41,093 nucleotides of DNA from Draconibacterium orientale (GTDB taxonomy: Bacteria; Bacteroidota; Bacteroidia; Bacteroidales; Prolixibacteraceae), in assembly GCA_020726265.1 (NCBI GenBank), contig DYSZ01000015.1:1-41093 (forward strand). The letters run 5' to 3'. The notes under the pieces were generated by a model. It was not told the DNA's origin, made no database searches, and saw only the letters and a program-made list of their open reading frames with translations. A program made the translations under genes and the position numbers. Shown piece by piece: positions 1-41,093 of this stretch; positions within the stretch are counted from its first letter, which is position 1, and each line of letters opens with the position of its first letter.

Positions 1-714
1 CTGGAACAGACTAAACTTGATATGCTTGGATTGGCAGAAAAAATCACTGTTGACAAAGAAAATACAACAGTAGTGAATGGTGCCGGAAAACCAGAAGCCA
101 TTCATGCCCGTGTGAGCCAGATTAAAAAACAGATTGAAACAACAACTTCTGATTACGACAAAGAAAAATTGCAGGAACGTCTTGCAAAACTGTCTGGTGG
201 AGTGGCCGTAATTTATGTTGGCGCTGCTTCAGAAGTTGAAATGAAGGAAAAGAAAGACCGCGTTGACGATGCTTTGAGTGCAACCCGTGCCGCTGTTGAA
301 GAAGGTATTGTTCCGGGTGGTGGTGTTGCGTACATTCGCGCCATCGAAGCTTTGGACGAAATCAAAGGCGAAAACGAAGATGAGCAAACTGGTATCGAAA
401 TCATCAAACGTGCAATCGAAGAACCACTTCGCCAGATTGTGGGCAATGCTGGAAAAGAAGGTGCTGTTATCGCTCAGAAAATCAAGGAAGGTAAAGGTGA
501 TTATGGCTACAATGCCCGCACCGATGTTTACCAGAATCTTTACGAAGCTGGTGTAATCGACCCGGCAAAAGTTACGCGTATTGCACTTGAAAATGCAGCA
601 TCAATAGCCGGTATGTTCCTTACTACCGAAGCTGTAGTTGTTGAGGAAAAAGAAGACAAACCTGCCATGCCAATGGGAAATCCAGGAATGGGCGGAATGG
701 GTGGAATGATGTAA
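1..714 (+). CDS. groEL: GroEL chaperonin, C-terminal part (5' truncated by window edge)
   Basis: The reading frame is open from base 1 and codes for the last 237 residues of the 60-kDa chaperonin, which folds proteins inside a double-ring cage with GroES in the cytoplasm. Seen: the apical-to-equatorial region containing [18 protein letters not shown] and the ATP-pocket region [21 protein letters not shown], then the flexible Gly-Met tail ending GMGGMGGMM. The start codon and roughly the first 300 residues lie upstream of the window, so groES and the promoter cannot be seen. A strong hairpin with a T-run follows the stop, so transcription probably ends here and does not run into gdhA. Identification is secure; only completeness is unknown. 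Confidence 0.97.
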
Positions 715-734
715 TTCAAAACCCGCGATAAATC

Positions 735-773
735 AAAAAAGCTCTTTTCTGAAAAGAAAAGGGCTTTTTTTTG
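735..773 (+). terminator. Rho-independent terminator of groEL
   Basis: A 10-bp stem pairs AGCTCTTTTC (740-749) with GAAAAGGGCT (756-765), with one G-T wobble and a 6-nt loop. A run of eight T residues follows immediately. It lies 25 nt after the groEL stop codon. Confidence 0.9.
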
Positions 774-880
774 TGTTCAAAATTCTGACAATTGTCACAC
801 ACTGCTTTTTAATATCTTTTTTTGTAATTTAAGTGATTGAAAATCAATAGTCAGTGCTTTTGTTTTTCATGCACGAATTG

Positions 881-912
881 TTGTTTTTTCGGAATGAAGT
901 ATTATACCTTTG
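881..912 (+). promoter_or_regulatory. Bacteroidota-type promoter for gdhA
   Basis: TTG at 881-883 is followed after 21 bp by TACCTTTG at 905-912, an exact match to the Bacteroidota -7 consensus TAnnTTTG. Transcription would start near 917-920. That puts an in-frame TTG at 837 upstream of the transcript and supports the ATG at 939 as the gdhA start. Confidence 0.7.
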
Positions 913-938
913 GTGCAAATTTTAAATTATTCTTAAAT

Positions 939-2273
939 ATGAAAGCAGATATTAATGAATTCATTGTGAATTTGGAGAAGAGAACTCCGGGAGAAAGTGA
1001 ATTTCATCAGGCAGTGGAAGAAGTTATTATGTCCATTTGGGATTTCTATAAAAAAAACCCAAAATACCAGAAAGCAAAAATGCTCGAACGCATGGTTGAA
1101 CCCGAACGTGTAATTATGTTCCGGGTTCCATGGGTTGACGATAAAGGAGAAGTACAAATTAACCGCGGTTACCGTGTTGAATTCAACTCAGCATTAGGCC
1201 CTTACAAAGGAGGTCTGCGCTTTCATGCCAGTGTAACCTTAAGTATTCTGAAATTTTTAGGTTTCGAACAAACCTTTAAAAACAGTTTAACCACGCTGCC
1301 AATGGGTGGTGGAAAGGGTGGTTCCGATTTCAGTCCTAAAGGAAAAACCGATGGTGAAATTATGCGTTTTTGCCAGTCGTTTATGACCGAGTTGTATCGC
1401 CATATCGGGCCAAACACCGACGTACCAGCTGGCGACATCGGTGTTGGTGGCCGTGAAATCGGATATTTATTCGGACAATACAAAAGATTGAAAAACGAAT
1501 TTACCGGTGTATTAACGGGTAAGGGTCTTGCCTGGGGCGGAAGTTTGATTCGCCCTGAAGCAACCGGTTTCGGAGCTGTTTATTTTGCACAGCACATGCT
1601 ACATCATATTGGTCAGGATATTGCAGGTCAAATTGTTGGCGTTTCTGGTTTTGGAAATGTAGCCTGGGGAACAATTGCAAAAATTAACGAGCTGGGCGGT
1701 AAGGTTGTAACGATTTCAGGGCCAGATGGATATATTTATGATGCACAGGGTATTAAAGGCGATAAAGTAGATTATTTACTTGAACTGCGTGCTACCAATA
1801 ATGATATTGTGGAACCTTATGCCCGTGAATTCGGGGCAAAATTTGTTGCAGGGAAACGGCCATGGGAAGTGCCGGTAACAATGGCGATGCCCTGCGCTAC
1901 CGAAAATGAAGTAAATGAAGACGATGCAAAAGAATTAGTGAAAAATGGTTGTAAACTCGTGGCTGAAGCATCAAACATGGGTTGTACCGCCAGTGCTGTT
2001 GAATATCTTTCACATAGTATTGATTATGCTCCCGGTAAAGCGGTTAATGCTGGTGGCGTAGCTGTTTCAGGTCTCGAAATGTCGCAAAACAGTATGCGGT
2101 TAAACTGGACACGTGAAGAAGTTGACATGCGATTGAAACAAATTATGAAAGATATTCATGAAACATGTGTTAATTACGGCAAAGACGGAAATATAGTCGA
2201 TTACGTTAAAGGTGCCAACGTAGGCGGTTTTGTAAAGGTGGCCGATGCTATGCTTGCGCAGGGAATCGTTTGA
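939..2273 (+). CDS. gdhA: NADP-type glutamate dehydrogenase
   Basis: This enzyme interconverts 2-oxoglutarate plus ammonium and glutamate, and so assimilates ammonium in the cytoplasm. From ATG 939 it has 444 residues, the normal length of the hexameric bacterial GDH. Seen: the substrate-binding segment NSALGPYKGGLRF, the glycine-rich PMGGGKGGSDF with the conserved lysine at about residue 126, VPAGDIGVGGREIG, and the Rossmann motif GVSGFGNVAWG for the cofactor. A longer frame opens at TTG 837, but it begins upstream of the predicted transcription start and its extra residues do not look like GDH. NADP preference is inferred from similarity to the short, NADP-linked family and is less certain than the enzyme itself. 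It is a single-gene unit with its own promoter. Confidence 0.95.
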   Translation: MKADINEFIVNLEKRTPGESEFHQAVEEVIMSIWDFYKKNPKYQKAKMLERMVEPERVIMFRVPWVDDKGEVQINRGYRVEFNSALGPYKGGLRFHASVTLSILKFLGFEQTFKNSLTTLPMGGGKGGSDFSPKGKTDGEIMRFCQSFMTELYRHIGPNTDVPAGDIGVGGREIGYLFGQYKRLKNEFTGVLTGKGLAWGGSLIRPEATGFGAVYFAQHMLHHIGQDIAGQIVGVSGFGNVAWGTIAKINELGGKVVTISGPDGYIYDAQGIKGDKVDYLLELRATNNDIVEPYAREFGAKFVAGKRPWEVPVTMAMPCATENEVNEDDAKELVKNGCKLVAEASNMGCTASAVEYLSHSIDYAPGKAVNAGGVAVSGLEMSQNSMRLNWTREEVDMRLKQIMKDIHETCVNYGKDGNIVDYVKGANVGGFVKVADAMLAQGIV

Positions 2274-2294
2274 TTCTGTCTGAAATACACGATT

Positions 2295-2354
2295 TTATCC
2301 TGAAATACAGTAAAATTTAATCTTTTGATAAAGTTAGAAAGTGTTTCAGGATAA
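2295..2354. repeat. 14-bp inverted repeat between gdhA and tatD
   Basis: TTATCCTGAAATAC (2295-2308) pairs with GTGTTTCAGGATAA (2341-2354), 14 bp with one G-T wobble and a 32-nt loop. A further partial copy, CTGAAATACA, lies at 2280-2289. The right arm ends just before the tatD -7 element, so it could be a gdhA terminator-like stem, an operator, or both. There is no clean T-run after it. Confidence 0.55.
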
Positions 2355-2364
2355 TTTCGTTTTA

Positions 2365-2372
2365 TAGCTTTG
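2365..2372 (+). promoter_or_regulatory. Putative -7 element for tatD-ansA
   Basis: TAGCTTTG matches TAnnTTTG exactly. It lies 17 nt upstream of the tatD ATG, so the leader would be short. No good -33 TTG is seen at the expected distance, so the call is moderate. Confidence 0.5.
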
Positions 2373-2389
2373 TCGAAATTTTTTTGACA

Positions 2390-3154
2390 ATGCTGATTGA
2401 TACACACTCGCATATTTACTCTGAAGATTTTCATGATGACATTGATGAGGTATTACAAAATGCCTACAACAATGATGTCAAAAAAATTATTCTCCCCAAC
2501 ATTGATTCAGGTTCAATAAAGAGACTCATCGATTTAAGCAATAATTATCCGCATGTCTGTTATCCATTGATGGGATTACATCCAACTTCTGTTTCTGTTG
2601 ACTTCAGAGAAGAACTTTCGGTGGTTGAATATTGGCTCGATAAATATAAGTTTTACGGAATTGGTGAGATTGGTATCGATTTGTATTGGGATCGTACCTG
2701 GTTCGAACAACAAAAAGAGGCTTTTATTTACCAGGTTAATTTGGCCAAATCGAGAAAGATTCCAATAGTAATCCATGTGAGAGAATCATTTAATGAAGTT
2801 TACGAAATTATAAAAGCTGAACAGGACGGTTCACTGAGAGGAATTTTCCATTGTTTTACGGGTGATGAAACAGAGGCACAAAAAATTATTGATCTTGGTT
2901 TTTTACTCGGGATTGGTGGTGTTGTTACGTATAAAAACAGTAATCTGCAATCGGTGCTCGAAAAAACGGATATTAAAAATATTGTACTCGAGTCAGATGC
3001 TCCCTATCTAACCCCCGAACCTAAAAGAGGCAGAAGAAACGAAAGTTCATACCTTGTATATACAGCTCAAAAAATTGCTGAAATCTACCAATTGCCAATT
3101 AAAGAGGTTGCAGAAATAACAACTACAAATGCCCGTGGTTTATTCGGAATTTGA
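2390..3154 (+). CDS. tatD: TatD-family metal-dependent hydrolase / DNase
   Basis: A TIM-barrel, divalent-metal hydrolase of 254 residues from ATG 2390, the usual TatD size. Seen: N-terminal metal ligands in DTHSHIYSEDF (H6 and H8), GIGEIGIDLYWDR with the metal-bridging glutamate, IPIVIHVRES, FHCFTGD, and LESDAPYLTPEP with the late aspartate. These cover the whole active site. Family members are 3'-5' exonucleases or general phosphoesterases acting on DNA or RNA; the exact substrate here is unknown. A TTG six bases upstream is also in frame, but ATG giving MLIDTHSH is the usual beginning. The stop is 31 nt before ansA, so the two are probably cotranscribed. Confidence 0.92.
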   Translation: MLIDTHSHIYSEDFHDDIDEVLQNAYNNDVKKIILPNIDSGSIKRLIDLSNNYPHVCYPLMGLHPTSVSVDFREELSVVEYWLDKYKFYGIGEIGIDLYWDRTWFEQQKEAFIYQVNLAKSRKIPIVIHVRESFNEVYEIIKAEQDGSLRGIFHCFTGDETEAQKIIDLGFLLGIGGVVTYKNSNLQSVLEKTDIKNIVLESDAPYLTPEPKRGRRNESSYLVYTAQKIAEIYQLPIKEVAEITTTNARGLFGI

Positions 3155-3185
3155 TAAATTGCGCTCGAATTGAACCTATCAGAAG

Positions 3186-4229
3186 ATGACATCAGGCAAA
3201 AACGAAAAAACATCGATACTGATTATTTATACCGGCGGTACTATTGGAATGGTACAGCGGCCTGAAACAGGAACTTTAGCCCCTGTTAAATTCGAACAAA
3301 TTCTTAAAGAAGTTCCCGAACTCAACAAGTTCAATTATAACATACAAACAGTTGTTTTTAACCCGGTTCTTGATTCTTCAAATATGAACCCGGCGGTTTG
3401 GGTCAAAATAGCGCTGACCATTAAAAAGAACTACAATAGTTTCGACGGATTTGTGATTTTACATGGTACCGATACGATGGCTTATACTGCTTCGGCATTA
3501 AGTTATATGTTCGAAAATCTGGATAAACCAATCATCCTTACCGGTTCGCAATTGCCCATTGGTACAATACGAACCGATGGAAAGGAGAACCTGATTACAT
3601 CAATGGAAATTGCAGCCTATAAGGAGAATGGGAAAAGCAAAGTTCCGGAAGTCTGTATTTATTTCGATTTCAGGTTGTATCGTGGGAACCGAACTGTTAA
3701 GCGTGATTCTGAACAGTTTAGTGCATTTCATTCGGTAAATTATCCGGCGTTGGCTGTCGCCGGTGTTGATATCAGGTTCAGCAGCGAATTTATCTACATA
3801 CCCGGGAACAAGGGAATTTTAAAGGTAAACACCAAATTCGACGACAATGTGGTAATTCTTAAAATGTTTCCTGGTATCAGCGAAAAAGTTTTCAGTTCAA
3901 TATTGAATATACCGGGATTAAAGGGGATTATCCTTGAAACCTTTGGGTCGGGCAATGTTCCTACTGTAAACTGGCTTATCAATTGCATAAAAAAGGCGAT
4001 TAAGAAGGGAATTGTTGTGCTCAATATTACTCAGTGTGAAGGAGGAAGGGTAATTATGGGGCAGTATGAAACCAGTCTTGAATTACTCAATGCAGGAGTC
4101 GTTTCAGGGAAAGATATGACCTCAGAAGCAGCGGTTACTAAACTCATGTTTTTGTTAGGACAGGGATTAAATAACAGCGAAATTAAAATGTATCTGAATA
4201 AAAGTTTACGAGGGGAAATAAGTGAGTAG
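3186..4229 (+). CDS. ansA: Type I (cytoplasmic) L-asparaginase
   Basis: Hydrolyses L-asparagine to aspartate and ammonia. It has 347 residues with no signal peptide, which fits the cytoplasmic type I enzyme. Seen: the first active-site signature YTGGTIGM with nucleophile Thr19, the second signature HGTDTMAYTAS (H93, T95, D96), and the C-terminal domain segment ILETFGSGNVP found in type I enzymes. It follows tatD closely. The pair tatD-ansA is a common Bacteroidota arrangement, though no functional link is known. No obvious terminator follows; the downstream 270 nt lead to a tRNA gene. Confidence 0.93.
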   Translation: MTSGKNEKTSILIIYTGGTIGMVQRPETGTLAPVKFEQILKEVPELNKFNYNIQTVVFNPVLDSSNMNPAVWVKIALTIKKNYNSFDGFVILHGTDTMAYTASALSYMFENLDKPIILTGSQLPIGTIRTDGKENLITSMEIAAYKENGKSKVPEVCIYFDFRLYRGNRTVKRDSEQFSAFHSVNYPALAVAGVDIRFSSEFIYIPGNKGILKVNTKFDDNVVILKMFPGISEKVFSSILNIPGLKGIILETFGSGNVPTVNWLINCIKKAIKKGIVVLNITQCEGGRVIMGQYETSLELLNAGVVSGKDMTSEAAVTKLMFLLGQGLNNSEIKMYLNKSLRGEISE

Positions 4230-4501
4230 CTTATTTAATATTTACAAATTTTTATTAATTTGCAGCCCTCATTTTGGGAGTCTTATTAATTACCTGAGGG
4301 CAGGAAATATAGGATATTGAAAGAAAATGTAGTCAGTTCTTTTTTTATTGAAAACAACATTTTTGCATGAAATATTATTTAAATAGTTGATGAAAATGCA
4401 AAAGTGGCATCACTGGCATCCCGGAGAATAGGGAGAAAGCGTGTGTACCGTTCTTTGTTTTTTTGATGTACTCTTGCATAAAAAGGAGAAATAATAAATA
4501 A
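4230..4501. other. Gene-free spacer between ansA and tRNA-Ser
   Basis: This 272-nt stretch has no credible open reading frame. It holds an inverted repeat GCCCTCA (4265-4271) / TGAGGGC (4295-4301) with a 23-nt loop, and the tRNA-Ser-like relic at 4396-4450. The rest is A+T-rich and shows nothing recognisable. Confidence 0.7.
4396..4450 (+). pseudogene. Degenerate tRNA-Ser fragment (relic)
   Basis: This stretch resembles the D arm and anticodon arm of the intact tRNA-Ser 112 bp downstream. ATGCAnnAGTGGC and ACTGGCA match in register, then AAAGCGTGTGTAC (4436-4448) is identical over 13 nt to 4538-4550. About 10 nt are inserted where the anticodon loop would be. The acceptor stem, the complementary half of the variable arm and the T arm are absent, so it cannot fold as a tRNA. 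Best read as the remnant of a tandem duplication. Confidence 0.6.
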
Positions 4502-4589
4502 GGAGAGATGCAGGAGTGGCTTAACTGGCACGCCTGGAAAGCGTGTGTACTGCAAAACGGTACCGAGGGTTCGAATCCCTCTCTCTCCG
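4502..4589 (+). tRNA. tRNA-Ser (anticodon GGA)
   Basis: An 88-nt class II tRNA. The acceptor stem GGAGAGA (4502-4508) pairs with TCTCTCC (4582-4588) and G4589 is the discriminator. The anticodon stem CACGC/GCGTG encloses CTGGAAA, giving anticodon GGA at 4536-4538, which reads UCC and UCU serine codons. The long variable arm GTAC...GTAC and the T arm GAGGG-TTCGAAT-CCCTC are intact. CCA is not encoded and must be added afterwards. Confidence 0.97.
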
Positions 4590-4698
4590 CATAATATATT
4601 GATAGCTAATTGAGTAAACCCAAAAAGATAAATTAATTTTTATACAAAAATCAATACAAACAAATTAGGGAATTATTAATTAAAAATTTAAAACAATT

Positions 4699-5490
4699 AT
4701 GAAAAGACTATTCGCGTTAATAGCAGTTTTCGGAATGCTATTATTTATGGCATCAAACGTTGTGGTTGCACAAGATTCAACCGCTACGGCACAACCTGCC
4801 GCTAAGGTAGCTACTGATACTGAAGAAGCTGCTGCTGCAACGGCTGAAGAAGGGCAATCATTCCATAGTGCTCTTAAGCAAAAATTTATTGAAGGTGGTC
4901 CGGGTTTTATGACTGCTGTTTTGCTTTCATTAGTTTTAGGTTTGGCATTTGCAATTGAAAGAGTTCTTTATTTGAACCTTGCCACTACTAATACTAAGAA
5001 GCTTCTCAAAAACGTTGAAGAAGCATTGGAAACTGGTGGAATTGAAGCTGCAAAAGAAGTATGCCGTAAAACCCGTGGTCCGGTAGCAAGTATTTTTTAT
5101 CAGGGTCTCGACAGAGCAAACGAAGGAATGGATGTGGTTGAAAAATCAGTTATTTCTTATGGTGGCGTTCAAGCCGGATTACTTGAAAGTGGATTAAGCT
5201 GGATTGCTTTGTTTATTGCTTTGGCTCCTATGTTAGGGTTTCTCGGAACAGTAATTGGTATGGTTGAAGCTTTTGACGCCATCGAAGCTGCGGGAGATAT
5301 CAGTCCCTCATTGGTTGCCGGTGGTATTAAAGTTGCCTTGATCACTACCATCGGTGGTTTGATTGCTGCTATCGTTCTTCAGGTATTCTACAACTATTGT
5401 ATGAATAAAATCGACAGTCTTATCAACAATATGGAAGATGCATCAATTTCGCTTTTAGATATTCTTGTAAAACATAACTTGAAAAAATAA
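4699..5490 (+). CDS. exbB: MotA/TolQ/ExbB-family proton channel
   Basis: Inner-membrane proton-channel subunit that works with ExbD to pass proton-motive force to TonB or Tol-like partners. It has 263 residues. The N-terminus has a hydrophobic segment (about 7-24) ending in VVAQ, which looks like a signal peptide, then an Ala/Glu-rich linker (26-60) and three core membrane segments near 71-92, 163-188 and 208-234. The conserved ExbB core is seen in APMLGFLGTVIGMVEAF and LVAGGIKVALITTIGGLIAA. It heads a four-gene operon with the 4-TM gene and two exbD genes. No tonB lies beside it, so the partner cannot be named; ExbB is preferred over TolQ because no tolB or pal is nearby. Confidence 0.9.
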   Translation: MKRLFALIAVFGMLLFMASNVVVAQDSTATAQPAAKVATDTEEAAAATAEEGQSFHSALKQKFIEGGPGFMTAVLLSLVLGLAFAIERVLYLNLATTNTKKLLKNVEEALETGGIEAAKEVCRKTRGPVASIFYQGLDRANEGMDVVEKSVISYGGVQAGLLESGLSWIALFIALAPMLGFLGTVIGMVEAFDAIEAAGDISPSLVAGGIKVALITTIGGLIAAIVLQVFYNYCMNKIDSLINNMEDASISLLDILVKHNLKK

Positions 5491-5497
5491 TACACCC

Positions 5498-5956
5498 ATG
5501 AATAAAACTGGAAAATACGTTTCTATTTTTATGTGGGTCATTATTGTTGTCACTGTTATTCTTGCGATTTCTCTTACTGTTAATATCAGCGACAACAAAC
5601 AAGATCCGGCTATGAATAGCTGGGTTAGCACAAATTTATCGTGGACTTACATATTGATGATATTCAGCGTTATTGCTGTTGTTGGTTTCGCAATTTTTCA
5701 AATGGCGACCAACTTTGATGCTGCAAAAAAGGGATTAATGTCTCTTGGCTTTATGGGTGTTGTTGTTCTTGTTGCTTATATGATGGCATCAGACACAATG
5801 CCAACTTTCTTTGGTGCTCAGAGATTTATCGACAATGGAACTGTTACACCTACTGTAATGAAATGGGTGGACACTGGTTTAATAGCCACATACATTGTTT
5901 TGGGAATTTCTGTTGTTTCAATAGTTTACGCTTCATTATCACGTTTATTAAAGTAA
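5498..5956 (+). CDS. Uncharacterised 4-TM protein of the exb operon
   Basis: A 152-residue protein with four predicted membrane helices, about 8-28, 49-69, 79-97 and 126-147. The N-terminus is probably cytoplasmic, and there are two external loops (30-48 and 98-125). I recognise no enzyme or transporter motif. The gene starts 7 nt after exbB and is followed 20 nt later by exbD, so it is almost surely cotranscribed with the proton-channel genes. A small membrane protein in this position occurs in other Bacteroidota exb operons, from general recollection. It may be an accessory or assembly subunit of the ExbB-ExbD complex, which is inference from position only. Confidence 0.8.
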   Translation: MNKTGKYVSIFMWVIIVVTVILAISLTVNISDNKQDPAMNSWVSTNLSWTYILMIFSVIAVVGFAIFQMATNFDAAKKGLMSLGFMGVVVLVAYMMASDTMPTFFGAQRFIDNGTVTPTVMKWVDTGLIATYIVLGISVVSIVYASLSRLLK

Positions 5957-5976
5957 GTTAAAAACTAAGGAAAAAA

Positions 5977-6555
5977 ATGGGTAGTAAAAAATTACCGGAA
6001 GTACCAGCAGCATCATTGGCAGATATCGCCTTTATGTTGTTGATCTTTTTCCTTGTAGCCACTCAGATGAACGTGGATAACGGTTTGGAGAGAAGGTTAC
6101 CGCAATGGGTTGAGGAAGAACAGAAAATAGATCAGGACGTTAATGAACGTAATGTATTTGTTGTTCTTGTTAACCGTAACAACGATCTGCTCGTTGAAAA
6201 TGAGTGGTCGAGTGTTGCCGAATTGCGGGACAAGGCAAAAGAGTTTATGGCAAATCCGAATGATGACCCAAATCTTCCTGAAAAAGAGTTGAAAGAAGTC
6301 CCGATTTTTGGATCAACGATGGTTACTAAAGGAGTTATTTCCCTTCAGAACGACCGTGATACCAAATACGAAATGTATATCGCAGTTCAGAATGAACTGG
6401 TGGGAGCAATCAATGATTTAAGGAATGAATTGGCTATGAATAAATTTGGAAAGCCATATGATAAATGCAATGAAGAAGAACAAGATGCGATTAAAGAAAT
6501 TTATCCATCAAGAATTTCTGAAGCGGAACCTAAAAAAGTAGCAGGAGGGAAATAA
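5977..6555 (+). CDS. exbD: ExbD/TolR-family biopolymer transport protein (first copy)
   Basis: Single-span inner-membrane partner of ExbB. The N-terminal cytoplasmic stub PEVPAASLADIAFMLLIFFL carries the conserved aspartate (LADIAF, about residue 16) needed for proton transfer, followed by one helix and a periplasmic domain. At 192 residues it is longer than the usual 135-150 because the periplasmic part is extended and charged. The next exbD starts 1 nt after its stop, so the two are translationally close. Two different ExbD proteins per operon suggest a mixed ExbD dimer within one complex, which is inference. Confidence 0.9.
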   Translation: MGSKKLPEVPAASLADIAFMLLIFFLVATQMNVDNGLERRLPQWVEEEQKIDQDVNERNVFVVLVNRNNDLLVENEWSSVAELRDKAKEFMANPNDDPNLPEKELKEVPIFGSTMVTKGVISLQNDRDTKYEMYIAVQNELVGAINDLRNELAMNKFGKPYDKCNEEEQDAIKEIYPSRISEAEPKKVAGGK

Positions 6556-6556
6556 T

Positions 6557-7030
6557 ATGAGTAAGTTCAGAAAGGATGATCATAAAGGATTGCCGCCTAT
6601 TTCAACGGCTTCACTTCCTGATATTGTATTTATGTTACTTTTCTTCTTTATGGTGGTTGTACAGATGAGGGATGTTTCGCTCATGGTTAAAGTGCAAGTA
6701 CCTGAGGCAACTGAAATTAGCAAAATTGAAAAAAAATCGCTGGTTAGCTATATCTACATTGGTGAACCGCAAACGCAATACCGCAGAACTCATGGTACTG
6801 CTCCACGAATTCAGTTAAATGATAAATGGGCCGGTGTAGCTGATATTTCTGACTTTATTATTGTTGAAAGAGAAGCCCGTGATGAAGCAGAAAGACCACA
6901 AATGATTACAGCGCTTAAAGTGGATGAGAATACAAAAATGGGTATTGTGGCTGACGTAAAAACTGAGTTGCGTAAGGCAGCAGCTTTGCACATTTTATAC
7001 TCTTCGCGTAAAGTTGCTAAAGTTGAATAA
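6557..7030 (+). CDS. exbD: ExbD/TolR-family biopolymer transport protein (second copy)
   Basis: A second ExbD of 157 residues. It has the same plan as its neighbour: cytoplasmic stub, LPDIVFMLLFFFMVV helix with the conserved aspartate (about residue 22), then a periplasmic domain. The sequence is clearly different from the first copy after the helix, so this is an old paralogue rather than a recent duplication. AGGAGGG at 6543-6549, seven bases before the ATG, is an unusually good Shine-Dalgarno match for this phylum, though it is also part of the previous gene's coding sequence. It is the last gene of the operon, and a terminator follows after 24 nt. Confidence 0.9.
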   Translation: MSKFRKDDHKGLPPISTASLPDIVFMLLFFFMVVVQMRDVSLMVKVQVPEATEISKIEKKSLVSYIYIGEPQTQYRRTHGTAPRIQLNDKWAGVADISDFIIVEREARDEAERPQMITALKVDENTKMGIVADVKTELRKAAALHILYSSRKVAKVE

Positions 7031-7053
7031 ACTTTTATAAAACACAGATATAG

Positions 7054-7083
7054 AAAAAGGGAAGTGAAAACTTCCCTTTTTTT
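7054..7083. terminator. Bidirectional terminator between exbD and aspS
   Basis: AAAAAGGGAAG (7054-7064), loop TGAAAA, CTTCCCTTTTT (7071-7081), giving an 11-bp perfect stem with a T-run on each strand. It serves the plus-strand exb operon and the minus-strand aspS, which ends at 7099. Confidence 0.92.
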
Positions 7084-7098
7084 ATGTGTTAACAAAAG

Positions 7099-8856
7099 CT
7101 ACTTTTCTGTTTTTAACTCAACTTTTAAGTTGAGTTCTTTTAATTGGTCATCCGAAATAACCGAAGGAGAATCGATCATCATATCGCGGCCTGAGTTGTT
7201 TTTGGGGAACGCTATTACATCGCGAATACTATCCAGCCCGGCAAACATGGAAACAAGCCTGTCGAATCCAAAAGCAATACCTCCGTGTGGCGGGGCTCCA
7301 TAAGTAAAGGCATTCATAATAAATCCAAACTGGTATTCAGCCTGTTCTTTTGAAAACCCAAGCACCTTAAACATTTTCTGTTGTAACTGCTGGTCGTGAA
7401 TACGAATCGAGCCACCACCCAATTCAACACCGTTAACCACACAGTCGTATGCATTAGCGCGAACATTTCCGGGGTCACTTTCAAAGAATGCAATATCCTC
7501 GGGTTTTGGCGATGTAAACGGATGGTGCATTGCATAAAAACGCTGTGTTTCTTCATCCCACTCGAATAAGGGAAAATCGATTACCCAAAGTGGGACGAAT
7601 GTATTTTTATCGCGCAGTCCCAATCTCGAACCCATTTCAAGGCGAAGCTCACTCAATTGGCCGAGTGTTTTCTTTTTATCGCCAACAAGAATAAACACCA
7701 TATCACCAGTTTTGGCATCAAATGTTTTTCCAATTTCAGCCAGCTTATCAGTTGAAAAGAATTTGTCGATTGACGACTTGATTCCATCGGCTCCGAAACG
7801 AATGTAAATTAAACCTTTTGCACCAATTTGCGGTCTTTTAACCCATTCTGTAAGTTCATCAATTTGTTTACGGCTAAAGTCAGCTGCACCGGTGGCGCAA
7901 ATTCCGCCAATGTAATTTGCCTGGTCAAAAATGCTGAATCCTATTCCTTTTACAAGGTTGGTGATTTCTTTGATTTTCATATCAAACCGCAGGTCAGGCT
8001 TATCATTCCCATAATTGTTCATGGCTTCCTCGAAAGTCATTCGAAGAAATGGATTATCAAAATCAACTCCCTTTATTTTTTTGAACAAATGCTTTAGCAT
8101 TCCTTCAAAAGTATTCAGTATATCTTCCTGTTCCACAAACGACATTTCGCAGTCAATCTGGGTAAATTCAGGTTGACGGTCGGCACGCAAATCTTCATCG
8201 CGGAAACATTTCACAATCTGGAAATAGCGGTCGTAACCGGCCACCATTAAAATCTGTTTAAAAGTTTGCGGCGATTGTGGAAGTGCATAAAAAGTCCCCG
8301 GATTTAATCTCGATGGTACCACAAAGTCGCGTGCACCTTCGGGTGTCGATTTCATCAACACGGGAGTTTCAATTTCGAGGAACCCTTTTTCATCGAAATA
8401 TTTCCGTACTTCCTGAGCCATTTTATGCCGTAATTCAATATTCTGTTTTACAGCATTTCGGCGCAAATCAAGGTAGCGGTATTTCATGCGTAGTTCATCG
8501 CCACCGTCTGTGTCGTCCTGAATTGTAAATGGAGGGATGATCGATGCGTTTAAAACAGTAACCGAATTAATATCGATTTCAATTTCGCCAGTGGGAATAT
8601 TGACATTTTTGCTTGATCGCTCACGAACAGTTCCATTCACCTGGACAACAAATTCACGCCCTAATTCGCGAATGGTCTTCAAAGTATCTTCGGCTGCATT
8701 ATTATAGGCAACCAACTGGGTTATTCCGTAACGATCGCGCAAATCGATAAAGGTCATGGCACCCAGGTCACGGATTCGCTGCACCCAACCGGCCAGCGTA
8801 ACTTGCTGATTTATATTCGTAATGCGGAGCTCTCCGCAGGTATGCGTTCTGTACAT
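7099..8856 (-). CDS. aspS: Aspartyl-tRNA synthetase
   Basis: Class IIb synthetase that charges tRNA-Asp with aspartate in the cytoplasm. It has 585 residues, matching the long bacterial type with an inserted GAD domain. Seen: the N-terminal OB-fold anticodon-binding domain ([22 protein letters not shown]), motif 2 [18 protein letters not shown], the GAD insertion in the middle, and motif 3 [15 protein letters not shown] near the C-terminus. The ATG at 8856 gives the typical beginning [10 protein letters not shown]. It is divergent from tadA with 83 nt between the starts. Whether it is discriminating or also charges tRNA-Asn cannot be told from the sequence by eye. Confidence 0.96.
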
Positions 8857-8939
8857 CGTAATTTCTTTTGATTAGGTTGCGAAAATAAGAAGATTTTACC
8901 AATTTCAGCCTGAAGAATAACATGCTTTTTAGTTCGAAA

Positions 8940-9383
8940 ATGATAGAGCCATTTAATGACGAGTATTTTATGAGAAAAGCCTTTGCTGAAGCAGTAACAG
9001 CTTTTGACAGAGGTGAAATACCGGTGGGAGCGGTTGTGGTTTCGAACGGAAAAATTGTTGCCCGGGCGCACAACCTCACCGAAACCCTGAACGATGTAAC
9101 TGCCCATGCTGAAATGCAGGCAATAACAGCAGCTGCCAACTTTTTAGGTGGCAAGTATCTTAACGATTGTACTTTGTATGTTACACTCGAACCCTGTGTA
9201 ATGTGTGCAGGTGCGCTGGGCTGGTCGCAAATTGGAAAGATTGTATTTGGGGCAACCGATGAAAAACGTGGATTTAACCGGTTCGCCCCGCGAGCGCTTC
9301 ACCCAAAAACAGAGCTTGTTGGCGGCGTATTGGAAGTTGAATGTGCCGAACTTATGCAGGAGTTCTTTAAACAGAAGAGATAA
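8940..9383 (+). CDS. tadA: tRNA-specific adenosine deaminase
   Basis: Zinc enzyme that converts the wobble adenosine 34 of tRNA-Arg(ACG) to inosine. From ATG 8940 it has 147 residues. Seen: the deaminase zinc site AHAEMQAI (H56, catalytic E58) and PCVMCAGAL (C86, C89), which together define the CDA fold. The TadA reading is favoured over other small deaminases by the length, the N-terminal NDEYFMRKAF helix and the PCVMCAGA spacing. An in-frame ATG at 8922 would add six residues; 8940 gives the more usual N-terminus, but either is possible. It is a single gene, convergent with aroA. Confidence 0.9.
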   Translation: MIEPFNDEYFMRKAFAEAVTAFDRGEIPVGAVVVSNGKIVARAHNLTETLNDVTAHAEMQAITAAANFLGGKYLNDCTLYVTLEPCVMCAGALGWSQIGKIVFGATDEKRGFNRFAPRALHPKTELVGGVLEVECAELMQEFFKQKR

Positions 9384-9426
9384 TCAGAATCACGTTGTAC
9401 ACTATAAAAGTTGTAAAATCGCGATT

Positions 9427-9565
9427 AGATTCCTCTCTTCGTTCGGAATGACAGTCGTTTTTGTAAAATAGGATGGAGGAAAAAGGGACGGCTTTGCCGC
9501 CACTTTTTCCTCCATCCTCCTTCAGACGAAATTGTCGTTCCGAAGGAGGCACGACTGAGGAATCT
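9427..9565. repeat. Nested inverted repeat (REP/MITE-like) between tadA and aroA
   Basis: The outer arms AGATTCCTC (9427-9435) and GAGGAATCT (9557-9565) are perfect. A second pair lies just inside: CGTTCGGAATGAC (9440-9452) against GTCGTTCCGAAGG. In the centre a perfect 16-bp stem, AGGATGGAGGAAAAAG (9470-9485) with its complement at 9503-9518, encloses a smaller CGGC-TTT-GCCG hairpin. The outer part resembles a dispersed repeat known from many Bacteroidota genomes, which yields the spurious peptide SERxEES when translated. It probably also ends transcription from both convergent genes. Confidence 0.8.
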
Positions 9566-9567
9566 CA

Positions 9568-10806
9568 TCAACTTATCTCTGAAACCGTAAATCCCACTTT
9601 TTTCAAATCGTTCCAGAAATAAGGGTATGATTTGGTAATTACCATCGGATCATCAATGAATACGGGCTTTCCGGCGATGGCCATTGGAGCAAAAGCAAGT
9701 GCCATTCGGTGGTCGTGATAAGTTTCAATCAATGGTTTCTCAACCGTAAGTTCAGCATTAATTTTTCCATCCCACGAAAGTTCTCCTTCTGATGGTTCAG
9801 TAACTTCAGCGCCAAATTTGGCCAACTCGTTTTGCAAAGCGGCAATCCGGTTGGTTTCTTTTATTTTCAGTGTTTTCAAACCAGAAAAATAAAAAGGAAT
9901 ATTCCTCGCCACACACAAACAGGCCATGGTTTGAGCCACATCCGGGTTTTCTATAAAATCATGAATCAGTTTTTCAGGCGCACGATTTTCAGTTTTCGAA
10001 AGTAAAACACCACCATCCTGTTGCGTTGAAATAATGCCAAAAGGATTGAACCAATCTGCAATTCCTGCATCACCCTGCAAACTGTCGAGTTCAAGATTTT
10101 CGAGGAAAACCTCGCCCGAGTTGCACAGGGCAAGTATTTCGTACCAGTATGATGCCCCCGACCAGTCGGATTCCGCTGTAAAATCGAGTGGGAAGTAGTT
10201 TTGTTCGGGAACTGTGATTGTATTTTCTTCCCATTGGTATTGTATTCCAAAACGCGCCATCAATCCAAGGGTGAGTTTTATGTACGAGCGCGAGGTGATT
10301 TCGCCTTTGAGTTGTATTGTTAATCCGTTTTCGAGTGTCGGGGCAATCAGCAAAAGAGCCGAAATGTATTGGCTTGAAATGCTTCCGTCGAGTTCAATTG
10401 TTTTGCCTGAAAGGTGCGAACCTGTTATCCGCAAAGGAGGAAAACCTTCATTTCTGATGTATTCGATTTTGGCGCCCAGTTCACGCAGCGCATCAACAAG
10501 GATCGAAATGGGGCGCTGCTGCATTCTTTCTGATCCGGTTACTTCCCATGAACCAACGATTTTAGCGAGGAAAGCAGTTAAAAACCGCATGGCTGTACCG
10601 GCATGACCGATATCGAATTTCGAATTGTTTGAGTAAAGCGCAGCTTGTAAAACTTTTGTGTCGTCGCTGTCAGACAAATTACGAAGCGGGTAGGGGCTGT
10701 AACTTAAAGCATTGATAATTAAAGCCCTGTTGCTGATGCTTTTCGACGACGGCAGACTGATGCCCGTTTTTATTGTTTTTAAGTTGGCTGAAACCTTGTA
10801 AATCAT
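9568..10806 (-). CDS. aroA: 3-phosphoshikimate 1-carboxyvinyltransferase (EPSP synthase)
   Basis: Transfers the enolpyruvyl group of PEP to shikimate 3-phosphate, the sixth step of the shikimate pathway. It has 412 residues from ATG 10806. Seen: the N-terminal phosphate-binding LPSSKSISNRALI, the HAGTAMRFLTAFLA segment (usually N-[AS]-GT-x-MR; here His replaces Asn), AESDWSGASYWYE in the second domain and the late HDHRMALAFAPMAI. An in-frame ATG at 10848 would add 14 residues that overlap the end of aroB. The 10806 start, 10 nt after the aroB stop, is preferred. aroB-aroA is an operon on the minus strand. Confidence 0.93.
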   Translation of the reverse strand: MIYKVSANLKTIKTGISLPSSKSISNRALIINALSYSPYPLRNLSDSDDTKVLQAALYSNNSKFDIGHAGTAMRFLTAFLAKIVGSWEVTGSERMQQRPISILVDALRELGAKIEYIRNEGFPPLRITGSHLSGKTIELDGSISSQYISALLLIAPTLENGLTIQLKGEITSRSYIKLTLGLMARFGIQYQWEENTITVPEQNYFPLDFTAESDWSGASYWYEILALCNSGEVFLENLELDSLQGDAGIADWFNPFGIISTQQDGGVLLSKTENRAPEKLIHDFIENPDVAQTMACLCVARNIPFYFSGLKTLKIKETNRIAALQNELAKFGAEVTEPSEGELSWDGKINAELTVEKPLIETYHDHRMALAFAPMAIAGKPVFIDDPMVITKSYPYFWNDLKKVGFTVSEIS

Positions 10807-10816
10807 AAATTCTGTT

Positions 10817-11881
10817 TTACAAATTACGATAGTAACTAAGTGCTTCAAAAATCAACGCTTTTTCGCAATGCTGATCGATGGCAATTTTCCCAACTACGGT
10901 GAGAAGTGTAAAATTAATTCGGCCCGATTCATTTTTTTTATCGTGTGTCATCAGCTCGAAAAGAGCCTCAAACTGGCTTTCTTCTGTTTCAAATTTCCCG
11001 TAAAGCTGAATCAGCCAGCGTGCCAGTTCATCCATTTCTGAAACCGGGAACCCACATTTTTTTGCCGAAAGATAGAGTTCTGCAATCATTCCATAAGCCA
11101 CAGCGTACCCGTGCTGAATTGGCGTTTGCATTTGCATTGCAAAGCTTTCAAAAGCATGTCCAACCGTGTGCCCGAAATTCAATGCTTTCCGGATGCCTTT
11201 TTCGGTAGGGTCGTTGCTTACAAACCACGATTTAACACCGACTGAATCGCTGATGAGTTGCTGCAATGCTTGATATTCGATCTTATTTAAATCGAAATTT
11301 TTACAATCGGCAAGATGTTTCGGGTTGTGGATTAAACCATGTTTTATGATTTCAGCGAAACCCGATTTCAGGTTTTCAGCATCAATCGTTGTAAGATAGT
11401 TTGTATTAATAATAACCGCAACAGGTTCCTGAAAAGTGCCGATTTCGTTTTTCAACCCATTAAAATTGATACCTGTTTTTCCTCCCACCGACGCATCGAC
11501 CTGCGAAAGCAAGGTGGTGGGGACATTCAGAAAATCGCATCCACGTTTAAAAGTGGAGGCAGCAAAACCACCGAGGTCGGTAAGCATTCCGCCGCCAATG
11601 TTTATCACCAGCGATTTACGGTCGCCGCCGTTTTTCGAGAGAAACTCCCAGATTTTGAGTACCGAATCGATTTTTTTATTGTTTTCGCCCGAAAGGATCA
11701 CCACTTTTTTGATTCCTGCCGACTGAAAAAAAGCATCGGATTTTTGCACCCAAACCTTGTCAACAGTTTCTTCTGTTACAAGAAAAACTTTGCCAGCCGG
11801 GTATTTTGCAATCCAGCGGCTGAGTTCAATCTCTGTGTGGATTGTGTAGATTATTTTTGAGTAAATTGTTGAATTTCCCAT
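10817..11881 (-). CDS. aroB: 3-dehydroquinate synthase
   Basis: NAD- and metal-dependent enzyme that cyclises DAHP to 3-dehydroquinate, the second step of the shikimate pathway. It has 354 residues. Seen: the nucleotide-binding GGGMLTDLGGFAASTFKRG, the substrate segment PTTLLSQVDASVGGKTGINF, the metal ligands in HGLIHN and in NFGHTVGHAFE. All catalytic segments are present, in the usual order. It heads the aroB-aroA operon and is divergent from the small membrane protein at 11975, with 93 nt between the starts. No strong TAnnTTTG element is seen for it. Confidence 0.95.
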   Translation of the reverse strand: MGNSTIYSKIIYTIHTEIELSRWIAKYPAGKVFLVTEETVDKVWVQKSDAFFQSAGIKKVVILSGENNKKIDSVLKIWEFLSKNGGDRKSLVINIGGGMLTDLGGFAASTFKRGCDFLNVPTTLLSQVDASVGGKTGINFNGLKNEIGTFQEPVAVIINTNYLTTIDAENLKSGFAEIIKHGLIHNPKHLADCKNFDLNKIEYQALQQLISDSVGVKSWFVSNDPTEKGIRKALNFGHTVGHAFESFAMQMQTPIQHGYAVAYGMIAELYLSAKKCGFPVSEMDELARWLIQLYGKFETEESQFEALFELMTHDKKNESGRINFTLLTVVGKIAIDQHCEKALIFEALSYYRNL

Positions 11882-11974
11882 TGTTTGCTAAATTGCGGTA
11901 AAGTTAAAATAAAATCGGTTTTTGGATGGGTGAACCAGCCGGAGCCGCGTGTAATTTGAAATTGATTAACGAAT

Positions 11975-12430
11975 ATGAATATTAATAACCGAAAGCGAAC
12001 AGTAAATTTGAGAAGAGCTTTTTTTATTGTAAGCGTGGTAATGGCCATTCTGGCGCTGCTGTTTTTTCTATTAAACCTGATAGCGCCAGCGCTGATAACC
12101 CTTGGTGCATTTTCACTCTGGTTTCTTTTTTTTCAGTTTGCCGATTACCAGTTTATCGAGTTCAGCACCGAAAACAACCGCATCAGGTTGCGTTATTACA
12201 AAGCAATAAGTTTTGGTGGAACCAGTTTTAACGAAATTGAATTTCAAAATACGGCCTTGAAAAAGGCTGTGTTTGAAAATTCATTTTTTGGAAAAAATAC
12301 TGATGCCACTTTTTTTATCAGAACAAACAAAGGTGTGGCTGAATATCCATCGGTAAGCTTGTCGGCTTTGAAAAAAGATGACAGGTTAAAAATGGCAGAT
12401 GTTTTAAACTCAATTTCAGCAACCCCTTAA
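11975..12430 (+). CDS. Small two-helix membrane protein, unknown function
   Basis: A 151-residue protein with a basic N-terminus (NNRKRTVNLRR), two closely spaced membrane helices (about 14-34 and 37-57) and a C-terminal soluble region rich in beta-strand patterns. The layout resembles small membrane proteins with a PH-like C-terminal domain, but I do not recognise a family. It is followed 17 nt later by dprA and probably shares its transcript. No role in DNA processing is implied by the sequence. Confidence 0.75.
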   Translation: MNINNRKRTVNLRRAFFIVSVVMAILALLFFLLNLIAPALITLGAFSLWFLFFQFADYQFIEFSTENNRIRLRYYKAISFGGTSFNEIEFQNTALKKAVFENSFFGKNTDATFFIRTNKGVAEYPSVSLSALKKDDRLKMADVLNSISATP

Positions 12431-12447
12431 CCTTGCCTGCTTTTGTT

Positions 12448-13551
12448 ATGGACAACCAACTCCTTCAAAAAATAGCACTCTCAATTATTCCCGGCATTGG
12501 CGGCGTATTGGCCCGAAACCTTGTTGCGTATGTGGGAAGCGTTGAAGGAGTCTTCAGTGAGCCGCTGAAATCATTACAAAAAATTCCGGGCATTGGCGAA
12601 GTGAATGCACACAGAGTAAAGGATAAAACTCTTTTTACTCAGGCTGAAAAGGAAATCAGGTTTATCGAAAAAAACGGAATTCAGCCCTGGTTTTATACAG
12701 ATAAAGAATACCCGCGAAGGTTAAAAAATTGCCCCGACGCCCCAATTCTTTTTTATTCAAAAGGAAATATGAACCTCAATACTGCCCATGTGCTGAGTAT
12801 TGTGGGTACTCGAAATGCCACCAACTACGGAAAGCAGGTTTGTGAGGAGCTGATACAACAAATTGCGGAAAGAAATTACGGGGTGCTGATTGTTAGTGGT
12901 CTGGCGTATGGAATTGATATTCAGGCACACAAGTCGGCGATTAAATTCGGATTACCCACAGTTGGTGTTGTGGCCCACGGGTTAGATAAACTGTACCCGT
13001 CGCTTCATGCCGAAACTGCCCGTAAAATGACGGAGAACGGGGGATTAGTCACCGATTTTCCGAGTGGTACTAAAATAGATCCATCGAATTTTATCCGTCG
13101 CAACCGGATTGTTGCCGGACTTGCCGATGCTACTGTTGTTGTTGAGTCGGCAGAAAAGGGCGGAGCGCTGATTACCGCCGAAATTGCCTCGTCGTACAAC
13201 CGCGATGTTTTTGCTTTTCCGGGCAGGGCAGGCGATGTTTATTCAAAAGGTTGCAACCAGTTGATTAGAAACAGTGGCGCAAATCTGATTGAAGGAATCG
13301 ACGATCTTGAGTTTTTTATGGGTTGGGAAAAAGCATCGAAAAACAAACCTGTTCAATCGTCGCTTTTTGTTGAATTGAATCCCGACGAAGAAAAAATTGT
13401 CGGTCTTTTACGCGAACACAATGAGCTTTTTGTCGATCAGATTTCTTCAGAATTAACCTTGCCGGTAAGTCGTGTTTCGGGGCTGTTACTGAACCTTGAG
13501 TTTAAAAATGTACTGGTATCACTGCCAGGGAAAATGTATAAGCTGAAGTAA
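12448..13551 (+). CDS. dprA: DNA-processing protein DprA/Smf
   Basis: Binds incoming single-stranded DNA and loads RecA during natural transformation; many non-competent bacteria also keep it. It has 367 residues from ATG 12448. Seen: an N-terminal helix-hairpin-helix region (IPGIGGVLARNLV and IPGIGEVNAHRV), the Rossmann-like core LSIVGTRNATNYGKQ, SGLAYGIDIQAHKSA, FIRRNRIVAGLADATVVVES, GGALITAEIA and AFPGRAGDVYSKGCNQLI, then a C-terminal winged-helix-like segment from about residue 305. The start 15 bases further up is a TTG and is less likely. No other competence gene is nearby. Confidence 0.95.
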   Translation: MDNQLLQKIALSIIPGIGGVLARNLVAYVGSVEGVFSEPLKSLQKIPGIGEVNAHRVKDKTLFTQAEKEIRFIEKNGIQPWFYTDKEYPRRLKNCPDAPILFYSKGNMNLNTAHVLSIVGTRNATNYGKQVCEELIQQIAERNYGVLIVSGLAYGIDIQAHKSAIKFGLPTVGVVAHGLDKLYPSLHAETARKMTENGGLVTDFPSGTKIDPSNFIRRNRIVAGLADATVVVESAEKGGALITAEIASSYNRDVFAFPGRAGDVYSKGCNQLIRNSGANLIEGIDDLEFFMGWEKASKNKPVQSSLFVELNPDEEKIVGLLREHNELFVDQISSELTLPVSRVSGLLLNLEFKNVLVSLPGKMYKLK

Positions 13552-13565
13552 ATGAATGATTTTGT

Positions 13566-13573
13566 TACTTTTG
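13566..13573 (+). promoter_or_regulatory. -7 element for the DEAD-box helicase gene
   Basis: TACTTTTG matches TAnnTTTG exactly and ends 4 nt before the ATG at 13578. Transcription would begin at or just beside the start codon, so the mRNA may be leaderless. A CTG at 13543-13545 is a one-mismatch -33 candidate at 20 bp. Confidence 0.55.
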
Positions 13574-13577
13574 CGCC

Positions 13578-14894
13578 ATGAAACAATCGTTTGAAGACTT
13601 AAAAATTGCCAAATCAATTTTAGTTACGCTCGAAGAAATTGGTTTTCACGAGCCAACACCCGTTCAGGAAGAGGCAATTCCAAAAATTAATTCGGGGGTA
13701 AATGTGGTTGGGGTTGCACAAACCGGAACCGGAAAAACTGCAGCTTACCTGCTTCCGCTCTTAACAAAACTCAGAAAACCGGAGGGTATTGATCCTCGTG
13801 TAATTATTATTGTTCCTACGCGCGAATTGTCGATTCAGGTGGGTGAAGATATTGAAGAACTTACAGGCAGGTCGGAGATTCGTCACGCCTCGGTTTATGG
13901 TGGTATTGGCTGGACAAAACATGCAGCCATGCTAAAGGCAGGCGTTGATATTCTTGTAGCTACGCCCGGCCGGATGTGGGAGTTGTACCAAAACGGCGCA
14001 CTTTCGTTTAAAAAGGTAAAATACCTTGTAATCGATGAGGCCGACCGTATGCTCGATATGGGTTTTATTCCGCAATTGCGACAATTGCTTGAGGTTTTAC
14101 CAAACCGCCGGCAAAACCTGCTGTTCTCAGCTACTTTTTCTGAAAGCATTGAAAAGATGGCAACCGAATTTCTCGATCATTTTGATAAAATTGAAGTAGC
14201 ACCTTCAGCCACGCCGGTTGAACTGGTAACCCAAAAAGCGTACAGAGTTCCCAACTACCGTACAAAACTGAATCTTATTCATCATCTTTTAAAGGATGAG
14301 GAATTATTTAACAGGGTAATTATTTTTGTAAATACAAAAGAACACGCCGAGGAGGTTTTCAGTGCGATAAAAAGAGCAGAAGGAGAGAAACGGATTTTAC
14401 ATTCAAACAAAGGACAAAATACGCGGATAAATGCGATTAATGCATTTAAAAAAGGTGAGGTCAGGATTCTGATAACTACCGATGTTTCTGCCCGCGGGCT
14501 TGATGCGAGCCTCGTAAGTCATGTCATTAATTTCGATTTACCCGCCAGTTACGAAGATTATGTGCACCGGATTGGACGCACCGCACGCGCAGGGAATAAA
14601 GGCGATGCCATTTCGCTGATTGACCCTGCCGATGAGTGGCATCTGAAAAAAATTGAAGAACTCATCAGAATGCCTTTGCCAATGCAATCGTTGCCTTCCC
14701 AAGTAGAGATTATTGATACAGAATTTAACGAGAAACAGGAATTGCTCCGCGAAATCGATCGTCAGCGAAAAATTGATGACCCAACTTTTAGAGGTGCATT
14801 TCATGCAAAAAAAAGGAAGGACAATTCGAAACATAATTTCGAAGATAAATTTAAACGCGCAAAACCCCGTCAGAAAATTAAGAAGAAAAAGTAA
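13578..14894 (+). CDS. DEAD-box RNA helicase, RhlE-like
   Basis: ATP-dependent RNA helicase of 438 residues, probably acting in RNA decay, ribosome assembly or cold adaptation. The motifs are complete and in order: Q motif GFHEPTPVQEEAIP, motif I AQTGTGKTA (about 47-55), Ia PTRELSIQV, II DEAD (153-156), III SATFSES, then VIIFVNTKEHAEEVF, TTDVSARGLDASLVSHVINFDLP and VI YVHRIGRTARAG. The C-terminal tail is short and very basic (ends RQKIKKKK), typical of RhlE-type enzymes that use the tail to hold RNA. It converges on the acyltransferase gene with only 10 nt between the stops. The subfamily is less sure than the family. Confidence 0.93.
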   Translation: MKQSFEDLKIAKSILVTLEEIGFHEPTPVQEEAIPKINSGVNVVGVAQTGTGKTAAYLLPLLTKLRKPEGIDPRVIIIVPTRELSIQVGEDIEELTGRSEIRHASVYGGIGWTKHAAMLKAGVDILVATPGRMWELYQNGALSFKKVKYLVIDEADRMLDMGFIPQLRQLLEVLPNRRQNLLFSATFSESIEKMATEFLDHFDKIEVAPSATPVELVTQKAYRVPNYRTKLNLIHHLLKDEELFNRVIIFVNTKEHAEEVFSAIKRAEGEKRILHSNKGQNTRINAINAFKKGEVRILITTDVSARGLDASLVSHVINFDLPASYEDYVHRIGRTARAGNKGDAISLIDPADEWHLKKIEELIRMPLPMQSLPSQVEIIDTEFNEKQELLREIDRQRKIDDPTFRGAFHAKKRKDNSKHNFEDKFKRAKPRQKIKKKK

Positions 14895-14904
14895 CCCCGA
14901 TGAT

Positions 14905-16251
14905 TTAAAGCGGCAACAGGTCGTCTAATTTTCTGAAAAGCACATCTTTTTCTCTGAACAGGCTGTAAAATTCTTTTTGGTTGAACAGCCGGAGTTCGAG
15001 TAAATGGCCTCGTCCAACGGTTTTCAGAAAAAGAACCACCCATTTAAACGACAGCTTTCCAATAAACGGTGCGGCTAAAAATAATCCCAGATTAACTAAT
15101 AATCCGCCAGGAATAAACCAGCCAAATATTAAAAAAAACAAGATGTAGTAAATCGGAAATAAAACAATTCCGAAAACAAGTGAGTATGAACTCCAAAATG
15201 CAACGTCGCTCACTTTACGCTTGTTAAAGTAGCTGATTGCAAGAAACGGAATTCCGTTTAAGATAAATCCGGCCAAAAATATTGGCAGCGTTACCAACAT
15301 GATAATATTATTGATTAATATCTTAGTCAGATTCAGGAATGGGTTTTCTATCAGCCAGCTGCGAATCTGAAATTCATCGAGTTTTGAATGATAAGAACGA
15401 AGCATTTGAAATAGTTTTTCTGCTTCTTCAGGGTTTTTGTCTTCCAGCGCTTCCAGTTTTTTAATGAGCAATTGTTCTGAAGTAAAACGGTTCGCAACGG
15501 TCATCCACTTCTTTTGACGTCTTAAAAACTGGTTGCTGTAAATCTCCCTTGTTTTTTCGTAGTCGTTGTAATGTTTTGTGCTTTTAATTTCAATCACTAA
15601 AGGGAGCAATTCATCGTAAATACGCTGGCGTAACGATTGAATTGCATTGTTTTCGTTGTTTTTGAATTCTTCGAAATATGCTTTTGCTGCAATTGGTTTT
15701 CCGAAATTTACCACAACTGTACGGTTGAATTTCCAATAGCTGCTGTAATAAATTCCAGTCGGAATAATTTGAATGTCGAGGTCAGACCCAGCTTTTTCCA
15801 TGGCCATAAACACAATGCGGGGCACTGCTTTTTTATGGGCAAGTATCTGTCTTTTTCCTGAGTGGGCTGCTTCGGGGAACAAGGCCAGCGCTCCGTTCTT
15901 AACCAAAACATGTATCGATTGGTCAAAAGTTGTGTCGTTTTTAAGCAGATTTTCTTTCCCGTCACGCATCCGGTAAACCGGCATAATTTTTAAGAATTTC
16001 AGTATCGATGCAATGGTTTTATTTTTAAAAATATCGGCCCGGGCCAGCCAAACCGGTTGTGTTTTTGTGTGTAAAACAATGGAAAGAGGGTCGCTTAAAG
16101 CATTTTGGTGGTTTGGTGCAAAAATTATGGGTTTGTTTAAAGGGATATTTTCTTTACCGTTAATCATCACTTTTTTGTGAATGATCCAATCGGCAAACTG
16201 TATGTATTTTCTGAGAACTTCGTAACCCAACGACCATTTTTCGTAACTCAT
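14905..16251 (-). CDS. PlsC-type glycerol(phosphate) acyltransferase, membrane protein
   Basis: Member of the lysophosphatidate/glycerolphosphate acyltransferase family, likely acting in phospholipid synthesis at the inner membrane. It has 448 residues. Seen: the catalytic block APNHQNALSDPLS (H48 and D54, the HX5D spacing common in Bacteroidota relatives), a conserved VWLARADIFKN segment and LFPEAAHSGKR in place of the usual FPEGT. The C-terminal third has two or more membrane helices (about 315-345 and 360-410), which plain PlsC lacks. The exact acyl acceptor is not known. It could be the main GPAT/LPAT or a specialised paralogue; glsA in this window is a second, unrelated-looking member. 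Confidence 0.85.
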   Translation of the reverse strand: MSYEKWSLGYEVLRKYIQFADWIIHKKVMINGKENIPLNKPIIFAPNHQNALSDPLSIVLHTKTQPVWLARADIFKNKTIASILKFLKIMPVYRMRDGKENLLKNDTTFDQSIHVLVKNGALALFPEAAHSGKRQILAHKKAVPRIVFMAMEKAGSDLDIQIIPTGIYYSSYWKFNRTVVVNFGKPIAAKAYFEEFKNNENNAIQSLRQRIYDELLPLVIEIKSTKHYNDYEKTREIYSNQFLRRQKKWMTVANRFTSEQLLIKKLEALEDKNPEEAEKLFQMLRSYHSKLDEFQIRSWLIENPFLNLTKILINNIIMLVTLPIFLAGFILNGIPFLAISYFNKRKVSDVAFWSSYSLVFGIVLFPIYYILFFLIFGWFIPGGLLVNLGLFLAAPFIGKLSFKWVVLFLKTVGRGHLLELRLFNQKEFYSLFREKDVLFRKLDDLLPL

Positions 16252-16620
16252 ACTACTGAACTGTTTTTTTAATAGTTTGTCCGTTCAAAAACCACTTTGC
16301 AGGCGCTGCAAATAAAATAATAAATACGTGTTAACTAAAATAGTTGGAGCAGTTAATGATTGTTTTTTTGAAAAACCAATACAGAATCTTTGATACTGAG
16401 CTCTTTTCACTTCCATTTTTGTTTTACTTTAACTCGGTTTAAATAATTGAAACAGTTAGTTTTCAGCTAATTAAATAAAAGTGTTAATGTACAAAACGTT
16501 TCTGTTAACAGTTTAAAAGCTCATAGCGGCTTTGAAAATACTAAAACTATTGATTCGGGCAACAAAAAACCGGAACGGGTTCGAAAGAATTGTTCCGGCT
16601 TATTATTGATTTTTTTTGAT
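16252..16620. other. Gene-free spacer between the acyltransferase and alkaline phosphatase genes
   Basis: This 369-nt A+T-rich stretch has no credible gene. It contains the alkaline phosphatase terminator at 16563-16600 and should hold the acyltransferase promoter on the minus strand. The best candidate there is TTTATTTG, one mismatch from consensus, near 16310. Nothing else is recognisable. Confidence 0.7.
16563..16600 (-). terminator. Terminator of the alkaline phosphatase gene
   Basis: On the minus strand a 7-bp stem pairs CCGGAAC with GTTCCGG (plus-strand 16570-16576 and 16592-16598) with a 15-nt loop, followed by a T-run (plus-strand AAAAAA at 16564-16569). It lies about 20 nt past the stop codon. 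Confidence 0.8.
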
Positions 16621-17775
16621 CTATTTTTCGATGAGCAATTTTTTCATCTTAAAAAATATGTCGGTGTTTTCCATGATTCCAGTGAATTCTTCAGCCCCGG
16701 GGCCGTAGGCAAAAACCGGAACCATAACAGCAGTGTGGTCGCTAGTTGGAAAAGCAGCTTTTACAACTCCGTTTTCAATGTTTCCATCGGTTAGCGCCAT
16801 TCCACCGGTTTCGTGGTCGGCAGTTACAATGATTAAAGTTTCTCCGTTCTTTTCAGCAAAATCGAGTGTTTGTCCGATTACTTTATCAAAATCGAGCATG
16901 TCTTCAACAACATAAACAGTACTTGAAGCGTGTCCTCCCCAATCGATTTGCGAACCTTCCACCATTAAAAAGAACCCCTTTTTATTATTGTCGAGAATGT
17001 CAATAGCAGTTTTGGTGGCGATGGGAAGCATATTTCCGCGTTCTGCTATCCTTCCATTATGAACGGGTGCTGTTAACCCGGCGAGTTTCCCATTATTCAC
17101 TTTTTCAATTTCTTTCAAGTCAGTTTCCACCTTGTAACCCTTGGTTTTCAGCTCTTCCATGAGGTTTCGACCATCTTTCCGTTTTGAAAAATGATCGATG
17201 CCCCCGCCGATAAACACATCGATATCGGTTTTTAAAAAGTCGGCTGCAATTTCTTCGTACATACTACGGCCTGCCTGGTGCGAGATAAATGAAGCGGGTG
17301 TTGCATGAGTGATTGACGATGTTGAAACCAATCCTGTGGCAAGTCCTTTTTCTTCGGCTTCCTCAAGAATCGTTTTCACTGGTTTGTTTTGTGCATCAAA
17401 CCCAATTGCCCCATTGTTTGTTTTATGGCCTGTGGAAAGTGCAGTGCCTCCGGCAGCGCTGTCGGTAATATAACTGTCAGCCGATTGTGTTTTTGAAAAT
17501 CCCACGTGTTTAAAGTTTTCAAGGAAAAGGTGTCCTTTGTTCGCGGTTAAACCAGCAAAAACATGCGAAACCCCCATTCCGTCGCCAATAAGAAAAATGA
17601 TGTTTTTGGGGTTTTTGGCTTTAAATTTCTGAGAATAAGTTTTTACACGATATGTATCCTTTGCAATGTAAACTTTATCTGTTGTATCCGACTTGGCGGT
17701 CAGATATTGATCCTGGGCAACCACTGAAAGCCCAACACTCAGCAGGATAAACATCAATTTAATTTTTGTATGCAT
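16621..17775 (-). CDS. Alkaline phosphatase, secreted (PhoA family)
   Basis: Zinc and magnesium phosphomonoesterase that frees phosphate from organic esters outside the inner membrane. It has 384 residues from ATG 17775; the frame extends to a TTG six bases upstream, which is less likely. Seen: a signal peptide (KIKLMFILLSVGLSVVAQ), the first metal site IIFLIGDGMGVSH (D65), the nucleophile in TDSAAGGTALSTGHKT (S106), EGSQIDWGGHASS and TADHETGGM with Asp and His metal ligands, and a late SDHTAVMVPVFAYG histidine. All metal ligands are visible. It has its own terminator and appears to be a single-gene unit. Pho-box-like regulation cannot be judged. Confidence 0.93.
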   Translation of the reverse strand: MHTKIKLMFILLSVGLSVVAQDQYLTAKSDTTDKVYIAKDTYRVKTYSQKFKAKNPKNIIFLIGDGMGVSHVFAGLTANKGHLFLENFKHVGFSKTQSADSYITDSAAGGTALSTGHKTNNGAIGFDAQNKPVKTILEEAEEKGLATGLVSTSSITHATPASFISHQAGRSMYEEIAADFLKTDIDVFIGGGIDHFSKRKDGRNLMEELKTKGYKVETDLKEIEKVNNGKLAGLTAPVHNGRIAERGNMLPIATKTAIDILDNNKKGFFLMVEGSQIDWGGHASSTVYVVEDMLDFDKVIGQTLDFAEKNGETLIIVTADHETGGMALTDGNIENGVVKAAFPTSDHTAVMVPVFAYGPGAEEFTGIMENTDIFFKMKKLLIEK

Positions 17776-17875
17776 ATTCAATTATTTTTTTCAACGGGCT
17801 AAAAATAGGCAGAAAACGATTAAGCAAAGATTTGAGGCATTAGAAAAAACGTTAAAATTTTGTAAACAGATCACC

Positions 17876-18529
17876 CTATTTTAGTTGGGCTATTTTCTCA
17901 AAATGGGTTTTGTTCAGCGAAAATGTAGTTCCGTCATTTGTAGTGGTTATGGTAACCATATCTAAAGTAACCAGATTGGTTAAGATTTCTTCGCCTTTAC
18001 CACGTGATATATGTGCAAGCCTGATGAATTTTGATAAAGTAACCGAATGATTTTCTGAAAGATAGGAAATAAGTGCTTTTTCTATTTCTGAAAGTGTGAA
18101 ATGCAACGGTCTTTTGCTGTTTTTCCAAACATTAACCTGAATTTTATGAGCTACATAATTTTCGTCGTTTACTCTCAGATAAGAAATCCATTTTCCTGTC
18201 TCGTCTTTGGCATAATGCGGTTTTTTTTTGCTGGGCTCAACCTGTATTTCGAGTACGGTTTTTCCTTCGGCGAGCCACTGCCTTGTTGAGAATTTTACCG
18301 GTGGTTTACTGTAAATGGTGGCAGCCGACTCAATCATGTAAAATTCTTCATCGGTGCGCACGCCAGTAATTTTCCCGTTATCTTTCACACCTAACAGTAA
18401 TCTCCCTCCGTCGGTATTGGCAAAGGCAACCAGCGATCTTGCTATCTTTTTAGAATCGTTTACACAAAACTTAAAATCCTGGTGGAGGTGTTCTCCCTCC
18501 TGTATCATTTTATAAAGTTGATAACTCAA
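17876..18529 (-). CDS. AlbA_2 (Schlafen-like) domain protein with C-terminal winged helix
   Basis: A 217-residue cytoplasmic protein. The N-terminal half (about 8-125) has the AlbA_2 pattern: GEHLHQDFKFCVND, then IARSLVAFANTDGGRLLLGV and DNGKITGV. This domain is found in putative transcription regulators and is related to the Schlafen core. The C-terminal part (about 140-217) looks like a winged helix (SEIEKALISYLSENHSVTLSKF). It is likely a nucleic-acid-binding regulator, but neither target nor ligand is known. It stands alone, 120 nt downstream of the NifX-like gene on the same strand. Such proteins sometimes occur in defence loci, but nothing here supports that. Confidence 0.8.
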   Translation of the reverse strand: MSYQLYKMIQEGEHLHQDFKFCVNDSKKIARSLVAFANTDGGRLLLGVKDNGKITGVRTDEEFYMIESAATIYSKPPVKFSTRQWLAEGKTVLEIQVEPSKKKPHYAKDETGKWISYLRVNDENYVAHKIQVNVWKNSKRPLHFTLSEIEKALISYLSENHSVTLSKFIRLAHISRGKGEEILTNLVTLDMVTITTTNDGTTFSLNKTHFEKIAQLK

Positions 18530-18630
18530 TCCTGTCGGTTTTTAAATCTGAATAACAAACAAAGTCATCCGTTTTTGGTTCGTTCGGTTACAGTATTCAG
18601 TCCGATGAATCCTTTTTAATAAAGAAGCAG

Positions 18631-18655
18631 CCTGATTTTAAGTTGCTTATCAGGG
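18631..18655 (-). terminator. Possible terminator of the NifX-like gene
   Basis: The hairpin CCTGA...TCAGG with an inner TAAG-TTG-CTTA stem (18631-18654) overlaps the stop codon of the gene on the minus strand. The following bases are only moderately T-rich, so this is a weak call. Confidence 0.4.
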
Positions 18656-18973
18656 TTTTATCCTGTCCATAATTGTTTCAACCCTTATTTTGTCTTCCTG
18701 TAAAAGAATAAGCTGAATTTTTTCTTTTTCTAATAAATCACTCACTTTCGGGCCTACTTCGCCAGTGATTATGGAAGTTACACCTTGTTTTTTTAAAAAC
18801 TCAACCAGGTGAATTCCTGAACTTTCCTGTTCTTCCCTGAAAGGATTTTCAATAATGGAAAACTGATTTGTTGAAGGATTGAAAACTACAATATTCATAC
18901 ATTTCCCAAAACGAAGGTCGAGAAATGATTTTTCAGTTTTCCCGGTTGATGATATAGCGAATAATTTTTCCAT
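18650..18973 (-). CDS. NifX/NafY-family (dinitrogenase FeMo-co domain) protein
   Basis: A 107-residue protein with the single-domain RNase-H-like fold of the FeMo-cofactor-binding family. Seen: the N-terminal strand FAISSTGKTEKSFLDLRFGKC, a central NPF...SSGIHLVEFLKKQGV and the hallmark SIITGEVGPKVSDLLEKEKI. Family members outside nitrogen fixers are common in anaerobes and their function is unknown; some sit beside iron-sulfur or redox genes. No nif structural genes are present in the window, so a nitrogenase role should not be assumed. It lies 24 nt downstream of the AhpD-like gene, and the two are probably cotranscribed. Confidence 0.85.
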   Translation of the reverse strand: MEKLFAISSTGKTEKSFLDLRFGKCMNIVVFNPSTNQFSIIENPFREEQESSGIHLVEFLKKQGVTSIITGEVGPKVSDLLEKEKIQLILLQEDKIRVETIMDRIKP

Positions 18974-18997
18974 TTTGTAATTAGTTTTCAGTTTAGT

Positions 18998-19357
18998 TTA
19001 ATTTTTAGTAACCTGATCTGAGGTCAGTTCCTCCCAATATTCCACCGCGCGACGTGTGTGCGGTATTACAATGGTTCCGCCTACAAGATTGGCAACTCCG
19101 AATATTTCAAGAATTTCTTCTGTTGTAACTCCAAGTTCGAAACATTTGCCCAAATGGTATTTTATACAATCGTCGCACCGCAAAACCATCGATGTGGCCA
19201 GCCCTAACATTTCTTTGGTTTTGCTGCTGAGCGCACCATTCTGGTAAGTGAGTGTATCGAGGCTGTAAATTCGTTTCATTACTTTGTTGTCAGAGGCCAG
19301 AATCTTTTTATTCATCTTTTCTCTGTACCCATTAAAATCATCGATTAGCTTTCCCAT
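18998..19357 (-). CDS. Carboxymuconolactone decarboxylase / AhpD-like protein
   Basis: A 119-residue helical protein of the CMD family. Seen: the redox-type motif MVLRCDDCIKYHLGKC with C61-x-x-C64 and H68, the arrangement used by AhpD-like peroxidase-linked proteins, then GVTTEEILEIFGVANLVGG. The cysteine pair favours a thiol-redox role over true carboxymuconolactone decarboxylation. It is the first gene of a pair with the NifX-like protein. Together they may answer to redox or iron-sulfur stress, which is inference from family tendencies alone. Confidence 0.88.
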   Translation of the reverse strand: MGKLIDDFNGYREKMNKKILASDNKVMKRIYSLDTLTYQNGALSSKTKEMLGLATSMVLRCDDCIKYHLGKCFELGVTTEEILEIFGVANLVGGTIVIPHTRRAVEYWEELTSDQVTKN

Positions 19358-19671
19358 TCGTTATTTGTTTAAAACAGTTTCAGTAATTCAAAAGGCAATA
19401 AAGAAGGGTAAAAATGAGATTTAAATATCAAAAACGTCTTTCCCGTCCGTTTTAAAAATAGCTGAAAATTCGACATGCGATATTCATTCCCGCTTCTTTT
19501 TCAAAGTTGCTTTCCTTATTCAAAGTTGCAATGTTAAAACAACTTTATTTTGAGTGGAAGATTTCGCTTGAAAAAATAGCCGATTTTTTTTAGAGGTGCT
19601 GAATTGCGTTTCATTATTCGTATTTTAACTATTACAGCATTGGTATATGAATAAGTTCGTAAAATAGGAGT
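19358..19671. other. Gene-free divergent spacer upstream of the AhpD-like and SPOR genes
   Basis: This stretch of over 300 nt between divergent genes has no credible open reading frame. It holds an 11-bp direct repeat, TTCAAAGTTGC, at 19500-19510 and 19519-19529 (19-bp period), followed by the inverted partial copy CAACTTTA at 19540-19547. These may be an operator for either flanking gene. The rest is A+T-rich without clear structure. Confidence 0.65.
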
Positions 19672-19703
19672 CTGTAGTATTCCGGCTTTTTAGTTTATAT
19701 TTG
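19672..19703 (+). promoter_or_regulatory. Promoter of the SPOR protein / PurF-like operon
   Basis: CTG at 19672-19674 (one mismatch to TTG) is followed after 21 bp by TATATTTG at 19696-19703, an exact TAnnTTTG. Transcription would start near 19708, which excludes the upstream in-frame TTG at 19701 and supports the ATG at 19725. Confidence 0.7.
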
Positions 19704-19724
19704 CAACTTAATTTTCAGGAAATA

Positions 19725-20189
19725 ATGAAGCAGTTTTTACTATTGATTACAGCTTTGGTTACCGTGCTCACCGGATTTGGGCAGGTTACATTTCCAGGTT
19801 CAGAAATGAGTTCAGGTTCAAAGCCTGAAATAATTAAAAGTATTGACTCTAATCAGAGTCCGCTTTTAAACGATATGCTCAGCTGGCACATTTCGAACAA
19901 TAAAAACAACAAACAAATTGAAGGTTACAGGGTCGAAATTTTTTTTAGTTCCGATGCCGATGCCAAAGAAAAAGCGCTTAAAAAGAAAGTGGAGTTTTTG
20001 ACACTTTACCCTGATAATACAGTGCATGTTAAATACATAACTCCTAATTTCAGGGTAAGAGTGGGGGATTTCAGAACAAAAAACGAAGCATTGAAACTTT
20101 TTAAGGAAATAAAAAGTACGTATCCGTTATCGTTTATAGTTACCGATAATATTGATTTTCCATTGATGAAACCTTTACAGTATGAGTGA
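19725..20189 (+). CDS. Exported SPOR-domain protein
   Basis: A 154-residue protein with a signal peptide (MKQFLLLITALVTVLTGFGQ) and a C-terminal SPOR domain from about residue 67 to 147. Seen: GYRVEIFFSSDADAKEKAL, then VKYITPNFRVRVGDFRTKNE and ALKLFKEIKSTYP, the typical SPOR pattern. SPOR domains bind denuded glycan strands of peptidoglycan, often at division sites. It has no lipobox cysteine, so it is probably soluble in the periplasm. The last 8 nt overlap the start of the PurF-like gene, so their translation is probably coupled. No functional tie between the two is known. Confidence 0.85.
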   Translation: MKQFLLLITALVTVLTGFGQVTFPGSEMSSGSKPEIIKSIDSNQSPLLNDMLSWHISNNKNNKQIEGYRVEIFFSSDADAKEKALKKKVEFLTLYPDNTVHVKYITPNFRVRVGDFRTKNEALKLFKEIKSTYPLSFIVTDNIDFPLMKPLQYE

Positions 20190-22080
20190 TCAGATTCAGC
20201 ATGAGTGTGGAATTGCTTTAATCAGGCTTTTAAAACCACTGTCGTATTACCAGGAAAAATACGGCACTTGGAAGTACGGCCTGAACAAATTGTATCTTTT
20301 AATGGAAAAACAACACAACCGCGGGCAGGACGGAGCAGGTGCAGTTTGTGTAAAAAACCATCTTGACCCCGGAAGTGCCTACATCAGCCGCCACCGTTCG
20401 GTAAAAGAAAATCCGATAAAAGATATTTTCGATCAGATAAACGAACCACTGCTAAAAGCAATTTGGAACCGACAGAGCGTTGATGATCCGGAATGGGCCT
20501 ATCTCAATTTTCCGTTTGCCGGTGAACTTTATCTGGGGCACCTTCGATATGGGACTTTTGGAAAAAACAGCATCGATTTTGTTCACCCTGTTATGAGGCA
20601 AAACAACTGGAAATCGAGAAACCTGGTTCTTGCCGGAAATTTTAATCTTACAAATACCGATGAACTTTTTAAGGTGCTTGTTGATTTGGGACAGCATCCG
20701 AAAGCTTACACCGACACAGTTACTGCTCTCGAAAAAGTTGGCCATTTTCTGGACGAGGAAAACCAGATGCTCTTTAGAAAATATAAAAACGAAGGGCTGA
20801 GTAACGTAAAAATATCAGATAAAATAGAAGAAAATCTCGATATTCATAATATTCTTGAACGAGCAACCAAGGATTGGGACGGTGGTTATGCTATTGCCGG
20901 ACTAATTGGTCATGGCGATGCATTTGTAGTTCGCGACCCTTGGGGAATACGGCCTGCGTATTACTACCATGATGACGAAATTGTGGTTGTAGCTTCAGAA
21001 AGACCGGTTATCCAGACTGTTATGAATGTGCAGGTCGGCAAAGTGGCTGAAATTAGTCCGGGCGAGGCGTTAATCGTGAAAAAAGATGGACGAATCAGTA
21101 AAGAGTTGATACGGGTTCCCTACAAAAGAACCTCGTGTTCGTTTGAAAGGATTTATTTTTCAAGGGGTAGTGACCGCGATATTTACAAAGAGCGCAAAGA
21201 ACTGGGCAGACTTCTTACACCTGAAATACTGAAAGCAATCGACTACGACTTTGAAAATACAGTATTCTCTTACATTCCGAATACTGCCGAAACAGCATTT
21301 TATGGAATGATTGAAGGTGTGAGGGAATACCTGGTTGACTGGAAAATTCAGGAAATCAGAAAGAAGAACGGTTCGCTCACCAACGTGGATATTAAAAGAA
21401 TTATTTCGTTTGAACCCCGTGTGGAAAAAATTGCGATTAAAGATGTGAAGCTACGCACTTTTATTGCCGATGATGCCAGCCGCGACGACCTGGTTGCACA
21501 CGTTTATGATGTTACCTACGGAATTATCAGAAATCATGTGGATACGCTGGTAATAATCGACGATTCAATTGTGCGTGGTACAACCCTGAAAAATAGCATT
21601 CTGCGAATTCTCGACCGTTTACACCCTAAAAAAATAATCGTTATTTCTTCTGCGCCACAAATCAGATATCCCGATTGTTACGGTATTGACATGGCCCGGC
21701 TCGACAAGTTTATCGCGTTTAATGCCACCATTGAGTTGCTTAAAGAGTCGGGGCAGCAGCATATTATCGATGAAGTGTATAAAAAGTGCAAGCAGCAGCA
21801 AAATCTTCCAAAAGAGGAAATTGTGAACTATGTGCAGGAAATTTATTCAAAATTTACCCCTGAACAGGTTTCGGCAAAAATTGCCGAGCTTTTAAAACCC
21901 GAGGATTGTAATGCCGAAGTTGAGATTGTTTACCAAAGTATTGAGAATCTTCATAGAGCCTGTCCGAACGATTTGGGCGACTGGTATTTTACCGGATACT
22001 ATCCAACGCCGGGAGGTAATCGCGTGGTAAACAGCTCGTTTATTAATTTTATAGAAGGGAAAGACCAGCGCGCATATTAA
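20182..22080 (+). CDS. Large amidophosphoribosyltransferase-like protein (PurF family)
   Basis: A 632-residue protein of the PurF family, well beyond the usual 470-510. Glutamine-dependent PurF makes 5-phosphoribosylamine, the first committed purine intermediate. Seen: an N-terminal class II amidotransferase domain with the likely nucleophile C9 in QHECGIALIRL (needing removal of eight residues), HNRGQDGAGAVCV, YLGHLRYGTFG, and the PRPP-binding motif VIIDDSIVRGTT at about 457-468. Extra length lies in the amidotransferase domain (about 95-230) and at the C-terminus (about 530-632). Bacteroidota often carry such a long form besides a normal PurF. Whether this copy makes purines or does something else is not known, so no symbol is given. 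Confidence 0.85.
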   Translation: MSDQIQHECGIALIRLLKPLSYYQEKYGTWKYGLNKLYLLMEKQHNRGQDGAGAVCVKNHLDPGSAYISRHRSVKENPIKDIFDQINEPLLKAIWNRQSVDDPEWAYLNFPFAGELYLGHLRYGTFGKNSIDFVHPVMRQNNWKSRNLVLAGNFNLTNTDELFKVLVDLGQHPKAYTDTVTALEKVGHFLDEENQMLFRKYKNEGLSNVKISDKIEENLDIHNILERATKDWDGGYAIAGLIGHGDAFVVRDPWGIRPAYYYHDDEIVVVASERPVIQTVMNVQVGKVAEISPGEALIVKKDGRISKELIRVPYKRTSCSFERIYFSRGSDRDIYKERKELGRLLTPEILKAIDYDFENTVFSYIPNTAETAFYGMIEGVREYLVDWKIQEIRKKNGSLTNVDIKRIISFEPRVEKIAIKDVKLRTFIADDASRDDLVAHVYDVTYGIIRNHVDTLVIIDDSIVRGTTLKNSILRILDRLHPKKIIVISSAPQIRYPDCYGIDMARLDKFIAFNATIELLKESGQQHIIDEVYKKCKQQQNLPKEEIVNYVQEIYSKFTPEQVSAKIAELLKPEDCNAEVEIVYQSIENLHRACPNDLGDWYFTGYYPTPGGNRVVNSSFINFIEGKDQRAY

Positions 22081-22082
22081 TG

Positions 22083-22110
22083 CTGGTTTTTGAAATAAGC
22101 CAGTTTCTTA
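22083..22110. terminator. Weak hairpin between convergent PurF-like and NUDIX genes
   Basis: CTGGTTT (22083-22089) pairs with AAGCCAG (22097-22103), 7 bp with one G-T wobble, followed by TTTCTTAC. It is a modest terminator candidate for the plus strand. Confidence 0.4.
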
Positions 22111-22799
22111 CAAATCGAAGTTAAAACCACGTTCAATCAGCTCCTCGTATTTTTTCTGGTTAAAACAGTAATAAAAGGCCCCTTTACGCGAAGTGGCTTT
22201 TTCTTTTTCGCCCAGTTTTTCGAGTAAATCCATTGCCAAAAGCTTTCTGCGAAAGTTTCTTTTGTCGAATGGAAATTGATAAATGGCCTCGTATAACCGC
22301 TGTATTTGCGGGATTGTAAATTTTCGAGGAAGCAATTCAAAACCAATAGGTTGCGTTCTTGCCCTGATGCGCAGTTTTCGGAGCGCTTTCTGTACCATGT
22401 CGTTGTGATCGAAAATAAGCGGAGGTAGTTGAGAGAGCGAAACCCAAGATGCTCCGTGTTCTTTAATAAGTTTGCTATCGTGTTCGTTAATTTTAATCAG
22501 CGAGAAATAGGCTACAGAAATAATCCTTTCGCCCGAGTTGCGGTTGATATCGCCAAAAGTGTAAAGTTGTTCCATGTACACGCATTGAATCCGGTAAGCT
22601 GTGCCACAATGCGTTTGGCTGCATCATCCAGATTTTCATCAGTCGATACAAAACCGCCCATTAACGACCAGTTTCCTTCTTCGGGCTGAAAATTACGTTT
22701 AAGGAGTAACAGTTTTAAATCGTGTTCGTTTTCGTTAAATCCAAAAATGATGGAATCAACGGACACAAGGAGTTTAGGATGATGCGAATAGTAGTTCAT
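22108..22799 (-). pseudogene. NUDIX domain + winged-helix regulator (NrtR-like), frameshifted
   Basis: Two overlapping minus-strand frames together make one NUDIX-type protein of about 230 residues. The first part, 22799 to about 22583, has the N-terminal NUDIX region (LLVSVDSIIFGF, LKLLLLKRNFQPEEGNWSLMGGF). The second, from about 22581, resumes as VYMEQLYTFGDINR and runs to the C-terminal winged helix. One base is missing near 22581-22583, where the reading should go from FNA to VYMEQL. Relatives bind sugar or NAD-linked nucleotides and act as repressors. The gene starts 6 nt after glsB. The change could be a true mutation or a sequencing error; no slippery heptamer is seen that would suggest programmed frameshifting. 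Confidence 0.85.
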
Positions 22800-22805
22800 T
22801 TGAAT

Positions 22806-23777
22806 TTATTTAGGAATCGGCCAATCTCCGTTTTCCTTATCTTTAATATATGTTTCAATATGTCTGTCAACCTTTATTCCGTAAATATCTTCAATGGTAA
22901 CAATGATTCCTGTTTCGAGTACATTGCCGAAAGTATCTTCTTTTATGGTACCAAAGGTTTTCATCGAAGGCGAAAGATTCATATAAGCATTAAAAAGAGG
23001 CGGTATATTTTCGCCAAACTGGCGGACACTGTGCGTTAAAATTTTATAGTCGTCTTTATAATTATCCCCGGTGAAGATTTTGTCCATTGTAACTGAATTA
23101 ATATCAAATTCAACCGGTTCTTTTGGGTAAACAAGATTCTCTTTGTCACTGAAGTACTTCCGCATAAAATATTGAATCAGGTTTCTGGCTTCGCTGTGGA
23201 AATGCGAATACATGGTAACTTTTCCGAAAAAATATTTTATTTCAGGATGATCGACAGTGAGTGCACCCAATCCGTCCCATAAATTGTCGAGTGCAAAAAG
23301 CGCTTTTGCACCTGCTTTGCTCGACTGGTAAGCTGGCTGTACAAACGACCTGCCCAGTTCGATGGTGTAGGGAAGATATTCGCGGTTAAATTTTTCGGAA
23401 AAATGAAAAAGTTTCGATGTGGCTAAAATAACATCACCGTTCTCGTCGCGCGGGGCTTCGCTGCAAAGTATGTAACGATAACCACCCAATATTTCCCGGG
23501 CATCGGGATCCCATACAATTAATTGTTTGTAAGGTTTTTCAGAAGTATCGTAAGCATCAATGTCTGTTTCCTTTCCGGTACCACCACCGGCATCTCTGAA
23601 AGTCAGTTCGCGCAACCGGCCTATTTCATGCATCAGTGCAGGAGAATCGTTATGGGTGATTACGTATATTTCATTACCACCTTTATTCGTTTTTCTTAGT
23701 AGTTTTTCAGGTGTAAGTTCAGCGTTGATTTTTTTCCTCGGGAGAGGTGCAACTATCTCTTTCATTGACATTTTCAT
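22806..23777 (-). CDS. glsB: Glycine lipid N-acyltransferase GlsB (GNAT-like)
   Basis: A 323-residue acyltransferase with a GNAT-like fold, related to OlsB of ornithine-lipid synthesis. In Bacteroides thetaiotaomicron GlsB adds a 3-hydroxy fatty acid to the amino group of glycine. Seen: IYVITHNDSPALMHEIGRLRELTFRDAGGGTGKE... (split here: the RELTFRDAGGGTGKE block), DPDAREILGGYRYI, YTIELGRSFVQPAYQ and GALTVDHPEIKYFFGKVTMY, which match that group. Three near-N-terminal ATGs exist; the first is used here. It lies 64 nt downstream of glsA. The assignment rests on family motifs plus the pairing with a PlsC-like partner. The amino acid used, glycine or another, is inferred. Confidence 0.85.
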   Translation of the reverse strand: MKMSMKEIVAPLPRKKINAELTPEKLLRKTNKGGNEIYVITHNDSPALMHEIGRLRELTFRDAGGGTGKETDIDAYDTSEKPYKQLIVWDPDAREILGGYRYILCSEAPRDENGDVILATSKLFHFSEKFNREYLPYTIELGRSFVQPAYQSSKAGAKALFALDNLWDGLGALTVDHPEIKYFFGKVTMYSHFHSEARNLIQYFMRKYFSDKENLVYPKEPVEFDINSVTMDKIFTGDNYKDDYKILTHSVRQFGENIPPLFNAYMNLSPSMKTFGTIKEDTFGNVLETGIIVTIEDIYGIKVDRHIETYIKDKENGDWPIPK

Positions 23778-23841
23778 TTTAATAAGGAAAACAGGTGCGA
23801 AATTAGAAAAAATACCTGTTTTGGTTAAAATTGTAAAAAAT

Positions 23842-24711
23842 TTAATTTGTATTTGTGGCGTTTTGTTTCAATTGATAAGTTGCCTGTTTAACCCATTCTG
23901 CCCATTCCTGATGTGTCTTCAAATTGTCGAATGTTTGCCAGGGAATGGGTTTCCCGAAGTAAATGTAAACATCGGCGTTTTTTTGTTTTATAAGCTCGTC
24001 GGGGAGGTAAAACATTTCAATGTTCCATTTCAGCCCCAAAAACTTACGCCAGTTTGCCACCCTGTAAAAACGGTTTGAATTCTGCCCGCCAACAAATACA
24101 GGTATTACATCACGTTTGTGTTTTATCGCTTTTGTTATAAAGTGTTTTTTCCATTCCAGATCGGTTACTTTTCCTTTGATCTTTCGCGAAGCATAACCTG
24201 ACGGAAATATCATAATCTGAATATCCGAATCGTACAGTTCGTTCAGCTTTTCAGCCATTTCCCGGCTGTTGCTACCATGTTTGTTAACCGGAACAAATAC
24301 GGCTTTTAATCCCGGAATGCTCATCAGAATATCGTTGGCAAGAAATCTGAGTTCGCCCAGCTTTTTGTGAACATTCCGCATTAAAAGTAAAGCGTCGAAT
24401 CCACCAAACGGATGGTTGCTTGCAAAGATAAAACGGCCTTTTTCAGGAATATTTTCGACCCCAAAGATGTGTTCTTTTACATTGAATTCGGTAATCGTCT
24501 GGTTTACAAATTCAATTCCTTCAAGGTGATAGTTTCTTGAAATAAAATCGTTAAAAAAATCGATGTGCAGCGTATTGTCGATGTATTTGTATATAAAACC
24601 GGGAATTACTTTTGCCAGCGCAGGGTTCTTTTCTTTAAATATCTGCCTGATATTTATTGGTTTAAATGCTTTGTTTTCTTTGGTTTCCACGTATCCGAAA
24701 TTTTGTGCCAA
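23842..24711 (-). CDS. glsA: Glycine lipid O-acyltransferase GlsA (PlsC-like)
   Basis: A 289-residue PlsC-family protein that should add the second acyl chain to the hydroxyl of the N-acyl amino acid made by GlsB. Seen: the catalytic ASNHPFGGFDALLL (H100, D106), SIPGLKAVFVPVNKHG, and IMIFPSGYASRK, where FPSG replaces the usual FPEG. The frame opens with TTG at 24711 directly after an in-frame TAA, and no ATG is available before residue 100, so TTG is probably the true start; a GTG at codon 8 is the alternative. It is first in the operon glsA-glsB-NUDIX. The promoter must lie in the long divergent spacer before mraZ. Confidence 0.85.
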   Translation of the reverse strand: MAQNFGYVETKENKAFKPINIRQIFKEKNPALAKVIPGFIYKYIDNTLHIDFFNDFISRNYHLEGIEFVNQTITEFNVKEHIFGVENIPEKGRFIFASNHPFGGFDALLLMRNVHKKLGELRFLANDILMSIPGLKAVFVPVNKHGSNSREMAEKLNELYDSDIQIMIFPSGYASRKIKGKVTDLEWKKHFITKAIKHKRDVIPVFVGGQNSNRFYRVANWRKFLGLKWNIEMFYLPDELIKQKNADVYIYFGKPIPWQTFDNLKTHQEWAEWVKQATYQLKQNATNTN

Positions 24712-24990
24712 TTAAATAAAAATTACCCATTATTCAAATTCAGGTTTAGCCAGTCGGAATCTATTTATTGTAAAATCTCACTTAAGTTTTGTCATTTCCT
24801 GAAATCTCAATCTGCGATAAAAGTATTTGTCTTGAAAATGAGTTATTAACCATTGTTAATAAAATTAAGATGGGCTTCAAGTATCAGAATAATAGTGTTA
24901 TATGAGTTGTTAACAACAATTTATGCAGGGTTTTAAACGCAGTTTGAACAGGTTTTCAACAGTCAGAAGCTATGTGGTTAAAAATCGGAG
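24712..24990. other. Divergent spacer between glsA and mraZ, with palindromes
   Basis: About 280 nt without a gene. It contains TTATTAAC-CATT-GTTAATAA (24843-24862), an 8-bp perfect inverted repeat, and GTTGTTAACAAC (24906-24917), a 12-bp perfect palindrome. Both share a GTTAA/TTAAC core, so they may be two sites for one regulator. The glsA promoter should also lie here; TGAATTTG on the minus strand is one mismatch from consensus. Confidence 0.6.
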
Positions 24991-25025
24991 TGGAACAAAT
25001 TGGAATAAAGTGGCATATTTTGGAA
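24991..25025. promoter_or_regulatory. Probable MraZ operator: four TGG(A/C)A boxes at 10-bp period
   Basis: TGGAA at 24991, TGGAA at 25001, TGGCA at 25011 and TGGAA at 25021, each separated by exactly 5 bp. MraZ is known to repress its own operon by binding direct repeats of about 5 bp with 5-bp spacers just upstream of mraZ. The fourth box overlaps the putative -33 region, which fits repression. Confidence 0.8.
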
Positions 25026-25047
25026 TAAATTTCTATTTTTACATTTG
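25019..25047 (+). promoter_or_regulatory. Promoter of the dcw cluster (mraZ)
   Basis: TTTG at 25019-25022 is followed after 17 bp by TACATTTG at 25040-25047, an exact TAnnTTTG. Transcription should start near 25053, 17 nt before the mraZ ATG. Confidence 0.75.
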
Positions 25048-25069
25048 AAAAAGAACAAGCGATTGAGGC

Positions 25070-25522
25070 ATGATTGAATTTGCAGGAACATATAGCGCAA
25101 CCCTTGATGATAAAGGGCGAATCGTGCTCCCGGCTCCTTTCAAAAAGGAACTGGGTGATTTAGCTGCTGAGTCGCTTGTGATCGAAAAAAACCTGCACCG
25201 GGAGTGTCTGGATATACATCCTGAAAAATTCTGGAGAAAACGTGTCGAGGATTTTAAAAGCACGCTTGACCCGTTCGACGAAGACGATGATGCTCTTCTC
25301 CAGTTTTTTTATCAGAACTTTATTAAAGTTACAATGGCTCCAAACGGTCGCATCAATATTCCCGATTCCTATTTACAATATGCGAAACTTGAAAAGGGAG
25401 CTGAATTTATAGGTATGGGCGAATCCATCAGATTGCTTTCGGAAAGTAAAGCTGCAGAAACAATAATGAACAAGGCTGACTTTCTTGCAAAACTCAAGGA
25501 GAAACGACAGAAAAAAGTTTAA
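25070..25522 (+). CDS. mraZ: MraZ transcriptional regulator
   Basis: DNA-binding regulator of the dcw cluster with two AbrB-like (SpoVT) half-domains, forming a ring-shaped oligomer. It has 150 residues. Seen: first half GTYSATLDDKGRIVLPAPFK, second half VTMAPNGRINIPDSYLQYAKL, each with the expected GRI(V/N)(L/I)P turn. The C-terminus is lysine-rich. It is first in the cluster, 5 nt before rsmH. The four-box repeat directly upstream is its likely binding site, so it probably controls its own transcription and that of the division genes behind it. Confidence 0.95.
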   Translation: MIEFAGTYSATLDDKGRIVLPAPFKKELGDLAAESLVIEKNLHRECLDIHPEKFWRKRVEDFKSTLDPFDEDDDALLQFFYQNFIKVTMAPNGRINIPDSYLQYAKLEKGAEFIGMGESIRLLSESKAAETIMNKADFLAKLKEKRQKKV

Positions 25523-25527
25523 CCAGA

Positions 25528-26430
25528 ATGTTACAGGCTTACCACATACCCGTTTTGGCTGAAGAAAGCATCCAAGGCATGAATCTGTTTGCCGGAGCCG
25601 ATGTTGTTGACGCTACCTTTGGCGGTGGTGGTCATTCAGGCCTGATTCTTGAAAAGATTCCAGAAGGAAGACTTTTTGCTTTCGACCAGGATGTGGATGC
25701 TGTGGTAAATATTCCCGACGATAAACACCTCTATTTTATAAGGCACAATTTCAGGTACATCAAAAACTTCATGCAGTATTTCGGAGTGGCTGATGTTGAT
25801 GCCATTTTTGCCGACCTGGGCGTTTCATCGCACGATTTTGATGTTCCGGAGCGGGGGTTTTCATTTCGTTTCGATGGTAAACTGGATATGCGCATGAACC
25901 AGAACGCTCGAACCGATGCAGCTTATGTAATTAATGAATATACAGAAGAAAAACTTGAACAGGTATTCCGGTTGTTTGGTGAGATAAAAAATGCAAGGCA
26001 ACTGGCTGCTGTTATTTGTCGCCATCGGTCAGAAACGCCCATAAAAACAACCACGCAATTAAAGGAAATAGCCGGAACGTGCGCTCCGCGCGCTATCGAA
26101 AATAAATACCTGGCTCAGGTATTTCAGGCTTTACGCATTGAAGTAAACGATGAAATGGATGCCTTGCAGGAGTTTTTACAGGCATCGCTCCAACTGCTGA
26201 AACCCGGCGGCAGACTTGTAATACTTACCTATCACAGCCTGGAGGACAGGCTTTGCAAAAACTTCATGAAAACTGGAAATTTTGAAGGGAAGGAAGACAA
26301 AGATTTTTATGGAAATCTGAATACTCCATTTCGGATGGTAAACCGGAAAGTGATAACACCCGGCGAAGAAGAACTGAAATCAAACAGCAGGTCGCGTAGT
26401 GCAAAACTAAGAATTGCAGAAAAAATCTGA
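25528..26430 (+). CDS. rsmH: 16S rRNA (cytosine-1402 N4)-methyltransferase
   Basis: SAM-dependent methylase (formerly MraW) that modifies C1402 of 16S rRNA in the ribosomal P site. It has 300 residues, the usual length. Seen: HIPVLAEESIQGM at the N-terminus, the SAM-binding DATFGGGGHSGLILE, AFDQDVDA, FADLGVSSHDFD, the RGFSFRFDGKLDMRM segment and LTYHSLEDRLCKNFMK near the C-terminus. It is the second gene in the dcw cluster, with the ftsL-like gene starting 1 nt after its stop. Confidence 0.96.
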   Translation: MLQAYHIPVLAEESIQGMNLFAGADVVDATFGGGGHSGLILEKIPEGRLFAFDQDVDAVVNIPDDKHLYFIRHNFRYIKNFMQYFGVADVDAIFADLGVSSHDFDVPERGFSFRFDGKLDMRMNQNARTDAAYVINEYTEEKLEQVFRLFGEIKNARQLAAVICRHRSETPIKTTTQLKEIAGTCAPRAIENKYLAQVFQALRIEVNDEMDALQEFLQASLQLLKPGGRLVILTYHSLEDRLCKNFMKTGNFEGKEDKDFYGNLNTPFRMVNRKVITPGEEELKSNSRSRSAKLRIAEKI

Positions 26431-26431
26431 T

Positions 26432-26794
26432 ATGTCAGAAAAAGTAAAAAATAAGAAAACAGGGGTAAAATCGTTTATTGGCGGAACTATTTTAACCGAT
26501 GACAGGGTTACAAAACAAATCCCTTTCATTCTTTTTCTGGCGTTTCTCGGCCTTTTAATGATTACCAACCGAAACTGGTCGGAGCACACCATCCGGAAGG
26601 TTGAAATTCTTCAGGATACACTTGATAATCTCAGGTCGGAGTCGATAACGCTTTCCTCAAAACTGATGAATGCCAGTCGTCCATCGGAAGTAGCAGCAAA
26701 AGTTAAAAAGGCCGGACTTGATTTGCAGGAGCCTGTTAAGCCGCCTCGAAAATTAATTGTAAAAAATAAAAAACAGTGGATATTCGGAGAGTAA
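26432..26794 (+). CDS. ftsL: FtsL-like cell division protein
   Basis: A 120-residue bitopic membrane protein. It has a basic cytoplasmic N-terminus, one helix (IPFILFLAFLGLLMITNR, about 30-47) and a periplasmic coiled-coil-like stretch (about 52-85). This is the plan of FtsL, which joins FtsB and FtsQ to activate septal synthesis. Sequence similarity of FtsL proteins is low, so the name rests mostly on topology and on its place between rsmH and ftsI. An in-frame TTG 18 bases upstream is inside rsmH and less likely. Its 3' end overlaps the GTG start of ftsI by 19 nt. Confidence 0.82.
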   Translation: MSEKVKNKKTGVKSFIGGTILTDDRVTKQIPFILFLAFLGLLMITNRNWSEHTIRKVEILQDTLDNLRSESITLSSKLMNASRPSEVAAKVKKAGLDLQEPVKPPRKLIVKNKKQWIFGE

Positions 26795-28890
26795 TATTAA
26801 CGCGCATAACGCTTATCTATATCGCACTACTGGTTTTCTCGCTGGTAGTTGTGGCTAAAATGGTCTCTGTTCAGAAGATTAAGAACGACCGTTGGGAAGA
26901 GATTCAGGAAAAGCTTAGCTCCAACACTGTGGTTATTATTCCCGAACGTGGAAATATATGCGCTGAAGACGGAAGCTTACTGGCCACATCTGTTCCTGGC
27001 TATTTTGTTCGGATGGATATGAAATCAGAGGGTGTGCGCAGGGTTTATGCAAAAGAAGCTGATTCGCTTGCATATTATCTTTCAAAGCTTTTTAGGAATG
27101 CTCCTGCGTCAGAATATAAACGCCGTTTAAATACTGCCTATAAAAAAGGCGACCGCGATTTTATGCTCACTCCACGTCGTATCGATTACACGGAATTACG
27201 ACAACTGAAGAAATTCCCAATTCTTAAACGTGGTCGTTTTGGTGGAGGTATGATTATCGAAGAAGATAATCGCCGTGTTAATCCGTTGGGTATGCTCGCA
27301 CTGCGTACCATTGGTGGATTAAATAAAGGCGCTGGAGGCGGCGTGAAAGGTGCAGTAGGATATACAGGTCTTGAAGGATCGTTTGAAGATTATCTCGCTG
27401 GGAAAGAAGGTGTTGGCTATCGGCAGAATTTATCGGGCCGCTGGATGTCGCGCATCGAAATTGAGCCTGAAGACGGGATGGACATTATTACCACGCTCAA
27501 CGTAAAAATGCAGGATATTACAGAAACGGCGCTGCTGAAACAATTGCTTAAATCGAATGCAGACTGGGGAACTGCTATTTTAATGGAAGTGGAAACCGGT
27601 GAAATAAAAGCCATAGCTAATCTGGGTAAAGGTCAGGGTGGTTACTACGAGAAGGACAATTACGCACTGGGCCCGCGCGGAAGTTACGAGCCTGGTTCAA
27701 CATTCAAACTGGTTTCGCTGATGGCAGCGCTGGAAGATGGCGTTGTAGATACCAGTGATGTGATTGATACAGGTAACGGGCAGTGGTATAAAAGCGGAAG
27801 AAAAATCAGCGATACGCATGGCTATGGTAAAATTTCGGTTAAACAGGTTTTTGAAAAATCATCGAATGTGGGTGTTGCAAAAATTATCACCGCACATTAC
27901 GAAAAAAATCCAAAACAGTATGTTGACAGGGTTTACAGTTTCGGAATCAACAAACCACTGAATCTTGATTTAAAGGGAGAGGGAGAACCTTATTTTAAAT
28001 ATCCCGGCGATAAAGACTGGTGGGGTACCACGCTGGCAGGCATGTCATACGGCTATGAATCGAAAATGACCCCGCTACAGATTCTGAACTTTTACAATGC
28101 CGTAGCCAACGATGGCAAAATGATAAAACCACGTTTGGTGAAGGAAATCCGTGACAATGGTTCATTGGTGGAATCATTCGGCACCGAGGTGTTAAACTCG
28201 CGGATTGCTTCCCGCAGTACAATACACAAAGCTCAGGATATGCTGAAAGGAGTGGTTTTGTACGGAACTGGCAAGGACGTAAAAAGTGACTTTGTGAGTT
28301 TTGCCGGTAAAACAGGTACAGCCCGCGTGGCAACAAGCAGTCAGGGATACAGTGCTGGTATGTACCTCGCATCGTTTGCCGGTTATTTTCCGGCCGATGA
28401 ACCCAAATATTCAATGATTGTAACATTTAATAACCCTCGTGGCGGATATTATGGGGCATCAGTTGCCGGACCGGTTTTCAGGGAAATTGCTGAAAAGGTT
28501 TACGCCTACGAAATTCTTACCGGCGACGCTGAAGAAGAAGAAAAGGAAGAAGCGGAAGAAAAACTGGTGCTGGCCGACATTAAAAAGGGAAGTACCGATA
28601 ATATTAAAGAAGTGGTTGACGAACTGGATGTTGACCATGTAAAATATGACGCTGATACTGAATGGGCGAATGTGGAAATAAAGGGCGAAAAAATATTTCT
28701 TACTGATAATGAAATGCCGGAAGGGAGTGTACCCAATGTAAAGGGAATGGGAGCCACAAGCGCTGTTTACCTGCTCGAAAGCGTCGGGTTACAGGTGAAA
28801 ATACAAGGCATTGGCCGTGTAAAACAACAATCGCTGACACCGGGCAGCAAATTCAGACCCGGACAAACAGTTTTCCTAACACTTGGATGA
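26776..28890 (+). CDS. ftsI: Septal peptidoglycan transpeptidase FtsI (PBP3) with C-terminal PASTA domain
   Basis: Class B penicillin-binding protein that crosslinks septal peptidoglycan with FtsW. It has 704 residues. Seen: an N-terminal membrane helix (about 10-30), the dimerisation region IPERGNICAEDGSLLATS, and the transpeptidase motifs STFK (Ser308, Lys311), SSN (362-364) and KTG (512-514). An acidic linker rich in Glu (about 578-600) leads to a single PASTA domain at the C-terminus (VPNVKGMGATSAVYLLES), as in the SpoVD/PBP2x-like group. GTG 26776 is the only plausible start near the helix, and it overlaps ftsL. The stop is 1 nt before murE. Confidence 0.95.
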   Translation: MDIRRVILTRITLIYIALLVFSLVVVAKMVSVQKIKNDRWEEIQEKLSSNTVVIIPERGNICAEDGSLLATSVPGYFVRMDMKSEGVRRVYAKEADSLAYYLSKLFRNAPASEYKRRLNTAYKKGDRDFMLTPRRIDYTELRQLKKFPILKRGRFGGGMIIEEDNRRVNPLGMLALRTIGGLNKGAGGGVKGAVGYTGLEGSFEDYLAGKEGVGYRQNLSGRWMSRIEIEPEDGMDIITTLNVKMQDITETALLKQLLKSNADWGTAILMEVETGEIKAIANLGKGQGGYYEKDNYALGPRGSYEPGSTFKLVSLMAALEDGVVDTSDVIDTGNGQWYKSGRKISDTHGYGKISVKQVFEKSSNVGVAKIITAHYEKNPKQYVDRVYSFGINKPLNLDLKGEGEPYFKYPGDKDWWGTTLAGMSYGYESKMTPLQILNFYNAVANDGKMIKPRLVKEIRDNGSLVESFGTEVLNSRIASRSTIHKAQDMLKGVVLYGTGKDVKSDFVSFAGKTGTARVATSSQGYSAGMYLASFAGYFPADEPKYSMIVTFNNPRGGYYGASVAGPVFREIAEKVYAYEILTGDAEEEEKEEAEEKLVLADIKKGSTDNIKEVVDELDVDHVKYDADTEWANVEIKGEKIFLTDNEMPEGSVPNVKGMGATSAVYLLESVGLQVKIQGIGRVKQQSLTPGSKFRPGQTVFLTLG

Positions 28891-28891
28891 T

Positions 28892-30349
28892 ATGATTTTA
28901 AACGAACTCATAAAGAATATTTCAATTATAGAAATCGTTGGAACAAACCAGGCGGAAGTGCTGGATATTCAATTCGATTCACGATTGGTGAAGCCGGGTT
29001 CTTTATTTGTGGCGCAGCGAGGTGTTGCTTCCGATGGGCACCAGTTTATTGCCAAAACCATTGCAAATGGTGCATCAACTGTGGTTTGCGAAGTTTTGCC
29101 TGAAAAAATTCAGCCAGGTGTTACTTATATTAAAGTTGCTGATTCAAATGAAATTCTGGGGTTATTAGCATCGGCTTTTTATGGTTTCCCATCGCAGAAC
29201 CTGAAAGTTGTTGGCGTTACCGGCACCAACGGAAAGACAAGTATTGCCACTTTGTTGTACAAAATGTTCCTGAAACTGGGTTACAAAGTGGGCTTGCTTT
29301 CAACCATTTCATACCGGATAAACGAAAGCGAGGAAACTGCATCGCATACCACACCAAACGCATTGAAAATTCAACAGCTGATGGCCGAAATGGTGGAAGC
29401 CAGTTGCCAGTATTGTTTTATGGAAGTCAGTTCACATGCTGTGCATCAGAAACGAATTGCAGGAATAGCGTTTGCCGGTGGTATTTTTACAAACATCACG
29501 CACGACCACCTCGACTACCATAAAACTTTTGCAGAATACATCAAAGCCAAAAAGGCATTTTTTGATTCACTTTCTGCTGAAGCATTTGCTGTAACCAATA
29601 TCGATGACAAAAACGGACTTGTGATGCTGCAAAACACCGCAGCAAAAAAAGTCACCTTCTCAACACGGGCGATGGCTGATTACCGTTGTAAAATGCTCGA
29701 AAATCATTTCGATGGCATGTTGCTGAACATGGACGGACAGGAAATCTGGACCCGTTTTGTTGGCAAATTTAACGCATCGAACCTGTTGGCAGTTTACGCA
29801 ACTGCAATTCAGCTCGGACAAAATAAAGACTCGGTTTTAACAATCATCAGTGAGCTGTTTCCGGTTCAGGGTCGCTTCGAAACAGTGCGAAGCGCCGATG
29901 GCAAACTGGCCATTATCGATTATGCACACACACCCGATGCACTGAAAAATGTGCTTGGCGCTATTTCCGAAATCAGAACACGCAACGAGCAGGTAATTAC
30001 AGTGGTGGGCGCCGGTGGTGACCGCGACAAAACCAAACGGCCTGAAATGGCGAAAGAAGCTGTGCTGGCAAGTGACAAAGTGATTCTTACTTCTGATAAT
30101 CCGCGTACTGAAGACCCTGCACAAATTATTAAAGACATGGAAGCCGGTGTTCCCGCACATTCGAAAAGCAAAGTGGTTTCGATTGAAAACCGAAGGGAAG
30201 CCATTAAAACCGCCGCACTCTTGGCTCGTCAGGGCGACATCATTTTGATTGCCGGCAAAGGACACGAAAACTACCAGGATGTGAAAGGGGTGAAACACCA
30301 TTTTGACGATAAAGAAGAAATTTCAAACTGCTTTGGCATAAACAATTAA
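28892..30349 (+). CDS. murE: UDP-MurNAc-L-Ala-D-Glu ligase MurE (meso-diaminopimelate adding)
   Basis: ATP-dependent ligase that adds the third residue of the peptide stem in the cytoplasm. It has 485 residues from ATG 28892; a TTG nine bases upstream overlaps ftsI and is less likely. Seen: the N-terminal substrate domain [20 protein letters not shown], the P-loop VTGTNGKTS, the HTTPNAL segment, [13 protein letters not shown], and the C-terminal [13 protein letters not shown]. The DNPR motif is the mark of meso-diaminopimelate rather than lysine as third residue. The set fits a Gram-negative cell wall. Confidence 0.95.
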
Positions 30350-30359
30350 TACTGAAGGC

Positions 30360-31610
30360 ATGATTTACTGGTTGTACGAATTATTGGCAAAATACGATAT
30401 CCCGGGAATTGGAATGATTCCGGGTATTTCGTTCCGTTCGGCAGCGGCAATTATTACATCGCTGTTTATTACCACGGTTTTTGGTAAGAAACTAATTCGA
30501 ATTTTGCAGAAAAAGCAGATTGGCGAAGTCGTTCGTGACCTTGGTCTCGAAGGTCAGATGCAGAAAAAAGGAACTCCCACAATGGGCGGAATCATCATAC
30601 TTTCAGCTATCATTATTCCAACCATTATTTTTGCTCAACTCGATAATATTTATATTATTCTCATGCTGATTACCACAGCATTGCTTGGTTTAATCGGATT
30701 TGTTGACGACTACATTAAAGTATTTCTGAAAAACAAAGAGGGTCTGGCCGGAAAATTCAAAATCTTAGGTCAGGTTACACTCGGAATTATTGTGGCAGCA
30801 ACACTTTTTATAAGCGACGATGTTAAAGTACGCCAACATGTAAAAGATGAAAACGGCAACGATTTGCAGGAACTGCTTATCGACCCGGTGACTGGAGAAC
30901 AAACAATTCAGTTTGTAACCGAAGATGTAAAATCGACAGTAACCACAATCCCGTTTGTCAAGAAAAACGAATTTAATTACGAGTGGCTTGTTGCATTTGC
31001 CGGTGAGGCTTCGATATGGCTGAAATGGGTTGTTTATGCACTTGCAATCATATTAATAATAACAGCCGTATCGAATGCCGCCAACCTTACCGACGGTCTC
31101 GACGGACTTGCGACGGGAACCTCTGCCATCAGCGGTGCCACGCTTGGTATTCTGGCGTATGTAAGTGGTAATATTATTTATGCTGATTATCTGAACATCA
31201 TGTACATCCCGAATATTGGCGAGCTTACGATTTTTGTAGCTGCTTTTATCGGAGCCACCGTCGGCTTTTTATGGTACAATTCTTACCCGGCACAAGTATT
31301 CATGGGAGACACAGGAAGTCTTGCCCTAGGCGGAATTCTGGCTGTATTCTCCGTAATCATCCGTAAAGAAATTCTTATCCCGTTGTTGTGCGGCATTTTC
31401 TTAATCGAAAACCTGTCGGTAATGATTCAGGTTTCGTGGTTTAAATACACCAAACGGAAATATGGCGCAGGGAGTCGTGTATTTCTGATGAGCCCCATTC
31501 ATCACCATTTTCAGAAGAAAGGAATTCCCGAAGCTAAAATCGTAACACGGTTCTGGATTGTGGGAATCATCCTGGCAGTAATTACCCTGGCAACTTTAAA
31601 AGTAAGATAG
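30360..31610 (+). CDS. mraY: Phospho-MurNAc-pentapeptide transferase MraY
   Basis: Polytopic inner-membrane enzyme that makes lipid I from UDP-MurNAc-pentapeptide and undecaprenyl phosphate. It has 416 residues, over 50 longer than E. coli MraY. Seen: [10 protein letters not shown], the Asp pair [24 protein letters not shown], and [12 protein letters not shown] with the three-histidine motif. The added length is an insertion at about residues 150-210, holding the hydrophilic stretch [16 protein letters not shown]; it probably lies outside the membrane. Such an insertion is common in Bacteroidota MraY from general recollection. The gene lies 10 nt after murE and 1 nt before murD. Confidence 0.96.
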
Positions 31611-31611
31611 T

Positions 31612-32949
31612 TTGAAGAAACTTGTTGCAATATTAGGCGGAGGCGAAAGTGGAGTAGGGGCGGCAATCCTTGCTCAGAAACAAGGCTATTCGGTTTTTCT
31701 TTCCGATTTGGGTCAGATAAAAGACAAGTACAAACAGGTACTTGCTGATTACAACATCGAATTTGAAGAAGAAAAACATTCGACCGATAAAATTCTTTCG
31801 GCTGAATTCGTCATTAAAAGCCCCGGTATTCCTGATAAAGCACCATTAATTGTTCAACTGAAAGAACAAAAAACACAGGTAATTTCTGAAATTGAATTTG
31901 CCGGGAGATATACAAATGCAAAAACCATTTGCATCACAGGCAGCAACGGTAAAACCACAACCACACTGCTCACTTACCACATTCTGAAAAATGCCGGGCT
32001 GAATGTTGGCCTTGCCGGAAACGTGGGAAAGAGTTTTGCATGGCAGGTAGCCCTGGAAAATATTGATGTGTATGTTATCGAACTCAGCAGTTTTCAGTTA
32101 GACGGAATGTACGATTTCCGCGCCGACGTGGCTGTGTTGATGAACATCACCCCTGACCATCTCGACCGTTATAACTACCAGATGCAGAACTATGTCGATT
32201 CAAAATTCAGGGTGATTCAGAACCAAACCAAAAACGATTTTTTTGTGGTTTGTGTCGATGATGAAATTACCCAAAACGAGCTTAAAAACAGAAATATTAT
32301 ACCTGCAATCATCCCATTCGGGTTGGGAGAGCCGGATCAAAATGCAGCCGGCATAAAAGACGGAGAGCTTATTATTAATTTAAATCAAAACCAATTCAGT
32401 ATGTCTATTCTTGAACTTGCACTACAGGGAAAACACAACGCTTACAATTCAATGGCAGCAGGAATTGCAAGCATGGTATTCAACATCCGTAACGAACAGC
32501 TCAGGGAAAGCCTGTCGGATTTTACCGGTGTGGAACATCGTCTTGAGCGGTTTCTCACCGTTCATGGGATTGAGTTTGTGAACGACTCAAAAGCTACAAA
32601 TGTAAATTCGACATGGTACGCGCTCGAAAGCATTTCAAAACCAATTGTCTGGATTGTAGGTGGAATTGACAAGGGAAACGATTACTCATTGCTGCATGGA
32701 TTGGTAAAAGAAAAAGTAAGAGCCATGGTTTGCCTTGGAAAAGACAATAAAAAACTGCACGAGGCTTTTGATGGGATTGTAAAAAACCACGTGGATGCCA
32801 CAAGTATGGATCAAGCTGTAAAAGCTGCTTACTATCTGGCACGCAATGGCGATACTGTGTTGCTCTCTCCCGCCTGTGCAAGCTTCGATTTGTTTGAAAA
32901 TTACGAAGACCGCGGAAGACAATTTAAACTATATGTAAGAAACCTGTAA
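31612..32949 (+). CDS. murD: UDP-MurNAc-L-Ala D-Glu ligase MurD
   Basis: Cytoplasmic ligase that adds D-glutamate to UDP-MurNAc-L-Ala. It has 445 residues. Seen: the N-terminal nucleotide-binding AILGGGESGVGAAILAQ, KSPGIPDKAPLI, the P-loop ITGSNGKTTTTLL, ITPDHLDRY and WIVGGIDKGNDYS. It begins with TTG at 31612, which gives the typical MKKLVAILGG start, and no ATG is available before the conserved motif. The last base of its stop is the first base of ftsW. Confidence 0.94.
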   Translation: MKKLVAILGGGESGVGAAILAQKQGYSVFLSDLGQIKDKYKQVLADYNIEFEEEKHSTDKILSAEFVIKSPGIPDKAPLIVQLKEQKTQVISEIEFAGRYTNAKTICITGSNGKTTTTLLTYHILKNAGLNVGLAGNVGKSFAWQVALENIDVYVIELSSFQLDGMYDFRADVAVLMNITPDHLDRYNYQMQNYVDSKFRVIQNQTKNDFFVVCVDDEITQNELKNRNIIPAIIPFGLGEPDQNAAGIKDGELIINLNQNQFSMSILELALQGKHNAYNSMAAGIASMVFNIRNEQLRESLSDFTGVEHRLERFLTVHGIEFVNDSKATNVNSTWYALESISKPIVWIVGGIDKGNDYSLLHGLVKEKVRAMVCLGKDNKKLHEAFDGIVKNHVDATSMDQAVKAAYYLARNGDTVLLSPACASFDLFENYEDRGRQFKLYVRNL

Positions 32950-34157
32950 TGGATCAGTCGGTTGCAAGATATTTTAAAGGCGACAGGGTTATCTGGATTA
33001 TCCTGATGCTGCTGTCGCTCCTTTCGCTGCTCATAGTTTACAGCGCCACTGGTGCACTGGCTTACCGCGAGCATTCAGGCAATACCATGTATTATCTTGT
33101 TCGTCAGATATTTTCTATCGGTGCCGGAATTGGTGTTATTGTGTTGATGATTAACATTATTCCGGTAAAAATGTACTCGATGCTTGCCAATTTGCTACTA
33201 TACGGAAGCATTGCATTACTGCTGCTTACCTTGGCATTGAAATTTGCCGGATTAATTAAAGGAACGGGACGTACCATTCCGCTTGGTCCCTTATCGTTTC
33301 AACCGGCCGAGGTTGCAAAAATTGCATTGATAATGTTTACTGCCAAAGTGCTCAGCAAAAAGCAAAAAACAAGCAAAGACCTGAAGGTTGCTTTTTTCAA
33401 AATAATAAGTTTTACAGCTGTGGTTTGCGGTATTGTTTTGTTGTCAAACTTTTCAACATCGGCGCTCATATTTGTCACCATCATCACCATGATGTTTGTT
33501 GGCCGTATTCCCATCAGGTATATGTTGCTTGTATTTGCTGCGGGTGTGGGGTTGGTGGTACTCATTTATTTTACTGCCGATTTACTACCCGAAAAAATAG
33601 GACGTATTCACACCATCAAGGGGCGTATTGAAAGGTTTATTCACGGTGACCCAAACTCAGAAACAGGTGTTACACAGGCCGATTATGCAAAGCTTGCCAT
33701 TTATTCGGGTGGAATTTTGGGAAAGGGTCCGGGGCAGAGTGATGTGAGCAACTATATGGCTGCGGCTTACAACGATTTTATTTTCGCCATTATCATCGAA
33801 GAATACGGGCTGATTTTCGGAGTGGGAGTGATTTTTCTGTACCTGATTTTATTTTTCAGGGGGATTATCATCGTCCGGCGATCGAAGCGAACGTTTCCGG
33901 CATTTATGGTAATCGGGCTCACGGTAGTTCTTGTTTACCAGGCGATGATTAACATTGGGGTCTCAAGCGGGGCGTTGCCAGTAACAGGGCAACCTTTGCC
34001 CTGGATTAGTCTTGGTGGTACTTCGCTGCTGTTTACTTCAATAGCTTTTGGCTGTATCCTGAGCGTGAGTCACCTGAATCAGGTTGACCAGGCAGAACAG
34101 GAACAACCTGTGCAGGTAAATATTCCTGACGAAGATGAGGAAATGAAGACAAAATAG
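32949..34157 (+). CDS. ftsW: Septal peptidoglycan polymerase FtsW (SEDS family)
   Basis: SEDS glycosyltransferase that polymerises lipid II at the septum with FtsI. It has 402 residues with about ten membrane helices. Seen: ATGALAYREHSGNT in the first loop, LSFQPAEVAKIALI, the long extracellular loop with KGPGQSDVSNYMAAAYNDFI and IIEEYG, and VTGQPLPWISLGGTSLL near the end. The C-terminus is a short acidic tail. ATG 32949 overlaps the murD stop by one base, so translation may be coupled. A division role is inferred from its place in the dcw cluster rather than from the sequence alone, since RodA is similar. Confidence 0.94.
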   Translation: MDQSVARYFKGDRVIWIILMLLSLLSLLIVYSATGALAYREHSGNTMYYLVRQIFSIGAGIGVIVLMINIIPVKMYSMLANLLLYGSIALLLLTLALKFAGLIKGTGRTIPLGPLSFQPAEVAKIALIMFTAKVLSKKQKTSKDLKVAFFKIISFTAVVCGIVLLSNFSTSALIFVTIITMMFVGRIPIRYMLLVFAAGVGLVVLIYFTADLLPEKIGRIHTIKGRIERFIHGDPNSETGVTQADYAKLAIYSGGILGKGPGQSDVSNYMAAAYNDFIFAIIIEEYGLIFGVGVIFLYLILFFRGIIIVRRSKRTFPAFMVIGLTVVLVYQAMINIGVSSGALPVTGQPLPWISLGGTSLLFTSIAFGCILSVSHLNQVDQAEQEQPVQVNIPDEDEEMKTK

Positions 34158-34180
34158 TACAAACCAGAAATAAAAAGAAA

Positions 34181-35281
34181 TTGAAAATTAACCGGGTCAT
34201 AATCAGCGGAGGTGGAACAGGCGGACACATTTTTCCGGCTCTTTCCATTGCAAACGAAATCAGGAAACGATATCCTGAATCGGATATTCTGTTCGTTGGC
34301 GCTCTCGACCGCATGGAGATGGAGAAGGTTCCTGCTGCCGGTTACAAAATTGTCGGGTTACCGGTAATGGGATTTCCGCGTAAACCGGGCTTGAAAATGA
34401 TTACCTTTTTCAAAAAGCTTTTTCAGAGTTCGGCGATGGCGAAAAAAGTTGTTCAGGATTTTCAACCCGAAATTGCCATCGGGGTTGGCGGTTATGCCAG
34501 CGGACCGACACTCAGGGCGGCCGCCGCTGCAAAAATTCCAACACTTATTCAGGAACAAAATTCGTATGCAGGCATTACAAACAAACTGCTTTCGAAAAAA
34601 GTAAACACCATTTGTGTGGCTTACGAAAAAATGCACAGGTTTTTTCCAAAAAATAAAATTGTGTTTACTGGAAACCCGGTTCGCGAAAACCTGATTGATA
34701 ATGCGGTTAACCGTGAGGAAGCGCTTAAATATTTCGGGTTGAACAACAAAGAACGGGTTGTGCTGATTACCGGCGGAAGTCTTGGCGCCCGCTCGCTGAA
34801 TAATGCTGTTTTGAAAAATCTCGAAATTATTGCCAAATCAGGTATTCAGGTTATCTGGCAAACAGGGGCGTTTTATTTCAGCCAGATAAATAATGAGTTG
34901 AAAGAATCGAAGCCTGAAAACCTGCATATACACCAGTTTTTAACCCGCATGGATTTGGCATACGCAGCAGCCGACCTTGTGATTTCGAGGGCCGGGGCGG
35001 GAACTATTTCCGAGCTTTGCATTATCGGCAAACCGGCAATTCTGGTGCCTTCGCCCAACGTAGCCGAAGACCACCAGACAAAAAATGCAATGGCGCTGGT
35101 TGAAAAGGAAGCCGCTATTATGCTGAAAGATGTTGAAATTGATTTGAAATTATTTCCTGTTACACAGCGTTTGGTAAAAGATGAAGAACGATGCAAAATA
35201 ATGGCTGCCAATATTAAAGTGCTGGCAATGCCCGAGGCAACAAAAGCCATTGTTGATGAAGTTGAAAAATTAATTAAATGA
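34181..35281 (+). CDS. murG: Lipid II-forming N-acetylglucosaminyltransferase MurG
   Basis: Peripheral inner-membrane GT-B enzyme that adds GlcNAc to lipid I. It has 366 residues. Seen: the N-terminal glycine loop IISGGGTGGHIFPALSIA, GVGGYASGPTL, LIQEQNSYAGITNK, the second glycine loop ITGGSLGARSLN and the UDP-GlcNAc-binding SRAGAGTISELCI. It begins with TTG at 34181; the conserved glycine loop lies at residue 8, so no downstream start is possible. It ends in a 4-base ATGA overlap with murC, a sign of translational coupling. Confidence 0.95.
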   Translation: MKINRVIISGGGTGGHIFPALSIANEIRKRYPESDILFVGALDRMEMEKVPAAGYKIVGLPVMGFPRKPGLKMITFFKKLFQSSAMAKKVVQDFQPEIAIGVGGYASGPTLRAAAAAKIPTLIQEQNSYAGITNKLLSKKVNTICVAYEKMHRFFPKNKIVFTGNPVRENLIDNAVNREEALKYFGLNNKERVVLITGGSLGARSLNNAVLKNLEIIAKSGIQVIWQTGAFYFSQINNELKESKPENLHIHQFLTRMDLAYAAADLVISRAGAGTISELCIIGKPAILVPSPNVAEDHQTKNAMALVEKEAAIMLKDVEIDLKLFPVTQRLVKDEERCKIMAANIKVLAMPEATKAIVDEVEKLIK

Positions 35282-36660
35282 AAAATCTGCAACACATAAA
35301 AAATGTTTATTTCCTCGGAATCGGAGGAATCGGGATGAGTGCGCTCGCCCGCTATTTTAAGCACACCGGTCGAAATGTGGCCGGTTACGACCGCACACCC
35401 ACAACGCTTACAAATGCACTTCAGGAAGAAGGGATCAGCGTTCATTTCGACGATGATATCCGGAATATTCCGAAAAACTGGGACCCGGCGAATACGCTGG
35501 CTGTTTTTACCCCGGCTCTACCTGACGAACACGCCGAACTTTCGTGGTTTCGCGAAAAACCAATTGCCTTGCTGAAACGTGCAAAAGTGCTGGGTTTAAT
35601 TTGTAACGAACGCAACGGAATTGCCGTTTCGGGAACCCACGGAAAAACTACAGTCAGCACAATGACAGCAACTATTCTGAATAAAACAGAAAAGGGTTGC
35701 GGTGCATTTTTAGGTGGAATTTCGAAGAATTTTGATACTAATCTTTTGTTACCAAAAGAAGAATCGCCCTGGATTGTTGCTGAAGCTGACGAGTTTGACA
35801 GGTCGTTTTTACACCTGTTTCCTGCGTTGGCGCTTGTTACAAGTCTCGATGCCGATCATCTCGATATTTACGGGCACAAGGAAAAGATTGTGGAATCGTT
35901 CGAAAAGTTTATTTCACAGATTCAGTCCGGTGGAAAATTAGTATTGAAAATGGGGGTTGAACTCGACAGAACCAAAACCACGGCGGAGGTTTTTACCTAT
36001 GCACTCAATAGTCAGGATGCCGATTTTACCACAGTAAATCTGCAACTCAATTCAACAGGTTTTTACCAGTTCGATATAAAAATACCTGGCGGTTTAATTG
36101 AAAATTGCAAAATGACATATCCCGGTTTGCTGAATGTGGAAAATGCAATCGGGGCAGCCGCACTGTCGCATTTGGCAGGGGCATCGGCTGACGAAATCAG
36201 AAGCGGATTGGAAGAATACCAAGGTGTGGTACGCCGTTTCGATATCAGGTTCAGAGATGAAAAACATCTTTATATAGATGATTATGCACACCACCCTGAG
36301 GAGTTAAAAGCAACAATTACTTCGGTTAAAGAACTTTATAAAGAGAAAAAAGTGCTTGGAATTTTTCAGCCGCACCTCTATTCGCGTACACGCGATTTTT
36401 CAGCTGAATTTGCAGCGAGTCTCGATTTACTTGATACTGCTGTAATTTTGCCGATTTATCCAGCCCGCGAAGAACCAATCAGAGGTGTGACTTCCGAAAT
36501 TATTTTCAACCAAATGAAACTCGAAAACAAACATTTGCTGACAAAACCTGAATTAACAGGACTGTTGCAAAACAGCGAGTTTGATATTGTACTTACCATG
36601 GGTGCCGGCGATATCGATGGGCAGGCCGAAAATATTATTGAAATTCTGAAAACAAAATGA
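35278..36660 (+). CDS. murC: UDP-N-acetylmuramate-L-alanine ligase MurC
   Basis: First of the Mur ligases, adding L-alanine to UDP-MurNAc in the cytoplasm. It has 460 residues. Seen: the N-terminal FLGIGGIGMSALARYFK, the P-loop VSGTHGKTTVSTM, EADEFDRSFLHL, and YIDDYAHHPEELKATI before the C-terminal domain. The order murG-murC-ftsQ has no murB or ddl in between, as is usual in Bacteroidota. It overlaps both neighbours by the four bases ATGA. The full set of MurC, D and E is therefore in one transcription unit. Confidence 0.95.
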   Translation: MKNLQHIKNVYFLGIGGIGMSALARYFKHTGRNVAGYDRTPTTLTNALQEEGISVHFDDDIRNIPKNWDPANTLAVFTPALPDEHAELSWFREKPIALLKRAKVLGLICNERNGIAVSGTHGKTTVSTMTATILNKTEKGCGAFLGGISKNFDTNLLLPKEESPWIVAEADEFDRSFLHLFPALALVTSLDADHLDIYGHKEKIVESFEKFISQIQSGGKLVLKMGVELDRTKTTAEVFTYALNSQDADFTTVNLQLNSTGFYQFDIKIPGGLIENCKMTYPGLLNVENAIGAAALSHLAGASADEIRSGLEEYQGVVRRFDIRFRDEKHLYIDDYAHHPEELKATITSVKELYKEKKVLGIFQPHLYSRTRDFSAEFAASLDLLDTAVILPIYPAREEPIRGVTSEIIFNQMKLENKHLLTKPELTGLLQNSEFDIVLTMGAGDIDGQAENIIEILKTK

Positions 36661-37418
36661 GAACACTTCGGAGAATATTGAAACTGACAGGATTCCTGGG
36701 GCTGGTGGTTTTTATCATCGGCACGCTGGCTTTCACTTCTATCGAAAGCAGGAATATTCAGTGTTCTGATATCGAAGTGGTTTTCAGAAGAAGCGACCTT
36801 ATCAGTGTGGATAAAGACAAACTGATAAGAATGGCAAAACAGGCCGACGGTAAAATCCTCAGCAAGAGGCTCGACAAAATAAACGGCGAGGTAATTGAAG
36901 CGGCTATTGAAAAACATCCGGCAATAAAACGGGCCGACGTGTATAAACTCGTTGTAAAAAACGAAGAGGGTGGTGGTTACAAAGGTGTTTTGGTAATCAA
37001 GGTAAAAAACCGGGAACCAGTTTTGCGGATTATCAATTCGGGGAGTAACTATTTTATGGATAAGGAAGGGAATAAATTCCCCGGTGCTGCTGCTTATGCA
37101 AAACGAATCATGGTAACAACCGGTTCTGTTTCTGAAAAATTTGCAACAGAACAGCTTTTGCCTTTTGTGGAATATATTGACGACAACGATTTTTGGAGTG
37201 CGCAAATCGAACAGATTCATGTGGAACAAAATGGCAATGTGCTTCTTAGTCCGCTCGTGGGCGGACATGTAATTGAAATGGGCGACCTTTACAATTACGA
37301 AACCAAACTGCGGAATTTAAAGGCTTTTTACAAACAGGTTCTGGCAGAAAGCAATTGGGATAAATATTCAAAAGTGAGTGTAAAATATAACAATCAGGTG
37401 GTAGCAAAAAGAAAGTAG
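36657..37418 (+). CDS. ftsQ: Cell division protein FtsQ
   Basis: Bitopic divisome protein that gathers FtsL and FtsB. It has 253 residues: a short basic N-terminus, one membrane helix (LTGFLGLVVFIIGTLAFTS, about 10-28), a POTRA-like region (about 38-110, including VDKDKLIRMAKQADGKIL and AAIEKHPAIKRADVYK), and a C-terminal beta domain. FtsQ sequences vary greatly, so the call rests on topology, the POTRA pattern and its position between murC and ftsA. It starts inside the murC stop and ends 3 nt before ftsA. Confidence 0.88.
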   Translation: MRTLRRILKLTGFLGLVVFIIGTLAFTSIESRNIQCSDIEVVFRRSDLISVDKDKLIRMAKQADGKILSKRLDKINGEVIEAAIEKHPAIKRADVYKLVVKNEEGGGYKGVLVIKVKNREPVLRIINSGSNYFMDKEGNKFPGAAAYAKRIMVTTGSVSEKFATEQLLPFVEYIDDNDFWSAQIEQIHVEQNGNVLLSPLVGGHVIEMGDLYNYETKLRNLKAFYKQVLAESNWDKYSKVSVKYNNQVVAKRK

Positions 37419-37421
37419 GAT

Positions 37422-38714
37422 ATGACTTCAAAAAGTAAACTTTCGGTTGTAATTGATATTGGTACCTCGAAACTTGTAGCCGTGGCTGGTACAAAAAATG
37501 AGGCTGGAAAACTTGACATCGCGGGAATAGTAAAAACAGAGTCGAAAGGGATTAAACGTGGTGTGGTTTACAATATCGAAGAGGTGGCTGCCTCAATTCA
37601 GGAGTTGATACGGCAGCTCGAAACAAAACTGGGCGAAAGTGTGGAATCGGTGCAGGTGGCTTTTGCCGGCCAGCACATGAAAACCATTCATTTTCAGCGT
37701 TCACGCTTTACTTCCGACGAGGGAATTGTGAGTAAATTCGATGTTGACAACTTGATGGAACAGGCAAAAAGTTGTGAACTTGAAGAAGGCTACAAACTTG
37801 TCGAAGTAATTCCGGTTGCCTTTTTGGTCGATGACGAAGTAATTCAGCGGAATCCGGTTGGAATTACAGGCCGCAGAATTGAAGCTCATTTCAAATTACT
37901 CGTAATTCCGAACAGTTACTGGCTCAACCTGAAAAGGGTTTTCGACAAAATCGGGGTTGCGCTCAACGGCATTACCTTTTCTGTATTTGCCGTGGCCGAT
38001 GCGATTGTTACGCGCGATGAAAAGGAAATGGGCGTGATTGTGGTTGATATCGGTTGCGGTACCACCAAAATGGCTGTTTATCACGAAAACAGGCTGGTTC
38101 ATGCTGCTGCCATTCCATTTGGTGGCGACGTGGTTACTAACGATATTAAAGAAGGTTGTTCAATTTTGCTCAAACATGCCGAACAACTGAAAGTGAAATA
38201 CGGACAAGCTTTAGGCGATTTTGCCGACGACCAGAAAGTGGTTACCATTCCCGGCCACAACGGTTGGGAGCCAAAGGAAATTTCATTCAGAAGCCTGGCA
38301 TTTATTATTCAGGCGCGCATCGAAGAGATTGTTGACAGCATCAACTTCCAGATTCAGAAAGCCGGCGTTGAGAACCTGGTAGGAGCTGGAATTGTACTTA
38401 CCGGCGGAACATCAAACCTTGAAAATATTGTGGCCCTGGTGAAATACCGTACCGGACTCGATGTGCGAAAAGCCAATCTGGTTCTGGGTTTTAACGAGCG
38501 TAACAAAGATTTTCAGCAATCCGATTTTTATACTGCGTTGGGTTTGCTCAATCTTGCCGAGAAAAAAATGAGCCCGGCAGCGTCACAACCAATTGAAATT
38601 AAAAAGGAAAAAGCGCCGAAAGAACCCGGCAAACTGTCGCAGCGGTTTAACAACTTTGTACAGGGCGTGCTAAACCTGGTTGACGACGACAGTGAAGATA
38701 GCGCATTAAATTAA
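37422..38714 (+). CDS. ftsA: Cell division protein FtsA
   Basis: Actin-like ATPase that anchors FtsZ to the membrane and recruits later division proteins. It has 430 residues. Seen: phosphate 1 loop SVVIDIGTSKLVAVAG, the 1C subdomain (about 85-165), phosphate 2 loop VIVVDIGCGTTKMAVYH, and the adenosine-binding VLTGGTSNLENI. The C-terminus, KLSQRFNNFVQGVLNLVDD, looks like the amphipathic membrane-binding helix, followed by an acidic end. It lies just before two ftsZ genes, both possible partners. Confidence 0.95.
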   Translation: MTSKSKLSVVIDIGTSKLVAVAGTKNEAGKLDIAGIVKTESKGIKRGVVYNIEEVAASIQELIRQLETKLGESVESVQVAFAGQHMKTIHFQRSRFTSDEGIVSKFDVDNLMEQAKSCELEEGYKLVEVIPVAFLVDDEVIQRNPVGITGRRIEAHFKLLVIPNSYWLNLKRVFDKIGVALNGITFSVFAVADAIVTRDEKEMGVIVVDIGCGTTKMAVYHENRLVHAAAIPFGGDVVTNDIKEGCSILLKHAEQLKVKYGQALGDFADDQKVVTIPGHNGWEPKEISFRSLAFIIQARIEEIVDSINFQIQKAGVENLVGAGIVLTGGTSNLENIVALVKYRTGLDVRKANLVLGFNERNKDFQQSDFYTALGLLNLAEKKMSPAASQPIEIKKEKAPKEPGKLSQRFNNFVQGVLNLVDDDSEDSALN

Positions 38715-38725
38715 ATTCAAAGAAT

Positions 38726-40033
38726 ATGACCGAAGAATTAGTAAACTTTCTGTTTCCGAAAGCATCATCTTCCATCATAAAAGTGATTGGTGTTGGTGGT
38801 GGCGGATGCAACGCCGTAAGTCATATGTGCGAAGAAGGAATCCGTGGTGTCGATTACATTATCTGCAATACCGATGCCCAGGCTCTCGAAACAAACATCG
38901 TTCCGGTTAAAATACAATTAGGTGTTACATTAACCGAAGGACGCGGTGCCGGTAACCAGCCCGAAATGGGCGAAGAAGCAGCCCGCGAAAACTACGAGGA
39001 TTTGAAAAAAGTGTTGAAAGACAATACAAAAATGCTTTTCATCGCTGCCGGAATGGGAGGAGGAACAGGAACCGGTGCCGCTCCGGTAATTGCAGGCCTG
39101 GCACGCGAACTCGATATTCTCACCATTGCCGTGGTTACAATTCCTTCGCCTGCCGAAGGCCGGAAACGTTATTCGCAGGCAATGGAAGGTATTCATAAAC
39201 TTGGAAAATATGTCGATAGTATGCTGGTAATCAGCAACCAGCGACTGCATAATATCTATGGCGATTTGCCCGCCCGCCAGGCTTTTAAAATGGCCGATAA
39301 CATTATTGCAACAGCAGTTAAAGGTGTAGCCGAAATTATTACTGTTCATGGTAATGTAAACATCGATTACGCCGATGTAAAAACTGTAATGCAGAAAAGC
39401 GAAGTGTTTATAATGGGTACCGGTTATGCCATTGGCGAAGGTCGTGCCATGGAAGCAGTAAACATGGCGCTCGAGTCGCCACTACTCGACAGCAACGATA
39501 TTTACGGAACCAAAAATATTTTATTGAATATTATTTCGGGGAAAGAGGAAGTCAGAATCGGAGAAATTGGCGAAATCATTGAAACGCTTCAGGAACGTGC
39601 CGGTCAGGAGGCCGATATTATCTGGGGGAATGGATACGATGAATCGCTGGACGATAAAATCAGTGTTACCATTCTGGCTACCGGCTTTGTTAATAATCCG
39701 AATAAAATTCTTCAACCGCGTAAACAGACTGAAAAATTTGATTTGGAACAGCAGGAATTCAGGGAAGAAAAAGCTGAAGCTGCATTTGAAGAAAGCAGCA
39801 ACTTCGGATTTCCGGAACCTGAACCCGATTTTGAGTTGGAACTGACGAGCGGAAAAGTGATTGAAAATGAGAAGAGGCCGGAGGAAGGGACTTCAATTTT
39901 TAGTTCAGGAACACGAACAGAAAAGAAAAAACCCAGGGCCAGTGAACCAGTTTCTGAAAATGTGGACAACTGGTTTGTCAAGAAATTCGGGTTAAGCCGG
40001 TTGTTCGACGATGATGAAGACCAGTCATTGTAA
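38726..40033 (+). CDS. ftsZ: FtsZ paralogue 1 (divergent)
   Basis: Tubulin-like GTPase of 435 residues. Seen: VIGVGGGGCNAVSHM, the G-box GGGTGTG (111-117), and the T7 catalytic loop NIDYAD (212-217) with both aspartates kept, so GTP binding and hydrolysis look possible. It departs from the usual sequence in several places: PSPAEGRKR where PFR.EGRRR is typical, NIDYAD for NVDFAD, and HGNVN for PGYIN. After the core (about 325) comes an acidic linker, and it ends in WFVKKFGLSRLFDDDEDQSL, without the usual Pro-Ala-Tyr/Phe-hydrophobic-Arg tail peptide. It lies 11 nt after ftsA and 31 nt before a second, more typical ftsZ. Confidence 0.93.
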   Translation: MTEELVNFLFPKASSSIIKVIGVGGGGCNAVSHMCEEGIRGVDYIICNTDAQALETNIVPVKIQLGVTLTEGRGAGNQPEMGEEAARENYEDLKKVLKDNTKMLFIAAGMGGGTGTGAAPVIAGLARELDILTIAVVTIPSPAEGRKRYSQAMEGIHKLGKYVDSMLVISNQRLHNIYGDLPARQAFKMADNIIATAVKGVAEIITVHGNVNIDYADVKTVMQKSEVFIMGTGYAIGEGRAMEAVNMALESPLLDSNDIYGTKNILLNIISGKEEVRIGEIGEIIETLQERAGQEADIIWGNGYDESLDDKISVTILATGFVNNPNKILQPRKQTEKFDLEQQEFREEKAEAAFEESSNFGFPEPEPDFELELTSGKVIENEKRPEEGTSIFSSGTRTEKKKPRASEPVSENVDNWFVKKFGLSRLFDDDEDQSL

Positions 40034-40064
40034 TAAACCCTTTTAACAATATAAACTGAAAAGC

Positions 40065-41093
40065 ATGGATGAAAATGTAAAACATTTGGAAAACAACCAC
40101 GGGAGTGCAGAGATTAAGGTAGTTGGCGTTGGTGGTGGCGGTGGAAATGCCGTGAATTACATGTGCAGGCAGGGAATCCGCGATGTTGATTTTGTGATTT
40201 GCAATACCGATGCACAAGCCATGGAATCGAGCCCGGTTCAGGCGAGGGTGCAGTTGGGAGCATCGCTTACCGAAGGCAGAGGCGCTGGCAACAAACCCGA
40301 AGTTGGCAAAGAAGCTGCCATCGAAAATATTAACGATGTGATGTCGGCACTTTCAAAGAATACAAAAATGGTGTTTGTAACTGCCGGAATGGGTGGTGGA
40401 ACCGGAACGGGAGCTGCCCCGGTAATTGCAAAAGCCTGTAAGGAAGCCGGATTTTTAACAGTTGGCATTGTAACCATTCCGTTCAGAAACGAAGGACGCC
40501 GTCGTATTAAACAAGCCGCTGATGGTATTGCCGAATTGGAAGGCTACGTCGATTCGCTTTTGGTGATTAACAACGAACGCATTCGCGAGATGTTTGGCGA
40601 TTTCCCGATTTCAGAAGCTTTTTCACGGGCCGACAATGTGTTGGCAACTGCGGCAAAAGGCATTGCCGAAATTATTACTGTTCCCGGTTATATCAATGTC
40701 GATTTTGCTGATGTTGAAACTGTAATGCGTAAAAGCGGTCTGGCGATTATGGGAACCGGAATTGCCGAAGGTGAAACCCGTGCTGCCGAAGCAGTTGAAA
40801 GTGCGTTGAATTCGCCTTTACTGAATAACAACGATATTCGCGGAGCACGAAATATTCTGGTGAATATTACTTCGGGGAGTATTGAAGTTACCATGGACGA
40901 GATTGGTGAAATTACCGACATTGTTCAGAATAAAGCCGGATTTGACGCCGATTTGATTTGGGGAAATGGCAAGGATGATTCACTCGGTGAAAAACTTTCT
41001 GTTACAATAATCGCCACAGGTTTTAATACCGGAATAATTCCTGAATTAAACGGTGAAACCCGAAGCGCCCGCGAAAGACATTTTCTGATTGAT
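40065..41093 (+). CDS. ftsZ: FtsZ paralogue 2 (typical; 3' end beyond window)
   Basis: A second tubulin-like division GTPase. It begins at ATG 40065 (MDENVKHLENNHG) and stays open for 343 codons to the window edge, covering the entire GTPase core. Seen: KVVGVGGGGGNAVNYM, GASLTEGRGAGNKPEVG, G-box GGGTGTG (110-116), IPFRNEGRRRIKQA, T7 loop NVDFAD (211-216) and SVTIIATGF. All match the standard Bacteroidota FtsZ. The C-terminal linker and tail peptide are not visible. Compared with its neighbour it is the canonical copy and probably the main Z-ring protein, which is inference. Confidence 0.95.
   Translation, partial: MDENVKHLENNHGSAEIKVVGVGGGGGNAVNYMCRQGIRDVDFVICNTDAQAMESSPVQARVQLGASLTEGRGAGNKPEVGKEAAIENINDVMSALSKNTKMVFVTAGMGGGTGTGAAPVIAKACKEAGFLTVGIVTIPFRNEGRRRIKQAADGIAELEGYVDSLLVINNERIREMFGDFPISEAFSRADNVLATAAKGIAEIITVPGYINVDFADVETVMRKSGLAIMGTGIAEGETRAAEAVESALNSPLLNNNDIRGARNILVNITSGSIEVTMDEIGEITDIVQNKAGFDADLIWGNGKDDSLGEKLSVTIIATGFNTGIIPELNGETRSARERHFLID

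Follow-up and report, generated by a model that had tools for sequence, protein, structure and literature searches.

The dcw cluster of Draconibacterium orientale and its family carries two adjacent ftsZ genes behind ftsA, which are conserved across the family, fall into two separate clades, retain intact catalytic motifs, and encode complementary C-terminal tails. The pair was encountered at the end of a stretch of 41,093 nucleotides (contig DYSZ01000015.1), the whole of which is called the window here. Both products are known proteins in the sense that they are FtsZ by their core features; what is new is an adjacent, family-wide FtsZ pair whose C-terminal tails are divided between the two copies. 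For such a pair, the preliminary description had suggested mixed filaments or a regulatory role for one copy; the comparisons below speak for roles divided at the tail, perhaps in attachment to the membrane.

Two FtsZ cores behind ftsA

In the ORF list, ftsA, ftsZ copy 1, and ftsZ copy 2 follow one another on one strand (Table 1), with ftsA ending 11 nt 5′ of copy 1. The preliminary description of this DNA had reported two full FtsZ GTPase cores after ftsA, 31 nt apart, and this was borne out by the ORFs and by Pfam matches in both proteins, namely PF00091 (150.3 bits in copy 1 and 149.7 bits in copy 2) and PF12327 (FtsZ_C; 78.4 and 86.3 bits, respectively), with both copies exceeding the Pfam cut-offs. 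Moreover, 49 distinct solved FtsZ sequences (PDB) match each of the window copies at E ≤ 1e-20. Because of these Pfam and PDB sequence matches, the FtsZ fold of the two copies, whose cores are 60% identical, is not in doubt.

Table 1 Features of the tandem ftsZ locus, in window positions
Feature	Positions	Strand	Remarks
ftsA	37422..38714	+	430 aa; ORF call; PF14450 103.9 bits, PF02491 51.8 bits
ftsZ copy 1	38726..40033	+	ATG, 435 aa; full FtsZ core, altered C-terminal tail; family-wide clade
T7 loop of copy 1, NIDYAD	39359..39376	+	catalytic N-x-D-x-x-D retained
C-terminal tail of copy 1, NVDNWFVKKFGLSRLFDDDEDQSL	39959..40030	+	replaces the PA[YFW]xR...VD tail
Gap between the ftsZ genes	40034..40064	+	31 nt
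ftsZ copy 2	40065..41093	+	ATG, first 343 codons, 3′ end open

The catalytic motifs of FtsZ, as given in the excerpted text of PMC12583498, are the GGGTG[TS]G (T4) loop and the N-x-D-x-x-D T7 loop. Each of them occurs in 59/59 different copy 1 proteins of the family, in all of which T7 reads N-I-D-[FY]-x-D, and the corresponding counts for copy 2 are 49/49 and 48/49. By these core features copy 1 counts as an FtsZ, though its C-terminal peptide is missing.

The contig stops at base 41093, inside copy 2 and before the C-terminal tail of this protein. Among named relatives, the nearest is a MAG of Prolixibacteraceae (L060), whose cores are 92% (copy 1) and 87% (copy 2) identical to those of the window; it has a complete copy 2 (464 aa, L060:6350-7744), followed by a 150-aa ORF. 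By eye, the FtsA C-terminus, LSQRFNNFVQGVLNLVDDDSEDSALN, resembles a helix for membrane targeting with acidic residues behind it.

Conservation of the tandem in the genus and family

Two PF00091 matches were found in 34/36 other genomes of the same genus. Each of these 34 genomes, six of which are single-contig assemblies, has the two matches on the same contig and strand, their starts being separated by 1.3–1.4 kb. In the remaining two genomes (G015 and G035), copy 1 is truncated by the end of the contig. The tandem is also present in the Draconibacterium orientale chromosome NZ_CP007451.1 (L048). Throughout the window's family (f1), at least two FtsZ matches occur in 130/140 genomes, the window genome counted, a single match in four (G015, G035, G071, and G121, all at contig ends), and none in six, two of which are rated 95% and 97% complete. 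Adjacency was read in the same genus, in all ten genomes of the family that gave three matches, and, for every one of the 23 genera, in one genome or more. Two of the ten, G108 and G139, have an additional full-range match at a distance from the division-cluster ftsZ.

A set of 59 family loci, picked by match to copy 1 or PF00091 and partly overlapping with the above genomes, gave the same picture, with both ftsZ genes seen, whole or partial, in 56 and the other three (L041, L182, and L183) cut by contig ends. The closest named records are those of Maribellus, Draconibacterium, Mariniphaga, and Tangfeifania, which belong to Prolixibacteraceae by NCBI ranks.

The contig end inside copy 2 would fit an artefact of assembly or binning, and the preliminary description had itself named an assembly error as a possible undoing of the pair; a recent strain-level duplication belongs with the same explanation. 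No such error came to light, the pair being present in 34/36 other same-genus genomes, six of them single-contig. Together with the 60% identity of the window copies and the separate clades that the two copies form family-wide (below), this recurrence leaves the explanation with a practically negligible probability, and both chance and an artefact were rejected.

Age of the duplication and conservation of the cores

A quick tree, covering all 23 family genera, was calculated from 158 FtsZ cores and a careful tree from 111 of them. The 47 rows dropped from the careful tree comprised long branches (including copy 1 of L165, L170, and L176), near-duplicates, and a distant single-copy group; cut copies (copy 2 of L059, L073, and L168) were left out of both trees. 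As had been anticipated from the window, the pair is not a recent duplication. Thus, the copy 1 proteins of the family formed one clade with a support of 100 in the quick tree and 100/100 in the careful tree, and the copy 2 proteins formed a separate clade with supports of 90 and 94/92, respectively. Since each copy has its own family-wide clade, the duplication is at least as old as the radiation of the family, and a recent strain-level duplicate, also at odds with the 60% identity of the window copies, was rejected. A constraint that put the family's two copies together was itself not rejected (p-AU 0.49).

The stems of the copy 1 and copy 2 clades measured 0.53 and 0.11, respectively, in the quick tree and 0.58 and 0.14 in the careful tree. 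Compared with 13 single-ftsZ loci of the order, the cores were 58.7% (copy 1) and 65.8% (copy 2) identical. Within the family, in contrast, mean core identity was 84.8% for copy 1 and 79.5% for copy 2, with copy 1 higher in 315/325 pairs, which derive from 26 family loci with both cores and are not independent. The initial characterization of copy 1 as divergent and copy 2 as canonical is therefore upheld as far as the longer stem and the lower likeness to single-copy FtsZ are concerned, and needs refinement within the family, where the copy 1 core is the more conserved one and the clearest difference resides in the C-terminal tail. Judged by its sequence, copy 1 is old, different, and tightly held.

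The better conservation of the copy 1 core could also mean that the main structural role falls to copy 1, with copy 2 acting mainly as a minor or regulatory link to FtsA; the copy 1 tail would then set filament dynamics (bundling, turnover) and not tethering. A difference in dynamics and stability is described for chloroplast FtsZ1 and FtsZ2 in an excerpt of PMC12343686. The catalytic motifs are, however, kept in both copies, and we consider this assignment of roles improbable.

Divided C-terminal tails

Tail patterns were counted on different sequences, namely 59 of copy 1, 49 of copy 2, and 49 from single-ftsZ loci of the order and class. The pattern PA[YFW]xR in the last 110 aa was found in 0/59, 47/49, and 42/49 of these, respectively; of the two copy 2 proteins without it, one comes from a record that is partly masked. 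It is not defining for FtsZ, because 7/49 ordinary single copies also lack it. In FtsZ, the conserved C-terminal peptide serves FtsA and other partners, and the canonical peptide of copy 2 is one that we take to resemble DIPAFLR of E. coli. Likewise, a [VIA]D terminus was present in none of the 59 copy 1 proteins, in 47/49 of copy 2, and in 34/49 from single-ftsZ loci.

Copy 1 has another tail, which is short and aromatic-basic with an acidic end (consensus WFxxxF...[KR][LF]F-DD). Thus, W[FLI]xx(x)[FLI] occurs in the last 45 aa of 58/59 copy 1 proteins and in 0/49 of either other group, and a hydrophobic-F-(x)-acidic end (last 32 aa) in 57/59, against 7.9 on average and 14 at most with shuffled copy 1 tails, in 2/49 of copy 2, and in 0/49 of single-ftsZ loci. 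Moreover, [KR]x?[LIFM]F is present in 47/59 copy 1 tails (shuffled, 6.3 and at most 12) and again in 0/49 of both other groups. An alignment of 25 copy 1 proteins (25/59, the W-less L170 not among them) shows no variation at Trp416 and Phe427 (W416 and F427). The exceptions are L170, with neither the W motif nor the F-acidic end, and L174, without the F-acidic end. Copy 1 of L170 (G125) ends in GGGMFDGIKKIFGKLVKAPEDQNFK, another aromatic-basic tail, and copy 2 of the same locus also lacks PA[YFW]xR.

Two FtsZ proteins that both retain the catalytic motifs and are encoded in the same array would also agree with a mere matter of dosage or redundancy, in which the two do the same job and the tail has changed by neutral drift. 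Drift would not produce a contrast in PA[YFW]xR of 0/59 (copy 1) vs 47/49 (copy 2) together with strong conservation of the new tail, and we regard this reading as very improbable.

Tandems outside the family

How far the tandem is conserved had been raised in the preliminary description, together with an FtsZ tree to see whether copy 1 forms its own clade, as was found above. Beyond its family-wide occurrence, adjacent copies were present in 18/385 genomes of the order's other families, 51/385 having at least two matches. Adjacent pairs were seen in f16 (G051), f23 (6/6 genomes), f81 (G219), f87 (G310, 1/6), and f100 (5/5), and adjacent triples in f32 (3/3 genomes) and f67 (G205). The two copies of G310 group together in the tree, and this pair is a later duplication. 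In the class outside the order, 273/283 genomes have one match, so that the statement that most bacteria carry one ftsZ at this place holds in the sample taken.

Several further records were noted in these searches. Tubulin/FtsZ-like matches lie away from the division-cluster ftsZ in G342 and G456 (f19), G278 (f42), and G216, G304, G376, and G479 (f78). The title of one MAG, Draconibacterium orientale isolate SulCav (L070), is probably erroneous: its locus contains a single ftsZ, and three trees place it away from the Prolixibacteraceae rows. Short FtsZ proteins (~360 aa) that are distant matches to the copy 1 patterns occur in L088, L090-L104, and L106-L109, mostly MAGs titled Bacilli.

The division of tails mostly recurs in the other tandem families. 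In f23, f32, f67, f81, and f100, PA[YFW]xR was found in 0/19 non-last copies and 15/15 last copies, and the hydrophobic-F-acidic end in 15/19 non-last copies (f23, 5/5; f32, 5/6; f67, 1/2; f100, 4/5; f81, 0/1). The latter end is also carried by 4/15 last copies, all from f23 (4/5 of its last copies), and the copy 1 tail pattern is thus not perfectly specific as a sequence mark. Tails similar in style to that of copy 1 and different in wording occur in other families. Neither tail pattern is found in one non-last copy each from f81, f16, f87, and L073 (copy 1 in the case of L073), and in the f16 and f87 pairs PA[YFW]xR is absent from both copies. In the ftsZ triples L141, L146, and L150 (f32) and L142 (f67), the first two genes lack PA[YFW]xR and the third keeps it.

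As to the origin of the tandem, one clade of the altered-tail copies of all families was not rejected (p-AU 0.306). A MurC+MurG tree, in which f16 was left out for want of MurC and four of the six f23 genomes were included, scatters the tandem families among single-ftsZ families; the free tree amounts to six changes, and one clade of tandem lineages on it was again not rejected (p-AU 0.343). A single origin and several origins are both compatible with the trees.

Nature of the copy 1 tail

A clean amphipathic helix of the FtsA/MinD type was considered for the copy 1 tail and rejected, a helix-periodic hydrophobic face being unsupported: the helix periodicity of the averaged tail was non-significant (p 0.68), and subsets by tail length gave p values of 0.08 at best, 0.59, and 0.62. 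Among single tails, 12/33 of copy 1 and 0/28 of copy 2 beat their own shuffles at p ≤ 0.05; the mean largest moment per tail was 0.50 for copy 1, 0.39 for copy 2, 0.31 for single-ftsZ loci, and 0.56 and 0.65 for FtsA. An AlphaFold2 model gave the copy 1 tail low confidence (mean pLDDT 45 and 42 in the tail blocks), with a predicted five-residue helix at 417–421, and adds little about it.

The hydrophobic-F-acidic end is shared with FtsA, in which it was found in 29/54 proteins of the family and 21/46 of single-ftsZ loci (shuffled, about 3). According to the excerpted text of PMC11285052, a cyanobacterial FtsZ tail served both membrane and partner binding; land-plant FtsZ1 has lost ARC6 binding and uses a short motif at its C-terminus, which is RR/KLFF in angiosperms, for binding the membrane, and plant FtsZ2 keeps the protein-binding motif. 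We favour a self-tethered copy 1 because FtsA tails end alike, because plant FtsZ1 has this membrane motif, and because [KR]x?[LIFM]F is present in 47/59 copy 1 proteins.

As the chief rival explanation, the tail of copy 1 may have become a new peptide for binding a different protein (another anchor or a regulator, or FtsA at another site), whereby copy 1 would be tethered or regulated through a partner and not through lipid. Invariance of Trp416 and Phe427 in the 25 aligned proteins and the missing helix periodicity would both suit such a specific protein contact. On the other hand, the hydrophobic-F-acidic end is common to many FtsA tails (29/54 and 21/46), the [KR][LF]F of copy 1 is also found in the plant FtsZ1 membrane motif, and tails of similar style and different wording elsewhere are more readily explained if the tail binds lipid than if it docks to a protein. 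Weighing these points, we think a different partner rather unlikely.

The rate of FtsA evolution was also compared with those of MurC and MurG. FtsA of the family evolves faster than both in 345/351 pairs. A tandem-linked speed-up of FtsA seemed well supported when 13 close single-ftsZ loci served for comparison, FtsA being above MurC in 78/78 pairs of these loci; it vanished with 21 loci, where FtsA was above both Mur proteins in 94 of 210 pairs and below both in 91, and was rejected. Because the single-ftsZ pairs are thus mixed and FtsA is the slower protein in the tandem family f23, the FtsA rate does not single out the tandem. The FtsA of f100 (L241-L245) is extremely divergent, with a mean identity of 25% to FtsA of single-ftsZ loci, and MurC and MurG of f100 are, unlike its FtsA, about as similar as in other families.

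Discussion

From the above comparisons, we propose that copy 2 may be the FtsA-linked FtsZ and copy 1 a co-polymerising FtsZ with a tether of its own, like chloroplast FtsZ1, a reading to which we give about an even chance. An old duplication within the cluster would have led to two specialised FtsZ proteins, whose genes are probably co-transcribed. With its canonical C-terminal peptide, copy 2 would be the partner-linked FtsZ, presumably held at the membrane through binding to FtsA. Copy 1 would be a full GTPase that has lost the standard peptide and gained the short aromatic-basic, acidic-ended tail; most likely it joins the same ring as copy 2 by co-polymerisation, and its tail most likely attaches this ring to the membrane directly, or, with lower likelihood, via a different protein. 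The ring would thereby possess two kinds of tether. Put more generally, bacteria would have evolved a ring of two FtsZ proteins, one self-tethered to the membrane by its C-terminal tail and the other, encoded next to it in the cluster, still linked to FtsA. Such a ring would parallel chloroplast FtsZ1/FtsZ2 and may have arisen several times in one order (pairs of f1, f23, f81, and f100; triples of f32 and f67); this wider statement is made tentatively, with somewhat less than an even chance of being right.

The tandem proteins agree with the canonical single FtsZ of the dcw cluster in their Pfam domains, GTP-binding and T7 motifs, and place after ftsA, and copy 2 of the relatives also in its standard type of C-terminal peptide. 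They differ from it in that the genes are two and adjacent and that copy 1 has another tail without the standard peptide. In the few bacteria with two ftsZ genes, the additional copy lies outside the dcw cluster, according to the excerpted text of an FtsZ/tubulin survey (PMC9871819); the present pair likewise places two ftsZ in one bacterium, whereas both are inside the cluster, adjacent, and found across a family. The tandem thus qualifies the statement, as printed in that excerpt, that second bacterial copies sit outside the dcw cluster.

Among archaea, FtsZ1 of Odinarchaeota is described in the excerpt of PMC12583498 as binding the membrane directly and FtsZ2 as doing so via SepF. The tandem would share this split between direct and adaptor-mediated tethering; the archaeal system differs in the N-terminal position of the amphipathic helix of Odinarchaeota FtsZ1, in its adaptor SepF, and in its archaeal duplication. 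Membrane attachment affects FtsZ treadmilling, as seen with engineered FtsZ-mts chimeras (excerpt of PMC7320174).

The likeness to the chloroplast pair of plants and green algae, as far as the excerpted source describes it, lies in one paralogue keeping the partner-binding C-terminal motif and the other having a short aromatic-basic tail, with RR/KLFF in chloroplast FtsZ1 and KLF, RLF, or RFF in copy 1. The Bacteroidota pair differs in its separate duplication, in the adjacency of its genes in the dcw cluster, and in the acidic end after the motif, and the likeness is one of sequence pattern. Among the matches listed in open-licence literature, we found no paper on the Prolixibacteraceae tandem FtsZ pair and none for Prolixibacteraceae together with FtsZ.

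Why two FtsZ proteins are present in chloroplasts and in many archaea is a question under study. If the proposal is true, the tandem would be an independent repeat of the two-FtsZ design in an FtsA-bearing bacterial family with cultured members, and would make it possible to study what the ring gains from a second FtsZ that is tethered differently.
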